The position numbers were made by a program, and so were the translations under genes. Below, piece after piece: positions 1-64,000 of a stretch of 64,000 nt of DNA. The notes under the pieces were generated by a model that saw only the letters and a program-made list of their open reading frames with translations, was not told where the DNA came from and searched no databases. Source of the DNA: Agarivorans litoreus (GTDB lineage: Bacteria; Pseudomonadota; Gammaproteobacteria; Enterobacterales; Celerinatantimonadaceae); contig NZ_BLPI01000001.1 of assembly GCF_019649015.1 (NCBI RefSeq), positions 4,087,001-4,151,000 on the forward strand, given 5' to 3'. The first letter of the stretch is position 1, and the number at the start of each line of letters is the position of its first letter.

Positions 1-546
1 TGGCCGTCATTAGGTTTAGTGCATGGGATGCGTATTGCCGATGATGTTGAGCGAAATATTGGGCGATTTAAGCAAATAGCTAAAGAGACCTTCTTCCGCA
101 ATTGGCAAGATATGCGCTTATGGCATAACGATCCTGACTGTGTGACCTTAAATAATATCCCTAACCAACAGACCGATGATGACGCTTACAACTGGCATCG
201 TGTGAGTTTATTGGCTAGCAGCGGGCTAGTGTTCTCTGGCGATCGTCTAACAGAGCTTGACGATGCACAGGCTAGCGTATTAAGTGTTTTAGAGAAAAAC
301 CAAGCAGACGCTGCCCGTTTTGCTGATTTTAGCTTGCAGCATGCTAAGCAATATCAAAACCAGCAGTTAGTTCGCCAATATTGGTTTAACTGGGACGAGC
401 ACAATAGTGTGAATATAGAGCTAAGTTTAGATCAGCAGTGGCAAGTTTTATGGGCAGATAAGCGCTTTGTTAGTAAGCAAACGGATAAGGGGTTAGCGGT
501 TTGTTTAGCACCAAATAGCGCCGTGGTATTTGAAAAGAAAGTCTAA
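1..546 (+). CDS. alpha-galactosidase-like glycoside hydrolase, C-terminal part
   Basis: The reading frame is open from base 1, so this is the 3' end of a gene that starts outside the window; about 181 codons are visible. The segment GMRIADDVERNIGRFKQIA followed by a block ending in LWHNDPDC resembles the end of the catalytic barrel of GH36/GH-D clan alpha-galactosidases, where a similar 'RI..DV' and 'NDPDC' pair occurs. The last 80 residues look like the small beta-rich C-terminal domain of such enzymes. The usual reaction is release of terminal alpha-galactose from oligosaccharides. The catalytic residues lie upstream and cannot be checked. It could equally be another family of the same clan. 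The next gene is convergent and only about 20 bases away, with no clear terminator between them. Confidence 0.6.
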   Translation, partial: WPSLGLVHGMRIADDVERNIGRFKQIAKETFFRNWQDMRLWHNDPDCVTLNNIPNQQTDDDAYNWHRVSLLASSGLVFSGDRLTELDDAQASVLSVLEKNQADAARFADFSLQHAKQYQNQQLVRQYWFNWDEHNSVNIELSLDQQWQVLWADKRFVSKQTDKGLAVCLAPNSAVVFEKKV

Positions 547-567
547 ATGAAGTGGTGGGATTAGGGT

Positions 568-1110
568 TTAGTATTTAAACTCTAAGCCCACTGAAAAATT
601 ACTATCGCCATAACCAGGGATATCGTGGCTAGAGATAATAGTTCGCATCGACATTTGTTCGTTTAGTGGTGCCACAAATCCTAAGCCGACCGCAATATCA
701 GTTTTATCAACCAAATAGGACATTTGACGTTGACCAAGGCTATGGTAAACAGAGTCTTCATGTAGCTGGTTATATACAGAATATTTGGGGTCGTAGATGT
801 GACTAAACAGTTCAAGTCTAAAGCCGCTAAATGGTGTTTGTACCACTGGTACTGCTACCATGTCATAAAGCTCCGAATCAGAAAAGTAACTATTAGTTAG
901 GGTCGGCGAGAAATCGGTGTCTTGATAGGCTTTTTCAAAAATTTCACCCAACACAGCAAATTGCTCGGTACTAAGTCGCAGCAGTGAAGAAGGGCGTAGG
1001 TTTTGAAACTCATAGGTGGCGTAACACTTTGGCGAAAAACACAACACCGCAGCGACAGCGAAGCATGCTGCTGTACCTATCGACCCTTTGGTGTGTTGAC
1101 GCATTTTCAT
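568..1110 (-). CDS. exported hypothetical protein, possible outer-membrane protein
   Basis: I do not recognise this family. The protein is about 180 residues. From the ATG at 1110 (or 1104) it begins with a basic stretch and a hydrophobic segment (TAACFAVAAVLCF) ending in a CYA-like signal peptidase site, so it is probably exported. The mature part is rich in aromatic and polar residues, and the chain ends in GLEFKY; alternating short beta-like segments near the end (DIAVGLGFVAPL, NFSVGLEFKY) suggest a small beta-barrel or periplasmic protein. A further in-frame ATG at 1131 would add seven residues but makes a poorer signal peptide. It stands alone, convergent with the glycoside hydrolase and downstream of sbcB on the same strand. 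Confidence 0.6.
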   Translation of the reverse strand: MKMRQHTKGSIGTAACFAVAAVLCFSPKCYATYEFQNLRPSSLLRLSTEQFAVLGEIFEKAYQDTDFSPTLTNSYFSDSELYDMVAVPVVQTPFSGFRLELFSHIYDPKYSVYNQLHEDSVYHSLGQRQMSYLVDKTDIAVGLGFVAPLNEQMSMRTIISSHDIPGYGDSNFSVGLEFKY

Positions 1111-1186
1111 TTGTATTACTTTACCTTCCATGAACAGTGTTGATTATAACTTAGGCTGCCAAATAAAATAGTATTTTGTTCACGTT

Positions 1187-2599
1187 TTAAAGATTTTCTA
1201 TGTAGTTATAGAGACTTTTTAGTATATGTGTTTTATAGGTATCATTTTGATACTGAGCGAGTAGCATTTCTAACTCTGGAAATACTTGCGCAACTTGTTC
1301 GGTTATTGAGGCTTGTCGATGTGCTTGCCACTGCTGTAACTCACTTTCATTTAAACACTCAGGATAATTACGTGCCTTGTAACGCAGGATTAACTGGTTG
1401 AGCCTTGGATCACTAAATTGAAACTGTTGTTTACTAATCAGGTTGGGGTCGCTGGAACGTAATACTTGCATAAGGTTTTTATCGGCATTACCAATAAATC
1501 CATTGTATAAGGCAGTATCAGGGTTACTGTCTTGGTCAAACTCCCGCTCTATGGCAAACACTTGTGACAGCTTCTGTTCAACCTCAGCTTTGTTTTCTGC
1601 CAACAAGTCTAAACTTTGACGACATTGTGCTCGATCTAGGCCTAATTCTTCGGCTCGTTTCGGTGTTAGAGTGCTAGCTGGAGCGAGTACTGGGCATTTA
1701 TTAGTGTGAATAAGTTTTACAGGTATTGGCAGCTCATCGGCAGCCAGTTCACTACGTGCGGTATAAAGCCGTTGGTGGATTTCCTCTGCACTCAGTGACA
1801 GTAAAACACTGGCGTCTTTGTTTAAGTCGACCACTATCATGGCGTTTTTGTTAATAGGATGCCAAGCAATAGGCAATATCCAAGAGGCACAGCCTTGAGC
1901 TGCACCAAACATTCCCGATATGTGCACTAAAGGTTTGTTGTTGAGTAGATCAAATTGTTGAGCGACGGACTTTTTGTTTCGAAGATTTAGCAAATAATTG
2001 AATAGCTTCGGTTGCTTATCTTTAACCAACTTAGCCATGGCGATAGTTGCATATACATCTGATACTGCGTCATGGGCATTAGCATGGCTTAACCCGTTGG
2101 CGGCGGTGAGCAACTCGAGCCTAAAGCTAACTAAACCATCGTCAGTGGTTGGCCATTCAATACCCTCTGGCCTTAAGGCATAACACGCGCGAACCATGTC
2201 GATTAAATCCCAACGAGAATTACCATTCTTCCATTCACGCTCATAAGGGTCGAGAAAATTACGGTATAAGGTATAGCGAGTAACTTCATCATCAAAACGT
2301 ATGCTGTTATAGCCAACCCCACAGGTACCGGGTTGACTAAACGCATTATTGATCCGTTTTATGAAGTCACTTTCAATCAGGCCTTTTTTCATGGCTAGTT
2401 GTGGGGTAATTCCTGTCACCAAACAAGCTTGCGGGTGCGGTACGTAATCATTAGGCGGTTGACAAAACAGCTCGATGGGTTTGCCAACTGGATTTAAGTC
2501 CCAATCGGTGCGTATTGCAGCAAACTGACATGGGCGGTCTCGCCCTGGATGAACGCCAAATGTTTCGTAATCGTGAAATAAAAAAGTGTTGTCGCTCAT
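1187..2599 (-). CDS. sbcB: exodeoxyribonuclease I
   Basis: This is the 3'-5' single-strand DNA exonuclease used in recombination and mismatch repair. The protein is 470 residues, close to the 475 of the E. coli enzyme. The N-terminal DEDD exonuclease core is visible: HDYETFGVHPGRDRPCQFA at residues 9-27 (first two acidic ligands), GYNSIRFDDEVTRY near residue 100, and HANAHDAVSDVYAT near 175 (the HxxxxD of ExoIII motif). The SH3-like and helical C-terminal domains follow, with the typical ending KSLYNYI. It has its own ATG; the divergent dienelactone hydrolase starts about 250 bases away. No operon partner is evident. Confidence 0.96.
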   Translation of the reverse strand: MSDNTFLFHDYETFGVHPGRDRPCQFAAIRTDWDLNPVGKPIELFCQPPNDYVPHPQACLVTGITPQLAMKKGLIESDFIKRINNAFSQPGTCGVGYNSIRFDDEVTRYTLYRNFLDPYEREWKNGNSRWDLIDMVRACYALRPEGIEWPTTDDGLVSFRLELLTAANGLSHANAHDAVSDVYATIAMAKLVKDKQPKLFNYLLNLRNKKSVAQQFDLLNNKPLVHISGMFGAAQGCASWILPIAWHPINKNAMIVVDLNKDASVLLSLSAEEIHQRLYTARSELAADELPIPVKLIHTNKCPVLAPASTLTPKRAEELGLDRAQCRQSLDLLAENKAEVEQKLSQVFAIEREFDQDSNPDTALYNGFIGNADKNLMQVLRSSDPNLISKQQFQFSDPRLNQLILRYKARNYPECLNESELQQWQAHRQASITEQVAQVFPELEMLLAQYQNDTYKTHILKSLYNYIENL

Positions 2600-2851
2600 G
2601 TTACTAATTGGTCTTATCGCTTGCTAATTGGCTATCTAAGCTAACCATACCACAAAATCATAAAACTTCAGGTAGCTGCTCAGTTAAGCGTTTAGTTTAC
2701 AACCAGTTTAGGTGAGCTTAAGAGAGATGAATGTTAATGCTTAACATCAATAAATAATTGTTACTCGATAGTGCTTATTTGCAGCGCTTAAAAACTTTTC
2801 TACTACACTGAGCGTAATGCTTAAAGTGACCGCAACCTATAAGGATATACA

Positions 2852-3622
2852 ATGAAGACAATTACATTATTGGCAGGTTTAGCACTGTCCTTTAACATTC
2901 AGGCGGCTATGGTTAGCACAACCGTTACGCACACCATGGGGGATAAAAGCTTTGAATCAACCCTAGTATATGACGACGCTAAACAAGGATTACCTGCAGT
3001 GCTTATGGTGCCTAATTGGATGGGGCCTACCGAAGGCTCTTTGACTAAAGCGAAGAAAATAGCAGAAATGGGCTATGCGGTAATGATGGCTGACGTTTAT
3101 GGCACTGACGTAAGGCCAACCAATGGAGACGAAGCAAAGGTAGCGGCAACAGCCTTGCGTAGTGATCGCCAATTGCTGCGAGAGAGAACCAAAGCAGCTT
3201 TAGACGCAATGAAACGTAGCCTGCCTAAATCGGCAGATGCTTCAAAGGTTGCCGCGATTGGCTTCTGTTTTGGTGGTGGCGCAGTATTGGAGTTAGCACG
3301 AGCGGGTGAAGCGCTTGGTGGGGTAGTGTCATTTCATGGCAACTTAGATACACCAAATACTGAGGACGCTAAAAATATTCAAGCGCCCATCTTAGTATTG
3401 CATGGCGCTGTTGATCCCTTTGTTCCAGCTGAGCAAGTAAGCAATTTTGAAAAAGAAATGAACGCCGCAAAGGTTGATTGGCAATTGATCGCTTATGGCG
3501 GAGCGGTACATTCGTTTACTAATCCCGCGGCTAATAGAGTTGGTCAAGCAGAATACCACCCTAAAGTCGCCGCGCGCTCGTTTGTCGCGATGAACAGCTT
3601 TTTTAGTGAGTCATTTAAGTAG
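2852..3622 (+). CDS. exported dienelactone hydrolase family protein
   Basis: This is an alpha/beta hydrolase of 256 residues. It starts with a signal peptide (MKTITLLAGLALSFNIQA), so it should act in the periplasm. The nucleophile elbow GFCFGGG near residue 137 carries Cys, as in dienelactone hydrolases. The Asp lies in AVDPFVP and the His in GAVHSFTNP, completing a Cys-Asp-His triad. An AAGGAT ribosome site precedes the ATG, and a strong terminator follows at 3685-3713, so it is a single-gene unit. Members of this family are often annotated only as hydrolases; the natural substrate is not known from sequence. Confidence 0.88.
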   Translation: MKTITLLAGLALSFNIQAAMVSTTVTHTMGDKSFESTLVYDDAKQGLPAVLMVPNWMGPTEGSLTKAKKIAEMGYAVMMADVYGTDVRPTNGDEAKVAATALRSDRQLLRERTKAALDAMKRSLPKSADASKVAAIGFCFGGGAVLELARAGEALGGVVSFHGNLDTPNTEDAKNIQAPILVLHGAVDPFVPAEQVSNFEKEMNAAKVDWQLIAYGGAVHSFTNPAANRVGQAEYHPKVAARSFVAMNSFFSESFK

Positions 3623-3684
3623 TATTTTATATTTGACTAGGCTAATCCGCATAGCGAAACCCCAAATATAGCACCATCATAACT

Positions 3685-3713
3685 GCGTCTTCACATTGTG
3701 AAGACGTTTTTTT
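3685..3713 (+). terminator. intrinsic terminator after dienelactone hydrolase
   Basis: A perfect stem CGTCTTCAC / GTGAAGACG with a tiny loop is followed by seven T. Confidence 0.9.
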
Positions 3714-3848
3714 ATAAGGCTTGTTATTGCTATGAATTTAATGGGATTTTGGCTTTTAGGGCTAAGTTCTGTATTTAGTAAGCATTGCGCATTATAGTTA
3801 AATAATTCAATAAACAGCCTCGCGCTAATGGGGTTTCAAGGAAAGATT

Positions 3849-6800
3849 ATGTCGGTTGAGCAGTTGTTGTGGGTACTATTTGCCTTATTAAGCTTTATTA
3901 TGCTGCTGTTAAATCGACTTCGTAAAAGCAACCTAGAGAGTGTAAGTTTATTGCTCAGCTCTAGGAAAAGCATTCTAGTTATAGTGGCAATTTGTAGCGC
4001 TGCATTTGCCGTAATCGCTGCGATTACTGGCATAGGTTTGAAGCAACTTAAACATTATCAGCTCAATCAATTAGAAGAAGTTATTGGGTCTGTGCTTGAT
4101 ACTGCAGATGCTGGCATTGATGAATGGAAACAAGGTTGGCAATCGAAAGTTGATGCTATTGCTTTGGACCCAGCATTCCAGCATTTCTCTTACGTGCTTA
4201 TTGAATCTGAGCACAGTAAGGAAGGGCTACTTGCTAACCCGGCCTTAGAGAGTTTGCGTCAATCTATAGAAAATTACCGAACTGTTTTTGATGATTTAGG
4301 TTTTTTCATCATTTCTCGTGAGCGTATCAATATTGCTTCGATGCGCGATGAAAACCTAGGTGAAATAAATGTTATTACACGCCACTACCCTCATTTACTT
4401 AATCGGGTTTTTAAAGGCGAAACGGTGGTTATTCCGCCAATTCGCCCTGAAATCGTATTAGACGGTATGCAGCAAAACGGTTTTAAGAATGCTCCTTCAA
4501 CCATGTTTATTGCAGCTCCAATTAAAAATGGGGATGGCCTAGTTGTTGCCATTCTAACTTTACGTATGGATCCAGAGCGCGAATTTTCTCAATTACTAAA
4601 AGGGGCTCGAATTGGCAAGACAGGTGAAACCTACCTAGTTAGCCGTTCGGGGTACATGATTTCTCCGAGCAAATTTGAAGATGACTTAGTTCACTTAGGC
4701 TTGTTAGAACCTGAGCAATCATCAGTGTTGAATATCAAATTACAAGTACCAAGTTATACTCGTGAGCGACCAGAGTGGACAGAAAGCGGTTACGCTATTA
4801 TCGCCAAATCTAGCGGTTCTAATTTCCAAGGGTATTTAGATTATCGAGGTGTGCGAGTTGTGGGAGCGTGGCGCTGGGATGCGGATCTAGAAGTTGGCTT
4901 GGTTTATGAAATTGATCATGAAGAAGTCATGCAAGGTTATTTGCAGTTTCGTGATGTAGTGTTGTTAGTTCTGGGGTCTGCCTTAGCCTTCTGCGTCATT
5001 TTATTTGTATTGGTATTTGCCTTAGTGCGTAAAATTGACTTGAGATTAAGTGAATCGAAGCAAGAGCTAGAGCGACAAGTAGAACAACGTACCTTTGAAC
5101 TGAAAGAGCGCGAAAAAACCCTTTGGGATCTTTATGAATTCGCGCCAATTGCTTACGCTTCAGTAGATAAAGACGGTCATTTTTTGCAACACAATCAAAG
5201 TTTTGCTGAGCTAGTTGATGTTAACAGAGATGGCTTAACTGATTTGCTTCTTTACGATCTTGCTGAAGATTATGAGCATCGTGACAAGGCTAAAAAAATA
5301 CTAAGTGAAGCTTTTCAAGGACACAGCTTTAATGATGAAGTATTAAGTATATTTACTACCACAGGTCAGAAAAAAAATGTCAGCATAAATATAGTACCTA
5401 GCGTGGATGAAGAAGGCCTAATTAAGGTCGTGAAAGTATCATTAATTGATATGACTGAACGCTATCAAGCTCGCCAAGCTTTAGCTGATAACGAAGAGCG
5501 GATCCGCACTATTGTAGATACCATCGCCGACGGTATTGTGCTCATTGAGCAAACAGGCATTGTGCGCAGCTTTAGCCCCGCAGCCGAACAAATATTTGGT
5601 TATAGCGAAGCAGAAGTTGTGGGCAACAACGTGAAAATGTTAATGCCAAGCGATATTGCTGATCAACACGACCGGATACTAGCTGACTATAAACCCAAGA
5701 AAGAATCCTCGGTTATTGGTAATGAGCGAGAGGTATTTGGTGTACGTAAAAATGGTGAGCAGTTCCCCATGGAGCTGGCAGTTAAAGAAGTATTTTTAAA
5801 AGGACAACGTCACTTTACCGGGGTTGTGAGAGATATTACTGCCCGACGAAAAGCTCAGCAAAAACTTGCCGATAGTGAACGTCAGTTTAGAACCTTAACT
5901 AACAATTTGCAGTGTGTAGTTTATCGCATTCGCCTTAAAGAAGGCGAGTATCCAGAATGGTTATACATCAGTGAGCAAATAGAGGAGCAAACGGGATACC
6001 CCATCAGCGATTTTGTTGGGCCGCATCCAATTCGTCGTTATCAGGATCTGGTTCATCCTGATGACGCAGAAGAGAGTCTGGCGCGCGCCAGAACACTCAA
6101 TCAAAAAGGTGGGGCTATTTCTCAAGAGTTTCGCATAATTGATGCTTCTGGAAAAGTTAAATACATGCTGCAAAAGGCCTTTGTATCAATGGATGACGAA
6201 GGGCGGCCTGCTTATTCGGATGGTGCAATTTTTGACATTAGTGAAATAAAGCAGGTTGAAGCGCAGCTAAGGGAAAGTGAGGAACGATTAGACTCTGCTG
6301 CATCTGGTGCTGGTTTAGGCATGTGGGATTTCTACCCTCAAGAAGACCGAATTGAAGTTAATGCCATTTACGAAAGCATGTTAGGTTATGCCAAAGGAGA
6401 GCTGCGAGACGGCGATGGTCTTTGGGCTCGCCTTAAAGGTGACTCCGCGACTTGGACCAAATTGCTCCATCCAAGCGACGTAATAAGTAACCGAGAGAAG
6501 CTCGAGCAGCACTTGGCTGGCGAGAATGATGTGCTTCGCAATGAGATCCGCTTACGTTGTAAAAATGGTCAATATCGATGGATTCTAACTATCGGCCGAG
6601 TGTCCGAGCTTGACGAGCATGGCGAGCCGCTGCGTATTAATGGTATCCATGTTGATATTGAAGAAACCAAAAAGTTAGAAGCAGCCCTTAACGAAGCAAG
6701 AGCCTTAGCCGATAGTGCCAACCAAGCTAAAAGTGACTTCTTAGCTAATATGTCGCATGAGATCCGCACTCCAATGAACGCCATTATCGGTATGTCTTAT

Positions 6801-8927
6801 TTGGCACTAGAAACAGAGCTAGATAATAAGCAACGTAATTACATAGACAAAGTCCACCGCTCAGCAGAAGCCTTGCTTGGCATCATTAACGACATTCTCG
6901 ACTTTTCTAAGATCGAAGCAGGTAAGCTGGACATAGAAAAGATCGATTTTCGTTTAGAGGATATTCTCGATAATCTAGCTAATTTAGTGGGATTACGTGC
7001 AGAGCAAAAAAGTTTGGAGTTGCTATTTGATATTGACCCAAGCATCCCAACAGCATTAATTGGTGATCCCTTACGCCTAACCCAAATATTGGTTAATTTG
7101 TGTAATAACGCGGTTAAGTTTACTGAACAAGGCGTAGTGGTAGTAAAAATAGAAGCAAAACAGCAAGACAGGGAACAAGTCCAGTTGTACTTTTCGGTAA
7201 CCGATACCGGTATAGGTATGACGCCAGAGCAGCAAGCAAAGTTGTTTAAGCCTTTTTCACAAGCAGATAGTTCAACCACGCGTAAACATGGTGGTACGGG
7301 CTTAGGTTTGGCTATTTGTTTAAAACTGACTGAATTAATGGGCGGGAAAATAGCCTTAAGCAGTGAGCTAGGACAAGGCAGTTGCTTCTACTTTGAATTG
7401 CCTATGCAGATTCAAGAAAACGCGCAAACACTTCGCGATACTAATTCAGCACAACTTAGCAGCCTCAAAGCTTTGGTTGTGGATGACAATGCTAATGCTC
7501 GAGATATTACTCAACAAGTGCTAGAGAGTTTTGGCTTACAAGTTGAATCGGCCTCAAGCGGCAACGAAGCCATAACTTTGGTCCAGGAACATGCAAAAAC
7601 AACGGCCTTTGATATGGTCTTCATGGATTGGAAAATGCCAGAGATGGATGGCGTACAAACTGTCCAACATATTCAGGATCAGGGTTTTGACTTAGACGTA
7701 ATAATGGTGACTGCGTTTGGTCGTGACGAACTCACTAAAGAAGCTGAAGCGGTTAATATTGATGCGGTGTTAACTAAGCCTGTCACGCCGTCTCATTTGT
7801 TCGATACGATTGTGCAAGTACGTAAGATCGAAGTACTAGAACAAACACGTAGAGAAGCTCAGCAGCAAGGAGCCAACTTAGATATTGCTCAGTTACAGGG
7901 AGTAAATATTTTGGTCGCCGAAGATAACGACGTTAACCAAGAGCTGATTACCGAGTTGCTCGAATCCAACGGATTAAATTGCACTGTATGTGATGATGGC
8001 TCACAGGCTATTGAATACCTAAAAGAAAACAAGGTTGATGGGGTACTGATGGACTGCCAAATGCCGGTGATGGATGGGTACACAGCAACCAAAGTGATTC
8101 GATATCAGCTAGGTCTAAAAGAGCTGCCGATTATTGCGCTTACTGCAAATGCCTTGGCGGGAGATAGGGAGAAAGCGATTGAAGCAGGAATGAATGATCA
8201 CATTCCTAAGCCAATTAATGTGAATAGTTTGTTCAGCACGATGGCCAAATGGATTACGCCCGCTTCACCAACTGCGATTAATCAAAGTGGAGAATTAGCT
8301 AAGGTAGCTAATGAGCAAAACCTAGTGTTGCCAGAGGTTGATGGCTTAGATACCGAAGCTGGTTTGGCAAATGCTGCTGACAATAAAGCTTTATACCTGA
8401 AATTAATTGGTAAATTTGCCAGCGAAGAAAACACCCCTATGGAGGATTTAAATAGCGCTTATACTGAAGAACGTATTGGTGAGTTACAGCGAATGGCTCA
8501 TACCATAAAAGGTGTTACGGCTACGTTAGGCGCGCAAGCGGTGTCAGATTTAGCGGCAGTTGTAGAAAAGCAAGCCGAAGAAAATACAGTTCAGCCAAGC
8601 AGTATTGAAGCGCTAGGGAAGCAATTAATACCACTTCAACAAAGCTTACAGCAGTTTGTCTCCCAGATAGAAACAGCTGAAGTCGCAGAAGAGGGCGGTT
8701 CACAAAGTGTAAGTGAAGAAGAGTTATCGAGCTATCTACAGCAGCTTGCCCAACTACTTGATGACTTTGACGGCGAAAGTAACGATTATCTTGATAGCCA
8801 CGACTGTATTTTGCAAATCTTCCCGGCGCAGGCGAAAAAACTACAAATGCTTATTGAGGAATACGATTACGAAGCCGCTGGAGAAATTGTCCAAGAGATG
8901 CAGCAACAAGTGACTAAAAATGCCTAG
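3849..8927 (+). CDS. multi-PAS hybrid sensor histidine kinase
   Basis: This is a membrane sensor kinase of 1692 residues that can carry out a whole phosphorelay. I chose the ATG at 3849 (AAGGA seven bases before it) over the in-frame ATG at 3828. Order of parts, numbered from 3849: two hydrophobic segments within residues 1-65; a periplasmic dCache-like sensor to about 370; a membrane segment around 375-395; four PAS domains between about 420 and 945; HisKA with His970 (NMSHEIRTPMN); HATPase with GGTGLGLAI; receiver 1 (Asp1260, FMDWKMPEMDG); receiver 2 (Asp1402, LMDCQMPVMDG); an HPt domain with His1551 (AHTIKGV); then a tail of about 100 residues that I cannot assign. PAS2 resembles the FixL PAS but has Ser where FixL has its haem-ligand His. 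No response regulator gene is adjacent, so its output partner must be elsewhere. Confidence 0.93.
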   Translation: MSVEQLLWVLFALLSFIMLLLNRLRKSNLESVSLLLSSRKSILVIVAICSAAFAVIAAITGIGLKQLKHYQLNQLEEVIGSVLDTADAGIDEWKQGWQSKVDAIALDPAFQHFSYVLIESEHSKEGLLANPALESLRQSIENYRTVFDDLGFFIISRERINIASMRDENLGEINVITRHYPHLLNRVFKGETVVIPPIRPEIVLDGMQQNGFKNAPSTMFIAAPIKNGDGLVVAILTLRMDPEREFSQLLKGARIGKTGETYLVSRSGYMISPSKFEDDLVHLGLLEPEQSSVLNIKLQVPSYTRERPEWTESGYAIIAKSSGSNFQGYLDYRGVRVVGAWRWDADLEVGLVYEIDHEEVMQGYLQFRDVVLLVLGSALAFCVILFVLVFALVRKIDLRLSESKQELERQVEQRTFELKEREKTLWDLYEFAPIAYASVDKDGHFLQHNQSFAELVDVNRDGLTDLLLYDLAEDYEHRDKAKKILSEAFQGHSFNDEVLSIFTTTGQKKNVSINIVPSVDEEGLIKVVKVSLIDMTERYQARQALADNEERIRTIVDTIADGIVLIEQTGIVRSFSPAAEQIFGYSEAEVVGNNVKMLMPSDIADQHDRILADYKPKKESSVIGNEREVFGVRKNGEQFPMELAVKEVFLKGQRHFTGVVRDITARRKAQQKLADSERQFRTLTNNLQCVVYRIRLKEGEYPEWLYISEQIEEQTGYPISDFVGPHPIRRYQDLVHPDDAEESLARARTLNQKGGAISQEFRIIDASGKVKYMLQKAFVSMDDEGRPAYSDGAIFDISEIKQVEAQLRESEERLDSAASGAGLGMWDFYPQEDRIEVNAIYESMLGYAKGELRDGDGLWARLKGDSATWTKLLHPSDVISNREKLEQHLAGENDVLRNEIRLRCKNGQYRWILTIGRVSELDEHGEPLRINGIHVDIEETKKLEAALNEARALADSANQAKSDFLANMSHEIRTPMNAIIGMSYLALETELDNKQRNYIDKVHRSAEALLGIINDILDFSKIEAGKLDIEKIDFRLEDILDNLANLVGLRAEQKSLELLFDIDPSIPTALIGDPLRLTQILVNLCNNAVKFTEQGVVVVKIEAKQQDREQVQLYFSVTDTGIGMTPEQQAKLFKPFSQADSSTTRKHGGTGLGLAICLKLTELMGGKIALSSELGQGSCFYFELPMQIQENAQTLRDTNSAQLSSLKALVVDDNANARDITQQVLESFGLQVESASSGNEAITLVQEHAKTTAFDMVFMDWKMPEMDGVQTVQHIQDQGFDLDVIMVTAFGRDELTKEAEAVNIDAVLTKPVTPSHLFDTIVQVRKIEVLEQTRREAQQQGANLDIAQLQGVNILVAEDNDVNQELITELLESNGLNCTVCDDGSQAIEYLKENKVDGVLMDCQMPVMDGYTATKVIRYQLGLKELPIIALTANALAGDREKAIEAGMNDHIPKPINVNSLFSTMAKWITPASPTAINQSGELAKVANEQNLVLPEVDGLDTEAGLANAADNKALYLKLIGKFASEENTPMEDLNSAYTEERIGELQRMAHTIKGVTATLGAQAVSDLAAVVEKQAEENTVQPSSIEALGKQLIPLQQSLQQFVSQIETAEVAEEGGSQSVSEEELSSYLQQLAQLLDDFDGESNDYLDSHDCILQIFPAQAKKLQMLIEEYDYEAAGEIVQEMQQQVTKNA

Positions 8928-9005
8928 TAATTACTTGGGGCAGCAAGACTTGCTAGCCAAGTTCGGGTAGACTTTGCGCCAATTATTTTTACCTAGGGGA
9001 TAGTT

Positions 9006-10040
9006 GTGACTCAAACACTTACCATTACCAGACCGGATGATTGGCATCTTCACTTGCGCGATGGCGCTATGTTAGAGGTAGCAGCAAATGCTACCGCTAA
9101 GCACTTTTCTCGAGCCATCATCATGCCTAACCTAACCCCACCGGTTACTCAAGTTGCTGATGCTAATGCTTATTATCAGCGCATTAAACAGGCGCTTCCT
9201 GAGCAAAGCCAGTTTGAACCATTGATGACGCTTTATCTAACCGATGCCACTACCCCTGAAATAATCGCAGAAGCTGCGGCAAGTGGAATTGTTAAAGCAT
9301 GTAAGTTGTATCCAGCCAATGCAACGACTAACTCTGCCCATGGCGTAACCGACGTTGCCGCTCTTCGCCCTGTATTTGAAGCAATGGCAGAACATGGTTT
9401 GTTACTGTTGGTTCACGGCGAGGTGACTCACGCCGATATTGATATCTTTGATAGAGAAGCGGCATTTATTGACGCTCACATGCGTGGTTTGGTGGAATCG
9501 CTGCCTGATCTCAAAATTGTCTTTGAACACATCACTACCGCTGAAGCGGCCGAATTTGTAATGAATGCACCAGACAATGTAGCTGCAACCATTACGCCAC
9601 AGCATTTGATGTACAACCGTAATCATCTGCTAGCGGGTGGTTTACGTCCTCATAACTACTGTCTGCCGGTGCTTAAGCGTCAAACTCACCAAAAAGCTTT
9701 ACAGCAAGCAGTGGCTAGCGGTACCAAAAAAATATTCTTAGGAACGGATTCGGCTCCTCATGTTCAAGGGGCTAAAGAAAGTGCCTGTGGATGTGCGGGT
9801 TGTTACAGTGCACCTGCTGCGATTGAATTGTATGCCGAAATTTTTGAGCAACTAGGCATATTAGATAAACTTGAAGCCTTTGCTAGCTTTAATGGCCCAG
9901 ACTTTTATGGCCTACCAAGAAACACAGATACCATTACCTTGACCAAAGAAGCTTGGCAGGTGCCTGGTTCGGTAAAAGTTGATGGCGAAAACTTAGTGCC
10001 ATTCTTTGCTAACGAAACTTTAAACTGGCAAGTTAAATAG
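9006..10040 (+). CDS. pyrC: dihydroorotase (class II type)
   Basis: This enzyme closes carbamoyl-aspartate to dihydroorotate in pyrimidine synthesis in the cytoplasm. The 344 residues match the short bacterial PyrC form. Metal ligands are visible: DWHLHLRDG (His14, His16), the lysine that becomes carboxylated in [13 protein letters not shown] (Lys100), LVHGEV (His137), FEHITT (His175) and the Asp in LGTDSAPH. The start is GTG at 9006, with a weak AGGGG-type site before it. It is monocistronic and runs towards the minus-strand sRNA block that begins three bases after its stop. The window also holds pyrD, far away, as is usual in gammaproteobacteria. Confidence 0.96.
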
Positions 10041-10042
10041 GC

Positions 10043-10143
10043 AAAAAAAGAGCCCTTTGCTCTAGAGCAAAGGGCTTGCATAATCGTGTAATGTTTACAC
10101 AGCAATAGGTAACTAAACGCGTGACTAAGTTAGCGACTCAGTC
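10043..10143 (-). ncRNA. putative small RNA, copy A of three
   Basis: This is the first of three tandem minus-strand units. Read on the minus strand, the transcript begins near 10143 with hairpin GACTGAG/CTTAGTC. It then has an unpaired block conserved in all copies (GCGTTTAGTTACCTATTGC), a small hairpin GTGTAA/TTACAC, and a Rho-independent terminator with an 11-base-pair stem (AGCCCTTTGCT/AGCAAAGGGCT) followed by a T-run. A TATTTA -10 box lies at 10148-10153. Length is about 101 nt. No open reading frame of note is present. I do not recognise the family. Confidence 0.75.
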
Positions 10144-10181
10144 GATATAAATAATAACCACGCAGGACCAATCAGGCTATT

Positions 10182-10193
10182 ACCCAAATGGGT
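10182..10193. promoter_or_regulatory. 12-base palindrome upstream of sRNA copy A
   Basis: This perfect palindrome, ACCCATTTGGGT on the minus strand, is centred about 44 bases before the predicted start of copy A. It is embedded in a longer conserved block beginning TTTCACCC. The same element sits at the same distance before the other two copies, which fits an activator site. Confidence 0.6.
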
Positions 10194-10262
10194 GAAATTT
10201 AAAAGTTAATAAATTTCCCATATATTTTAATGCCTTGCATACTCCTCACTGTTTAACAAAGC

Positions 10263-10367
10263 AAAAAAAAGCCCTTTTACATAAGTAAAAGGGCCTGCGT
10301 AAAATTTGTGTAAAGGTTGTACACAGCAATAGGTAACTAAACGCGTGACTAAGTTAGCAACTCAGTC
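10263..10367 (-). ncRNA. putative small RNA, copy B of three
   Basis: This is the second tandem unit, about 105 nt, starting near 10367. Hairpin 1 is GACTGAG/CTTAGTC with one G-U pair. The conserved unpaired block GCGTTTAGTTACCTATTGC is identical to copy A. Hairpin 2 is GTGTA/TACAC. The terminator stem GCCCTTTTAC/GTAAAAGGGC differs from copy A on both arms while staying paired, and is followed by eight T. The -10 box is TATTTA, inside TAGTATTTAACA. Confidence 0.75.
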
Positions 10368-10405
10368 GTGTTAAATACTATCTTTGAACTAGCCCTCTCA
10401 CCATT

Positions 10406-10417
10406 CCCCAAATGGGT
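10406..10417. promoter_or_regulatory. 12-base palindrome upstream of sRNA copy B
   Basis: The minus strand reads ACCCATTTGGGG here, one base off the palindrome found at copies A and C. It is centred about 44 bases before the predicted start of copy B. It is followed by AATGGTGAGA, as at copy C. Confidence 0.55.
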
Positions 10418-10459
10418 GAATTAGCTATTTCTTTCACTCAAGATTATGAAATTAAAGAC

Positions 10460-10565
10460 AAAAAAAGACCCTTTGCATTGGATAACAAAGGGCCTGCATA
10501 AATTTGTGTAAAGATGTACACAGCAATAGGTAACTAAACGCGATGACTGAGTTAGCAGCTCAGTC
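10460..10565 (-). ncRNA. putative small RNA, copy C of three
   Basis: This is the third tandem unit, about 106 nt, starting near 10565. Hairpin 1 here is GACTGAG/CTCAGTC, where the G-U pair of copies A and B has become G-C. The conserved unpaired block is the same apart from one extra base at its start. Hairpin 2 is GTGTA/TACAC. The terminator stem is CCCTTTG/CAAAGGG, followed by seven T. The -10 box is TATTTA, inside TAGTATTTATAT. This is the copy nearest the divergent CBS-domain gene. Confidence 0.75.
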
Positions 10566-10603
10566 GATATAAATACTACTCCTCGGCTATTATTCTCACC
10601 ATT

Positions 10604-10615
10604 ACCCAAATGGGT
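10604..10615. promoter_or_regulatory. 12-base palindrome upstream of sRNA copy C
   Basis: A perfect ACCCATTTGGGT palindrome (minus strand) is centred about 45 bases before the predicted start of copy C, as in copies A and B. It is about 105 bases before the CBS-domain gene on the other strand and could affect both. Confidence 0.6.
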
Positions 10616-10719
10616 GAAATTTGCCTTTGATAGCTTAAATGCCTGCTTGTATGCGCTAGCTGGAGTAATTCGATTACGCCAACTAAGCTAACAGTAAGGC
10701 AACAGCAGGAGTAAAGGTT

Positions 10720-11139
10720 ATGCCCGAGAACCTCAAAGTGCGCGATTACATGTTAATGCGCCCGGTTTGCTTTACCGCAAAACAACCCATCGCAGAAGTT
10801 GTACATAGCTTGTTAGAGCATAAACAACTAGGCGCTCCAGTGATTGATGAACAAAAGCATGTTATCGGTTGGATCTCCGAGCAAGACTGCTTAAAGAGTT
10901 TGCTTGAAGCTACATATCACTGTGAAACAGTATCGTTAGTGGAAGATCTGATGCGCACAGATGTATTAAGTGTTGGCCCCGAAACCAGTATTTTAGAACT
11001 TGCCCAAAGCATGTTAATGCAAAAACCCAAAATGTATCCAGTCATCGAGCAGGGCAAGCTACTGGGCCTAATTACTCGTGAAGAGGTCTTAGCTGGCATC
11101 GATAAACATCTACATAGTTGCTATAAGCAGGTGAGTTAG
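10720..11139 (+). CDS. CBS-domain pair protein
   Basis: This protein of 139 residues is made of little more than two CBS domains, which bind adenosine nucleotides and act as energy sensors in many proteins. The first repeat spans about residues 8-65 (VRDYMLMRPVCFTAKQPIAE ... GWISEQDCLKSLL). The second spans about 76-130 (VEDLMRTDVLSVGPETSILE ... LLGLITREEVLAGI). An AGGAGTAAAGG stretch precedes the ATG. A terminator follows at 11174-11200. There is no catalytic domain, so it probably acts by binding a partner that cannot be named from here. It is divergent from the triplicated sRNA block. Confidence 0.85.
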   Translation: MPENLKVRDYMLMRPVCFTAKQPIAEVVHSLLEHKQLGAPVIDEQKHVIGWISEQDCLKSLLEATYHCETVSLVEDLMRTDVLSVGPETSILELAQSMLMQKPKMYPVIEQGKLLGLITREEVLAGIDKHLHSCYKQVS

Positions 11140-11173
11140 ACTTGTTTTCTTAAGGATTGTTGATAGCATTTGC

Positions 11174-11200
11174 GCCTCGTACGCAACCTACGAGGCTTTT
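11174..11200 (+). terminator. intrinsic terminator between CBS gene and hrpA
   Basis: The stem GCCTCGTA/TACGAGGC is followed by six T. It ends only a few bases before the predicted TTG start of hrpA, so any transcript from further upstream must pass it to reach hrpA. Confidence 0.85.
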
Positions 11201-11203
11201 TTC

Positions 11204-14200
11204 TTGCAGTCGGCTCTCTCAAATTACAAACAACAAATATCACAGGCATTGGCTAAAGACCGTTTTAGGCTTCAGCGCCAGCTTAGCAAGCTAAATGCAG
11301 ATGATGTAAAAAACAACAGCTCACAGTTACTTAAGTTCACTCAAGCACTTGAGCGCTCAAGTGAGCTTAGCTGCCGCCGACGATCTTCAATTCCAAGCAT
11401 CGACTATCCTCAACACCTACCGGTTGCGGAACAAAAGCAAACTATTTACGAAGCAGTTCGCGATAATCAAGTGGTTATCATTGCGGGCGAAACTGGCTCG
11501 GGTAAAACCACTCAAATACCTAAAATCTGTTTAGAACTAGGTTTAGGAAGCCGCGGTTTCATAGGCCATACCCAGCCTCGTCGCTTGGCGGCGCGTAGTG
11601 TGGCAGCGAGAATTGCCGAAGAACTCAACACTCCGGTTGGTGAATTAGTGGGTTACAAAATCCGCTTTAACGATCAAATCAAGAATGACAGCCTAATTAA
11701 ATTGATGACCGATGGCATGTTGTTGGCTGAGCTGCAGCAAGATCGGTTTTTGTCGCAGTATGAAGTATTAATTATTGATGAGGCTCACGAGCGCAGCTTA
11801 AACATTGATTTTATTTTAGGTGTACTTAAGCAGCTATTGCCAAAGCGACCTGATTTAAAGGTCATCATTACTTCTGCTACCATTGATCCTCAACGTTTCT
11901 CTAAACACTTTAATGACGCCCCTGTTATCGAAGTTTCTGGACGTACTTACCCAGTAGAAACACGTTACAGGCCGCTGAACGAAGGCGAACAGACCAAAGA
12001 CATACTAGAAGGTTTGGCCGATGCAGTAGATGAGTTGTATCGAGAAAAGCCTGGCGACATTCTTATCTTTATGAATGGTGAGCGAGAGATCCGTGACGCT
12101 ACCGACTATCTGCAAAAGCGCCAACTGCGTGATACCGAGGTGTTGCCACTGTACTCGCGTTTATCTAATGCTGAGCAAAACAAGATTTTTTCTTCTCATC
12201 GCGGGCGCCGTATCGTTCTAGCCACCAACGTTGCCGAAACCAGTTTAACCGTGCCTGGTATTCGCTATGTTATCGACCCAGGTACAGCACGGATTAGCCG
12301 TTACAGTTATCGCTCAAAGGTACAGCGTTTACCGATTGAGGCGATTTCTCAAGCCAGTGCTAATCAACGTAAAGGTCGTTGTGGGCGTGTTGCCGAAGGT
12401 ATTTGTATTCGCTTGTATAGTGAAGAAGACTTTGAAGGGCGCGCAGAGTTTACCGATCCAGAAATTTTGCGTACTAACTTGGCCTCAGTTATTTTGCAGA
12501 TGTTGGGATTAAAGCTTGGTAAGTTAGAAGACTTCCCGTTTATTGATATGCCCGATCAGCGCAATATTAAAGACGGCTTAAACCTACTAGAAGAAATTGG
12601 TGCGCTAAAGCAGCAACATGGCAAACCGAGCCTAAGCAACTTAGGTCGCGAGGTGATTAAGTTTCCTATCGACCCGCGTTTAGCCAGAATGATGGTCGCC
12701 GCTAAGCAGTTTGACTGTGTGCAAGAAATGATGGTGATATGTGCTGCGCTATCTATTCAAGATCCGCGTGAGCGACCTAATGATCGTAAGCAAGCGGCAG
12801 ATCAAAAGCATGCCCGCTTTGTTGATAAAGACTCAGACTTCTCCAGCTATTTGTTGCTTTGGCGTTATTTGCAAGAGCAACAAAAAGCCTTATCAGGCAA
12901 TCAGTTTAGAAAACAATGTAAGCAAGAGTTTTTGGCTTATATGCGCATTCGCGAATGGCAGGATTTGGTTTTTCAGCTATCTACGATAGTTAAAGAGCTG
13001 GATTACACAGTTAATCAAAACGAAGCTAACTACGATGCTATTCACCAAGCAATAACCGCTGGTTTGCTGAGCCATTTGGGCTTTAAAGACAAAGAGCGAG
13101 AGTTTTTAGGCGCGCGGAATGCACGCTTTGTGGTGTTCCCTGGCTCAAGTCAGGCTAAAAAGCCACCTAAATGGGTGGTTGCAGCCGAACTGGTTGAAAC
13201 ATCCCGCCTATTTGCTAGAGGCGTAGCTAAAATTCAGCCTGCTTGGTTAGAACATCAAGCAGGGCATTTAATTAAAAAGTCTTACAGCGAACCTCATTGG
13301 TCAACTAAGCAGCAAGCTGTAATGGCTTACGAGAGCGTTCGCTTATATGGCGTCGCTCTAGTAAACAAACGCTTAGTTAACTATGGGAAAATTGATCCTG
13401 TGGTTTCCCGCGAGGTATTTATTCGCTCTGCCTTGGTAGAGGGGCAATGGCCAGCAAAACATGCTTTTTTCAAACAAAACCAGCTATTGCTTGATGATGC
13501 TGAAGCCTTAGAGCAAAAGCAGCGGCGCCGTGATGTGCGAGTTGACGACCAAGTACTCTATGATTTTTATGCTGAGCGCTTACCCGCTGATATTGTTTCG
13601 GCTAGTCATTTTAATCGCTGGTGGAAAGATGCCAGTAAAAAGCAGGCCGATTTACTGAGCTTTTCTAAGCAAATGCTTTATCAGCATGACGCCAGCCATA
13701 TTACTGAAAAGCAATATCCAGATAAGTGGCAGTTTGAGCAACTATCAGTGGCTTTAACTTATGTATTTGAGCCAGGACAAGCCGACGATGGGGTAAGTGC
13801 GCATATTCCTTTAGCGCTGTTGAATCAATTAGATTTCACTCGTTTTGAATGGCAAATTCCTGCGTTTCGCGAAGAGCTCATTAGCGCCTTGATTAAGTCT
13901 TTACCTAAACCTATTCGCCGCAACTTTGTGCCGGTTCCTAACTATGTACAGGCTTTTGTTCAAGCTGTGCCACATGCAGAAGGCAATTTGTTAGAGGTAC
14001 TGACTAAACAACTGCTAAGAATGACCGGCGTTAAAATCCCAGAAGATGCTTGGAATGTAGATTCGGTGGCCGATCACCTTAAAGTTAATTTCAAAGTGAT
14101 TAACGACCAAGGAAAAGTGGTTGCGCAAGGTCGCTCTTATCAAGGCTTGCAAGAAAAATTACAAGATCAGGTAGAGCAGAGCATTGCAGAAATTGCTCCA

Positions 14201-15064
14201 AGCTCTTTTGCAGAGCAGGCGAAAGTTACCGAGTGGAGTTTTGGAGAGTTGCCCGAGCTTATTGAAGAGCAGCGTCAAGGTTATCAAATTACCGCTTATC
14301 CAGCCTTGGTAGATGAAGGTAAAACAGTCGCACTTAAGCTGTTTGATAAGCAAGAAGAAGCGGGTTGGAGCCAAACTCGAGGTTTAAGTAAGTTATTGCA
14401 ACTAAACATTCCTTCGCCAATGAGTTACTTGCAGCAGCATTTGCCGAATAAGGCCAAATTGGGTTTGTACTTTAATCCTTTTGGTCGGGTGGATGTATTG
14501 CTCGATGACTGTTGTTTAGCAGTGATCGACAAGTACTCTCAGCTTGAAAGTGTTAGTACTGCTGAAGCATTTCAAGCTTTGTGTGACAAAGTTCGCGCAG
14601 AACTGGCTACCGAAACCTTAGAAGCGGTAGTGTTAGTAGAGCAAATATTGAGCTTGCACTACCAAATAAATAAACAGCTAAAGGGCAAAGTTGGCTTTGA
14701 TAGGGTATTAGCACATGCCGATATTAAAGCGCAGCTAAATGGATTGGTTCATAAAGGTTTTGTTCGTGAGGTGGGGCTGCAGCGTTTAAGTGATTTACAA
14801 CGTTACTTAAAAGCCATTGAGCGACGCTTAGAAAAACTAGCGATTGATTCTCATAAAGATAGATTAGCGCTACAACAAATCGAAACCGCTGCTGAGCGTT
14901 ACCAAGAGTTGGCGTTGCCTGTTTATAGCCAAGATGGTCAGGAACTACGTTGGATGATTGAAGAGCTAAGGGTGTCTTTGTTTGCCCAGCAATTAGGTAC
15001 TAAATATCCAGTATCATTGAAGCGGGTACTTAATCATATTAGTGAATTGCAAAAAAGGAAGTAA
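11204..15064 (+). CDS. hrpA: ATP-dependent RNA helicase HrpA
   Basis: This is a DEAH-box RNA helicase of 1286 residues, close to the 1300 of E. coli HrpA, which rescues stalled ribosomes on mRNA. Motif I is GETGSGKTT (residues 95-103), motif II DEAH (192-195), motif III SAT (224-226) and motif VI QRKGRCGRV. The helicase-associated and OB-like domains follow, and then the long HrpA-specific C-terminal region. The start is an inference: there is no ATG before the helicase core, and the TTG at 11204 gives an N-terminus of the expected length. That TTG sits immediately after a terminator T-run, with no clear ribosome site. The stop lies five bases before the next gene's start codon, so the two are probably translated from one message. 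Confidence 0.93.
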   Translation: MQSALSNYKQQISQALAKDRFRLQRQLSKLNADDVKNNSSQLLKFTQALERSSELSCRRRSSIPSIDYPQHLPVAEQKQTIYEAVRDNQVVIIAGETGSGKTTQIPKICLELGLGSRGFIGHTQPRRLAARSVAARIAEELNTPVGELVGYKIRFNDQIKNDSLIKLMTDGMLLAELQQDRFLSQYEVLIIDEAHERSLNIDFILGVLKQLLPKRPDLKVIITSATIDPQRFSKHFNDAPVIEVSGRTYPVETRYRPLNEGEQTKDILEGLADAVDELYREKPGDILIFMNGEREIRDATDYLQKRQLRDTEVLPLYSRLSNAEQNKIFSSHRGRRIVLATNVAETSLTVPGIRYVIDPGTARISRYSYRSKVQRLPIEAISQASANQRKGRCGRVAEGICIRLYSEEDFEGRAEFTDPEILRTNLASVILQMLGLKLGKLEDFPFIDMPDQRNIKDGLNLLEEIGALKQQHGKPSLSNLGREVIKFPIDPRLARMMVAAKQFDCVQEMMVICAALSIQDPRERPNDRKQAADQKHARFVDKDSDFSSYLLLWRYLQEQQKALSGNQFRKQCKQEFLAYMRIREWQDLVFQLSTIVKELDYTVNQNEANYDAIHQAITAGLLSHLGFKDKEREFLGARNARFVVFPGSSQAKKPPKWVVAAELVETSRLFARGVAKIQPAWLEHQAGHLIKKSYSEPHWSTKQQAVMAYESVRLYGVALVNKRLVNYGKIDPVVSREVFIRSALVEGQWPAKHAFFKQNQLLLDDAEALEQKQRRRDVRVDDQVLYDFYAERLPADIVSASHFNRWWKDASKKQADLLSFSKQMLYQHDASHITEKQYPDKWQFEQLSVALTYVFEPGQADDGVSAHIPLALLNQLDFTRFEWQIPAFREELISALIKSLPKPIRRNFVPVPNYVQAFVQAVPHAEGNLLEVLTKQLLRMTGVKIPEDAWNVDSVADHLKVNFKVINDQGKVVAQGRSYQGLQEKLQDQVEQSIAEIAPSSFAEQAKVTEWSFGELPELIEEQRQGYQITAYPALVDEGKTVALKLFDKQEEAGWSQTRGLSKLLQLNIPSPMSYLQQHLPNKAKLGLYFNPFGRVDVLLDDCCLAVIDKYSQLESVSTAEAFQALCDKVRAELATETLEAVVLVEQILSLHYQINKQLKGKVGFDRVLAHADIKAQLNGLVHKGFVREVGLQRLSDLQRYLKAIERRLEKLAIDSHKDRLALQQIETAAERYQELALPVYSQDGQELRWMIEELRVSLFAQQLGTKYPVSLKRVLNHISELQKRK

Positions 15065-15069
15065 CAGAA

Positions 15070-15363
15070 GTGGAACAGCAAGACCCAGTATTACCCAAAG
15101 TTGAAATATATTACTGCAGTTTATGTGGTTGGTTATTAAGGGCTTCCTGGCTTAGCCAAGAGCTGTTAACAACTTTTTCGCAAGAATTATCGGAAGTCGC
15201 ACTTAAACCTGCTTCAAGTGGGCGTTTTCAGATCTATCTGGATGGTGAATTAATTTGGTGCCGAAAGGTCGATAATGGGTTTCCAGAGGCAAAAATCCTT
15301 AAGCAGCGGGTAAGGGACAAAATTGCGCCCGGGATGGACTTAGGGCATAGCGATAGCAAGTAA
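15070..15363 (+). CDS. SelT/SelW/SelH (Rdx) family protein
   Basis: This small thioredoxin-like protein has 97 residues. The redox motif CSLC (in VEIYYCSLCGWLLRA, about residues 16-19) is the CxxC form of the CxxU seen in selenoprotein W. The later GRFQIYLDGELIW and KQRVRDKI segments are also typical of the Rdx family. The start is GTG at 15070, just after the hrpA stop. The family is thought to act in thiol redox reactions, but the bacterial role is not well defined. The MITE at 15371 begins seven bases after the stop, so any original terminator may have been displaced. Confidence 0.87.
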   Translation: MEQQDPVLPKVEIYYCSLCGWLLRASWLSQELLTTFSQELSEVALKPASSGRFQIYLDGELIWCRKVDNGFPEAKILKQRVRDKIAPGMDLGHSDSK

Positions 15364-15370
15364 GTTGCTA

Positions 15371-15632
15371 GGGCCTGTTGATCTTTGGAGTTGAAATTTT
15401 ATTCAAGATAAGCGGACTTTAATCGCGGCGAGCACTTTGAAACCTAGTGGGCTAAGTGAAAAGTGTTCAACGAAGAGTAAAGTTCGCTTATCTGAACCCT
15501 TCGGGCAGCATTTCTTAGCCATTTATTCAGCGTTAGCGAGTGATTATTAAGCCCACTTAACTTCACACTCACTGCCTTGCCTAAATGGCTAATAAATTGC
15601 TGTAAAAACCATCAGCAAAGATCAACAGGCCC
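15371..15632. mobile_element. MITE, 262 bp, copy 1
   Basis: This is a non-coding element with 17-base terminal inverted repeats (GGGCCTGTTGATCTTTG at the left, its complement at the right). It is flanked on both sides by the dinucleotide TA, which fits a TA target duplication. Internal inverted repeats (AGATAAGCG...CGCTTATCT; TTAGCCATTTA...TAAATGGCTAA) let it fold into large hairpins. A second copy of exactly the same length, in the opposite orientation and about nine-tenths identical by eye, lies at 36761-37022. No transposase is present. The TA duplication suggests mobilisation by an IS630/Tc1-like or similar enzyme encoded elsewhere. Confidence 0.88.
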
Positions 15633-15646
15633 TAAAAATTAAGCAT

Positions 15647-15676
15647 AAAAAAGGGCGCATTAAGCGCCCTTTTTTA
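15647..15676. terminator. bidirectional terminator downstream of sodB
   Basis: The stem AAAAAAGGGCGC/GCGCCCTTTTTT can terminate in both directions between the convergent Rdx gene and sodB. Confidence 0.9.
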
Positions 15677-15688
15677 CATCGCTCGCTT

Positions 15689-16270
15689 TTACGCAAAGTT
15701 AGCTGAGGCAAATTCCCAGTTTACTAATGCCCAGAAAGCATTTAGGTAATCAGGGCGAACATTGCGGTAATCAATGTAGTAAGCGTGTTCCCATAAGTCA
15801 CAGGTAAGAAGCGGAGTTACGCCTTCATCTGTAAGTGGGGTAGCAGCGTTGCTAGTGTTAACAATGGCTAGGCTGCCGTCAGCGTTTTTAACTAACCAAG
15901 TCCAGCTAGAACCAAAGTTGTTAATAGCGCTGTCGGTGAATTTAGCTTTGAACTCTTCAAAAGAACCGAAGCTTGCATCGATAGCGGCTGCGAGAGCACC
16001 CGTTGGTTGACCACCAGCATTTGGCGCTAAACAGTTCCAGTAGAAGGTGTGGTTCCAAACTTGGGCTGCGTTGTTAAATACGCCACCAGTAGAAGACTTA
16101 ACAATCTCTTCTAAGCTTTTTTCTGCTAGATCAGTGCCTTCAATTAAACCGTTTAGTTTTACTACGTAGGTATTGTGGTGCTTGCCGTAGTGGAAAGACA
16201 AAGTCTCAGCTGAGATGTGTGGCTCAAGTGCGTCTTGTGCGTATGGTAATTCAGGTAATGTAAATGCCAT
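15689..16270 (-). CDS. sodB: iron superoxide dismutase
   Basis: This cytoplasmic enzyme converts superoxide to peroxide and oxygen. The protein is 193 residues, the usual FeSOD length. Metal ligands are His27 ([12 protein letters not shown]), His74 (WNHTFYW), Asp158 and His162 ([12 protein letters not shown]). The iron type is favoured over manganese by [17 protein letters not shown] and by the Gln in the outer sphere (Gln70 region, AAQVWNH). A GGAGAG site precedes the ATG. The gene stands alone, divergent from grxD, with about 210 bases between the two starts. Confidence 0.97.
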
Positions 16271-16482
16271 GTGTTTCTCTCCTTGTAATAATTGGCTGTA
16301 TTAGCGCAATCTTTTATATAGTAAAAACTTTACAAAAGAGTTTAGCACTAGTGCTTTATCACGCAAAGCAAAAATACTAAAAAAAATTGATCTAGAGCAA
16401 AGTGGTGAAATTGGCAACTATTGTTGCTAGGATACGCCCAACACCTAGAATAGACTTAGTGCAAAAATTAGAGAAGTTTAAA

Positions 16483-16821
16483 ATGGAAACGATTGAAAAA
16501 ATCAAACAGCAAATCGCTGAAAACCCAATTCTACTTTACATGAAAGGTTCGCCTAAATTCCCAAGCTGTGGTTTCTCTGCACAAACAGTAGAAGCTGTAA
16601 TGCAGTGTGGTGAGCGCTTTGCTTACGTAGATATTCTACAAAATCCAGACATTCGCGCTGAGCTACCAAACTACGCAGATTGGCCAACCTTCCCACAACT
16701 ATGGGTTGAAGGTGAGTTAATCGGTGGTTGTGACATCGTTATGGAAATGTTCCGCAGCGGTGAACTACAGCCGCTAATTAAGGAAACTGCAGCTAAGCAC
16801 CCAGCGCCTGAAGCAGAATAA
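16483..16821 (+). CDS. grxD: monothiol glutaredoxin 4
   Basis: This CGFS-type glutaredoxin binds and hands on [2Fe-2S] clusters, usually with a BolA partner. The protein is 112 residues from METIEKIKQQI, matching E. coli GrxD (115). Motifs seen are LLYMKGSPKFP, the active-site CGFS at 29-32, WPTFPQLWV and GGCDIVMEM (glutathione binding). An in-frame GTG at 16402 would add 27 residues unlike any GrxD, so I use the ATG at 16483. It is divergent from sodB, which is itself an iron protein; both are commonly tied to iron and oxidative stress. A terminator follows. Confidence 0.96.
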   Translation: METIEKIKQQIAENPILLYMKGSPKFPSCGFSAQTVEAVMQCGERFAYVDILQNPDIRAELPNYADWPTFPQLWVEGELIGGCDIVMEMFRSGELQPLIKETAAKHPAPEAE

Positions 16822-16848
16822 TATTTTCTTCTATACTGAAGAAAACAA

Positions 16849-16873
16849 ACCGCTCACTAGAGCGGTTTTTTAT
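16849..16873 (+). terminator. intrinsic terminator after grxD
   Basis: The stem ACCGCTC/GAGCGGT with a four-base loop is followed by a T-run. Confidence 0.9.
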
Positions 16874-16982
16874 TGGTCTATATCAAGATGGTCAATGTTT
16901 TTCTATAAAAAGCTAAAATCAATGAGACTTTTTGTGATCAAAAGCGTATAGTGCGCATCCTTTAAATAATTGTGGGCCAAAT

Positions 16983-18698
16983 ATGACAGAATCCAGCAGT
17001 TCAAGTTTTGAGCAATTCGCTCTACCTGAAACGATTTTAAACGCTATTTCCGAGATTGGATTTGAGACGCCGTCTCCGATTCAGGAAAAGACCATTCCGT
17101 TACTGCTGGAAGGACATGATGTACTTGGCTTAGCACAAACTGGTACCGGTAAAACGGCCGCGTTTTCTCTTCCTTTAATTGCCAAACTTGATCCAAAGCT
17201 TAATGCTCCGCAAATGTTGGTTCTTGCACCAACGCGTGAGTTGGCTAACCAAGTTGCTGATGCAATTAAAGACTTTAGCCGCAATATTCCTGGCCTGCGT
17301 GTATTAGCTATTTACGGCGGTGCTGATTACGGTCAGCAAATTAAAGAGCTGCGTCGTGGCCCGCAAATTGTTGTTGGTACTCCTGGCCGTACTATCGATC
17401 ACTTAGATCGCGGTAAGTTGAAACTAGACCAACTTAAAGCCTTAGTATTAGACGAAGCTGACGAAATGCTTCGTATGGGCTTTATCGACGATGTAGAACG
17501 CATTATGCGTGATATGCCTAAAGAGCGCCAAACCGCTTTGTTTTCGGCTACCATGCCGCCGGCGATTAAAAACATCACTAAAAATTACATGTCTGAGCCA
17601 AAAGAAGTAAAAATTGCTGCTAAGACTCAAACAGTATCAAATATTGACCAGTTCTACTGGCAAGTTGCAGGTTTAAACAAGATAGAAGCGTTGGCCCGCA
17701 TTCTAGAAGTTAACTGTGACAGTGCGTCAATTATTTTTGCTCGAACTAAAACATCTACCACCGATATTGCAGAACGCTTAGAAGCAAAAGGCTTTAGTGT
17801 TGCCGCATTAAACGGTGATATGAACCAAAGCATGCGAGAGCGTACCATTACACGCTTAAAATCTGGCAAGTTAGACATTGTTGTAGCTACCGATGTAGCT
17901 GCACGTGGCTTAGATGTTGAACGCATTGGCTTAGTGGTTAACTTTGACATTCCTTACGATGCAGAAGCCTATGTTCACCGTATTGGCCGCACCGGTCGTG
18001 CTGGGCGTAGCGGTAAAGCGGTCATGTTTGTTGGATTCCGTGAGCAACGTTTATTACGTAATATTGAACGTGTAACTCGTCATAAAATTGAGCAAATGCA
18101 GCTACCTACTCGTGAAGAAATCGAGAAGAAGCGTGTTTCTAGCTTCCAAGACAAGCTAGCTGCAGCGGTAGAAAATGCCAAGCTTGAAGATTACCAAAGC
18201 ATTGCATCTGAACTAGCGACCAACCTAGGCATGAGCGAACTTGAACTCGCTACTGCGTTGTTGTTCCAAGCGCAAACAGCGCGTCCGTTCAAATTGCCAG
18301 CTGATCCAGAGCCTCGCTCTGCGCGCTTTAGCAAAGATAAAGAACGTGGTCACCGAGGCCAACGCGGTGAGCATGGCGAACGTAACCATCGCGGTCAACG
18401 TGGCGAGCGCAACGAACGTGGTGAAGGCGGTGCTAAACGCAAACGCCGTACTGCAGACGTGGAAATGAATACTTACCGTGTTGATGCCGGTAAAGAACAC
18501 GGTGTGCAAACCAAGCATATTGTTGGTGCTATTGCTAACGAAGCAAACATTAGCAGTGATTACATTGGTAGTGTTAAGTTGTTTGATAGCTACTCAACGG
18601 TTGAGCTACCAAGTGGAATGCCTGAAAAGACATTTAATCACTTAAAGCGCAGCTTTGTTCGCCAACGCGCGATGCGCTTAGAGTTAATTGCTCAGTAA
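16983..18698 (+). CDS. deaD: DEAD-box RNA helicase DeaD (CsdA)
   Basis: This cold-shock and ribosome-assembly RNA helicase has 571 residues. Motifs are AQTGTGKT (51-58), PTRELA (83-88), DEAD (157-160), SAT and HRIGRTGRAGRSG. The helicase core ends near residue 370. It is followed by the DeaD-specific dimerisation part and an Arg/Gly-rich stretch (GHRGQRGEHGERNHRGQRGE, about 455-475). The RNA-binding domain, with NTYRVDAGKEHGV and GAIANEANI, is near the C-terminus. It is somewhat shorter than E. coli DeaD (629). It has its own promoter region and a terminator at 18718-18745. The 110-base leader is too short to show the long cold-shock leader known in enteric bacteria. Confidence 0.94.
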   Translation: MTESSSSSFEQFALPETILNAISEIGFETPSPIQEKTIPLLLEGHDVLGLAQTGTGKTAAFSLPLIAKLDPKLNAPQMLVLAPTRELANQVADAIKDFSRNIPGLRVLAIYGGADYGQQIKELRRGPQIVVGTPGRTIDHLDRGKLKLDQLKALVLDEADEMLRMGFIDDVERIMRDMPKERQTALFSATMPPAIKNITKNYMSEPKEVKIAAKTQTVSNIDQFYWQVAGLNKIEALARILEVNCDSASIIFARTKTSTTDIAERLEAKGFSVAALNGDMNQSMRERTITRLKSGKLDIVVATDVAARGLDVERIGLVVNFDIPYDAEAYVHRIGRTGRAGRSGKAVMFVGFREQRLLRNIERVTRHKIEQMQLPTREEIEKKRVSSFQDKLAAAVENAKLEDYQSIASELATNLGMSELELATALLFQAQTARPFKLPADPEPRSARFSKDKERGHRGQRGEHGERNHRGQRGERNERGEGGAKRKRRTADVEMNTYRVDAGKEHGVQTKHIVGAIANEANISSDYIGSVKLFDSYSTVELPSGMPEKTFNHLKRSFVRQRAMRLELIAQ

Positions 18699-18717
18699 GC
18701 GATTAACTTAGCAAAAG

Positions 18718-18745
18718 AAAGGTGAACTTAGGTTCACCTTTTTTT
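18718..18745 (+). terminator. intrinsic terminator after deaD
   Basis: The stem AAAGGTGAAC/GTTCACCTTT is followed by a T-run. Confidence 0.9.
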
Positions 18746-18782
18746 ATATACTCGGCATATTGTTTATTAGAGTTTGGCAACT

Positions 18783-20159
18783 ATGCGGGCTATTGTTAGA
18801 TTTTCAGCTTTCCTTTCCATTGTTCTTACACCATTTTTTGTCCATGCGCTCGTTGAGCCACCTGGTGCCTTGATCAGTTTTGTTAGCCCTGATAGCTCAC
18901 AACATGCAGATTTACTGTTAACTCCTGCCAGCACACTTAAAGTAGTAACCGCAACCGTTGCCCTTAAGCAGCTAGGTAAAGATTACCGCTATACCACTAA
19001 GTTAAGTATTAAACCTAATGATGAAGGCATCCATCTTCGCTTACACATGCGCGGTGACCCGAGTTTTACCAGCAAAGATTTAGTTACACTGCTGAATAAA
19101 GCTAAAACGCGTTTTGGTTCTAAAGTCGCGTCTATTCAAGTTGATGACAGCGAGTTTACAGGCCATAACCGAAGCCAAGGGCAAGTATGGAATGACATCG
19201 GTATTTGTTTTGCTGCGCCAGCCAGCTCTTTAAATATTGATAACAATTGTATTAACGGTAATTTAAAGCCGGGCAAGGTAGGGCAGTTAAGCCGCCTACA
19301 TATTAGTGATTCAAGTTTACTCAACATCGACAATCAAATTGTTACTGTGAGCCAAAATCATCCCGATTGTGAGCAAAATCTGCGTGTGGGTGATCATAAC
19401 CAGTATTCGCTGCAAGGCTGTATAAAGGCGGATAGCGGCATGATGCCATTACGTTTTTCGATTAATGACGAACAGCGCTATTTTTCAACGAAATTAAAGC
19501 ACAGTTTGGCGAGAGTCGGCTTAAGCTTTAAGGGCAACATTTCGTACCAACAGCAACTTAGTCCTTATCCCGAGAGCGTTAATCACCTCTCTGCGCCGTT
19601 ACTTGAGTTATTAGAGTATATGCTGGTTGAATCTGACAACTTAACGGCAGATAGCGTATTTAAAACATTAGCCAGGGAGCAGCAGCGCGCTGGTACCTAT
19701 CAGCAAGCCAGTAAAGTTGTAGTTGAACAATTAAGCGCTTTGGGACTTGATTTAAGCCGCGCACAAATTCGCGATGGTTCAGGTTTATCCAGAGAGAACC
19801 TGATTAGTGCAAATCTGCTGTATCAGATTATACTGTTGTGGCAATCAGATCCACAGTTACAAGCTTTAATTAAACGCCTACCTATTGCTGGGCAAACCGG
19901 CACCTTAAAGTATCGTCGTAGTCTGACTCGTGCGCCTTTAAAGGCGCAGGTGCTGGCTAAAAGTGGTTATGTAAATGGGGTGGTTAACTTAGTCGGTTTT
20001 ATCGAGAAAGGTGATCAGTTAAGGCCATTTGTATTGATGGCAAATGGGGTTTCTTTAAATGAACAAGAAGCAACAGCAGTAAAGAAAAGACAAACCTTAC
20101 ATCCCATACTACGCTATGAAAAGGAATGGCTAGAGCAACAATGGCAAGCGTTTAATTGA
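18783..20159 (+). CDS. dacB: D-alanyl-D-alanine carboxypeptidase/endopeptidase PBP4
   Basis: This periplasmic class C low-molecular-weight penicillin-binding protein trims and cleaves peptidoglycan cross-links. From the ATG at 18783 it has about 458 residues, with a signal peptide (MRAIVRFSAFLSIVLTPFFVHA). The catalytic motifs are SxxK in LLTPASTLKVVTA (Ser and Lys spaced three apart), SxN in ESDNLTADS, and KTG-like GQTGTLK near the end. The long insert between motif 1 and motif 2, typical of PBP4, is present. A TTG at 18774 is also in frame but adds only three residues. It is monocistronic. Confidence 0.93.
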   Translation: MRAIVRFSAFLSIVLTPFFVHALVEPPGALISFVSPDSSQHADLLLTPASTLKVVTATVALKQLGKDYRYTTKLSIKPNDEGIHLRLHMRGDPSFTSKDLVTLLNKAKTRFGSKVASIQVDDSEFTGHNRSQGQVWNDIGICFAAPASSLNIDNNCINGNLKPGKVGQLSRLHISDSSLLNIDNQIVTVSQNHPDCEQNLRVGDHNQYSLQGCIKADSGMMPLRFSINDEQRYFSTKLKHSLARVGLSFKGNISYQQQLSPYPESVNHLSAPLLELLEYMLVESDNLTADSVFKTLAREQQRAGTYQQASKVVVEQLSALGLDLSRAQIRDGSGLSRENLISANLLYQIILLWQSDPQLQALIKRLPIAGQTGTLKYRRSLTRAPLKAQVLAKSGYVNGVVNLVGFIEKGDQLRPFVLMANGVSLNEQEATAVKKRQTLHPILRYEKEWLEQQWQAFN

Positions 20160-20357
20160 TGTTTAATGCAATAGTTCAGAATGACTATTCAGGTGGATTA
20201 ACTTGTTGTTGAGCTATTTGTAGATTACTTGTGCCGACAGACCGCATAAATTCAGCATAAAGATTCATTTTGGCTGTAATTTTCCCTTTGTTTATGCTTA
20301 TATTGGCGCCCTAAAATCATGGACGCAATTAGCAAACACAATATAAAAGAGAAAATC

Positions 20358-21737
20358 ATGAGTAATAACACTTCAGTGAGTAATCGCTGGTCAAGTAACT
20401 TCGCCTACATTTTGGCCGCCACTGGCGCTGCAGTAGGCTTGGGTAACATTTGGAAATTCCCTTATATTATGGGCGAGAACGGCGGCGGTGCCTTTGTTCT
20501 GGTTTATCTTCTTTGTATTCTATTCATTGGTATTCCGGTGATGATGGCCGAAGTTTACTTAGGTAAACAAGGTCGCTCGACCCCTGCCAACGCAGTTGCA
20601 AAAGTTGCTATAGAAAATGGCCGTTCGAAGAACTGGGCATTTATTGGTGGCATGGGCGTATTAGCTGGATTTTTGGTTTTAAGCTTTTACATTGTTATTG
20701 CTGGTTGGGCAGTTGCGTATATATTCAAATCTGCGGGTGGCGATATTAGTGCTGCAGCGGGTGACGCAAAGCAAATCGGCGCCTTATTTGGCGACTTGAC
20801 TTCAGATCCTAAGCAGCTTGTTTTATGGGCGACTTTGGTCATTGTAGGTACTGTGGTTGTTTTGGCCAAGGGTGTAACCAAAGGCTTAGAGCGCATTGTT
20901 ACTTTACTAATGCCTGCGCTGTTTGTATTGCTAACTATCATTATGATTTACGCAGCAATAACCGGTGATTTTGCTGCTGCAGTTAGCTTTATGTTCAGCC
21001 CTGATTTCTCGAAGCTGACCATTAATGGCGTACTTATGGCACTGGGTCATGCTTTCTTCACCTTGAGTTTATCATCAGGCATTATGATGGTTTATGGCGC
21101 TTACCTTCCAGAAGGCGCGTCAATCGCTAAAACCTCTATTTACATCGCAATTGCTGATACCGTTGTAGCGCTAATGGCTGGTTTAGCAATTTACCCAATT
21201 GTATTTGCTAACGGTATTGAACCAAGTGCTGGTCCTGGCTTGCTGTTTGTATCGCTGCCAATTGCCTTTGGCACTATGCCACTAGGTGGCGTGGTATCTA
21301 CAGTATTCTTCGTTATGGTAACCGTTGCCGCCTTTACTTCGGCACTAGCCTTGCTCGAGTCTACGTCAGCTTATTTGGTTGAGCGTAAAGGTTTCCGCCG
21401 TAATGTTGCTGCAATTGTTTCTGGTAGTGCGGTTTGGTTATTAAGCCTAGGTACTATTGGCTCATTTGCTGGTTGGGAATTCCTCCAGTTTGAAGAAAGC
21501 CCAATGGGCAAAAACTTCTTTGAAGTTCTAGATTACATTACTGCTAATATTCTTCTGCCTTTAGGCGGCTTGTTTATTGCTGTATTTGTTGGTTGGATTG
21601 TTCAAGCTGACAAAGTGAAGCAAGGCATGGGCTTAGAGAGCCAAGCTTTCCAAATGTTCTCGAAGAGCGTTCGCTTTATCTCACCAATTGCCATTGCGGT
21701 AGTTTTCTTAAATGCGATTGGCTTATTGTCCTTTTAA
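20358..21737 (+). CDS. sodium-dependent transporter, NSS/SNF family
   Basis: This inner-membrane symporter has about 459 residues and some 11-12 hydrophobic segments. It belongs to the neurotransmitter:sodium symporter (LeuT-like) family. The first helix carries the signature GAAVGLGNIWKFPYIMGENG, which in LeuT forms the sodium and substrate sites, followed by GGGAFVLVYL. The family usually carries amino acids with Na+; the substrate here is unknown. The ATG at 20358 has AAGAG upstream. The in-frame ATG at 20319 adds 13 polar residues and lacks a site. A strong terminator follows. Confidence 0.93.
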   Translation: MSNNTSVSNRWSSNFAYILAATGAAVGLGNIWKFPYIMGENGGGAFVLVYLLCILFIGIPVMMAEVYLGKQGRSTPANAVAKVAIENGRSKNWAFIGGMGVLAGFLVLSFYIVIAGWAVAYIFKSAGGDISAAAGDAKQIGALFGDLTSDPKQLVLWATLVIVGTVVVLAKGVTKGLERIVTLLMPALFVLLTIIMIYAAITGDFAAAVSFMFSPDFSKLTINGVLMALGHAFFTLSLSSGIMMVYGAYLPEGASIAKTSIYIAIADTVVALMAGLAIYPIVFANGIEPSAGPGLLFVSLPIAFGTMPLGGVVSTVFFVMVTVAAFTSALALLESTSAYLVERKGFRRNVAAIVSGSAVWLLSLGTIGSFAGWEFLQFEESPMGKNFFEVLDYITANILLPLGGLFIAVFVGWIVQADKVKQGMGLESQAFQMFSKSVRFISPIAIAVVFLNAIGLLSF

Positions 21738-21750
21738 GCTGAATGTATCT

Positions 21751-21778
21751 AAAAAGCCGGCTTAGGCCGGCTTTTTTG
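21751..21778 (+). terminator. intrinsic terminator after the NSS transporter
   Basis: The stem AAAAAGCCGGC/GCCGGCTTTTTT has a short TTAG loop and ends in a T-run. Confidence 0.92.
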
Positions 21779-21876
21779 ATTTTAAAGCAGCAACAAAGCG
21801 TTAGCTGCGCATACTATTATCTTTTACAATAAAATCTGCTTACAAGTATTTCTCTTTTCTCAAATAAGGAAGTGTC

Positions 21877-24501
21877 ATGGCCGACTCATCAGCTCAACCT
21901 ACAGCCAAGTATCGTTCAGATTATCAAGCGCCTGATTACACCATTGAAAATGTTGCCTTAGAGTTTGATTTAGACCCTAGCGCTACCAAAGTTATCGCTG
22001 TATCAACCGTGGTTAGGCAGACAAATGACATTACCGACCTAGTGCTTGATGGTGAAAAACTGGAGCTGCTGAGTATTAAAGTTAACCAGCAAACTCATGA
22101 TGCTTATAAAGTGAGTGAAGGGCAGCTAGTTATTAGTGAATTGCCAGCACGTTTTGAGTTAGAGGTAGTGACTCAAGTTAACCCTAAAGAAAATAAAGCC
22201 TTTGAAGGTTTGTATCAATCGGGTGATGCTTTTTGTACTCAGTGTGAAGCAGAGGGCTTTCGTCGAATCACTTACTTTTTAGATCGACCGGACGTGTTGG
22301 CCACTTACAGCACTAAAATTATTGCCGATAAAACCCGGTATCCGTTTTTGCTATCAAATGGTAACAAGGTAGACCAAGGTGAGTTAGCCGATGGAAAACA
22401 CTGGGTAAGCTGGCAAGACCCATTCCCTAAACCAAGCTACTTATTTGCTTTGGTTGCCGGTGATTTTGACTTATTAGAAGATAGTTTTGTTACCCAATCG
22501 GGCAGAACTATTGCGTTAGAGCTATTTGTTGATAAAGGCAATTTAGATCGTACTGAACACGCCATGGCATCGCTAAAAGCGGCAATGCGTTGGGATGAAG
22601 AGCGCTTTGGCTTAGAGTATGACCTTGATATTTACATGATAGTCGCCGTCGATTTCTTCAACATGGGCGCGATGGAAAACAAAGGCCTAAACGTATTTAA
22701 CTCTAAATATGTACTGGCTAATAAACAGAGCGCCACAGACAACGATTTTTTAGGCATTGAAGCGGTAATAGGTCATGAATACTTCCATAACTGGACCGGA
22801 AACCGTATTACTTGTCGTGATTGGTTTCAGTTATCGTTAAAAGAAGGTTTAACGGTTTTTCGCGACCAAGAGTTTAGTTCCGATTTGGGCTCTCGAGCAG
22901 TTAATCGAATTAAAAATGTTCGGATATTACGCAGTCATCAATTTGCCGAAGATGCAGGGCCTATGGCGCATCCCATTCGCCCCGATAAGGTGATTGAGAT
23001 GAATAACTTTTACACCTTAACAGTGTACGAAAAAGGCTCAGAAGTTATTCGTATGCTGCATACCTTGCTAGGCGAAGAGGGGTTTCAAGCGGGTATGAAA
23101 ACCTACGTTGAGCGCCACGACGGCCAAGCGGTAACTTGTGATGATTTTGTGAATGCGATGCAAGATGCTAGCGGCAAAGATTTAAGCCTGTTCAAGCGCT
23201 GGTACAGTCAGTCAGGCACACCGGTGCTTAAAGTTCAAAGTGAATACAATGAAGCTAAACAACAATACAGTTTAACCATACACCAGCATACACCAGCCAC
23301 TGCTGAACAAAGCGAGAAACAAGCATTGCATATTCCAGTGTCTGTAGAGTTGTTAAGCAGCAATGGCGAAGCTTTAGCGCTTAACTCGAATGGGCAAGCT
23401 GTTTCTCCAGTATTAGAGCTTACTCAGCAGCAACAAACCTGGCACTTTGAAGGCATTAGTGAGCAACCTACATTGGTAATGCTGCAAGAGTTCTCAGCCC
23501 CTGTAAAACTCGATATGGAATACAGCACAGACCAACTGTTGCTAATTATCAATCATGCCAGCAATACTTTTGCGCGCTGGGATGGTATGCAAAAGCTAGT
23601 TAGCGCGTGGATGAAACAAGCCGTAGCAAAAGTTCAAGCAGGTAACAATCTGCAGCTAGAAGAGGCGATTGTTAATACCTTTAAGCAACTATTAGAGGAT
23701 ACTTCAATTGATAAAGGTTTATTGGCAGAGCTGCTTACCATTAGTGGTGAGAATGAAATTGCTGATGGTTTTGCCCAAGTAGATATTGATGCAATTGCTC
23801 AAGCTCGAGACTTTTTCATTTATAGTTTAGCTGTTGCATTGCCTGAGCCATTTGCTGCCTTAGAGCAAGCTTGTGCAAAAGCCGATAAACAGAGCCTGAC
23901 CCATGATGATATTAATTTGCGCTCGCTACGTGCCGCATGTTTACAGTATGTGGCGCATACTCAGCCAGAGTTAGTTTCTGCAGCCTATTTTGATAGCCCA
24001 ACCATGACGAATAAATTGGCTGCTATGTCGGCTGCTAACAATGCCGGGATCGAACAACGTGATGTAATGTTTAAAGACTACGAGCAAAACTGGCAACATG
24101 ATGGCTTAGTGATGGACAAGTGGTTTGCTTTAGAAGCCAGTTATGCCAAAGAGGGCAGTTTAGCTAGGGTTAAAGCCTTGGCGGAACACCCAAGTTTTAG
24201 CATGGAAAACCCTAACCGAGTACGCTCTTTAATTGGTAGCTTCGCGAACAACAATGCGCGTCACTTTCACGCAAAAGATGGTTCTGGTTATCGCTACTTA
24301 ACTGACATTTTATGCGTACTAAATACGCAAAACCCGCAAGTTGCATCGCGTTTGATTACCCCGCTGATCCAAACGGTTAAACTGGATGATGAGCGTAAAG
24401 CGCTCATTATTGAGCAGTTGCAGCGCTTAGCTGAATTGGAAGAGCTAAGTAAAGATCTATTTGAAAAGGTAACAAACGGCTTGCAACAACTTAAGGCCTA
24501 A
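21877..24501 (+). CDS. pepN: aminopeptidase N
   Basis: This zinc-dependent M1 aminopeptidase of the cytoplasm removes N-terminal residues from peptides. The protein is 874 residues (E. coli 870). It shows GAMEN at 264-268 (substrate amino-end binding), HEYFH at 300-304 and the third zinc ligand Glu323 (LKEGL). The helical C-terminal domain is complete. The ribosome site AAGGAAG precedes the ATG. The short DUF2835 gene follows after 13 bases, an arrangement common in Vibrio and relatives. Confidence 0.97.
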   Translation: MADSSAQPTAKYRSDYQAPDYTIENVALEFDLDPSATKVIAVSTVVRQTNDITDLVLDGEKLELLSIKVNQQTHDAYKVSEGQLVISELPARFELEVVTQVNPKENKAFEGLYQSGDAFCTQCEAEGFRRITYFLDRPDVLATYSTKIIADKTRYPFLLSNGNKVDQGELADGKHWVSWQDPFPKPSYLFALVAGDFDLLEDSFVTQSGRTIALELFVDKGNLDRTEHAMASLKAAMRWDEERFGLEYDLDIYMIVAVDFFNMGAMENKGLNVFNSKYVLANKQSATDNDFLGIEAVIGHEYFHNWTGNRITCRDWFQLSLKEGLTVFRDQEFSSDLGSRAVNRIKNVRILRSHQFAEDAGPMAHPIRPDKVIEMNNFYTLTVYEKGSEVIRMLHTLLGEEGFQAGMKTYVERHDGQAVTCDDFVNAMQDASGKDLSLFKRWYSQSGTPVLKVQSEYNEAKQQYSLTIHQHTPATAEQSEKQALHIPVSVELLSSNGEALALNSNGQAVSPVLELTQQQQTWHFEGISEQPTLVMLQEFSAPVKLDMEYSTDQLLLIINHASNTFARWDGMQKLVSAWMKQAVAKVQAGNNLQLEEAIVNTFKQLLEDTSIDKGLLAELLTISGENEIADGFAQVDIDAIAQARDFFIYSLAVALPEPFAALEQACAKADKQSLTHDDINLRSLRAACLQYVAHTQPELVSAAYFDSPTMTNKLAAMSAANNAGIEQRDVMFKDYEQNWQHDGLVMDKWFALEASYAKEGSLARVKALAEHPSFSMENPNRVRSLIGSFANNNARHFHAKDGSGYRYLTDILCVLNTQNPQVASRLITPLIQTVKLDDERKALIIEQLQRLAELEELSKDLFEKVTNGLQQLKA

Positions 24502-24514
24502 GCGCAATCGAGCA

Positions 24515-24733
24515 ATGAAGCAGTACTTTTTTAATATTCACATTTCTTATCAGGAGTTTGAGCGGGTATACCGAGGAACAGCCCGCTCTATTATTGCTAC
24601 CGACAGTAATGGCATGCGCATTCAGATCCCTGCTTTGCGCTTTTTGCCTTTTTTAGACCGAAGCGGAATAAATGGTCGTTTTGTCCTGTCTACTGACAGC
24701 AACAATAAATTTCTGTCACTTCAAAAAGTCTAG
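24515..24733 (+). CDS. DUF2835 family protein
   Basis: This is a small protein of 72 residues. It matches the DUF2835 pattern I know from beside pepN: FNIHISYQEFERVYRG, then a run with IQIPALRFLPFLDRSGI and GRFVL. The function is unknown. It has no signal peptide or membrane segment. It lies 13 bases after pepN and is probably co-transcribed with it. Confidence 0.85.
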   Translation: MKQYFFNIHISYQEFERVYRGTARSIIATDSNGMRIQIPALRFLPFLDRSGINGRFVLSTDSNNKFLSLQKV

Positions 24734-24892
24734 TCATCTATGTTGTAAATATGTAAAAACGTGGTTTAATTGTTTGTAAGGTGAAAGTGGTTGTTTTGTC
24801 GATTATTTTCTAAAGCCAACTACACTGAAATAAACAATAAGCCATTGTTTTACACAATAATAATATTACTCTACTAGGATAAGGAATGCGTT

Positions 24893-27800
24893 ATGACAAG
24901 AGCGCAGCAACATGCCTCCGTACTGCTTAAAAAAGTCTATCAAATCGTCAATCAAAAACTGGATAAAACGGCTGCTCCCTTGGCCGAAGAATTTCTCTCT
25001 CGACTGTTTTCAGGCATGGGCAGTGACGATTTAGCCAATCGCAGTGACAGTGATTTATATGGAGTAGGAGTAGGGCTTTGGAATGCCCTTAATCATACTT
25101 CAACCTGCGAACGCCACATTAAAGTTTATAACCCTGAACTGAGCCGCCATGGTTGGCAATCTAGCCATACTATTATCGAGATAGTGGTGCCCGATTCGCC
25201 GTTTCTGGTTGACTCCATTCGCATGGCTTTAGGGCGTAGTGGCATTAATACTCACTTGTTAATGCACCAACCGATGCGCTTAGATCGAGATGATAATAAC
25301 AAGGTAACAGCCGTTCATGATGTAGAGCACGCCCAGCTTGGCAATCAAACAGTATTCATGATTGAGATTGATCGCCAGAGTGATGAAAGAGCCTTAGGTC
25401 GCCTAAATAAAGAACTTAATACTGTATTGGATGAAGTTAATGTAGTAGTGAACGACTGGCAACCGATGCTAAACAAGTTAAAGTCGGTAACGGATGAATT
25501 AGCTAATAGCAGTGGCGCAAAAGACGATCAATCTTTGGCCCAAAGCACCGCTTTTTTGTCTTGGATGTCGGATAATAATTTTACCTTAATGGGCTATCGG
25601 CACTATTCACTTAAGCAAGTAAAAGGCGATTTACAGTTAATACCCGATGAAACTGGTAGTTTAGGCTTGTACCGAGAATACGTAACTAGCCAAGTTGTCT
25701 CGTTGTCGTCTTACACCACCGCTGGGCGAGATTTAGCGACCAACCAAGTACCGTTGGTGTTAAATAAGAGCAACCATAAGTCACGGGTTCATAGGCCAGC
25801 TTATATTGACCATGTTGGGGTTAAAGTTTTTGATAAAAATGGCAAAGTGGTTGGTGAGCACCGTTTCATTGGTTTGTATGCCTCTTCTATCTACAACCGC
25901 AGTGCTCTAGAAATTCCACTGATTAACCAAAAGCTAGCAAAGATAATGGTTAATTCAGATCTTCCTGCCGGCTCTCACGCTTATAAATCTTTACTAAACA
26001 TCATGGAAACTTATCCCCGTGATGAGCTTATTCAAGCTACCGAAGAAGAGTTACTCAACATTGGCTTAGGCGTAGAACAAATCCAAGAACGTGATTTGGT
26101 GAAGTTGTTTGTACGTAAGGATATATACGGACGTTTTTATTCTTGTTTGGTGTATACCACGAAAGAACGTTACAACACGGCTTTGCGGATCCATAGCCAG
26201 CAAATTCTTAAGGAGCATTTTAAGTCTAAAGAAGAAGTGGAGTTCTCAACTTACTTCACCGAAGGTTCAATGGCGCGAACCCATTACTTGGTGCGTGTAG
26301 AAAATAACCATCAGGAGTTTGACTTGAGCGAACTACAAACCAATCTTATTGAAGCCGCAAGAACCTGGGAAGATCGTTTAGTTGATTCACTGATTTCTAA
26401 TTTTGGCGAAGAGCGGGCTATTCAGCTTAGCAATAAATACCAAACTGCTTTTCCGCGCTCTTACAAAGAAAATGTATTACCGGGTTCTGCTGTCGCCGAT
26501 ATCATTCAGTTCGAAGATCTCGATGATGAGAATACATTAGGTATGTTGTTTTATCGACCTCAAGAAGAAAATATCGATAGTAACCATGTACGTTTAAAAC
26601 TATTTCATTTAAATGAGCCCTTGCACCTGTCTGATATTTTACCCATGTTAGAAAATATGGGATTGCGAGTAATAGGTGAAACACCTTATCGACTTACCAC
26701 CAGCGATGGAAAAGTATATTGGCTGCTCGATTTTGCTATGACTTTTGTCGCCTCCAAAGAGCTGGATATTGAAAAGAATCGCGATAACTTCCAGCAAGCT
26801 TTAGCACAAATTTGGTCTGGTAGTTTGGAAGATGATGGCTTTAACCGTTTAGTCCTAGCTGCCCAGGCTTCCGGTCGAGATGTTGCATTGTTGCGCGCTT
26901 ACGCAAAATACATGCGGCAAATTGGTAGCAACTTTAGTCAAAGTTATATTGAAGAAACCTTTGCTAGCTACCCTGATATATCGATTCTGCTGTTAGAGCT
27001 ATTCCGTCGTCGTTTCAATCCTAGTCTTAAACGTTCAGATAAAACTGAAGAGAAAATAGAGGCTAAGTTAATTTCGCTGTTGGATTCGGTAGAAAATCTT
27101 GATGATGATCGAATCATTCGTCGCTACTTAGAGATGATTAAGGCCACCTTAAGAACTAACTTCTACCAGCTAAATCAAGATAAGCAAGTAAAAGATTATA
27201 TCTCTTTCAAAATGAACCCAAGTGCTATTTCCGATATGCCACAGCCAGTGCCAATGTTTGAAATATTTGTCTATTCGCCAAGGATTGAAGGGGTGCATTT
27301 AAGAGGCGGTAAAGTGGCGCGTGGTGGCTTGCGTTGGTCAGACCGCCGTGAAGATTTTAGAACTGAAGTACTTGGTTTAGTAAAAGCTCAGCAAGTTAAA
27401 AACACGGTAATTGTGCCAGTTGGAGCAAAAGGCGGCTTTGTGTGTAAACGTCTGCCAAGCCCAAGTGATAGAGATGCCTGGTTGGAAGAGGGTAAAGAGT
27501 GTTACCGCACCTTTATTCGCGGCTTACTCGACATTACTGACAACAACGTAAAAGGTGAGATTGTTCCGCCTAAGCAAGTGGTTCGTCGTGATGAAGATGA
27601 CCCCTATTTGGTTGTAGCTGCAGATAAAGGTACTGCTACTTTCTCAGATATTGCCAATAAGTTGAGTGAAGAATATCAATTTTGGATGGGAGATGCTTTT
27701 GCATCTGGCGGTAGCAATGGATACGATCATAAAGGCATGGGTATTACTGCGCGTGGAGCCTGGGAGTCGGTTAAACGTCATTTCCGTGAAATTGGTATCG

Positions 27801-29725
27801 ATTGCCAAACTACAGACTTTACCTGTGTAGCCGTTGGCGATATGGCCGGCGATGTATTTGGTAATGGTATGTTGTTATCCGAGCATACTTGCTTGGTTGC
27901 AGCGTTTAACCACATGCATATTATTATTGATCCTACTCCAGATTCCGCGTCTTCCTATAAAGAGCGTAAACGTTTATTTGAGCTACCTCGGTCCTCGTGG
28001 GCTGATTACGATAAAAGCTTGATTAGTGAAGGTGGTGGTATTTTTCTTCGTAGTGCTAAGTCAATTTCGCTTACGCCGCAAATTCAAAAACTGCTCAATA
28101 CTAATGAGAAGAGTGTTACACCTAACGCGCTTATTAAACTTATTTTGTGCTCCTCTGTTGATTTGTTCTGGAATGGCGGGATCGGTACTTATGTTAAAGC
28201 TAGCTCAGAGTCTGACTCAGAAGTGGGTGATAGAGCTAACGATGCGGTAAGAATTAACGGCAAACAACTAGGAGCCAAAATTGTTGGTGAAGGTGGTAAC
28301 TTAGGCATCACTCAATTAGGGCGGATTGAAATCGCGTCTAATGGTGGTCGAATAAATACCGATTTTACGGATAATGTAGGTGGCGTAGATTGTTCAGATA
28401 ACGAAGTGAACATCAAAATCTTACTAAATGGCTTAGTCAGTAATGGTGATTTAACCGAGAAGCAACGTAACAAATTGCTTGTAGACATGACTGAAAATGT
28501 TAGCGAAATTGTATTAGACAACGCTTATCGACAAAGCCAGTCTATTAGTATTTCTGAACAATTAGGCGATGCTAGTGTTAAAGAGGTTATCCGCTTTATG
28601 CACGCTTTAGAGCGTGACAACTTGCTTGATAGAAACCTAGAGTTTTTGCCTAGTGATGAAGAGTTAATGGAACGCCAATCAAATGGCCAGGGCTTAACGC
28701 GCCCCGAGTTAGCAGTGCTAGTAGCTTACGGTAAGATGGTACTTAAAGAGTGGTTTAATGTTGAAGAGGTGACTGAAGATCCCTATTTGAGTCAAACACT
28801 CATCACCTCTTTCCCATTGCTGTTGCAGCAACGTTACGTAGCCGAGATGCATCAACACCCATTAAAACAAGAAATTGTGGCAACTCGTTTAGCTAACAAA
28901 GTGGTTGACGATGTAGGCTTTAATTTTGTTACCCGTTTAGTTGAAGAAACAGGAGCGACCCCTGCTGAGATTTGTAACTGCTATGTCACGGCCTGCGAAG
29001 TGTTTGGTGTGTGGGAACTGTACGAAAAAATTGAAGGCTTAGATAACAAAATCAGTGCTCAGCTACAGTTGAAAATGATGGATAACTTGCGCCGAATTAT
29101 TCGCCGTGCAACTCGTCGCTTCTTAACCTTGCGTGACCGCTCGCTGGGCATTGCTCAACAAATAGAACGCTATCAGCCTAGCTATTTACAGCTGCAAAAG
29201 AACCTTATGGATGTATTAGCCGCTGAAGAAGTTAAGCTGGTTAACGATGAGTCTAAACAGCTGCAAGACCAGCAAGTACCTGCAGAAATTGCTTGTGCAA
29301 TGGCTAAAATGAACTCGCTTTACTCAGTGTTAGACTTAACTGAAGTAGCAGAGCAAGCCGAGCAAGACATTGTAGCGGTAGCTAAGCTTTACTTTAACTT
29401 GGGGACTAACATTGGTTTGCATTGGTTCTTGGATCAAATCAACCTACAAAGTGTTGATAATCATTGGCAAGCACTAGCTCGATCTTCCTTTAGAGAGGAT
29501 CTTGATTGGCAACAGCGTCAGTTAACGGTAAGTGCCTTGAAATGGGCCAGTAAAATGGAAAGCAATGATCCCTTAGATGATTGGTTAGCAGCCCACGAGC
29601 CTCTGTTAGACCGCTGGAATCATATGTTAGCTGACTTTAAGACCGGAAATACCCACGAGTTTGCAAAATTTTCGGTTTTATTGAGGGAATTGAACCTATT
29701 AAATTTAAACTGCTCCGTAAATTAG
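24893..29725 (+). CDS. gdhB: NAD-specific glutamate dehydrogenase, large (180-kDa) type
   Basis: This enzyme oxidises glutamate to 2-oxoglutarate with NAD, mainly for catabolism. At 1610 residues it belongs to the GDH-180 class. ACT-like regulatory domains occupy the first several hundred residues (IVEIVVPDSPFLVDSIRMAL near 90-110). The catalytic core lies around 770-1300, with HLRGGKVARGGLRWSDR, VPVGAKGGFV, the catalytic VAVGDMAGDVFGNGML and the later NGGIGTYVK and KIVGEGGNLG. A long helical C-terminal region follows. AAGGA lies eight bases before the ATG. A hairpin lies between it and pyrD. Confidence 0.95.
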   Translation: MTRAQQHASVLLKKVYQIVNQKLDKTAAPLAEEFLSRLFSGMGSDDLANRSDSDLYGVGVGLWNALNHTSTCERHIKVYNPELSRHGWQSSHTIIEIVVPDSPFLVDSIRMALGRSGINTHLLMHQPMRLDRDDNNKVTAVHDVEHAQLGNQTVFMIEIDRQSDERALGRLNKELNTVLDEVNVVVNDWQPMLNKLKSVTDELANSSGAKDDQSLAQSTAFLSWMSDNNFTLMGYRHYSLKQVKGDLQLIPDETGSLGLYREYVTSQVVSLSSYTTAGRDLATNQVPLVLNKSNHKSRVHRPAYIDHVGVKVFDKNGKVVGEHRFIGLYASSIYNRSALEIPLINQKLAKIMVNSDLPAGSHAYKSLLNIMETYPRDELIQATEEELLNIGLGVEQIQERDLVKLFVRKDIYGRFYSCLVYTTKERYNTALRIHSQQILKEHFKSKEEVEFSTYFTEGSMARTHYLVRVENNHQEFDLSELQTNLIEAARTWEDRLVDSLISNFGEERAIQLSNKYQTAFPRSYKENVLPGSAVADIIQFEDLDDENTLGMLFYRPQEENIDSNHVRLKLFHLNEPLHLSDILPMLENMGLRVIGETPYRLTTSDGKVYWLLDFAMTFVASKELDIEKNRDNFQQALAQIWSGSLEDDGFNRLVLAAQASGRDVALLRAYAKYMRQIGSNFSQSYIEETFASYPDISILLLELFRRRFNPSLKRSDKTEEKIEAKLISLLDSVENLDDDRIIRRYLEMIKATLRTNFYQLNQDKQVKDYISFKMNPSAISDMPQPVPMFEIFVYSPRIEGVHLRGGKVARGGLRWSDRREDFRTEVLGLVKAQQVKNTVIVPVGAKGGFVCKRLPSPSDRDAWLEEGKECYRTFIRGLLDITDNNVKGEIVPPKQVVRRDEDDPYLVVAADKGTATFSDIANKLSEEYQFWMGDAFASGGSNGYDHKGMGITARGAWESVKRHFREIGIDCQTTDFTCVAVGDMAGDVFGNGMLLSEHTCLVAAFNHMHIIIDPTPDSASSYKERKRLFELPRSSWADYDKSLISEGGGIFLRSAKSISLTPQIQKLLNTNEKSVTPNALIKLILCSSVDLFWNGGIGTYVKASSESDSEVGDRANDAVRINGKQLGAKIVGEGGNLGITQLGRIEIASNGGRINTDFTDNVGGVDCSDNEVNIKILLNGLVSNGDLTEKQRNKLLVDMTENVSEIVLDNAYRQSQSISISEQLGDASVKEVIRFMHALERDNLLDRNLEFLPSDEELMERQSNGQGLTRPELAVLVAYGKMVLKEWFNVEEVTEDPYLSQTLITSFPLLLQQRYVAEMHQHPLKQEIVATRLANKVVDDVGFNFVTRLVEETGATPAEICNCYVTACEVFGVWELYEKIEGLDNKISAQLQLKMMDNLRRIIRRATRRFLTLRDRSLGIAQQIERYQPSYLQLQKNLMDVLAAEEVKLVNDESKQLQDQQVPAEIACAMAKMNSLYSVLDLTEVAEQAEQDIVAVAKLYFNLGTNIGLHWFLDQINLQSVDNHWQALARSSFREDLDWQQRQLTVSALKWASKMESNDPLDDWLAAHEPLLDRWNHMLADFKTGNTHEFAKFSVLLRELNLLNLNCSVN

Positions 29726-29773
29726 TATAAAATACTGCCCCCGAAGCCCTGCATCTTCGGGGGTCTTATACTA
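29723..29773 (+). promoter_or_regulatory. long hairpin between gdhB and pyrD
   Basis: A two-part inverted repeat is present. The outer arms are TAGTATAA (29723-29730) and TTATACTA (29766-29773). The inner arms are CCCCCGAAG (29738-29746) and CTTCGGGGG (29755-29763). The right outer arm runs into the pyrD ribosome site TAGGAG. It may be a weak terminator for gdhB (no good T-run), a leader structure that masks the pyrD start, or both. Confidence 0.5.
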
Positions 29774-29782
29774 GGAGTTCAA

Positions 29783-30793
29783 ATGTATTACCCACTTGCT
29801 CGAAAACTTATCTTTCAACTTGATCCAGAACGCGCACACGATCTTACTATTGAGATGTTCAAACGCACTGGTGGAACCTTATTAGATCGTGTTTACCGCC
29901 AGAATATCGCGCCTAATCCGGTAGAGTTGATGGGCTTAACTTTCCCTAATCCAGTTGGTTTAGCGGCAGGGTTGGATAAAAATGGTGAGTGTATTCAAGC
30001 CTTTGATGCCATGGGTTTTGGTTTTGTAGAAGTTGGTACAGTTACACCGCGTCCGCAATCTGGTAACGATAAACCAAGAATTTTCCGAGTATTAGATGCC
30101 GAAGGTATTATTAACCGAATGGGTTTTAATAACTTAGGGATCGACAATTTAATTAATAATGTTGAGCAAAGCCAATTTAAAGGGATCCTTGGGATCAACA
30201 TTGGTAAAAACTTTGATACTCCGGTAGAGAAGGGTAAAGATGATTATTTAATAGGCATGAATAAAGCGTTTCCACATGCTTCTTATATTGCTGTTAATAT
30301 TTCTAGTCCAAATACTCCTGGTTTACGTACACTTCAATATGGTGAAGCATTAGAAGATCTATTAAAGGATCTAACTGAACGTAAAGATCAGCTTTCTCAG
30401 CAATATAATAAACATGTTCCTTTATTGATCAAAATAGCGCCAGATTTATCAGAAGCTGAAATAGAACAAATTAGTGACTCTTTATTAAAATATAAGCTCG
30501 ATGGTGTAATTGCTACTAATACAACGCTAGAGCGCTCAATGGTAGAAGGGATGAACCACGCCAGTGAAGCTGGTGGCTTAAGTGGACGTCCTTTGCAATT
30601 AAAGTCCACTGAAGTTATTAGAAAATTAGATCATTACTTAAAATCTGAGATCCCAATTATCGGGGTTGGTGGAATTGATTCGGCGATGGCAGCTAAAGAA
30701 AAAATGAATGCCGGCGCAAAATTAGTTCAAATATATAGTGGCTTTATTTATAAAGGCCCAGAATTAATTAAACAAATAGCCAAGGCTGTATAA
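29783..30793 (+). CDS. pyrD: dihydroorotate dehydrogenase, class 2
   Basis: This membrane-associated flavoprotein oxidises dihydroorotate to orotate using quinone. It has 336 residues, the same as the E. coli enzyme. The class 2 N-terminal amphipathic helices are seen ([20 protein letters not shown]). The FMN and substrate motifs are [45 protein letters not shown] (with the catalytic Ser) and GVGGIDSA near the end. TAGGAG precedes the ATG. zapC follows about 90 bases on, as in enteric bacteria. Confidence 0.97.
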
Positions 30794-30883
30794 ATTTTAA
30801 TTAATTTAATTTGTCTTTGTTGAGTTCTCGTAGTACATTTGTTTATTAAGTGAACTCAACATGGACAGTTTTTCTTTTTAGCA

Positions 30884-31435
30884 ATGTTAATTCAACCTAA
30901 TAAACAATGGCACTGGGTATTTGATACTAACAAGGGAGTAATGACTCTTGAGTTAGGTGAAAATATGCTGTTTGTGTCTAAGTTGTGTAAAAAGCGTTGT
31001 GTTCAACATGCTCAAGAAGATGGTCCGTTTACTACCGAGCACACTCAGCTCTATTATCAATTTCTCGAGCAGTTAGAACCCTTTAATTGGTCTGATCCTA
31101 TTAAAGTGCAGATTTGTCTAAATGCTGTTGCTTCAGCTCAGTTCTTAAAACCGTTAATGCCGCAAAGTTGGTTTTTTAATAGTACTGCAAGTACTCATCA
31201 AAACCTCTTACAAGTCGGCGAACTAGCAGTATTGCAAACCGAAAACGCTCAAGCGCGTTGCGTGGTGGTAGAGGTGAGTGAGCAAACTTACACCTTGATG
31301 ACGATTGAAGGTGGCTTAGTATTGGATGAGCGAAAATCGCTAAGCCAATTCGAAGCCATTAAAGTGATGCAAGATCGGGTTGTTCCACTTTCTCAGCTAT
31401 TACAAAACGCTAACGGCTTTGCCCAAACCGGCTAG
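30884..31435 (+). CDS. zapC: cell division protein ZapC
   Basis: ZapC binds FtsZ and helps bundle its protofilaments at midcell. The protein is 183 residues (E. coli about 180). Shared features are the start (MLIQPNKQWHWVFD), the early GENMLFVSKL, the central FLKPLMPQSWFF and the C-terminal EAIKVMQDRVVP. The position straight after pyrD is the conserved one. Its stop codon overlaps the stop of the convergent tesA by three bases. The ribosome site is weak. Confidence 0.92.
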   Translation: MLIQPNKQWHWVFDTNKGVMTLELGENMLFVSKLCKKRCVQHAQEDGPFTTEHTQLYYQFLEQLEPFNWSDPIKVQICLNAVASAQFLKPLMPQSWFFNSTASTHQNLLQVGELAVLQTENAQARCVVVEVSEQTYTLMTIEGGLVLDERKSLSQFEAIKVMQDRVVPLSQLLQNANGFAQTG

Positions 31436-32076
31436 CCGGCGTTCACTAACTCCTTTAGTTGTTCCCTCATTTTCTGACTGATAAGCGGTTGAGCTTGTTG
31501 GTTAGGATGTATTCCATCGTTTTGCATCAGTGACGAGTTAGTGGCTATTTCTTCAATAAAAAACGGTAGATAGTTAATCTGTTGTTGCTCTGCAATTTTG
31601 GGGTACAAACCCTCAAAAGCTCGGCGATAGCGTTTGCCGTAATTAGGCGGGATACGAATTTGCATCAACGCAATCTTGATATCGTTTTGTTTAGCCAAAG
31701 TAATAATCGCGTTTAGATTGTTTTCAATGTTGGAAGTAGGGTGGCCTTGTAAACCATCGTTACCGCCTAGTTCAATCAATAACCAGTCGATCTTATGCTG
31801 TTGAATCAACGAAGGTAATCGTCTTAAACCACCTGCTGTAGTTTCGCCACTTATACTGGCATTAATGAGATCGATAGCTTGGTCTGTTTCGTTGTAGTAT
31901 TGCTGGGTTAATGAAACCCAAGCCTGTTCTATTGGCATGCCATATCCAGCACTTAAACTGTCACCTAGAATAAGAATTGACTTGGTATTGGCAAAAGCCT
32001 TTGAACTCAATGTAAAAAAGAGTAAAACAGATAGTGTAACTAGCGTTAAAACTTTATTTTTGTGTCTAACCATCAT
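31432..32076 (-). CDS. tesA: periplasmic arylesterase/lysophospholipase L1 (thioesterase I)
   Basis: This SGNH-family hydrolase acts on acyl thioesters, esters and lysophospholipids in the periplasm. The signal peptide is VLTLVTLSVLLFFTLSSKAFA. Block I is LILGDSLSAGYGM with the nucleophile Ser, block III is LGGNDGL, and block V is DGIHPNQQA. I use the ATG at 32076, which has AGGTG seven bases before it; an in-frame ATG at 32100 would overlap the divergent ybbA. The tesA/ybbA/ybbP neighbourhood is the one seen in E. coli. Confidence 0.93.
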   Translation of the reverse strand: MMVRHKNKVLTLVTLSVLLFFTLSSKAFANTKSILILGDSLSAGYGMPIEQAWVSLTQQYYNETDQAIDLINASISGETTAGGLRRLPSLIQQHKIDWLLIELGGNDGLQGHPTSNIENNLNAIITLAKQNDIKIALMQIRIPPNYGKRYRRAFEGLYPKIAEQQQINYLPFFIEEIATNSSLMQNDGIHPNQQAQPLISQKMREQLKELVNAG

Positions 32077-32093
32077 TTTTGAGCACCTACTAT

Positions 32094-32792
32094 ATGCCAA
32101 CAGCTAATTCAGATTCAGCGTCTAACATAATCATAAACGCCAGCGGACTCAATCATCATGTTGCAACTCCGGGTGGAAATTTAAATCTGCTGAATGATAT
32201 TGAGTTAACTGTGCAACAGGGCGAATCCCTAGCAATTGTTGGAGCCTCTGGCTCAGGTAAAACCACTTTGTTGAGTATTCTAGCCGGCTTAGACAGTGCC
32301 AGTGAGGGCAGTGTAGAGCTTTGTTCAAAGAACTTAGCTGCGCTTGATGAAGAACAACGCGCCAGTTTACGTCGCGACAATGTAGGCTTTATTTTTCAGC
32401 AGTTTTTGTTGGTGCCGGCACTAACTGCGCTAGAAAACGTGATGTTACCTGCGGAGCTTAAGGGTTTACCTAATGCTAAAGAACTCGCAGAACAGTGGCT
32501 GGCTAAAGTGGGTTTGGCTGAACGTCACGATCATTATCCAAATCAGCTATCCGGTGGCGAACAGCAAAGAGTAGCTATTGCAAGGGCGTTTATTTGTCAG
32601 CCTAAAGTGTTGTTTGCCGATGAGCCTTCGGCAAACTTAGACAATAACAACGGCCAAATCATTGAAGATCTGCTGTTTGAGCTAAACCAACAGGCAGGCA
32701 CCACTTTAGTATTGGTAACTCACGAGCAAAAACTGGCGGCACGTTGCTTAAGACAAATCACATTACAAGCTGGTCGTATTATTCAGTCTTAA
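32094..32792 (+). CDS. ybbA: ABC transporter ATP-binding protein YbbA
   Basis: This is the ATPase of a MacB/LolD-like ABC system, with about 232 residues from the ATG at 32094. It has Walker A GASGSGKTT (50-58), the signature LSGGEQQRVAIARAF and Walker B VLFADEPSANLD. An upstream TTG at 32079 is in frame, but the ATG fits better. The start is only 17 bases from the tesA start on the other strand, so the two promoters must overlap coding sequence or each other. The permease gene follows after 10 bases. The family acts in lipoprotein or envelope export; the exact cargo of YbbA-YbbP is not known. Confidence 0.92.
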   Translation: MPTANSDSASNIIINASGLNHHVATPGGNLNLLNDIELTVQQGESLAIVGASGSGKTTLLSILAGLDSASEGSVELCSKNLAALDEEQRASLRRDNVGFIFQQFLLVPALTALENVMLPAELKGLPNAKELAEQWLAKVGLAERHDHYPNQLSGGEQQRVAIARAFICQPKVLFADEPSANLDNNNGQIIEDLLFELNQQAGTTLVLVTHEQKLAARCLRQITLQAGRIIQS

Positions 32793-32802
32793 GGAGCCAA
32801 GG

Positions 32803-35301
32803 ATGAAGAGTTTAATTTGGCGTTTATTTAAGGCTGAGCTAAAGCGCGGTGAGTTAACCATTATTTCTGCCGCAATTGTATTGGCAGTAAGTTCGGTGTG
32901 GTTGTTTACCAGCATAACAGACCGAATGGAGCAGGCCATTTTTAACAAAAGTGGTGACTTTATTGCGGCTGACCGAGTGGTTCGCAGTGCTCATCCCGTT
33001 GACTTACCTTTGGCTGTTCAAGCAGAGTCTTTACAGCTTGATTATGCTGAACAGTTGTTGTTTCCCTCCATGGTTTATGGCAACGAAAACTTAGTACTCG
33101 CTAGTGTTAAATCTGTATCCCAAGACTATCCCCTTAAAGGGCGTTTAAGAATAAGCCGAGAAAAAAATGGCTTAACAAATGAGTCCGCCAAAGGCATTCC
33201 TCAAGGTGAGGCTTGGATTGCAGAACGTTTGTTTTATCAACTTGATATAGACATCGGCGACTTAATCGAAATTGGCGAAGCAGAATTTCGAGTGACTGGC
33301 CGTATCGTTACCGAACCTGATGCCCCCTTCAGTGTATTTATGACCGCACCTCGAGTGATCATTAATATTAACGATGTTGCACAAACAGAAGTTGTACAGC
33401 CTGGCAGTCGTTTAGGTTATCGCTATATGTTTGCTGGAGATAAAAGCCAGCTAGATGCATTCGAAAATTGGGTAACACCGCAGCTTGCCGAAAATCAACG
33501 CATGGTAACGGTACGTAGTGGCAACTCTCCTTTAGCGGGAGCCTTGCAAAGGGCGCAGCAATTTTTGCTATTAGCTGGTCTTATCGGAATTTTGCTTGCC
33601 AGTGCAGCCATTGCGGTAGCCAGTCGCTTATATTGCCAGCGTCACTACGACACTGTAGCAATGTTTAAAGTGCTTGGTGCCAGTAAGCCACAGATCAGAA
33701 CCATTTATTTGGGACACCTGTTTACCGTTGTATTGGTGTCTATCGTATTAGGTATTGCTTTGGCGACGTTGGTGCAATGGCCGGTGACCCATTATGTTGA
33801 AAAGTTACTTAATATTGATCTACCGAGTGCTGGCGCTGCGCCTTACTTAATGGCTGCAGGCAGTGGCTTGATTTGTGGCGTAGCGTTTACGCTGCCAACG
33901 CTATCTCAGCTATTTAACATTGCACCTATGCGAGTAATTCGCCGCAACAGTGATGATGCAGTGGTGAAACCAATATGGATTGCCTTGTGGATGCTAGTGA
34001 GTGTATTTGCCTTACTGTTACTTTATAGCGGTTCATTTACCTTGAGTGCAATTTTGCTCGGTGTAGGCTTGATTGCGGTGGCACTGTTGTTGGTTGTGAG
34101 CCAATTACTGCTCTGGGGCAGTAAGAAGCAGGCAGAGAAACTGAAAAGCCTTAGTTTGAAGATTGCGATTTCGTCTCTTTATAAAAGAGCTAAGCAAAAT
34201 AGGGTTCAGCTTATTGGCTTTACTGTGGCCATCAAGTTAGCTCTGGTAGTGTGGGTTATCCAACAAGATTTGATTAGTGAGTGGCAGCAACAGCTTCCAG
34301 AAGGCGCGCCTAATCACTTCATGTACAACATTTCCGAGCAGCAGAAGCCCGAGCTAGCTTCTCGTTTTGCCGATGAAAGCGTTGAACTCACCACCATGTT
34401 CCCAATGTTACGAGGTCGGCTGGTTGCCATCAACCAAGAAGCAGTTAGTCAAGAACGAGAAGGGGAGTACTCCGAAAAAACATCTTCACGACGCCGAGGA
34501 GCTGGCCGCGAGCTAAATTTAAGCAGTGTATTGGAGCTGCCTTATCGTAATGAGTTAGTGGCGGGAGAGTGGCTTAATGCAAATAGCAAGGGTGAGGCTT
34601 CGGTAGATGAGGAGTTTGCCGAGCGCTTAGATATTAAGCTTAACGACACCCTTGAATTTATGATTGGTGCCAGTCGTTTCACCGTTACTGTAACAAGTTT
34701 GCGCAGTATCGATTGGAATACCATGCAGCCCAATTTTTATGTGCTACTGAGTCCCGACATTTTGCAAGATTTTCCAACGGGTTATTTAACGTCGTTTAAT
34801 TTACCCGAAGATAAAGCAGCTTGGATGGCCCAAACCATGGCGCGATTTCCTACCTTGGTATTAATTAATGTTAAAGCCTTGATTGAACAACTGTCTCAGG
34901 TGGTTGATCAGGTCGCGTTAGCACTCAGACTTGTGTTAGTAGTCGTGCTACTTGCCAGCAGCTTAGTGTTGTATGCTCAAGTGCAAAGCTCTTTGGAAGA
35001 ACGTAGACGGCAAACGGTGATACTGAGAACCTTAGGCGCGAGCGCAAAGCTACTGCGTAATGCGGTAATCTATGAATTTGTCATACTCGGCTTTTTAGCC
35101 GGATTTATTGCAGCCAGTGCTGCCCAAACTATTTTGGTGCTATTGCAAGTGTTTGTGTTTGATATCGGCGCTTCCATTAACCTAGGGTTGTGGGTACTTG
35201 GGCCGTTGTTAGGCACCTTGTTAGTTGCCTTAATGGGCGCTGGAGCAACCTTGCGTTTGTTGAAACAAAACTCTGCACAATTGGTGAGAAATTTGAACTG
35301 A
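32803..35301 (+). CDS. ybbP: ABC transporter permease YbbP
   Basis: This large FtsX/MacB-type permease has 832 residues. It shows an N-terminal membrane segment (TIISAAIVLAVSSVWLF), a periplasmic domain, then membrane helices around residues 250-410 and further sets near 470 and 700-830, giving two FtsX-like blocks. The C-terminal block has LEERRRQTVILRTLGAS, the coupling-helix region of such permeases. It is co-transcribed with ybbA (10-base gap, ribosome site AAGGAG). It is probably involved in extracting lipids or proteins from the inner membrane, by family. Confidence 0.9.
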   Translation: MKSLIWRLFKAELKRGELTIISAAIVLAVSSVWLFTSITDRMEQAIFNKSGDFIAADRVVRSAHPVDLPLAVQAESLQLDYAEQLLFPSMVYGNENLVLASVKSVSQDYPLKGRLRISREKNGLTNESAKGIPQGEAWIAERLFYQLDIDIGDLIEIGEAEFRVTGRIVTEPDAPFSVFMTAPRVIININDVAQTEVVQPGSRLGYRYMFAGDKSQLDAFENWVTPQLAENQRMVTVRSGNSPLAGALQRAQQFLLLAGLIGILLASAAIAVASRLYCQRHYDTVAMFKVLGASKPQIRTIYLGHLFTVVLVSIVLGIALATLVQWPVTHYVEKLLNIDLPSAGAAPYLMAAGSGLICGVAFTLPTLSQLFNIAPMRVIRRNSDDAVVKPIWIALWMLVSVFALLLLYSGSFTLSAILLGVGLIAVALLLVVSQLLLWGSKKQAEKLKSLSLKIAISSLYKRAKQNRVQLIGFTVAIKLALVVWVIQQDLISEWQQQLPEGAPNHFMYNISEQQKPELASRFADESVELTTMFPMLRGRLVAINQEAVSQEREGEYSEKTSSRRRGAGRELNLSSVLELPYRNELVAGEWLNANSKGEASVDEEFAERLDIKLNDTLEFMIGASRFTVTVTSLRSIDWNTMQPNFYVLLSPDILQDFPTGYLTSFNLPEDKAAWMAQTMARFPTLVLINVKALIEQLSQVVDQVALALRLVLVVVLLASSLVLYAQVQSSLEERRRQTVILRTLGASAKLLRNAVIYEFVILGFLAGFIAASAAQTILVLLQVFVFDIGASINLGLWVLGPLLGTLLVALMGAGATLRLLKQNSAQLVRNLN

Positions 35302-35412
35302 TTAGCGCTTAGTAAATATCTGTTATAAAGACGTTTCAATATCTCTGTAATTGATTATATACTTATGAAAAAATGTAATAAGAACTCGCTAACCGGATAG
35401 TTAGCGCTATAG

Positions 35413-36426
<1,014 letters not shown>

Positions 36427-36437
36427 TTGTTCCACCT

Positions 36438-36463
36438 AAAGCAGCCAGATGGCTGCTTTTTTG
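36438..36463 (+). terminator. intrinsic terminator after cysB
   Basis: The stem AAAGCAGCC/GGCTGCTTT is followed by a T-run. Confidence 0.9.
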
Positions 36464-36753
36464 TTTGCCGTATCCCCAGCCATTGTTAATAAAATTAACT
36501 ATAATTGTGATTTATAGGCCCTTATGGCACGAGTGCAGTTAGTAGTGCTCTTGGTTAGCAATGCCAGATAAATTGTAACAATTGGTACCCAACTTGATGA
36601 TAATTCACTAATTAGAGGTAGATTCGTAGACTTCCTTAGTGTTTATCTTTAAGCTTCTAATAAGTGGTTAATGTTTTGTTACAGGGCTGTACGAACATTA
36701 GATTTAACAACTACTCCGATATCGCAAGGAAAGGCGGCCTACGTAAAACCATC
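36464..36753 (+). other. leader of the broken diguanylate cyclase gene
   Basis: This is a non-coding stretch of about 290 bases. Fragments in the order ACAGGGC, CGCAAGG, GGCCTA and AAACC (36684-36750) recall the c-di-GMP (GEMM-I) aptamer. The closing part of that aptamer is not seen, so I do not call a riboswitch. No other feature was found. Confidence 0.3.
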
Positions 36754-38665
36754 ATGACTAAGGTCTGTTGATCTTTGCTGATGGTTTTGGCAGCAATTTA
36801 TTAGCCATTTAGGCAAGGCAGTGAGTGTGCAGTTAAGTGGGCTTAATAATCACTCGCTAACGCTGAATAAATGGCTAAGAAATGCTGCCCGAAGGGTTCG
36901 GATAAGCGAACTTTACTCTTTGTTAAGCACTTCTTGCTTAGCCCACTAGGCTTCAAAGTGCTCGCCGCGATTAAAGCCCGCTTATCTCGAACAAAATTTC
37001 AACACCAAAGGTCAACAGACCCTAATTATTTATTGTGCTGTTTAGGTAAAACTCAACTCGCTTTGGCCTTGGTTTTGTTTTCTGTTTGTACTCTTTCTGT
37101 TGCTCAAGCTGAGAGCTTAAGTGCGTTGCACGTAAATGGTTTAGAAGATGGTGTAGGGCTGGGTGAGCATTTTCAGGTATGGCACGATTTAGAAGGCAAG
37201 GCTGATCTGGCTGATGCCATCGCTGCTTATCGTTTAGATAAGTTCTCCAGATTACCGAGTAAAGGTTCCACGGGTTTACAGCCAGGAGCTTTTTGGAGTG
37301 TTTTCTATCTGCACAATGATAGCGATAAACCGATTACTCTAAATTTAGAATACGTTGACCACCAACTCATCTATTTAAATGCCTATCAACGCAATACCAA
37401 CGATCCTAGTTTTTTAGAAATTGCCGATCTTGCTTTAATAATTCTTTTTCAGAGCGCTTAGTCAGTCACCAACGATTTGTAGTGCCAGTAGAGTTAGCAG
37501 CAGGTGAAACCCATCAGTTTTACTTTCGCTTTGGTTCTGACGAAAAGGGTTTTGTATTCCCAGATTTAAGGATTTGGCAGCCAGACAAAATGCGCAATGT
37601 GCAGAGTATAGGGCTAGGCAGTATTGCCTTTTGGGTGGGCGGTCTGGCCTTAATGTCGATAATGACCGGGGTAATCTTTGCCCGCATATTTCTGCAAACA
37701 AAAGTGAATACGCCTCGTTTAGATTATGTTTTACGCTTTATGATCTTAAATGCGGCTTTACTTGCCGTAGCGGCACTAACCAGAGAAACCGTATTCTCGG
37801 TGGTGCTTATCACCATTGCTTTATTGCTATACCCGATGTTAGCGATAGCCAGTTTAATTCGTTGGTTCCAAGGCTCAAAAGAATCCGCTGTTTACACCTT
37901 AGGTTGGACAGTATTAATAGTGGGGCTATTTAGCCAAGCCTTACGTGATTTAGGCCTTGTTGAACATACCTTTGTAACTTACTACTGGCCGGTTGTAGCT
38001 TCATACAGTGAAATGATGGTGATCATGGTTGCTATGGGGATTCACCTGTTAAGATTGCGCCGTCTAAAAGAGCTGGCTGAACTGCGCTATCGCAGCCAAC
38101 TTGAACGCGCTAAACAAGAGTTAGAAATATTGGTGTCTGAGCGTACTCATGCACTTGAAGTTGCTAAGTCTGAAGCAGAGCCTGAAGCTCGCACCGATCC
38201 ACTAACAGGCATAAACAATCGACGTAGCTTTATGGCCAAGGCCGAGGCGATGTTTGTTAGTTGCCGTAACCGTTCTCACCCCATGACCATGTTGATGTTC
38301 GATATTGACACTTTAAGAAAATTAACGATAACCATGGCCATGCTGCTGGTGATAAGGCTTTGAAGACGTTTGCCAGTACCTTAGAAAGTGAAATTCGTGA
38401 TGGTGATGTATTAGGGCGTTTGGGCGGCGAAGAATTCGGCTTAGCCTTATATTCCGATTTAGATACTGCAGAGCGTTTACGTTCGGCAGTAGAACGGATA
38501 TTCGTAAATACTGGCGTAATACAAATACGTTTTACCACCAGCATTGGTATTGCCTTAATGCAGACAGAAGAAAATATAGAGCAGTTGATGAGTTTAGCCG
38601 ATCAAGCATTATACCAAGCCAAAGACAGTGGACGTAATAAAGCTGTTGTGGCTAATGTAGCTTAA
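36754..38665 (+). pseudogene. diguanylate cyclase (7TMR-DISM type), disrupted
   Basis: This was a membrane GGDEF protein. Removing the MITE (36761-37022) and one TA copy joins ATG AC to TA ATT, giving MTNYLLCCLGKTQLAL, a good signal peptide start, in frame with what follows. Next come a periplasmic 7TMR-DISMED2-like domain (to about 37440), a 7-helix DISM membrane region (37590-38060), a coiled coil and the GGDEF domain (TDPLTGINNRRSF; LGRLGGEEFGLAL). The frame is lost near 37440-37450, and again near 38310, where the usual FDIDHFKK reads GAC AC TTT with one base missing. All three pieces otherwise keep conserved residues, so the decay is recent. A functional product is unlikely. The three fragments could be mistaken for separate genes. 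Confidence 0.88.
36761..37022. mobile_element. MITE, 262 bp, copy 2, inside the diguanylate cyclase gene
   Basis: This is the same element as at 15371-15632, in the opposite orientation. The ends are AGGTCTGTTGATCTTTG and the complement of GGGTCTGTTGACCTTTG, flanked by TA on each side. It carries an open frame that runs through its whole second half into the downstream gene and so produces a misleading N-terminus there. It sits between codons 2 and 3 of the interrupted gene. Confidence 0.88.
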
Positions 38666-38751
38666 TCCGGAAAGCCGGGATACTGTTTTAGTTTGTCGAT
38701 ATCCCGGTACCTAATAGCTTTAGTAAGAGCATATTTACACTTAGCTGTGAA

Positions 38752-40110
38752 TTAACATTCGATAATGTTTACCGCTAAGCCACCACGAGCAGTTTCTTTA
38801 TATTTGCTCTTCATATCACAGCCAGTTTCCCACATGGTTTTGATGGCTTTATCTAAAGAAACTTTGTGCTCACCACTGCCTCTTAATGCCAATCGTGCGG
38901 CATTTATGGCTTTAAGCGCGCCCATGGCATTACGTTCAATGCAAGGAACTTGCACCAAACCGCCGATGGGATCGCAGGTCAAGCCAAGGTTGTGCTCTAT
39001 GCCAATTTCGGCGGCGTTTTCGATTTGTTCTGGGTTACCACCAAATATCGCCACCAAGCCTGCTGCAGCCATCGAGCAGGCTACGCCGACTTCGCCTTGG
39101 CAGCCAACCTCAGCACCTGATATAGATGCGTTGGTTTTGTATAAAGAACCAATGGCTGTAGCGGTTAGAAAAAATTGATTGATTGAATCTTGATCAAGCT
39201 CTTGAACGTGATTGTGGTAGTAGTGCAATACCGCAGGGATAATACCTGCGGCGCCGTTGGTTGGTGCAGTAACTACTCGGCCGCCGTCAGCATTTTCTTC
39301 ACTAACCGCTAATGCATACAGGTTTACCCAATCCATCACATTTAAAGGATCTGAGCTTAAGTTTCGCTGCGAAGCCAACTGTCGATTTAAAGTTGGTGCC
39401 CGTCTAGCCAGTTTTAAGCCGCCCGGTAATATGCCTTCTTCACTAATGCCGCGTTTTACACATGCTTGCATTGTAAGCCAAATTTGTTGGGTATATTGGC
39501 TAATCGTTCGGGTAGAACAGTGAACCTGCTCGTTGGCCGAGACCACGGCTGCAATGCTTTTTCCACTCTCCTTGCAACGTTGTAATAAGCTCTCGGCGTT
39601 TTCGAAGGGGTAGGGGTAATTGTGACTCGATGTATCGTTTTCTTGACCTTCTTCGACAATGTAACCGCCGCCTATAGAGTAATAGGTGGCCGAGATGCTT
39701 TTGCCATTGTCTAGGTAGGCATGAAAACTTAAGGCATTACTGTGGGTCGGCAGTTGCTTACGACGATGAAATACAATGGCACCGGTTTTAGCGAAGTTAA
39801 TGGTCTTCTTAGCTAACAGCGACAACTCTTCGGTTTGCTCAACCTTTAGCAGCATCTGATCAACGGTATCAACATCCACTAACTCGGGCGACTCTCCCAA
39901 CAAGCCCAAGATAACGGCCTTGCCTGTGCCATGGCCTTTGCCTGTCGCACCTAATGAACCAAACAGTTCTACTTTAATATGATCAACTCGATTTAGCTCA
40001 GCGTTGCTGTCTAAACGCTCTGCAAACAGCTTAGCTGCTTTCATTGGTCCGACGGTGTGAGAGCTGGAAGGCCCAATACCTATTGAGAATAGGTCAAATA
40101 TACTTACCAT
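38752..40110 (-). CDS. sdaA: L-serine ammonia-lyase (iron-sulfur type)
   Basis: This enzyme deaminates serine to pyruvate with a [4Fe-4S] cluster. It has about 452 residues (E. coli SdaA 454). The single-chain form is complete: the N-terminal beta domain starts MVSIFDLFSIGIGPSSSHTV, and the alpha domain has GCQGEVGVACSMAAAGL and GLTCDPIGGLVQVPCIERNA with the cluster cysteines. The ATG at 40110 has AGGA nine bases upstream; the in-frame ATG at 40125 adds five residues. It is convergent with the broken cyclase gene and is transcribed after nudL/pabB on the same strand, with about 65 bases between it and the Nudix gene. Confidence 0.95.
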   Translation of the reverse strand: MVSIFDLFSIGIGPSSSHTVGPMKAAKLFAERLDSNAELNRVDHIKVELFGSLGATGKGHGTGKAVILGLLGESPELVDVDTVDQMLLKVEQTEELSLLAKKTINFAKTGAIVFHRRKQLPTHSNALSFHAYLDNGKSISATYYSIGGGYIVEEGQENDTSSHNYPYPFENAESLLQRCKESGKSIAAVVSANEQVHCSTRTISQYTQQIWLTMQACVKRGISEEGILPGGLKLARRAPTLNRQLASQRNLSSDPLNVMDWVNLYALAVSEENADGGRVVTAPTNGAAGIIPAVLHYYHNHVQELDQDSINQFFLTATAIGSLYKTNASISGAEVGCQGEVGVACSMAAAGLVAIFGGNPEQIENAAEIGIEHNLGLTCDPIGGLVQVPCIERNAMGALKAINAARLALRGSGEHKVSLDKAIKTMWETGCDMKSKYKETARGGLAVNIIEC

Positions 40111-40176
40111 GTTTAATCCTAGCAAAAGCTGCTTAAGCCACTAAGTTGTTAATTCTGAGATTATAAGTATATTTAG

Positions 40177-40749
40177 TTATCTGCAACAATGAGAAGCAAA
40201 ATCACGCAATATTTTAGCGGTAGCTCCCCATATCACATGTTTTTCTACTTCTATAAAGTACACTTTCTCGAGCTTTCCTCTGCGTTTGAAGGAATAGCCG
40301 TGGTAATTATCTAGTCGCAAAAAGGGCTGTAGTGGCAATACCATTACCTGAGCCACTTCATCGTAGTTAAGTTTAAACGACAACGCCTGGTTGGTGGTGG
40401 CTATAAAAGGGCGTACCGAAAAATCACTCACTGTGGTTTGTTTTGGTAATTGACCATGAATAGTAAAAGCGGTGGGATGAACGCCGATTTCTTCATAGGT
40501 TTCCCTAAGCGCTGTGTGGCTAAGGTCAATGTCTTCGGGATCGTGTTTGCCGCCGGGTAAACTAATTTGTGATGGGTGGTGGCGCAGATGGGCGCTACGT
40601 TGAGTGAGCACTATTTGTTCTGCTTGCCCTGGTTGGGCAATAATCGGTAACAATACCGCAGCAGCATGTTTAGCGCTACGAGGCGAATCTTGTTTAGCCA
40701 GTTGCAGGAGAAAGCGTTGTAAAAAATGTGTGGTTTCTTTTTGGGACAA
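40177..40749 (-). CDS. nudL: Nudix hydrolase, CoA pyrophosphatase type
   Basis: This protein of 190 residues is of the NudL/CoAse class, which cleaves CoA to phosphopantetheine and 3',5'-ADP. The CoA-specific signature LTQRSAHLRHHPSQISLPGG runs directly into the Nudix box (GGK ... ALRETYEEIG, about residues 60-85). The last part, IWGATAKILRDF, is typical of the family. It starts 20 bases after pabB on the same strand and is probably co-transcribed with it. The symbol is by similarity; substrate preference is not proven by sequence. Confidence 0.87.
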   Translation of the reverse strand: MSQKETTHFLQRFLLQLAKQDSPRSAKHAAAVLLPIIAQPGQAEQIVLTQRSAHLRHHPSQISLPGGKHDPEDIDLSHTALRETYEEIGVHPTAFTIHGQLPKQTTVSDFSVRPFIATTNQALSFKLNYDEVAQVMVLPLQPFLRLDNYHGYSFKRRGKLEKVYFIEVEKHVIWGATAKILRDFASHCCR

Positions 40750-40769
40750 CGACTTTCTCCAATTTAGGG

Positions 40770-42140
40770 TTATTCGAGTACCGGAAGAATTCGACTTAAT
40801 TTATCGAAGGTTTCTTGATATTCGGCGTCAACTTTGGAATCAGTGACAACACCGCCACCGGCCCAACTGTATATTTTTTGATTTTCGCATACTAAGGTTC
40901 TAATGGTGATATTAGTATCCATATCACCACTACTAGAAATATAACCAATAGCACCACAATAAGCGCTGCGGCGGCTCTCTTCAAGCTCCTCAATAATTTG
41001 CATCGCCCGAATTTTTGGGGCTCCGGTGATCGAACCTCCCGGAAAACAAGCCGCTAGTAACTGTTCTGCAGAGTAATCTGGGGCAAGTGTTGCGCGGATT
41101 GTGCTTACCAAGTGGTGCACCGCGGGGAAAGATTCAATGGCAAAGAGTTTGGGGACTTTTACTGAGCCAGGGCTCGCGACCCGGCCAATATCGTTACGCA
41201 GCAAATCAACAATCATGAGGTTTTCGGCTTGGTCTTTCTCGGCACTGAGTAACTCGTCGGCCAGCTGTTGATCACGCTGCTTATTCGTACTTCTTGGGCG
41301 AGTACCTTTTATTGGTTTCGTTTCTATTTCACCTTTCTTTAAGCTAATAAAGCGCTCTGGAGAAACGCTAAGAATACAACTGCTGGGTAAACGCATAAAT
41401 GCGGAGAAAGGCGCTTGGTTGGCTGCAATAAGGCGCTGGTAAGCTTCGGCTTCTGTTCCTTGGTAGCTTGCACTAAAACGCTGCGCCAGGTTGATTTGGT
41501 AGCAATCACCACTTAACAAATACTCTTGTACTTGTTCAAACTTTTCATGGTAGGCCGCTTGGTTCATGTTACTTTGCCAGGCGCTGGTTAGTTCAAACTT
41601 AGGTAACTCTTGGCTTGTTTGAATGTTTAGCCAAAGTTCACGCTGCTTTAAACGTTCAAGAGCCGCTTTTTCGTCGCCAATCTCATGCCATTGAATTAGT
41701 GTTGTGCTGTTTATGTGATGATCAAAAATCAATGCCCAATCATAAAAGCCTACTGCCATATCTGGAGTGCTTAAATCTTTGGCTAAGCGCTCCGGTAAAA
41801 CTTCTAAACTTCTTCCTAAATCGTAAGACCACAAGCCTAAGGCACCGCCTTCAAAGGGAAATACTGAAGTACTAGCGTGCTCTTCGGGGAACAGTTGCTT
41901 GCGCAAAGACTCAAGTAACTCAAAGGGGGCTTGTTGGCTTTGATAGTGTTGCTCGCCAACCCTAACTTTGGATGTGCCATCGCTATAGGAGATAGTGGCG
42001 ATAGGATCGGCAACCAAAATATCAAACTGGTTATTCTCGTGGGAGTCGGCAGCCGATTGTAAAAAACAACACCAGTCTTGCTGGGCTAGTTGCGCGAAGA
42101 GTTGTACTGGAGAAATAGAAAAAGTTTTACTAACAATCAT
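40770..42140 (-). CDS. pabB: aminodeoxychorismate synthase component I
   Basis: This enzyme uses chorismate and ammonia from PabA to make aminodeoxychorismate for folate. From the ATG at 42140 (MIVSKTFSISPVQLF) it has 456 residues, the normal PabB length. An in-frame start 105 bases earlier would add a leader unlike PabB. The N-terminal domain has FDILVADPIATI. The chorismate-binding domain shows SGDCYQINLAQRF, PIKGTRPR (PIKGT instead of anthranilate synthase's PIAGT), LIVDLLRNDIGRV, FPGGSITGAPK and GAIGY. The PIKGT lysine supports PabB over TrpE. Confidence 0.94.
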   Translation of the reverse strand: MIVSKTFSISPVQLFAQLAQQDWCCFLQSAADSHENNQFDILVADPIATISYSDGTSKVRVGEQHYQSQQAPFELLESLRKQLFPEEHASTSVFPFEGGALGLWSYDLGRSLEVLPERLAKDLSTPDMAVGFYDWALIFDHHINSTTLIQWHEIGDEKAALERLKQRELWLNIQTSQELPKFELTSAWQSNMNQAAYHEKFEQVQEYLLSGDCYQINLAQRFSASYQGTEAEAYQRLIAANQAPFSAFMRLPSSCILSVSPERFISLKKGEIETKPIKGTRPRSTNKQRDQQLADELLSAEKDQAENLMIVDLLRNDIGRVASPGSVKVPKLFAIESFPAVHHLVSTIRATLAPDYSAEQLLAACFPGGSITGAPKIRAMQIIEELEESRRSAYCGAIGYISSSGDMDTNITIRTLVCENQKIYSWAGGGVVTDSKVDAEYQETFDKLSRILPVLE

Positions 42141-42346
42141 ATAGGTAGTTTTGCGTGACCATTCACTATTCAGAATTGAAGATGTAGATAAATTGTAAAA
42201 ACTTAGCTTTAGGTTATAGCAGGCTTTGTGACGCAAGGGTATCATAGGCGCTGAAGGATAACGACAACAACCCTAACAGCCGTAGCAACAGCCCCGATAA
42301 AAGCTGTTGATAACAAAAGGCCATAATAAGGAAACGTGGAGACTTT

Positions 42347-43873
42347 ATGACCATCATCCGTAAACAGGACTTTATTGACAGTGTCGCAGAATCGCTGCAA
42401 TTCATTTCTTACTACCATCCCCTTGATTTTGTCACCGCAATGGCGGAAGCCTACGAAAAAGAACAGAGTATTGCTGCCAAAGATGCCATCGCCCAAATCT
42501 TAATTAACTCACGTATGTGTGCTCAAGGTTTGCGTCCTATCTGTCAGGATACCGGCATTATCACTGCGTTTGTAAAAGTAGGGATGAATGTTCAATGGGA
42601 CAGTGATCTCACTGTTCAAGAAATGGTTGATGAAGGGGTTCGTCGAGCTTATACCAACCCAGATAACCCTTTACGTGCTTCTATTGTTGCTGACCCTAAC
42701 GGCGCACGTAAAAACACCAAAGACAATACTCCAGCGGTAGTTCACATAGACTTAGTTGCAGGCGACAAAGTCGAGATTATGGTTGCAGCCAAAGGTGGCG
42801 GTAGTGAAAACAAATCTAAGATGGTAATGCTAAATCCATCTGATTCTGTTGCTGAGTGGGTTCTAAAAACCTTACCCACAATGGGCGCTGGTTGGTGTCC
42901 ACCGGGTATGATAGGCATTGGTATTGGCGGCACTGCAGAAAAAGCTGCAGTAATGGCTAAAGAATCGCTAATGGATCCGGTTGATATTCAGGACCTCATC
43001 GCTAAAGGCGCAGAAAATGCCGACGAAGAACTACGCTTAGAGTTGATGGACGGCATTAACAAACTGGGCATAGGTGCTCAGGGCCTTGGCGGCTTAACCA
43101 CGGTGCTTGATGTAAAAGTTAAATCTTGCCCAACGCACGCGGCTTCTAAACCGGTTGTAATGATCCCCAATTGTGCAGCAACACGTCACGCACATTTTCA
43201 TTTAGACGGCAGCGGCCCAGCGGTATTAACGCCACCTAAGCTTGAAGACTGGCCAGAGATCACTTGGGATGTTGGTGATAACGTTCGCCGGGTAGATGTA
43301 AACAAAGTAACTAAAGAAGAAGTAGCCACCTGGAAAATGGGTGAAACGGTATTGCTTAACGGCAAAATTCTTACTGGTCGCGATGCAGCCCATAAGCGTA
43401 TTAAAGAGTATCTAGAGCAGGGTAAACCATTCCCTAATGGCGTAGATTTTAATGGCCGATTTATTTACTACGTAGGTCCGGTAGACGCAGTACGAGATGA
43501 AGCAGTTGGTCCAGCGGGTCCTACAACGTCTACTCGTATGGACAAATTCACAGACATGATGCTCGAAGAAACGGGTTTAATGGGCATGATTGGTAAGGCG
43601 GAACGTGGCCCAGCAACGGTGGATTCGATTGCTAAACATCAGTCGGTTTATTTAATGGCGGTAGGCGGTGCTGCTTACTTAGTATCTAAAGCGATTAAGA
43701 ATGCCAAGGTAGTGGCTTTCGAAGATTTAGGCATGGAAGCTATCTATGAGTTTGAAGTAGAAGATATGCCGGTTACTGTAGCAGTTGATGCTGACGGTAA
43801 CTCTGTTCACCAGCAGGGACCGGCAATTTGGAAGGCTAAAATTGAAGAACTAGATGCAAAACTAAGTAAGTAA
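42347..43873 (+). CDS. fumA: fumarate hydratase, class I
   Basis: This oxygen-sensitive [4Fe-4S] fumarase interconverts fumarate and malate. It is a single chain of 508 residues with the alpha domain (to about 280; RPICQDTGIITAF, KGGGSENKSKM, CPPGMIGIGIGG) and the beta domain (GPAGPTTSTRMDKF, GMIGKAERG). Cluster cysteines lie in CQDTG, near IPNCAATRH and in WCPPGM. The E. coli FumA/FumB are of the same class, about 548 residues, so the symbol means 'class I fumarase' rather than a strict orthologue. The ATG has a GGAGA site upstream. A terminator follows. Confidence 0.93.
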   Translation: MTIIRKQDFIDSVAESLQFISYYHPLDFVTAMAEAYEKEQSIAAKDAIAQILINSRMCAQGLRPICQDTGIITAFVKVGMNVQWDSDLTVQEMVDEGVRRAYTNPDNPLRASIVADPNGARKNTKDNTPAVVHIDLVAGDKVEIMVAAKGGGSENKSKMVMLNPSDSVAEWVLKTLPTMGAGWCPPGMIGIGIGGTAEKAAVMAKESLMDPVDIQDLIAKGAENADEELRLELMDGINKLGIGAQGLGGLTTVLDVKVKSCPTHAASKPVVMIPNCAATRHAHFHLDGSGPAVLTPPKLEDWPEITWDVGDNVRRVDVNKVTKEEVATWKMGETVLLNGKILTGRDAAHKRIKEYLEQGKPFPNGVDFNGRFIYYVGPVDAVRDEAVGPAGPTTSTRMDKFTDMMLEETGLMGMIGKAERGPATVDSIAKHQSVYLMAVGGAAYLVSKAIKNAKVVAFEDLGMEAIYEFEVEDMPVTVAVDADGNSVHQQGPAIWKAKIEELDAKLSK

Positions 43874-43900
43874 TCGACCTAGTTTTGCAATGAGAATAAG

Positions 43901-43926
43901 AAGCGGCTTACGCCGCTTTTTTTTGT
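43901..43926 (+). terminator. intrinsic terminator after class I fumarase
   Basis: The stem AAGCGGC/GCCGCTT with a short loop is followed by eight or more T. It overlaps the last codons of the convergent DoxX gene, which ends at 43908. Confidence 0.88.
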
Positions 43927-44363
43927 GCCATTTTTTTGTTTAACAGGTAATCGGCAGAAAATGGACCTGCTCCCCAAATAACATTAATTAGTATCATTAA
44001 ACCCCAAAGCTGGTGGTCGTAAAAACCACCGGGCCAAAGCACTGGGTAAGACACTACAGCGATGATATTAAAGAAGAATAGCTTCAAAGCAAAAATACGG
44101 GTAAACAAGCCAAGTATTAGAAATACCGGCAAAATTAGCTCGGCTGCAGTTCCTAGATAGGCTGCTAGCTCCCAAGGTAAAATTGGAACTTGGTACTCAA
44201 GTTCAAATAGATAAAGCGTTGAATCCCAGCTGGTAAGTTTTAAATAACCTGAGCGGAAAAATACAATGGCTACCCATATTCGAGTAAACGTGAGTAATAG
44301 AGGGATAAGCAGAAACTGCATCATCTCTACGGCTTTTAGGTAGATATTATAAAGTGGCATCAT
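43908..44363 (-). CDS. DoxX family membrane protein of the bufferin operon
   Basis: This DoxX-type integral membrane protein has 151 residues and about four hydrophobic segments (MMQFLLIPLLLTFTRIWVAI; LAAYLGTAAELILPVFLILG; LKLFFFNIIAVVSYPVLW; LWGLMILINVIWGAG). It begins within the end of the DUF2063 gene (17-base overlap), with AGGAGAG before the ATG. In bufferin (Buf/Hvf) clusters a DoxX gene regularly closes the operon. Its role is unclear; a quinone- or redox-related membrane function has been suggested for the family. Confidence 0.88.
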   Translation of the reverse strand: MMPLYNIYLKAVEMMQFLLIPLLLTFTRIWVAIVFFRSGYLKLTSWDSTLYLFELEYQVPILPWELAAYLGTAAELILPVFLILGLFTRIFALKLFFFNIIAVVSYPVLWPGGFYDHQLWGLMILINVIWGAGPFSADYLLNKKMAQKKAA

Positions 44364-45126
44364 TTGACTCTCCTATCTCTGATGCAAAACTAAAATGGGA
44401 TAAACGTTGTAATTGAATAGATTCGCCAAGGAGGGTTTCTAATTCTGCCAAACAGGGTTGAGGTAGTTCACCTAATGGACGTAGTTGCTGGCAATGGCTA
44501 AGAAACGCATAACTAAGCGGGGATATTTGCTCTAGCTGAACTTCAAAATCGGCTTGCTTAGTAAATAGTACAAAATCTTGTTCATCTAACTCGATGGCTT
44601 CAACTTGGTTTGCTTGAACCATTTGGTAGATAGAAAAAACAGGGTATTGGCTAGCAAGTAAAGACTGATGCGGCGCTAAATGCAGCACTGCATCACCTAA
44701 TTGCTCTGCTGGTATCGATTGGAGAACTTCTACAGTAAAAAACTGGTTTGTTAATGGTTGTCCAGCCGTCTGTTCAATTTGCCAATCTAGCAGTGCGATA
44801 TCTGCTAAATAGGGTAGCGTAGATAGTGCGTCTTGTTGTTTTAAGAACTCATTAAAACCTAAGCCAAAGAGGTTGAGGTCACCTTGATTATGACCATGCT
44901 GCAAAATGAAGTTTTTAGCGACAAACTTAAAGAATTCTTCACCCACTAGCTTTTGCACTGTTGGGTAACTGGCACTCAAAGCTTCACTAAGGCTTAGCAC
45001 ATAGTTATTTTGGTAGATTTGTATCGACTCTTCAGCGCTTAATGCGATATTTGCCAAGCGAGATTCAAGGCTGGTATCTGTTTGATTTAGTGAGCCAGAA
45101 AACTCTTGTTGTAATTGCTTAAGCAC
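44347..45126 (-). CDS. bufC: DUF2063 (BufC/HvfC-type) partner protein
   Basis: This protein has 259 residues, with an N-terminal putative DNA-binding-type DUF2063 domain (residues about 1-100: ESIQIYQNNYVLSLSEALSA, YPTVQKLVGEEFFKFVAKNF). In MNIO systems this kind of protein binds the precursor peptide and presents it to the modifying enzyme rather than binding DNA. The start is a GTG overlapping the end of bufB by eight bases, so translation is coupled; AGGTGAGCT lies just upstream. The C-terminal half is less conserved. Confidence 0.88.
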   Translation of the reverse strand: MLKQLQQEFSGSLNQTDTSLESRLANIALSAEESIQIYQNNYVLSLSEALSASYPTVQKLVGEEFFKFVAKNFILQHGHNQGDLNLFGLGFNEFLKQQDALSTLPYLADIALLDWQIEQTAGQPLTNQFFTVEVLQSIPAEQLGDAVLHLAPHQSLLASQYPVFSIYQMVQANQVEAIELDEQDFVLFTKQADFEVQLEQISPLSYAFLSHCQQLRPLGELPQPCLAELETLLGESIQLQRLSHFSFASEIGESNDATL

Positions 45127-45961
45127 AGCTCACCTCGCTTATTGCAAGATCAATATGTTTAGCTTGCGCCACTTCTTCAATGAGCACCTCTAAGGATGGA
45201 AAATCGCTGTCCCATTCAATAAGAGTGGGGATGCTATTGGCATAGTATTGCTGAAATTGGCGATACAGTTGCCATACCGGCTCGCTAACTTTTTGGTTGT
45301 GGCTGTCAATAAGTACTGTTTTGTTGTCGAGTTGTTTTTCGGTATACCCCGCTAAGTGGATCTCTTTAACCGCGGCTAGGTTTAGTGTCTCTATATACTC
45401 TTGGTTATCCCACCCTAGGTTATGCCCACTGACATAAACGTTGTTAATGTCTAACAACAAGCCACAGCCAGTGGCCTCAACTAACCGGTTCAAAAACTCT
45501 GGCTCATGAATGTGGCTTTCATGATATGCCAAATACGCCGAAGGATTTTCGATAAGCAGTTGTCGCCCCAAAAAATCTTGTGCTTGGTTAAGGTGGCCTA
45601 TAAATATTTGTAAGCACTCTTCTGTATATGGTAAGGGCAATAGGTCGTTATAAAAGCGCCCGTTAATGCTGCTCCAGCTTAAATGCTCAGAGACGATAAA
45701 AGGATTAACATCATCAATTAATGCCTTTAGTTTCTCTAAATGTGTTTTGCTTAATGCATCAAACGATCCTAGCGACAAACCAACCCCGTGCACGCTAATA
45801 GGACTGTGCTCGGCGATTTGCTTAAGTAGATGATAATCGTATGAGTGAGGGTTGAAGTAGTTCTCAGCGTGTATCTCTAGCCAATCTAATTGCTGGTGTT
45901 TGTTTAGCAACTGTTCTGCATAAGCTGAGCGCAAACCAAGCCCGTATTGTTTTTTTGTCAT
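45119..45961 (-). CDS. bufB: DUF692 MNIO-family peptide-modifying enzyme
   Basis: This TIM-barrel multinuclear iron oxygenase (DUF692) has 280 residues. The family converts cysteines in precursor peptides into heterocycles; in bufferins these are thiooxazoles. The metal-binding pattern is visible: GLGLRSAYAEQLL, WLEIHAENYF, SVHGVGLSLG, VSEHLSW, LLIENPSAYL, LLLDINNVYVS, EIHLAGY and LIEWDSDFPS supply the conserved His, Glu, Asp and Asn residues. It lies 70 bases after the precursor gene bufA and overlaps bufC. Confidence 0.93.
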   Translation of the reverse strand: MTKKQYGLGLRSAYAEQLLNKHQQLDWLEIHAENYFNPHSYDYHLLKQIAEHSPISVHGVGLSLGSFDALSKTHLEKLKALIDDVNPFIVSEHLSWSSINGRFYNDLLPLPYTEECLQIFIGHLNQAQDFLGRQLLIENPSAYLAYHESHIHEPEFLNRLVEATGCGLLLDINNVYVSGHNLGWDNQEYIETLNLAAVKEIHLAGYTEKQLDNKTVLIDSHNQKVSEPVWQLYRQFQQYYANSIPTLIEWDSDFPSLEVLIEEVAQAKHIDLAISEVSCA

Positions 45962-46031
45962 AGTGGTGTTCGTTTAAGCGAGGGAGTAGAGAGGCTGCCG
46001 AACCAAGTTTAGCTGGTTCGGCAGTTACAAA

Positions 46032-46286
46032 TTAGCTAGATTGTTTGCTACCACCAGCTAGTTTGTCACATAAGCCTTTTGGCAATACAACAAAAGCGTC
46101 TGATTGGTTGTCAGCTGTCGCTGTGCCGGCACATGAGCTATTTTTGGTAGCACAGTCGTTTTTACCTGCTTTAGCCACGCCGTAACATTTCTCTTTACCT
46201 GCAGCAACAGCTGGAGTGGCGGTAAGAGTACCCAATGCGATTAAACCAGTTACTGCTGTAGCGATTGCAATGTTTGAACCTTTCAT
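46032..46286 (-). CDS. bufA: bufferin precursor peptide, DUF2282 family
   Basis: This precursor has 84 residues with a long signal peptide (to about Ala28, TATPAVAA). The mature part has exactly four cysteines, at 34, 45, 52 and 73, in the family pattern KCYGVAKAGKNDCA ... SSCAG ... GLC. In characterised bufferins some of these cysteines are turned into thiooxazoles by the MNIO partner, and the exported peptide then binds copper in the periplasm. It is the first gene of the operon, with AAAGGAAAT before the ATG. The mature domain is small and Lys-rich. The 'BufA1' four-Cys type fits best. Confidence 0.93.
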   Translation of the reverse strand: MKGSNIAIATAVTGLIALGTLTATPAVAAGKEKCYGVAKAGKNDCATKNSSCAGTATADNQSDAFVVLPKGLCDKLAGGSKQSS

Positions 46287-46332
46287 AATATTTCCTTTAT
46301 CAAATTGTGTCGTGTTAAGTACAACTTGTTCA

Positions 46333-46348
46333 CTTAGTTGTAGCTAAG
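46333..46348. promoter_or_regulatory. inverted repeat upstream of bufA
   Basis: CTTAG-N6-CTAAG lies about 50 bases before the bufA start. It overlaps a second inverted pair, TACAAC (46320-46325) and GTTGTA (46337-46342). It is a candidate operator of unknown type; no ECF or CueR box is clear. Confidence 0.3.
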
Positions 46349-46769
46349 GAAACCGCATGACTAAAGAAAAAATTTCGTGAGTTGTGAAAAAATATCAACA
46401 ATAGGGTAAAGGCTTTTACAATTTTGTATTAAGCGGCTTTTTGTTAGTGCTAGGTATGGCGCGGCTTAAGCCCTGATTTTGTTAGCTTTAAAAAAGTTAT
46501 TTATTTTTTTGATTTTTTTAGTGAAAGATTAGGTTGCAGCTATGTAAAATTAGCTCGCTAGTCACTTACCAAAACTCACTAAGATTTGCCCTTAAGTTAT
46601 TGTCGAAAATTACGCTGCTACGTTTTAAACGAACTCTAGGTAGCATATTGTTATCAGCTTAAGGAAACTTCGGTACGTGGCTTGTCTACAACAGCGCTTG
46701 TAACAGTTACGTGCTTTTTCCTACAAATTAGTTAATTATATCAATACATTGTTTAAACAGGTTGAATTT
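46349..46769. other. AT-rich intergenic region between bufA and a lipoprotein gene
   Basis: No open frame of note is present on either strand. It must hold two divergent promoters. At 46663-46689, GGAAACTT, a 14-base spacer and TCTAC resemble a sigma-E (RpoE) type promoter pointing to the lipoprotein gene. Nothing else is recognised. Confidence 0.4.
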
Positions 46770-47372
46770 ATGAAACAGCTTATCTTGGCTAGCGCCTTGA
46801 CACTATTGGCTAGCGCCTGCACAACGGTAGTTGAAGAAGATCAAACTCAGCGTAAAGAACAACAATATCGCGATACCATTATTGTGAGTGCAGAGCCCGG
46901 TTTTACTGTGTTTAAGCAACAAACAGTATGCGGTCATCCATTGCTAGAAGAAGCCTTGCGAAACCCCCAACGCTCTGATGTGCATGCTTATGATGCTTTT
47001 CATGAAGCCTTTGCTCAAAAATTTGAAGACTTAGGTATTCACTATTTATCTCAAGCTGATGATAGCTGTGATTACTGGATGGCTTTTGCATTGCCTACTA
47101 GTCAAAAATTGAGCGATGAACAATTGATGACTTTGTTTGGGGTATCGCCAGGATTGGCGGATGACGGCAACCAAGACTTTCAACGTGCTACCTTAATGAT
47201 GAGTTTGTATACCGCCCAGTCTAATTACAAAATGTGGCAAGTAAGTCTGCAAGCCTTCGCTCAAGTCGAGACCGACGATATGGGACGTCGCCAAATAGCG
47301 ATTAAACCAGAAGGTGTGGATTACGCGGTAAATCGTGTATTTGCTTATTTAAGTGTTAAGGACGCGCTGTAA
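46770..47372 (+). CDS. DUF4136-like lipoprotein
   Basis: This lipoprotein has about 200 residues. From the ATG at 46770 the signal peptide MKQLILASALTLLASAC ends in a lipobox (LASAC, lipidated Cys17), so it is anchored in a membrane facing the periplasm. The +2 residue is Thr, favouring the outer membrane. The rest is a single alpha/beta domain resembling DUF4136 (FHEAFAQKFEDLGIHYLSQA, TLMMSLYTAQSNYKMWQVSL, then the ending VNRVFAYL). The function is unknown. An in-frame ATG at 46749 is less likely. A sigma-E-like promoter upstream would fit an envelope-stress gene. Confidence 0.75.
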   Translation: MKQLILASALTLLASACTTVVEEDQTQRKEQQYRDTIIVSAEPGFTVFKQQTVCGHPLLEEALRNPQRSDVHAYDAFHEAFAQKFEDLGIHYLSQADDSCDYWMAFALPTSQKLSDEQLMTLFGVSPGLADDGNQDFQRATLMMSLYTAQSNYKMWQVSLQAFAQVETDDMGRRQIAIKPEGVDYAVNRVFAYLSVKDAL

Positions 47373-47380
47373 ATAACAGG

Positions 47381-47536
47381 CAAAAAAAAGCCCAGCTACA
47401 GGGGGCGCTGGGCGTTCAATTTAAGTATTTAATTGCAGTGGCATAGATTAAGACCCAGCGTTTTCGAGAAAGTTTCAAAAATCTTCATTTTTTTCTTAAA
47501 AAAATCCGAGCTCAGTTCTCGTTTTTAGTTTCACCC
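47381..47536 (-). ncRNA. candidate minus-strand small RNA
   Basis: A terminator that works only on the minus strand lies at 47381-47412: stem GCCCAGC/GCTGGGC followed by eight T. No minus-strand gene lies upstream of it for several kilobases. A possible promoter (TTCAGA, 18 bases, CATAAT) lies near 47541-47570 on the minus strand. The transcript, about 150 nt, could form CGAG/CTCG, T7/A7 and CAATT/AATTG hairpins. The terminator may instead simply act as a weak bidirectional end for the lipoprotein gene. Confidence 0.35.
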
Positions 47537-47588
47537 GCAAATTATGCCTAGCGAATGATTGACATCTGAAGGCCTTAAACGTAGATTT

Positions 47589-47603
47589 TAAACAGGTGTT
47601 TTA
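47589..47603. promoter_or_regulatory. PsrA-type operator
   Basis: TAAACAGGTGTTTTA contains the palindrome AAAC-N4-GTTT, the known PsrA half-sites. It lies 17 bases before the psrA start codon, where it would block psrA-fadE transcription. Confidence 0.6.
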
Positions 47604-47619
47604 TTTTTAAGGTGTCATA

Positions 47620-48246
47620 GTGAGACAAGGAACTAAAAGTAAGATCCTCGATGCAGCTGAACGTTTATTCGCTGAACGAGGATTTGCCGATACCTCGTTG
47701 AGGTTAATTACTTCTCATGCTGAGGTTAATCTTGCCTCGGTAAATTACCATTTTGGTTCAAAAAAAGAACTTATCCAAGCCGTTCTTATGCGCTACCTAG
47801 AGCAATTTATGCCCTTGGTAGACAAAGCGATGTTAGAACATATAGAAGGTGATACACCGCCTAATCTGGACCAAGTGTTCTCTTCGTTTATTGACCCCTT
47901 GCTTGAAATGAACCAAGTGAAGAAACACGGAACTGCAATGTTCCTACTATTATTGGGACGAGGCTATACCGACAGCCAAGGGCACCTACGTAAATTTATT
48001 ACTCATCACTTTGGAGAAGTGCTCAGTCGTTTTCAGGAAGCGGTGAGATTGGCTTATCCAGAGTTATCTGACAGCGACATATTTTGGCGTTTGCATTTCA
48101 CTTTAGGAACAGTGGTGTTCACCATGGCATCGAGCACAGCCTTAAAAGATATTGCCAGCGCCGACTTTAATGAAGATTTAAATACCGAAGGATTGATCAG
48201 AAAAGTAATCCCCTATTTGGCAGCCGGTGTGGGTGCGCCAACCTAA
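47620..48246 (+). CDS. psrA: TetR-family fatty acid regulator PsrA
   Basis: This repressor of fatty-acid beta-oxidation genes is released by long-chain acyl groups. It has 208 residues. The HTH region (KILDAAERLFAERGFADTSL, RLITSHAEVNLASVNYHFG) is close to Pseudomonas PsrA. The C-terminal ligand-binding domain has WRLHFTLGTVVFTMAS. The start is GTG at 47620 with AAGGTG seven bases before it. fadE follows after 40 bases, so the pair is probably one operon that PsrA represses through the operator at 47589-47603. Confidence 0.9.
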   Translation: MRQGTKSKILDAAERLFAERGFADTSLRLITSHAEVNLASVNYHFGSKKELIQAVLMRYLEQFMPLVDKAMLEHIEGDTPPNLDQVFSSFIDPLLEMNQVKKHGTAMFLLLLGRGYTDSQGHLRKFITHHFGEVLSRFQEAVRLAYPELSDSDIFWRLHFTLGTVVFTMASSTALKDIASADFNEDLNTEGLIRKVIPYLAAGVGAPT

Positions 48247-48286
48247 ACAATAAAAACTATAAAGTACGTGAAATAAGGATTTGACC

Positions 48287-50611
48287 ATGACTATTTTGTT
48301 AATGTTAATAACCGCAGCGGTGGTGCTGTTGTGCATACCCGATACGCGTAAAAAGCTGGTAACTCGACCTGCTTTTAAAGTGTTTAAGAAAATCCTTCCT
48401 CCCTTATCTCAAACCGAGAAAGAAGCGATGGAAGCTGGTTCTGTATGGTGGGATGGCGAATTGTTTGGCGGTAAGCCAGATTGGAACAAACTGCACAATT
48501 ACCCAAAAGCTACTTTAAGTGAAGACGAACAAGCCTTTATGGATGTTCAAGTTGCAACGCTTTTAGACATGCTGGATGACTTTGATATTGTGCAAAATCA
48601 ACGTGATCTACCACAGCAAGTATGGGACTACTTAAAAGCGGAAGGTTTCTTTGCACTTATTATTCCTAAATCTTACGGTGGTAGAGAGTTCTCGGCCATT
48701 GCCAACTCAACCATCGTAAGCACCATCGCTACTCGCAGTTTGTCTGCAGCAGTAACTGTAATGGTTCCTAACTCCTTGGGCCCTGGTGAGTTGTTGCTTC
48801 ACTATGGTACGCAAGAGCAAAAAGATCACTGGTTACCAGGATTAGCAGATGGTACTCATGTTCCATGCTTTGCGTTAACCGGTCCTGAAGCTGGCTCTGA
48901 CGCAGGCGCAATTCCCGATAAAGGCATAATTTGTAAAGGTGAGTTTAACGGCGAAGAAGTGGTTGGTATTCGTTTAAACTGGAACAAGCGTTACATTACC
49001 TTAGCCCCGGTGGCTACAGTAGTGGGTTTGGCGTTTAAGCTTTACGATCCAGAAGGTTTGCTGGGCGAGCAAGAAGAATTAGGTATTACTTGTGCGCTTA
49101 TTCCTGCCGACCACCCTGGTGTTCGCACTGGTGATCGCCACTTTCCTCTGGGTTTAGCATTTATGAACGGTCCAACTTTTGGTGAAGATGTATTTATCCC
49201 ACTAGATTGGATTATCGGCGGTGCTGATTATGCGGGTAAAGGCTGGCGTATGTTGGTGGAATGTTTATCGGCTGGTCGCGGTATTTCTTTGCCAGCCCTT
49301 GGCACAGCTGTAGGCCACATGAGCTCGCGTACAACCAGTGCATACGCTTACGTACGTAAGCAATTTGGCTTATCAATTGGTCGTTTTGAAGGGGTAGAAG
49401 AAGCGCTTGCACGTATAGGGGGCATGACCTACCAGCTAGAGGCGGCTCGTCGTTTAACTGCTGGCGCTTTAGATTTAGATCAAAGCCCAGCCATTGTTAC
49501 TGCTATTGCTAAATATCACATGACCGAAATGGCGCGTACAGTATTAAACGACGCCATGGATATTCACTCTGGCCGCGCGATTCAGCTAGGCGCCATGAAC
49601 TATCTTGGCCACGCTTATAACGGTGTACCAGTGGCAATTACCGTTGAAGGCGCAAATATTCTAACTCGTAACCTTATGATCTTTGGTCAGGGTGCAACCC
49701 GTTGTCATCCTTATGTACTTAAGGAGCTACAGGCTGCGGCAAATCCTGATGAAGAAGCAGGTTTGGCAGAGTTTGATAGTTTGCTTCTAAAACACATTGG
49801 TTTTGGCGTTGGTAACTTTGCGGGTAGTTTATTCCAAGGTTTAACAGGTGCTGCGTTTAACTCAAGCCCAGTATCGGGCGACACTGCGGTTTATTATCGC
49901 CAGTTAACCAGAATGAGCCGCGGATTAGCGCTATGTGCTGATATGTCTATGCTAATTTTAGGTGGCGATCTTAAACGTAAAGAGCGTATCTCTGCCCGTT
50001 TAGGCGATGTGTTAAGTAATCTTTATCTAGCTTCTGCCACCTTAAAGCATTATGAAGATCAAGGCCGTCCAGCAGAAGATCTACCTTTTGTTAAGTGGGC
50101 AGTTGAGCGTAACTTGCATGAGATTGGCGTTGCTTTTGAAGGTTTCTTCCAAAACTTCTCAAACCGTATTGTGGCTCGTGTGCTTAAAACTGTTGTCTTC
50201 CCTTATGGCAATCGCTTTAAGTTGGCCGATGATCAAATAAGTCATCAAATTTGTGAAACCATGATGACGCCAGGAGCAGCACGCGAACGCTTAAGTCACT
50301 TGTGTGTAACCACTGGCGGTGAAGGTGACGCAGTAGCGATTATTGAGCAAGCATTCTTAGCTATGTATAAGGTTCGCCCTTTAGAGCGCAAGATTGCTAA
50401 GGCTCAAAAAGCTGGCCAGTTACCGCGTAAAGTTGCCCTAGCTGAGATTGTTGAAAAAGCTCTAGCGCAAGACATTCTTTCTAAAGAAGAAGCAAGTAAC
50501 TTGCTAGAAGCAGATAAGTTGCGTTACCAAGCTATTCAAGTTGACCACTTTGAACCTGGGGTATTAGAAGCAAAAAATGCTCCAATAGAATCTGAAGTGA
50601 ACGTAGCTTAG
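48287..50611 (+). CDS. fadE: acyl-CoA dehydrogenase FadE
   Basis: This is the first oxidation step of beta-oxidation. It has 774 residues from the ATG at 48287 (AAGGA seven bases upstream; an in-frame TTG lies two codons earlier). It is of the large FadE type: an N-terminal membrane helix (LLMLITAAVVLLCIP), then the acyl-CoA dehydrogenase core with CFALTGPEAGSDAGAIPD and GRGISLPALG, and AMDIHSGRAIQLG, followed by a FadE-specific C-terminal domain (RLSHLCVTTGGEGDAVAI). It is co-transcribed with psrA and ends at a strong terminator. Confidence 0.95.
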   Translation: MTILLMLITAAVVLLCIPDTRKKLVTRPAFKVFKKILPPLSQTEKEAMEAGSVWWDGELFGGKPDWNKLHNYPKATLSEDEQAFMDVQVATLLDMLDDFDIVQNQRDLPQQVWDYLKAEGFFALIIPKSYGGREFSAIANSTIVSTIATRSLSAAVTVMVPNSLGPGELLLHYGTQEQKDHWLPGLADGTHVPCFALTGPEAGSDAGAIPDKGIICKGEFNGEEVVGIRLNWNKRYITLAPVATVVGLAFKLYDPEGLLGEQEELGITCALIPADHPGVRTGDRHFPLGLAFMNGPTFGEDVFIPLDWIIGGADYAGKGWRMLVECLSAGRGISLPALGTAVGHMSSRTTSAYAYVRKQFGLSIGRFEGVEEALARIGGMTYQLEAARRLTAGALDLDQSPAIVTAIAKYHMTEMARTVLNDAMDIHSGRAIQLGAMNYLGHAYNGVPVAITVEGANILTRNLMIFGQGATRCHPYVLKELQAAANPDEEAGLAEFDSLLLKHIGFGVGNFAGSLFQGLTGAAFNSSPVSGDTAVYYRQLTRMSRGLALCADMSMLILGGDLKRKERISARLGDVLSNLYLASATLKHYEDQGRPAEDLPFVKWAVERNLHEIGVAFEGFFQNFSNRIVARVLKTVVFPYGNRFKLADDQISHQICETMMTPGAARERLSHLCVTTGGEGDAVAIIEQAFLAMYKVRPLERKIAKAQKAGQLPRKVALAEIVEKALAQDILSKEEASNLLEADKLRYQAIQVDHFEPGVLEAKNAPIESEVNVA

Positions 50612-50630
50612 CGTTACAGCAGTTTGTAGA

Positions 50631-50660
50631 AAAAGGATGCTTTGAGCATCCTTTTTTATT
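50631..50660 (+). terminator. intrinsic terminator after fadE
   Basis: The stem AAAAGGATGC/GCATCCTTTT is followed by a T-run. Confidence 0.92.
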
Positions 50661-50892
50661 GCCTGATATCTAACAGTTAATCTTCAAAGAAGCCCAATAG
50701 CCTAGATGTAAGACTTAGGTGGTTATCAGAGTTATCTTGTGTTTTTTACACGCTAGGTTTAGGGGTTTGAACACAACTAATAAGCGATGCTGCAGTTAGC
50801 ATATCGCGCGGGAAATGGAATACTTAGTGCGGAGCTGTTTAAAGCTAATGGTGCTGGAGAGCGTTAAGTTAAAACGCTGATAAACAGGCACA
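50661..50892. other. intergenic region between fadE and hexR
   Basis: This lies between two convergent terminators. I see no open frame, tRNA or repeat in it. Confidence 0.4.
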
Positions 50893-50894
50893 AA

Positions 50895-50916
50895 AGAGCC
50901 AGCTTTCGCTGGCTCT
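50895..50916 (-). terminator. intrinsic terminator after hexR
   Basis: On the minus strand, the stem AGAGCCAGC/GCTGGCTCT with a GAAA loop is followed by a short T-run. Confidence 0.85.
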
Positions 50917-50927
50917 AACTAGACAGT

Positions 50928-51776
50928 CTACAACGATTTATCAGTGCGCGAGTCTTTAAGACTTTGTTTTACTTTACGCAAATTTTCACGGAATTTCTCG
51001 CCTCGGCGTAGGGTAAAGCCGGTAGCTAATACGTCTATCAATGCCATTTGCGCAATGCGCGATGCCATAGGCATGTAAACGTCAGTGTCTTCTGGTACAT
51101 CCATAGACAATACAAGGTTACATTCTTTGGCCAATGGAGAGTCCTTACTGGTAATGCCAATAACCGTTGAGTCGTTCTGTTGAGCCAGTACCGCGATATC
51201 AATCATCGCTTTAGTGCGGCCAGTATGCGAAATCAAAATAATCACATCTTCTTCGGTAGCCACAATGCAGCTCATGCGCATCATTACTACATCATCAAAG
51301 TAGCTAACAGGCACATTAAAACGGAAGAACTTATTTAATGCGTCTTGAGCAACCGATGCAGAAGCACCCAGGCCAAAGAAAGAGATTTTCTTGGCTTGGG
51401 TCAATAAATCTACAGCGCGATTTACCGCATTAGGGTCTAAACTGTTTTTTGCTGCTTCGAGGCTCGCCATAGACGATTCGAAAATCTTAGAGGTATAAGC
51501 TTCTGGGCCATCTTCTTCGTCAACATGGCGGTTAACGTAAGGTGTGCCGTTCGCTAAGCTTTGAGCTAAGTGCAATTTAAAGTCGGGGAAGCCTTTAGTG
51601 TCTAAGCGCCGGCAAAAGCGGTTTACTGTCGGTTCACTTACGTCAGCCAGTTTTGCTAATGCAGCAATACTTGAATGAATCGCCGTTTGAGGGGAGGCGA
51701 TAATTACCTCAGCAACCTTACGTTCTGATTTGCTGAAGTTTTCTAAATTTTTAGTGATTTTTTCAAGCGTATTCAT
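50928..51776 (-). CDS. hexR: RpiR-family regulator HexR
   Basis: This repressor/activator of central sugar metabolism senses the Entner-Doudoroff intermediate KDPG. It has 282 residues. The N-terminal RpiR HTH (residues 1-75; SIAALAKLADVSEPTVNRFC) and the SIS sugar-phosphate domain (about 125-250; FFGLGASASVAQDA, ILISHTGRTKAMI) are complete. It is divergent from glk, one of its usual targets. A HexR-box-like sequence lies 46 bases before its own start. Confidence 0.94.
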   Translation of the reverse strand: MNTLEKITKNLENFSKSERKVAEVIIASPQTAIHSSIAALAKLADVSEPTVNRFCRRLDTKGFPDFKLHLAQSLANGTPYVNRHVDEEDGPEAYTSKIFESSMASLEAAKNSLDPNAVNRAVDLLTQAKKISFFGLGASASVAQDALNKFFRFNVPVSYFDDVVMMRMSCIVATEEDVIILISHTGRTKAMIDIAVLAQQNDSTVIGITSKDSPLAKECNLVLSMDVPEDTDVYMPMASRIAQMALIDVLATGFTLRRGEKFRENLRKVKQSLKDSRTDKSL

Positions 51777-51821
51777 AATATCCGTTATTTTTAGCGCATT
51801 TGTTATGTCGACGTTGTCAAA

Positions 51822-51836
51822 TGTAATAATTTTTCA
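51822..51836. promoter_or_regulatory. HexR-box-like site near hexR
   Basis: TGTAATAATTTTTCA agrees at 13 of 15 positions with the gammaproteobacterial HexR consensus as I recall it (TGTARTWWWAYTACA). It lies about 46 bases upstream of the hexR start, consistent with autoregulation. Confidence 0.5.
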
Positions 51837-52104
51837 ACAAAGTTATATGTCATACAATTACACAGACACTTTAGTAAAACAAGCTTAATTATGAGCAATC
51901 ATAGACTAGAGGCGGGTTTTATAGTTTGAGCTAGGTCTAATATCTTTGAAAATGAGTATGCAATTAGTAATTTACTAACGAAATTCTAGAACAAAAGCGG
52001 TAAAATTTGACGACATAAATATACTACAGCCATCTTAATGACAGTTTGTTAGGATAGGTAATAATATTTTTCTATTTTTTGAACTTGGTATGAAGGAAAA
52101 CAAA
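51837..52104. other. hexR-glk divergent control region
   Basis: This region has no open frame. It is AT-rich and holds both promoters. A near-palindrome TTAGTAATTTACTAA lies at 51965-51979 and a second HexR-like box at 52014-52028. AGGATAGGTAATAAT at 52052-52065 lies in the likely glk leader. Confidence 0.4.
52014..52028. promoter_or_regulatory. HexR-box-like site near glk
   Basis: CATAAATATACTACA agrees at 12 of 15 positions with the same HexR consensus, with a perfect right half (ACTACA). It lies about 75 bases before the glk start. Confidence 0.4.
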
Positions 52105-53070
52105 ATGGCCGGTTTTGGTTTAATTGCCGACGTAGGTGGTACAAATATTCGTTTAGCTCTTGTTGAACTTAAAACAGGTGAAATAGGGCGTTTAAAAAAG
52201 TATTTATGTGCTGACTACCCAAGCATCGCTGATGTGATTTCCCTGTACCTTAAAGAGCAGCAAGAAACAGTAACTCAAGCTTGTGTTGCCATTGCTTGTC
52301 CTACCGACAAAGATTGGATCGCGATGACTAATCACAGCTGGGCCTTCTCGAAGAAAGAAGTACAAGAACAATTAGGCTTTGAAGGTTTCCACGTAATTAA
52401 TGATTACACTGGCATTGCTATGTCGATCCCAACATTGACTGATGAGCAAAAAATCCAAGTGGGTGGTGGCGAAGCTAAAACAGGCGCGCCGATCGCAGTA
52501 TATGGTCCTGGTACTGGTTTAGGAGTAGCTCACTTAATTCACCACGACAGCGAATATGTATGTATTCCGGGTGAGGGTGGCCACGTAGAGTTTGCCGCAA
52601 ATGATGAAAAAGAAGCACACGTTTTAGCCTTTTTGCAAAAACGTCTGGGCCATGTTTCGGCAGAGCGTCTACTTTCTGGCCCCGGTCTAGTAAACATTTA
52701 TCAAGGTCTAATGGACATGCACGGTAAAACCGCAGAAGATTTCCAGCCTTCTGACGTCACTACTCGCGGTTTAGATGGCAGCTGCCCAGTGTGTGTAGAA
52801 GCAATGGAAGTGTTCTGTCGTGCTTTAGGCTCGTTTGGCGGTAACTTAGCGCTTAACATGTCTACCTTTGGCGGCGTATACATTGCTGGTGGTATCATTA
52901 CACGCTTTATGGATTTCTTTAATAACAGTGAGTTCCGCAAGCGTTTTGAAGATAAAGGGCGTTTTGTAGATTTTGTGGCAAAAGTGCCTGTTTATATCAT
53001 TACCGAAGAACAACCTGGCTTGCAGGGAGCAGCTGCTTACTTACGTCAAAGTAACGGCTACCGTATCTAG
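52105..53070 (+). CDS. glk: glucokinase
   Basis: This enzyme phosphorylates glucose with ATP. From the ATG at 52105 (AAGGA nine bases upstream) it has 321 residues, as in E. coli Glk; an in-frame ATG at 52090 adds five. It shows the phosphate-1 loop ADVGGTNIRLAL, the sugar site NDYTGIA, GPGTGLGVAHL, the phosphate-2 region GEGGHVEFA and the adenosine motif GGVYIAGGI. It is divergent from hexR and likely under its control. A terminator follows. Confidence 0.96.
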   Translation: MAGFGLIADVGGTNIRLALVELKTGEIGRLKKYLCADYPSIADVISLYLKEQQETVTQACVAIACPTDKDWIAMTNHSWAFSKKEVQEQLGFEGFHVINDYTGIAMSIPTLTDEQKIQVGGGEAKTGAPIAVYGPGTGLGVAHLIHHDSEYVCIPGEGGHVEFAANDEKEAHVLAFLQKRLGHVSAERLLSGPGLVNIYQGLMDMHGKTAEDFQPSDVTTRGLDGSCPVCVEAMEVFCRALGSFGGNLALNMSTFGGVYIAGGIITRFMDFFNNSEFRKRFEDKGRFVDFVAKVPVYIITEEQPGLQGAAAYLRQSNGYRI

Positions 53071-53090
53071 GTCTAACAGCTGTTTAATGA

Positions 53091-53117
53091 AAAAGAAGCT
53101 TCGGCTTCTTTTTTTGT
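53091..53117 (+). terminator. intrinsic terminator after glk
   Basis: The stem AAGAAGC/GCTTCTT with a short loop is followed by a T-run. Confidence 0.85.
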
Positions 53118-53242
53118 TTGAGTCAGCAAAAATTGTTTAAGAACTCGTCAGTTGCCAGTATTTGGCTAAAAAGTTATTGACCCAAACATAAGTGATCCGT
53201 AATCTAGCGCCTCATTATTGCTAAGCGCAATAAATCAAATAA

Positions 53243-53330
53243 GGTGACGTGTCCGAGTGGCTGAAGGAGCACGCCTGGAAAGTGTGTAAGGGGCAACCCT
53301 TCGAGAGTTCGAATCTCTCCGTCACCGCCA
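53243..53330 (+). tRNA. tRNA-Ser (anticodon GGA)
   Basis: This is 88 nt with encoded CCA. The acceptor stem is GGTGACG/CGTCACC, and the discriminator G and CCA end at 53330. The anticodon loop CTGGAAA gives GGA at 53277-53279. A long serine-type variable arm (AAGGGGCAACCCTT) and a T arm with GTTCGAATC are present. A terminator follows at once. Confidence 0.97.
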
Positions 53331-53350
53331 TCTTCAAGTTTAAAGACGTC
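53328..53350 (+). repeat. 23-base direct repeat at tRNA-Ser 3' end, left copy
   Basis: It begins at the tRNA CCA and runs CCATCTTCAAG then TTTAAAGACGTC. It is matched with three differences by 53651-53673. It could be one half of an att pair or the trace of a lost tandem tRNA copy. Confidence 0.55.
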
Positions 53351-53370
53351 CAAGGGCGTCTTTTTTCTTT
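53343..53370 (+). terminator. intrinsic terminator after tRNA-Ser
   Basis: The stem AAGACG(T)CC/GGGCGTCTT is followed by six T. Confidence 0.85.
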
Positions 53371-53650
53371 TCTTGTTTTCAATAAATTCAATGTCTTAGC
53401 GTCCATTACTGTCCAGTAACGTCCACTGAAATCCACTGCTTTAAGTAATACCGGAAGTAATACTTGTCTACATCAATTGATGCTAGTATTACTTTTGTAC
53501 GTGAAAAGCGTATTACTTTGACGTGTTATTTAACGCTATATTGATGAATATAAGCTTTTGAATTAAAGTGATTTTTTGGTGCAAAAGTAATACCTGTTAT
53601 TTTCGCAAAACGTAGTGAACTGAAAGTATTACTTTTGGGGGCGAATAGCT
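53371..53650. other. att-like region with six AAGTAATAC repeats
   Basis: No gene is visible. The nine-base motif AAGTAATAC (or its complement GTATTACTT) occurs six times: 53443-53451 (+), 53455-53463 (+), 53486-53494 (-), 53510-53518 (-), 53585-53593 (+) and 53626-53634 (-). Three GTCCA repeats lie at 53401, 53411 and 53421. Such clusters resemble the arm-type sites of a tyrosine integrase beside a tRNA gene, but no integrase is present. Confidence 0.5.
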
Positions 53651-53673
53651 CCATCTTTAAGTTTGAAAACGTC
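53651..53673 (+). repeat. 23-base direct repeat, right copy
   Basis: CCATCTTTAAG then TTTGAAAACGTC matches the sequence at the tRNA-Ser 3' end (53328-53350) with three differences. It is preceded by GCGAATAGCT, which weakly recalls the T arm of the tRNA. Confidence 0.55.
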
Positions 53674-54052
53674 TTTTCTAACAAATATCTCTATAAGACT
53701 CGCGAATCCTTCTGCTTTAAGTTTCTAATTACTTGCTAAGTCCTTAATGGGCTAAGCCTTGGCTAAGTGGTATTAATTTTTGCATGGTTAAGACATTTGA
53801 GTGAGATGTAGGGTTTGGTCCTTCAATACTGATTAACGTCATTAAGTGCGCCTAATTACCATACAGCATAGCAAGGCAATGGTAATGGGAGGTTGTTGTT
53901 ATTGGTAACCCTAAATCATTATCGGTGGGTATTGAATTACTGCGTAAGCTGTCAGATCTTGAAAAGCGTGCGCTTAATTCATAATGCGATAAGCCTCACT
54001 AACAGAGCGCAAAGCTGCGCTCAAATTTCTAATTAGTCAGAGTATTCGATTC
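53674..54052. other. intergenic region before pdxY
   Basis: I see no convincing gene. It contains one copy of a dispersed motif at 53814-53837 (see 57139 and 58566). A short open stretch ending at 53984 (GNPKSLSVGIELLRKLSDLE) has no good start and may be a gene remnant. Confidence 0.35.
53814..53837. repeat. dispersed motif, copy 1
   Basis: It reads TTTGGTCCTTCAATAC then TGATTAAC. It closely matches 57139-57162 and 58566-58587. Confidence 0.5.
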
Positions 54053-54824
54053 ATGAAAGGTATTATTTCAGTTCAATCACATGTTGTTTATGGCCATGCT
54101 GGAAACAGCTCTGCAGTGTTTCCGCTTCAACGCATGGGCTTTGAAGTTTGGCCAGTTCATACAGTACAGTTTTCTAATCATACACAATATGCTCAAGGTT
54201 GGACTGGCCAATCCTTTCCGGCAGATGCCATCTCTGATTTGGTCAAGGGGATTGATGCAATAGGGCAGTTACAGCAATGCCAAGCTGTAGTATCTGGTTA
54301 TTTGGGCGATGCCGAACAGGCAAAGTCATTAATTGCCGCCGTAGACATGGTTAAACAGGTTAATCCAAAGGCGATATACGTTTGCGACCCTGTTATGGGT
54401 GACCCTGATAAAGGCTGTATTTTGGCAGAAGGTATTAGCGAATATTTGGTTGAACACGTTATGCCTAAAGCAGATGTGATAGTGCCTAATCAATTTGAAT
54501 TGAGCCGTTTTGTAGGGATGGAAATCGCTAACTTAGATGACGCCGTTGGAGCATGCAAAGTGGCTTTAGAAAAAGGACCTAAAGTAGTATTAGTTAAACA
54601 TCTACACAGTTTATCTAAGCAGCAATTTTGCATGATGATGGCTGACTCAAGTGGATGCTATTTGGTTAAGCGCCCTAATTTAGAATTCGATAAAGCACCG
54701 GTGGGCGTAGGAGATCTTATTTCAGCTCTATTTACTGGGGGCTTATTGAAAGGTTGGCCGCCGATAATGGCTTTAGAGCATGCAAATAACGCTAGCTTTG
54801 GAGTGATAGAGGCCACTCAGCAGT

Positions 54825-54834
54825 GCGGTGAGTG
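54825..54834 (+). repeat. 10-base target duplication, left
   Basis: GCGGTGAGTG directly precedes the left end of the insertion sequence and is repeated at 56030-56039. Confidence 0.93.
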
Positions 54835-56029
54835 CAGGGCGGGAGCATACTTTGATGGATTTATAACCCAAAGAAGACTCTTGCCCTATAATCATCGTTC
54901 CAACCCGCTTTCTTCAGCTTCACTTTTTGGCTCGGCGCACCACATTCGCATTGCTTGAGCATATTCATCACAAAACGTCTAGATAACGCAATGTTTTCAA
55001 CGGCACCATCTAAAGTAATACGAGAGCTATCTTCTTTAAAAACAACATCTAAAACATAATGTTGGCTGTTCTCAATCCGCCAATGCTGGCGAATATAATG
55101 GCCCAGTAGTTTGTGGTTTGGCGACAAAGAACTAATGTAGTAAGAGGTATCTACAGTACCTTTACCATTGATCACACGATGGCGTTCCACTGCTATGATG
55201 CTTCTTATCGTCGGCCATTTCTTCGCCAATTCGTCGGGCAATTTGGCCTTTATCTGAAATACGTATCGCTCTTCGCTGCGACCATGTTTTTTCTCTTTGA
55301 CCTCGGTGACTATTTTCTCTTTACCTGCATCAAAAATCGCTTGGAACTGCTCCACAACAGCCGCTCTAAGCTTGGGCTGATTATTCTTAACCTGGACAAC
55401 AACATGCGCTTGTTTTTCTTTGATTTTTTCTAGTGTTTCACGCTGGCAATGCAGTGCATCAACCGTGACAACACTACCCTTTACATTAATGACATCAAGC
55501 ATTTGACGAACAATGCTTATTTCACCATTTTTAGTCTCAGTCGGCTTTTGGCTTAGAACGAGGCCACGCTCGGTGTCGTAAGCCGTGACCAACTGCAATG
55601 CTGTTTTCCTGTCGTTACGATAGGAGCCCCGTAGAACCTTTCCGTCAAAAGCGATAATGGGTTTGTTCTGAGTAGTTCGTTGTTCGTTAATCCAAAGAGC
55701 CAAAGCTTCAAGCAAAGATTCCGCAACAACGGAACGCAAGATGCGAGCTATCGTGTGTCTTCGAGGGATGCCATGCTCGAATGGTCGATATTTTCTTAAC
55801 CAGTCGAGTTTTTCTTCTCCAAAAAATTCAATGTCTTGCCAACCTTCGCATCCCGATGCGATAGCGCTGATCACAAGGAACATAACATCAATAAGGTTGT
55901 GTTTCTGGTTGATGTCCGATCGAGTATCTTCTACAACAGATAAGTGTTCAATAAGGTTCAAAATGACTGTGCTGCTGAGGGTTTGGCACAATTAGATCAT
56001 ATTAGTTAACAAAGTGCGATCCCGCCCTG
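54835..56029 (-). mobile_element. ISAs1-family insertion sequence, 1195 bp
   Basis: The terminal inverted repeats are about 20 bases with three mismatches: CAGGGCGGGAGCATAC at the left and the complement of CAGGGCGGGATCGCAC at the right. The perfect 10-base duplication GCGGTGAGTG on both sides marks a recent insertion. It holds one transposase gene on the minus strand. Confidence 0.94.
54861..55991 (-). CDS. ISAs1-family transposase
   Basis: This DDE transposase has 376 residues and is related to the H-repeat proteins of E. coli. An N-terminal transposase-associated domain (about residues 10-95; [20 protein letters not shown]) is followed by the DDE core: the first Asp in [14 protein letters not shown], the second in [12 protein letters not shown], and the Glu in [16 protein letters not shown]. 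It appears full-length and unbroken. The start is probably the TTG at 55991; no ATG is available near it. Its 3' end reaches almost to the left inverted repeat. Confidence 0.93.
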
Positions 56030-56039
56030 GCGGTGAGTG
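56030..56039 (+). repeat. 10-base target duplication, right
   Basis: GCGGTGAGTG follows the right end of the insertion sequence and is identical to 54825-54834. Confidence 0.93.
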
Positions 56040-56221
56040 GGAGCTGCAAACTGTATTTGCACAAGACCAACTAAGCGAACCACACCACAGCTTTCCTGCT
56101 TATAAAGTCGCATGAGCTAGCTACAATAGTAGATTTGAATATCTAGATCCTTAATAAGGTTAATTCGAACAGTATAAGGCGAAGCATCAATATACATGCT
56201 TCGCTTTTACTATTTTCTCGC

Positions 56222-57133
56222 TTATTTCTGCGATTGAATTCTTCGTTCGTTAATATAAGCAACAACTAGTGATTCGATGTCTTTCTTTATCTCCATTATC
56301 GCTTTAGAGCGCGGAGCCCAGAGTGCAATGGGGAACTGGAAATCATCTCTAACTTCGTTTAACTCTAGTTTTTGTAATTGCAATAACTCGCCGAGGTCTT
56401 GTATTGTCACCTTAGGCAGAATTGACCAGCCTACACCTTGCTGAACTAAGCTAAGTAATAGTGAGAAATCTTCAATAACTTCGTAATTGGAAGATAACAA
56501 AACTTTCTTTGAAATGTCATCATCTAGATAAGCTTTTAATATCAACTGCTTACTTGTTTTTAAAGCACTAAAAACCTGATTGCTAGGTAATTCTGCCAAA
56601 GGGCTGTTTTTGGCCGAGTACAGGCCAAAAGTTAGGTAGCAAAGAAAAGTTGTATCGAAACTCGTGATGGCGTTGCGTTGATCTATATTTACAAAGCCCA
56701 ATTGAATGGAATCATCTTCGATCCCCGCTCTAACTTCTTCTTTGGTTTTAATGAGGAAGTTAACTTTCATGAATGGATATTTCTCTAACAAGAGTTGGCG
56801 AATGCTAACTAAAACCTCACTAGGAATTAGATTGGTATAGGCAATATTGAGGCACTCGAGGTGTCCGTAAGATAGGCTAAGTGCCATTTTATTAAAAGAT
56901 TTTGCTTGCTCAATTGTTACCTTAGCATAGCTATATAACAGTTGACCTTCACTGGTTGGTTTTGCGCTTCTGCCGATCCGTTCAAACAAATCTACGGCCA
57001 GCTGGTCTTCTAGATTGGTTATCACTTGTCCAATGGTGGTTCTATGTTTGTTTAGTTTAATTGCTGCTTCACTAAATGAACCGTGTTCGTATACGGCTAC
57101 AAACGCTGCAAGTTGTTCCAAACTAAAATGCAT
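56222..57133 (-). CDS. LysR-family regulator of the efflux locus
   Basis: This LysR-type regulator has 303 residues. The HTH is at residues 1-60 (HFSLEQLAAFVAVYEHGSFS, then LNKHRTTIGQVITNLEDQLA), and the substrate-binding domain follows. The ATG at 57133 has AAGGA ten bases upstream; an in-frame TTG at 57151 would place that site inside the gene. It is divergent from the serine-hydrolase-like gene with only 96 bases between, so it probably controls that gene and the efflux set behind it. The arrangement resembles AaeR and aaeXAB of E. coli, but the protein is not obviously AaeR. Confidence 0.87.
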   Translation of the reverse strand: MHFSLEQLAAFVAVYEHGSFSEAAIKLNKHRTTIGQVITNLEDQLAVDLFERIGRSAKPTSEGQLLYSYAKVTIEQAKSFNKMALSLSYGHLECLNIAYTNLIPSEVLVSIRQLLLEKYPFMKVNFLIKTKEEVRAGIEDDSIQLGFVNIDQRNAITSFDTTFLCYLTFGLYSAKNSPLAELPSNQVFSALKTSKQLILKAYLDDDISKKVLLSSNYEVIEDFSLLLSLVQQGVGWSILPKVTIQDLGELLQLQKLELNEVRDDFQFPIALWAPRSKAIMEIKKDIESLVVAYINERRIQSQK

Positions 57134-57138
57134 GTGGA

Positions 57139-57162
57139 TTTGATCCTTCAATTCCGATTATC
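57139..57162. repeat. dispersed motif, copy 2
   Basis: It reads TTTGATCCTTCAATTC then CGATTATC. It overlaps the ribosome site of the LysR gene in the divergent control region. Confidence 0.5.
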
Positions 57163-57229
57163 ACTGTTCAAAGGATAACACTATTCTAAGCAGCAATATA
57201 AACAGTATTACTACTATGAGAGTTAGCTT

Positions 57230-58555
57230 ATGACCTGTAAATATAACTTTGCCCGCGGCGCGCTAATGGCAAATATTGGCGCGGTTGCTACGTCGATCCG
57301 TATAGCTAAACAAGAAGATGTTCAAAACATCGAAGAGAAGTATGCACAAATATTTAACCAAGAAGCAGAAGCTTTGTTACCGGTATCTGAGGCTTTGAAG
57401 GGTTTTTCTCTAACGCAGATCCGTCACGCGCATAAAAAGTTTAGCCCAAAACAATTTCTTATTGGGGGAAATGACGCGCTAATTTATAACTCATATTTAA
57501 ATCAATTTTTACCTTCTTCGCCAATCAATCCTGCTGAGTCAAATCACCAGCTTGAGAGAGCGATTAATCCCTCTATTGGAGAAGTATTGGCTGGTGATAA
57601 TCAAACTCGTAGTTTAGATGAATATGTTTCTATGGATGAAAGCCGAGTGCAAGGGGTAATCATTGTTCAAGATGGGAAGGTTGTCTTCGAGCGTTATCCT
57701 GGCATGAGCGCTGAGCAAAACCATGTGTGGCTGGGACTTTCGAGTTTGGCGATAAGCTTAGTGTTTGCCCAGTTGATTGACGAAGGAAAAATTGATGTTG
57801 ACCGATCAGTAAGCGTGTATCTGCCAGAGCTTCGTTCTACAGAGTGGGATAGAGTGAGTATTCGTCAGGCTATTAATGGCACAAGTGGATTAGATATAAC
57901 TTCTACTCAACAAGCGCTGTTTGATCCAAAGTCTAACATTTCTCGTTTTTTGGCCGCTCAATTTGGTCGTGCTAACGGCTACCAAGAAAACTGGTTAGAT
58001 ATTGTAAAGCAAATTAAAAGAGCGCCAGGTAATACTGCGGATAGTGAAGTAGGGGTAAGCCCAATAACCCGTGCTGTTTTAGCTTACCTAGCAGAACAAA
58101 TAGAGCAGCTTCCTTGGGCACAAATTTTTGAACAAAGAGTATGGGGAGAGCTTAAAACGAAAGCACCGATGATGGTGACGTTGGCGCCAGACGGAACAGC
58201 TCTAAGTCACGATTTTATTTTGTCTACTATAGAAGACGCTGCGCGGTTGGGAATGTTGTTTTGTCCAAGTTGGCAAACAATTACGGATACCCCTGTGTTA
58301 AATACTAAGACAATACGTGAGATGAACAACAAATTATCCGATACAACACGCAACAGTGCTGCACACGCATTTAAATTCGACAAGGTATATAGCGATGGGG
58401 CATGCAGTATTCAGGGTAATTTCGGTCAAGGTATGTATATCGACAGTAAGCGTGATTATGTCGCGGTATATTTTTCGTCTCAGGCCTATGAATCTCTAAA
58501 TGGTCCTTCCTGCATGATGGGATATTTGCGTGAGGTTGCGCAACAGTTCTATTAG
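57230..58555 (+). CDS. beta-lactamase-like serine hydrolase homologue, probably inactive
   Basis: This protein has 441 residues with a class C beta-lactamase/NylB-type fold pattern (PELRSTEWDRVSIRQAINGT; GNFGQGMYIDSKRDYVAV near the end, the usual third motif region). The catalytic SxxK expected 12-15 residues before DEGKI reads GLSS, so both the nucleophile and the lysine seem lost. The YxN motif, expected after PG in APGNTADSEVG, is also absent. I therefore suggest a non-catalytic homologue. No clear signal peptide is seen. It is divergent from the LysR gene and leads the efflux set, which follows after 90 bases. Confidence 0.7.
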   Translation: MTCKYNFARGALMANIGAVATSIRIAKQEDVQNIEEKYAQIFNQEAEALLPVSEALKGFSLTQIRHAHKKFSPKQFLIGGNDALIYNSYLNQFLPSSPINPAESNHQLERAINPSIGEVLAGDNQTRSLDEYVSMDESRVQGVIIVQDGKVVFERYPGMSAEQNHVWLGLSSLAISLVFAQLIDEGKIDVDRSVSVYLPELRSTEWDRVSIRQAINGTSGLDITSTQQALFDPKSNISRFLAAQFGRANGYQENWLDIVKQIKRAPGNTADSEVGVSPITRAVLAYLAEQIEQLPWAQIFEQRVWGELKTKAPMMVTLAPDGTALSHDFILSTIEDAARLGMLFCPSWQTITDTPVLNTKTIREMNNKLSDTTRNSAAHAFKFDKVYSDGACSIQGNFGQGMYIDSKRDYVAVYFSSQAYESLNGPSCMMGYLREVAQQFY

Positions 58556-58565
58556 TACTGAGGAT

Positions 58566-58587
58566 GTGATCCTTCATTTACGATTAA
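58566..58587. repeat. dispersed motif, copy 3
   Basis: It reads GTGATCCTTCATTTAC then GATTAA. It lies between the serine-hydrolase homologue and the DUF1656 gene. Confidence 0.5.
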
Positions 58588-58645
58588 CTCTTTTGGTTAC
58601 AAGCTTTTAAGCTTTGTGCTTATCTATTAACTGCAAGGTTTATCA

Positions 58646-58864
58646 ATGTTTCAAGAGTTTTTACCTAAAGAAATTGTCGTGGGAGAGATTTACTTCCCGC
58701 CGTTACTTATCGCGTTTGGTGTAGCTTATATGGCTGCAAACTTAACCATGGTATTAATCGGCCGTATGGGCGTATTAAAACATTTATATGCGCCCGTGCT
58801 GGTTGAATTGTCGCTGCTGGTAATTTATGCAATAGGCTTAAGTCGTTACGTTTTTCCAGGGTAA
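58646..58864 (+). CDS. aaeX: DUF1656 (AaeX-like) small membrane protein
   Basis: This protein has 72 residues and two hydrophobic segments (YFPPLLIAFGVAYMAANLTMVL and LVELSLLVIYAIGLSRYVF). It matches DUF1656/AaeX, the small membrane partner that precedes AaeA/AaeB-type pumps. The start of the chain, LPKEIVVGEIYFPPLL, is characteristic. It lies 17 bases before the HlyD-type gene, in the same operon. Confidence 0.87.
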   Translation: MFQEFLPKEIVVGEIYFPPLLIAFGVAYMAANLTMVLIGRMGVLKHLYAPVLVELSLLVIYAIGLSRYVFPG

Positions 58865-58881
58865 TAAACTAGAGATTTTAA

Positions 58882-59763
58882 ATGAAAACCAAAATATTAA
58901 CGGTATTACTAGTTGCTATTGCTATTACCTTGGCTGGATTAAAATATAAACATTATTTAGCTAATCCTTGGACTCGTGATGCATTGGTAAGGGCCAATAT
59001 TGTAGAAATCACTCCTCGTGTTACTGGACCGGTGGTTGCAATTTATATATCGGATAACCAACGAGTAAAAAGTGGAGATCTGTTGTTTGAAATTGACGAC
59101 AGTGTTTATCAGGCCGCCAGTCAACAAGCGCGAGCTAAGTTGGCGCAGTCAGAGGCTGCGTTAGCTCGAGCGAAAAATGAACAATACCGAATGAGTGCCT
59201 TGGAAAAACGTACTCCAGGCTCCGTACCTGTATTAACCCTAAACAATCTGCAAAATGATGTTTTATCCGCTCAAGCGAATGTTAAATCTGCCTCAGCAGC
59301 GCTAGAAGGGGCCGAGCTAAATTTAAGTTTTACTAAAGTTTATGCCAGTAAAGATGGTTACATTACTAATTTTAATTTGGCAGAAGGTGCACATGTTGTT
59401 GCAAACCAACCAGTGGTAGCCTTAATCGACGAGTCTAGTTTTTGGATTGAAGGTTTTTTTAAAGAAACAGATATTGAAGCGATGCAGCAGGGTAATTTGG
59501 CAAAAATCACTCTCATGAGTTACCCCGATACGCCGCTAACAGGGCAGGTAAGCAGTATTGGTTATGGCATAGCACAGGCTGATGGCAGCACAAGCACACA
59601 CATGTTGCCTAGTGTAAACCCTAATTTTGAATGGATACGCTTAGCACAGCGACTCCCAGTTAAAATTACTGTGACCAAACTACCCGCTAATGTTCAATTA
59701 AGAGTTGGGACGACTGCTTCAGTCATTATTAATAAGCAAGCATCCGAAAATGACCACGGCTAG
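58882..59763 (+). CDS. aaeA: HlyD/AaeA-type periplasmic adaptor
   Basis: This membrane fusion protein has 293 residues with one N-terminal membrane helix (KILTVLLVAIAITLAGL). It shows the biotinyl-lipoyl halves (VRANIVEITPRVTGPVVAI and SKDGYITNFNLAEGAHV), a helical hairpin between them and a beta-barrel part (FFKETDIEAMQQGN). It links the inner-membrane pump to an outer-membrane channel. The ending overlaps the start of the pump gene by 14 bases. The E. coli AaeA partner exports aromatic acids; the substrate here is inferred only by analogy. Confidence 0.9.
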   Translation: MKTKILTVLLVAIAITLAGLKYKHYLANPWTRDALVRANIVEITPRVTGPVVAIYISDNQRVKSGDLLFEIDDSVYQAASQQARAKLAQSEAALARAKNEQYRMSALEKRTPGSVPVLTLNNLQNDVLSAQANVKSASAALEGAELNLSFTKVYASKDGYITNFNLAEGAHVVANQPVVALIDESSFWIEGFFKETDIEAMQQGNLAKITLMSYPDTPLTGQVSSIGYGIAQADGSTSTHMLPSVNPNFEWIRLAQRLPVKITVTKLPANVQLRVGTTASVIINKQASENDHG

Positions 59764-60757
59764 CATTAAAGCTATTAAAGTATCCGCTAGTTTAAGTTTA
59801 GCTATTTTACTTGCACTAAGTTTTGGCTGGGAGAAACCTTATTGGGCTGCTATTGCTGTGATAGTAATGGCAACTACCGAAAACTATAGTCATGCTTTAC
59901 ATAAAGCAAGGCAGCGAATTATAGGAACTGCAAGTGGGGTAGTGCTAGGTTTTGTTTTATTAGCCCTATTCGGACAACAACGAGAACTTTTTTTATTGAG
60001 TGAGCTTATACTTGGTGGTTTTGCTGCGTATATGTCTGCTCGATCTCGTCATGCTTATGCCTACAGAATGGCTTTCATTGTGGCACTAATCATTGCGTTG
60101 GCTAGTGGGTTAAGCGAGACCTTTAGTTTTCATCTAGCTGTGCTTAGGGTGCAAGAAACACTGTTGGGTGTGATTTGTTATTCACTGGTATTTAGTCTTT
60201 TTTGGCCTGAGAAAAAAGACCCTAATGTTGTACCTCGGCAAGTAATTCTTAGCCAAGCTGAGGCCGGTCTGCGCGTACTTAAGTTTATTGTGGTTACGTT
60301 GGTAAGTTGGATGATATGGATCTATCTACCTATGCCTGGTGGATTCATGTTTCCCCTTATTGCTGCGACTTTGGGTCTAAGCATTATCGAGTTCCCTCAT
60401 CACTACCTCAATAAAGTACTGGGGTTAGTCTATATTTGGGCTTGCATTGTTCTTACTCAGTATGTGTTTGTGTTACCGCTTTTAGATAATGGGTGGCAGC
60501 TTGGGACATTTTATTTTGTGAATACATTTGCCGTTTGGCGACTGTTCCCAAAAGACAATCAACTGCCAATGCGAATACTTGGCGGCCAATTTTTGGTATT
60601 GCTAACGATGAACGCTCAACACTTAAGGCCGGTGTTTGATATTCATTCCTCTTTGCAGATGTTGCTGTTCTTGAGTGTTGTTTTAATTATTATTCGCTTT
60701 GTCGTTTATTTTGTTGATACTTTTTTTGTCGTCAGTGGAGAGGTTAAGATAGAGTGA
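59750..60757 (+). CDS. FUSC-family inner-membrane efflux protein, half-length
   Basis: This protein has 335 residues from the ATG at 59750, which overlaps the adaptor gene. It has two clusters of hydrophobic helices (ASLSLAILLALSFGWEKPYW to about residue 150; then about 190-330). WEKPYWAAIAVIVMATTENY is the FUSC/AaeB first-helix signature. AaeB of E. coli is about 655 residues with a large cytoplasmic part; that part is missing here, as in the short FUSC group. The stop is clean, with no sign of a frameshift. It is probably the pump of the AaeXAB-like set. Confidence 0.87.
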   Translation: MTTASIKAIKVSASLSLAILLALSFGWEKPYWAAIAVIVMATTENYSHALHKARQRIIGTASGVVLGFVLLALFGQQRELFLLSELILGGFAAYMSARSRHAYAYRMAFIVALIIALASGLSETFSFHLAVLRVQETLLGVICYSLVFSLFWPEKKDPNVVPRQVILSQAEAGLRVLKFIVVTLVSWMIWIYLPMPGGFMFPLIAATLGLSIIEFPHHYLNKVLGLVYIWACIVLTQYVFVLPLLDNGWQLGTFYFVNTFAVWRLFPKDNQLPMRILGGQFLVLLTMNAQHLRPVFDIHSSLQMLLFLSVVLIIIRFVVYFVDTFFVVSGEVKIE

Positions 60758-61042
60758 TTAGCTTGTCTTATCTGCATGAATAGCTGTCTTTGTGCTATTA
60801 AATACGGAGCGAAACTTAACCATTCGATGCTAAATAATAGCGGTGGGTACGGTCTTGTTGGTGTTAATCTGAAATCAGGTTTGAATCAAGGGGCGCCCAT
60901 TACAAAGGAGCGAGAGATAGACTTTACAATCACTGCTCATCTGTCTTTTTATTTCGGTCGCTAGCCAAGCTTTCATCGCCCGTAAGCATTTCGGCTATTG
61001 CATAGATGCATTAGCTAGAACTCCTGAGCATTAGTGGGCTAA

Positions 61043-61663
61043 TTAGGTACAGATTAGCCAAATACCGACTCCGATCATTAGTGTTCCCGAAATCCGGTTT
61101 AATAAGCGTACGTTGCCGCTTTTGTTCAAGAATAACCTTAAGGTTTTGCCACCGGTTGCGTAAAGTGTCATACAGACAAACTCAGAAATTAGAATTATGC
61201 CCACCAACACGCTTAATTGTAGGGGAAGGGCTTTGTCTGCTTGGATGAAAGGCGGTAACAGTGAAATCATAAAGGCCCAACCTTTAGGATTTGCTATTGC
61301 TGTTACCAGCCCCTGTGTGGCTAATTGCCAAGGGCTAACTTGTGCTTGCTGTTCAATTTTTTCGGGTATGGCCATCTTTCCGCGAGAGCGCCACATTTGG
61401 ATCCCTAAGTAACCAAGGTAGCTGCCGCCAAGCCATTTTAACAAGGTAAACACCTCTGGGTAACGCAGCATAATTGCAGCCACACCAAGTACTGCAAGCA
61501 CTGCAACTATGCCTACTCCTATCATTTCACCGAGCATCATCCAAAAGGTGCGGCGTAGCCCGATGGTCATGCCTAAGGTCATCGCTAGCGTCATACACAT
61601 GCCAGGTGTAATAGAAACGAAGAAGAAGGTAGGGATAAAGATGAGTAGGGTAGACAGATCCAT
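61043..61663 (-). CDS. LysE/RhtB-family exporter
   Basis: This six-helix inner-membrane exporter of amino acids and related compounds has 206 residues from the ATG at 61663 (MDLSTLLIFIPTFFFVSITP). The first helix carries the family motif TPGMCMTLAMTLGMTIGLRR. The TAIANPKGWAFMISLLPPF segment is also typical. An upstream TTG at 61687 is in frame. The substrate is unknown. It stands alone. Confidence 0.9.
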   Translation of the reverse strand: MDLSTLLIFIPTFFFVSITPGMCMTLAMTLGMTIGLRRTFWMMLGEMIGVGIVAVLAVLGVAAIMLRYPEVFTLLKWLGGSYLGYLGIQMWRSRGKMAIPEKIEQQAQVSPWQLATQGLVTAIANPKGWAFMISLLPPFIQADKALPLQLSVLVGIILISEFVCMTLYATGGKTLRLFLNKSGNVRLLNRISGTLMIGVGIWLICT

Positions 61664-62103
61664 GGAGTAACCAACAGCATTTTTCAAAGGCTACAGTGTA
61701 CTCTTTTTATTTTTAGATAAAAGTTACCAGAACTATTCGTTGTCTTTGGTTAGTTGTATGGCTACAAAATTTGGCGGTGCTGATAAATGCCAGTTAAATG
61801 CAGTTTGCTTTGGTTAGACCATAAAAATAGTTGCAATTTTGCTTTCTCTCTCCAGTGGCAGCCTAGTTAGAGTTAAGAAGAACAAATAGTAGCCAAGATT
61901 AAGGAGAGAAAACTACGCCATTTACGCGCATGATTAATCACTAAGTGAGGAGCGTGTTAATTTCGTGGTTTTGGATAAACAAAGGTTTTTATTCTTAATG
62001 TGAGGTTTGGTTTATCTTACTGGTAGTATTATCATTTGTAGAGGGCTGTTTTTTGAACTGTGTCACTAAGCTGACTTGAATAAGCACTTGACTGTAAATT
62101 GAA
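61664..62103. other. intergenic region between the LysE exporter and MFS genes
   Basis: These 440 bases carry no convincing open frame or RNA gene. They hold the divergent promoters. Nothing else is recognised. Confidence 0.4.
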
Positions 62104-62117
62104 CTGATTTAGGTCAA
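62104..62117 (+). promoter_or_regulatory. possible FNR-type site before the MFS gene
   Basis: CTGATTTAGGTCAA differs at two positions from TTGAT-N4-ATCAA. A plausible -10 (TATAAG, 62145-62150) lies about 45 bases downstream of its centre. Confidence 0.35.
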
Positions 62118-62189
62118 AAATGCTTCAGATCTAGCGTTCTACAGTATAAGGACAATAAATGGATTTAATGTTCTTACAAGGAGTAGGTA

Positions 62190-63464
62190 ATGAAAAACCG
62201 TTGGCTTATCGCAGCATCTGCCGTTGGGCTACATGCCTCTATCGGTTCGGTATACGCATTCAGCGTATTTAAGAAACCCCTAGGTCAGCTGTTGGAGTCA
62301 GCGACCAACAATGAAATTGCTTGGACCTTCAGTTTTGCGATTTTCTTTCTCGGCTTATCTGCAGCGATTATGGGTCACTTCGTTGAGAAGAATGGTCCGC
62401 GCAAAGCCGGTATGCTCGCAGCTACATTTTTCGGCGGTGGCTTATTAATTGCGGGTTTTGGCGCCTATATTCAAAACCTTTATTTGATCTGGCTCGGCTA
62501 TGGTGTGCTAGGTGGTATAGGTTTAGGGATTGGATATATTACTCCCGTATCTACCCTCGTTAAGTGGTTCCCAGATCGTCGTGGTCTTGCCACTGGCTTA
62601 GCGATTATGGGCTTTGGCTTTGGCGCTATGGTAGCAGGCCCGGTGTTTAACTTTATTATTGAAACCTTTACTGTTGAGGGCAATGGTATTGCTTACACTT
62701 GGTGGATCACCGGAGTTGTATATCTAGTTATAATGTTTGCTTCTGCGTCTTATTTAGAGCGGCCACCACAGGGTTGGATGCCAGATGCAATGAAGGCTGC
62801 GGTTGAGTCAGGTGAAAAGAAAGTTGTAGAGGATTTAACCCAACTAACTGCTAACGAAGCGGTTAAAACTGGTCCCTTTTATGGCTTGTGGGTGATGATG
62901 TTTATTAACATTTCCTGCGGCATTGCGGTTATTTACGCAGCCTCTCCTCTGGCTCAAGAGAGCATTGGATTAAGCCCGGCGGAAGCTGCTGGTGTGGTTG
63001 GTCTAATGTCGTTGTTTAACGGACTGGGCCGAATTGCTTGGGCTTCATTATCCGATGTACTTGGTCGCCCAAATACCTACATGATTTTCTTCTTAATTCA
63101 AATTGTTGCTTTTTGTTTGCTGCCAAACATTACCAGCATCATTTTGTTCCAGGTTGTTCTATATACCATTTTAACCTGCTACGGTGGTGGCTTTGCAACC
63201 CTGCCTGCCTTTATTGGAGATCTATTCGGTACTAAGGAGCTGAGTGCGATTCACGGCTACGTGCTTACCGCTTGGGCGCTGGCGGGTTTGGCTGGTCCAC
63301 AGATCGCAGCTTACGTTAAAACAACAACTGGCAGCTACGAGATGACGCTCTACATTTTTGCTGGTGTATTTGTTATCGCCTTAATCGCGTCTTTGATGAT
63401 GAAGTCTTACATGACGCGCGCTCGTGCTGAAATGGATGTGGCAGCGCACACGGCTCACGCATAA
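62190..63464 (+). CDS. OFA-family MFS transporter
   Basis: This 12-helix major facilitator has 424 residues and belongs to the oxalate/formate antiporter (OxlT, YhjX) group. Signatures are ASIGSVYAFSVFKKPLGQLL in the first helix, GIGYITPVSTLVKWFPDRRG after the fourth, and GLGRIAWASLSDVLGRPNTY in the second half. Substrates in the group include oxalate/formate and small monocarboxylates such as pyruvate. The ribosome site AAGGAGTAGG is strong. An FNR-like site upstream hints at low-oxygen control. A terminator follows. Confidence 0.9.
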   Translation: MKNRWLIAASAVGLHASIGSVYAFSVFKKPLGQLLESATNNEIAWTFSFAIFFLGLSAAIMGHFVEKNGPRKAGMLAATFFGGGLLIAGFGAYIQNLYLIWLGYGVLGGIGLGIGYITPVSTLVKWFPDRRGLATGLAIMGFGFGAMVAGPVFNFIIETFTVEGNGIAYTWWITGVVYLVIMFASASYLERPPQGWMPDAMKAAVESGEKKVVEDLTQLTANEAVKTGPFYGLWVMMFINISCGIAVIYAASPLAQESIGLSPAEAAGVVGLMSLFNGLGRIAWASLSDVLGRPNTYMIFFLIQIVAFCLLPNITSIILFQVVLYTILTCYGGGFATLPAFIGDLFGTKELSAIHGYVLTAWALAGLAGPQIAAYVKTTTGSYEMTLYIFAGVFVIALIASLMMKSYMTRARAEMDVAAHTAHA

Positions 63465-63484
63465 GCAAATGTTGCGGTAACTAT

Positions 63485-63513
63485 AAAAAGGGGGCTGTGA
63501 GCCCCTTTTTTAG
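63485..63513 (+). terminator. intrinsic terminator after the MFS gene
   Basis: The stem AAAAAGGGGGC/GCCCCTTTTTT is followed by more T. Confidence 0.92.
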
Positions 63514-63805
63514 TCACTAAAGAGTGTGGTCGCCATTAGACAAAAGAGCGTATTCTGATTGGGTGATCTTGAGTCTATAACTTCATGGCTGTATTTGGTA
63601 AGCCGTCTACATTCATCTCTTTAGTGGGGATTTCTCATAGCTTGTTTCTTAGTAAATTGAACACATTTACAAGGTTTCAAAGAGCCACAAATTGCCAGCT
63701 AGCACTATTTTGTTAAATGAATCCTAGATAGTAATTTTGTTTCTGAAGCTTTAGAATTGGCCTGTTAGCAGAGTTCTGCATTATTTTTAACCAAGGAATC
63801 TTGAA
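63514..63805. other. intergenic region before the FKBP gene
   Basis: I see no gene or repeat here. It should contain the promoter of the following gene. Confidence 0.4.
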
Positions 63806-64000
63806 TGATCATTGCAAAAGACGACGTTGCCGTTTTTGAATACACTGTAACCGCTAATGGCGAACAACTTGATACTTCCGAAGGCAAAGAGCCTTTGGCA
63901 ATTATTGTTGGTCACGGTCAGTTAGTACCTGGCTTAGAGCAAGCGCTAGTTGGCAAGCAGGTTGGCGACAAGTTTGATGCAGATATTGCTGCCGAAGATG
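63806..64000 (+). CDS. FKBP-type peptidyl-prolyl isomerase, SlyD-like, N-terminal part
   Basis: The gene runs off the end of the window; 65 codons are visible. MIIAKDDVAVFEYTVTANGE, LDTSEGKEPLAIIVGHGQLV and PGLEQALVGKQVGDKFDADI match the SlyD/FkpB-like two-domain prolyl isomerases, in which the FKBP domain is interrupted by an IF chaperone domain. AAGGAAT precedes the ATG. Whether a His-rich metal-binding tail is present cannot be seen. Confidence 0.9.

Follow-up and report, generated by a model that had tools for sequence, protein, structure and literature searches.

A tandem array of apparently uncatalogued sibling small RNAs in the marine genus Agarivorans

Introduction

The closest described systems to the locus considered here are small RNAs (sRNAs) that are encoded more than once in a genome. 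OmrA and OmrB are arranged in tandem and have a common 5' pairing region, Qrr and GlmY/GlmZ are produced from sigma-54 promoters, to which LuxO sites are added in the case of Qrr, and the sponges of the CsrB/RsmX type comprise several RNAs per genome with an upstream palindrome that is bound by a response regulator. Listeria, the host of the LhrC RNAs, belongs to a different phylum. LhrC1-5 have been described as a multicopy sRNA family under the control of one regulator, LisR (PMC5880928). In an account of sibling sRNAs which also counts Qrr and GlmY/GlmZ among their number, OmrA and OmrB are given as siblings from a duplication with redundant targets, and PrrF1 and PrrF2 as near-identical tandem sRNAs of P. 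aeruginosa that were found through a Fur consensus site together with a Rho-independent terminator; how and why sibling sRNAs multiply is posed there as an open question (PMC4211561).

What, then, is the array of three similar units that lies beside pyrC in Agarivorans, and what would its products do? The reading preferred here, to which we assign a probability of about 0.7 from comparison of sequences, is that the units are members of a new family of sibling, activator-controlled, base-pairing sRNAs, each with a sigma-70-type promoter and an intrinsic terminator. Such a family would add sRNAs with strong comparative support to a marine genus for which a search of the open-licence literature, for Agarivorans and small RNA, found no paper with either term in the title or abstract.

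The array and its units

The array sits between pyrC and a gene for a two-CBS-domain protein, both on the plus strand of the window (the whole 64-kb stretch of DNA that was analysed). It consists of three minus-strand units of 102-107 nt, in each of which a promoter is followed by a 5' hairpin, an invariant 20-nt block, a small hairpin and a T-tailed terminator. The features, in window coordinates, are as follows.

9006..10040, plus strand: pyrC, dihydroorotase, convergent neighbour
10043..10144, minus strand: sRNA copy A, predicted transcript, 5' end at about 10144 and 3' end at the T-run at 10043
10051..10076, minus strand: copy A terminator stem-loop
10102..10121, minus strand: 20-nt invariant block of copy A, CGCGTTTAGTTACCTATTGC, the same in 19/19 copies
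10151..10156, minus strand: TATTAT, probable -10 box of copy A, for which spacing gives a poor -35, TAGCCT
10180..10196, minus strand: operator-like palindrome of copy A, TTCACCCATTTGGGTAA
10263..10368, minus strand: sRNA copy B, predicted transcript
10269..10296, minus strand: copy B terminator stem-loop
10326..10345, minus strand: 20-nt invariant block of copy B
10375..10380, minus strand: TAGTAT, probable -10 box of copy B, for which spacing gives a -35 of TGGTGA
10404..10420, minus strand: operator-like palindrome of copy B, TTCACCCATTTGGGGAA
10460..10566, minus strand: sRNA copy C, predicted transcript
10466..10495, minus strand: copy C terminator stem-loop
10523..10542, minus strand: 20-nt invariant block of copy C
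10573..10578, minus strand: TAGTAT, probable -10 box of copy C, for which spacing gives a -35 of TGGTGA
10602..10618, minus strand: operator-like palindrome of copy C, TTCACCCATTTGGGTAA
10720..11139, plus strand: gene of the two-CBS-domain protein, divergent neighbour, also found beside the second-genus relative

Within the transcribed part the order is hairpin GACTGAG/CTYAGTC, block CGCGTTTAGTTACCTATTGC, hairpin GTGTA/TACAC and an intrinsic terminator with at least 7 T. A first-pass annotation had described three minus-strand units with these parts at a spacing of about 200-220 bases; the units are where it had placed them, and the copy-to-copy distances are 224 and 197-198 bases. Folding of the copies is much more stable than that of dinucleotide shuffles (z = -4.06, -5.70 and -5.06, with 0/200 shuffles as good for each copy), and three of the six terminator-like sites between 9900 and 10800, where shuffles give 0.8, are those of the copies. 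With a -10, a palindrome and a terminator for each of three related genes, the array has the make-up of sibling sRNAs, that is at least two related genes per genome with their own promoter and terminator.

Comparison with the described systems shows likeness in organisation and difference in detail. The tandem arrangement of siblings is that of PrrF1/PrrF2, but a Fur box of the PrrF/RyhB kind is lacking: the best match to the consensus is 12/19, and the four best matches lie at differing relative places. With Qrr and GlmY/GlmZ there is a multicopy or paired sibling logic, so that the likeness to them in the first-pass annotation holds for copy number and logic. It fails for promoter and sequence, as the best match to the sigma-54 consensus TGGCAC-N5-TTGCW on the minus strand of 10041-10700 is 8/11 and falls inside copy A, the best one listed upstream of a copy being 7/11. 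In its place the units have another palindrome, to all appearance a dedicated one. LhrC1-5 are likewise multicopy, with one regulator where here there is one shared palindrome. The repeated GGA of the CsrB/RsmX sponges is absent (0 GGA in copies A, B and C), and the best match to their TGTAAG-N6-CTTACA site is 8/12. PrrF1/PrrF2, OmrA/OmrB, Qrr, GlmY/GlmZ and LhrC1-5 are all set apart by the Rfam result, where 0/4227 families reached the gathering score anywhere in the window, in agreement with the earlier impression of no recognisable family; a permissive search of 9800-10900 returned 10 matches that were all far below gathering score, the best (E 0.039) being to a Plasmodium family. No match to the array was found among plasmid or phage records. 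The array very probably represents a new sRNA family, albeit one of a well-known kind.

Distribution and conservation in Agarivorans

A DNA search of 40 genomes (the own genome and relatives) gave matches in seven, all of them Agarivorans and none in other genera. Together they hold 19 copies, with three in each of G000, G001, G002 and G004, four in G003, two in G005 and one in G006, and all found copies of a genome lie at a single locus. R1, a model of the 19 copies, found no extra copy above noise in these genomes (next best E 0.235). When named genomes were scanned for an exact match to 19 bases of the block, a scan that may omit the genome of the window and those close to it, a single record matched, that of Agarivorans sp. 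Toyoura001. The stems and the block are kept in all seven genomes, which supports the earlier proposal of multicopy sRNA genes, and because copies recur in the Agarivorans relatives examined, the three units are very probably real genes of an apparently uncatalogued sRNA. Of the outcomes that the first-pass annotation had named as refuting, a match to an Rfam family and a loss of the stems at homologous loci were both looked for, and neither occurred.

By position, copies A, B and C can be matched as orthologues across G000, G001, G002 and G004. In a 226-column alignment the orthologues are on average 91% identical (18 pairs) and the paralogues of the same genome 65% (12 pairs), from which it follows that the duplications predate the split of the species and that all three copies have since been kept, distinct and intact. 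The four copies of G003 (L008:1101-1886) include three that are 92-97% alike, so that this array seems to have been amplified recently or to have undergone gene conversion. In the one-copy genome G006 (L279:585-5521) about 4.9 kb separate the sRNA from the CBS gene, an interval that includes a gene for a membrane-bound PQQ-dependent dehydrogenase.

Covariation was computed on the 14 distinct rows of the 19-copy alignment. Standard pairs make up 99.3% of the 294 cells, 24 cells are changed on both sides, and the covariation score is 0.261; for each of these values 0/500 shuffles were as high, and sliding the partner by 1-3 columns lowers pairing to 22-46%. Double changes occur in 5/21 pairs, four of them in the terminator, and one pair of hairpin 1 appears as C-G, U-A and the intermediate U-G. 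The number of pairs with a double change (80/500 shuffles as high) and that of further pair types (421/500) do not go beyond the shuffles. Hairpin 2 gives no covariation evidence because it is invariant in all copies. By these comparative measures pairing has been maintained in both hairpin 1 and the terminator stem; the G-U to G-C change in hairpin 1 and the terminator stems that differ on both arms yet stay paired, both noticed originally in the three copies, are real and extend to all 19.

When the 19 copies are compared in pairs, mean identity reaches 1.00 for the block, 0.95 for the palindrome, 0.88 for hairpin 1 and 0.81 for the -10, as against 0.48 after the terminator and 0.40 in the promoter spacer. 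The block has thus been retained while the spacers diverged, as the first-pass annotation had it. Its view of the block as almost invariant and unpaired is borne out for invariance; for pairing it is right in part, the predicted mean unpaired probability being 0.40-0.60 over the 14 distinct copies. The palindrome, which had gone unremarked, is conserved about as strongly as the RNA.

Promoter and palindrome

A -10 box, TATTTA, had been proposed for the units, and a box at this place is retained here in a shifted register. The TATTTA columns read GATTTA or GATTTG in G003 and GCTTGT in G006, and a better choice is the overlapping TANNAT (TATTAT or TAGTAT), since its T, A and final T are invariant in 19/19 copies and fit a -10. 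The -35 that follows from spacing, TRGNNN, is a poor match, with which the failure of a simple sigma-70 scan to list any of the three promoters is in line.

At a fixed distance upstream of this poor -35 each copy has the palindrome WTCACCCATTTGGGKAAT, made up of the half-site ACCCA and a 2-base spacer; counted in columns, the palindrome is centred some 43.5 bases ahead of the likely start. From the palindrome to the start of the RNA there is no gap in any of the 19 copies, though the bases between palindrome and -10 are only 40% identical. The combination of a fixed site with a poor -35 would correspond to a class II activator position and suggests that the palindrome is a candidate site for such an activator. 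In the own genome the 17-base site occurs three times with 0-1 mismatch, always at these promoters; with up to 3 mismatches there are 36 occurrences against 30 for the reversed control, and the three sites with 2 mismatches lie within or at the end of open frames. The palindrome has no good match to the consensus sites of Fur, CRP, FNR, GacA or sigma-54. A 12/14 match to a NarL-type consensus was set aside, as it lies inside the RNAs and away from the palindrome. A literature search with the palindrome core and the seed found no related paper. The palindrome offers a handle for finding the activator.

A relative in a second genus

The CBS protein has a match in all 12 genomes of the family that were examined. 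In two of them (G008 and G010), of one other genus which we guess to be Celerinatantimonas, GTTTAGTTACCTTTT lies upstream of the CBS gene and is followed by a hairpin, TACGC and a 12-bp terminator. This relative is shorter and single-copy and keeps the seed GUUUAGUUACCU (L093:2090 and L094:2356), and the 15-base pattern GTTTAGTTACCTWTT occurs once in each genome, both times directly upstream of the CBS gene. Since the seed begins 7-9 nt after the best -10, it would form the 5' end of the RNA or lie close to it. L093 and L094 lack the 5' hairpin and, with up to 3 mismatches allowed, the ACCCA-TT-TGGGT palindrome. On its other side the locus is flanked in G008 by an exodeoxyribonuclease I gene, and G010 looks alike by eye. 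The CBS gene also occurs, with no seed beside it, in three genomes from two further genera of the family, and in another genus the CBS match (L095, G007) has one TAA inside and is perhaps a decayed gene. A literature search found no paper joining Celerinatantimonas and sRNA.

Model searches recover these relatives poorly. With R1, one sequence of the pair gave a weak match (E 0.00091 in 6,804 bases) and L093 gave none; R2, a model built with both second-genus sequences, missed G010 at E 0.02 and scored an unrelated-looking gene-end terminator, L169, at 38.4 bits, above G008 (37.9) and G010 (26.9). Since such scores alone are no proof, kinship with the second genus rests on seed identity and synteny. 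Against OmrA/OmrB, L094 reached 17.8 bits (gathering score 40; E 0.52), and L093 gave no listing.

These comparisons point to the seed as the old part of the RNA, with 5' hairpin, palindrome and tandem arrangement seen only in Agarivorans. How might the array have been built up? A tentative scheme, which we hold to be somewhat less probable than not, starts from an old single-copy RNA with its seed at the 5' end and an ordinary promoter, to which a hairpin, an activator operator and one to four tandem copies would have been added while the 12-nt seed stayed fixed. In the same scheme the 5' hairpin would have a protective role, and the regulon of the activator, at tight match, would be this array alone, one regulator for one sRNA array. 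Whatever its course, the genomes provide a graded natural set, with 1, 2, 3 or 4 copies that share one conserved palindrome, and beside it a single-copy relative that has no palindrome, which makes the question of sibling multiplication directly testable.

Further afield, R1 was run on 394 genomes of the order and matched five outside the genus at E 0.0017-0.0095 per genome, about chance level for 394; two of the five (L050 and L052) were examined and are by eye terminators at gene ends. R2, run on 295 genomes, matched 15 genomes outside the family at E up to 0.02, of which the 11 examined are by eye mostly gene-end terminators. The 15-base seed pattern occurs outside the family in 13/382 genomes, once each, as compared with 30 matches in 28 genomes for the reversed control, and the 13 contexts were judged by eye to be chance. 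In a genome of another family of the order (G033, L178:1501-1590), GTTTGTTACCTATTTCAGC, which is seed-like with one change, is followed by a terminator and may be chance or a far relative.

Proposed function and target leads

Action in trans by base pairing, as originally proposed, is likely. An activator bound to the palindrome would switch all copies on together, and several copies would give dosage. The RNA would probably work with Hfq, to judge from the U7 tail and the A/U-rich stretch before the terminator, and the UUUAGUUACCU part of the 20-nt block CGCGUUUAGUUACCUAUUGC would pair with mRNAs that hold AGGUAACUAAA-like sequences. Some of these sites would overlap the ribosome binding site, where pairing would block translation; the UUACCU of the block is complementary to AGGUAA, that is the ribosome binding site and the next bases.

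Two places stand out as leads, both weak as targets, with ccmE the better of the two. At the start region of ccmE (CcmE by NCBIfam; junction at L224:201-219, G000 contig 1 at about 3,825,387) the block can pair over 14 contiguous positions, with -25.5 kcal/mol in 6/7 genomes and -18.8 in G006, as against -10.2 to -11.3 kcal/mol for the same region in three genomes of genera without the RNA and -22.0 for the strongest-pairing among 2,970 90-base stretches taken at random from the window, values to be read knowing that the site also encodes the end of ccmD and that the comparison amounts to a test of many genes. No match to ccmE was found in either second-genus genome, so that ccmE cannot be the old target. 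In G006 an 18-base perfect complement of the block (L126:1500-1517, contig 1 at about 1,982,910; -29.1 kcal/mol) lies 36 bases ahead of the start codon of a small gene (L126:1554-1994), in the leader of that gene and within a prophage-like immunity region that has CII-like and repressor-like proteins. The exact 18 bases were found in no viral contig, and no relatives of the small gene were found in viral contigs or phage records; the leader may be a target, a decoy or chance.

Pattern searches gave larger sets. In three genomes AGGTAACT is found close before an ATG 112 times, with own copies accounting for 5, and the reversed pattern 66 times, an excess that may be plain ribosome binding sites; the scan of these matches covered 50 loci (49 places), of which the ones whose open frame had at least 35 codons were examined. 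A genus-wide search gave at least 346 matches in the seven genomes, own copies included, against 242 for the control (30 loci examined, many of them own copies), and a further one gave 134 in three genomes (8 own copies) against 103 (14/30 loci examined). Start-site matches are kept in two or three genomes for genes that we take to be phosphate-permease-like and RseA-like, with pairing (-13.0 and -15.4 kcal/mol) only over the ribosome binding site. A site that is perfect with G-U pairs in three genomes (L243, L245, L256) was set aside, there being no start codon after it and, by eye, a position antisense to a coding frame. Among the pattern matches examined there was no convincing conserved target set.

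Alternative readings

That result leaves some room for the RNAs to titrate an RNA-binding protein instead, binding it at the invariant block or at the GCUAACU loop in place of pairing with mRNA, and both a multicopy array and complete invariance of the block would also fit a protein site. We consider this unlikely. A CsrA/RsmA sponge drops out for want of GGA in the window's copies, the conserved part is one stretch with no motif repeated inside the RNA, and the second genus keeps the seed but not the 5' hairpin. The preferred reading remains that of base-pairing siblings.

Three tandem units with similar flanks, at one to four copies per genome, are also what local tandem duplication or a mobile palindromic repeat element without function could leave behind, a reading that we regard as very improbable given that the copies found keep to one locus in each of the seven genomes and that paralogues of 65% identity overall have a block at 100% and a palindrome at no less than 89%, which is unlike decaying repeats. 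Still less probable is that the transcripts encode a small protein or its leader. A TTG falls within the invariant block, and hence in all 19 copies, and its frame is open to the end of the RNA in 15/19; in the other four it closes after 14-15 codons, gaps of 1 or 2 columns (63/69 gap runs) put any frame out of register, none of the ATG or GTG frames is common to all copies, the open frames would cross the terminator hairpin, and what is conserved behind the block is stem pairing. An antisense element or terminator acting in cis on pyrC, as the end of copy A 3 bases past the pyrC stop codon might suggest, is just as improbable, because the distance from pyrC to the end of the RNA is about 220 bases for copy B and 420 for copy C, both of which have their own -10, palindrome and terminator, and because the second-genus relative adjoins the exodeoxyribonuclease I gene and not pyrC.

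Upstream of pyrC the window also has a very large hybrid sensor kinase (1699 aa; 3828-8927, plus strand), for which a PAS domain is the only one above the curated cut-off among the 25 NCBIfam families shown.
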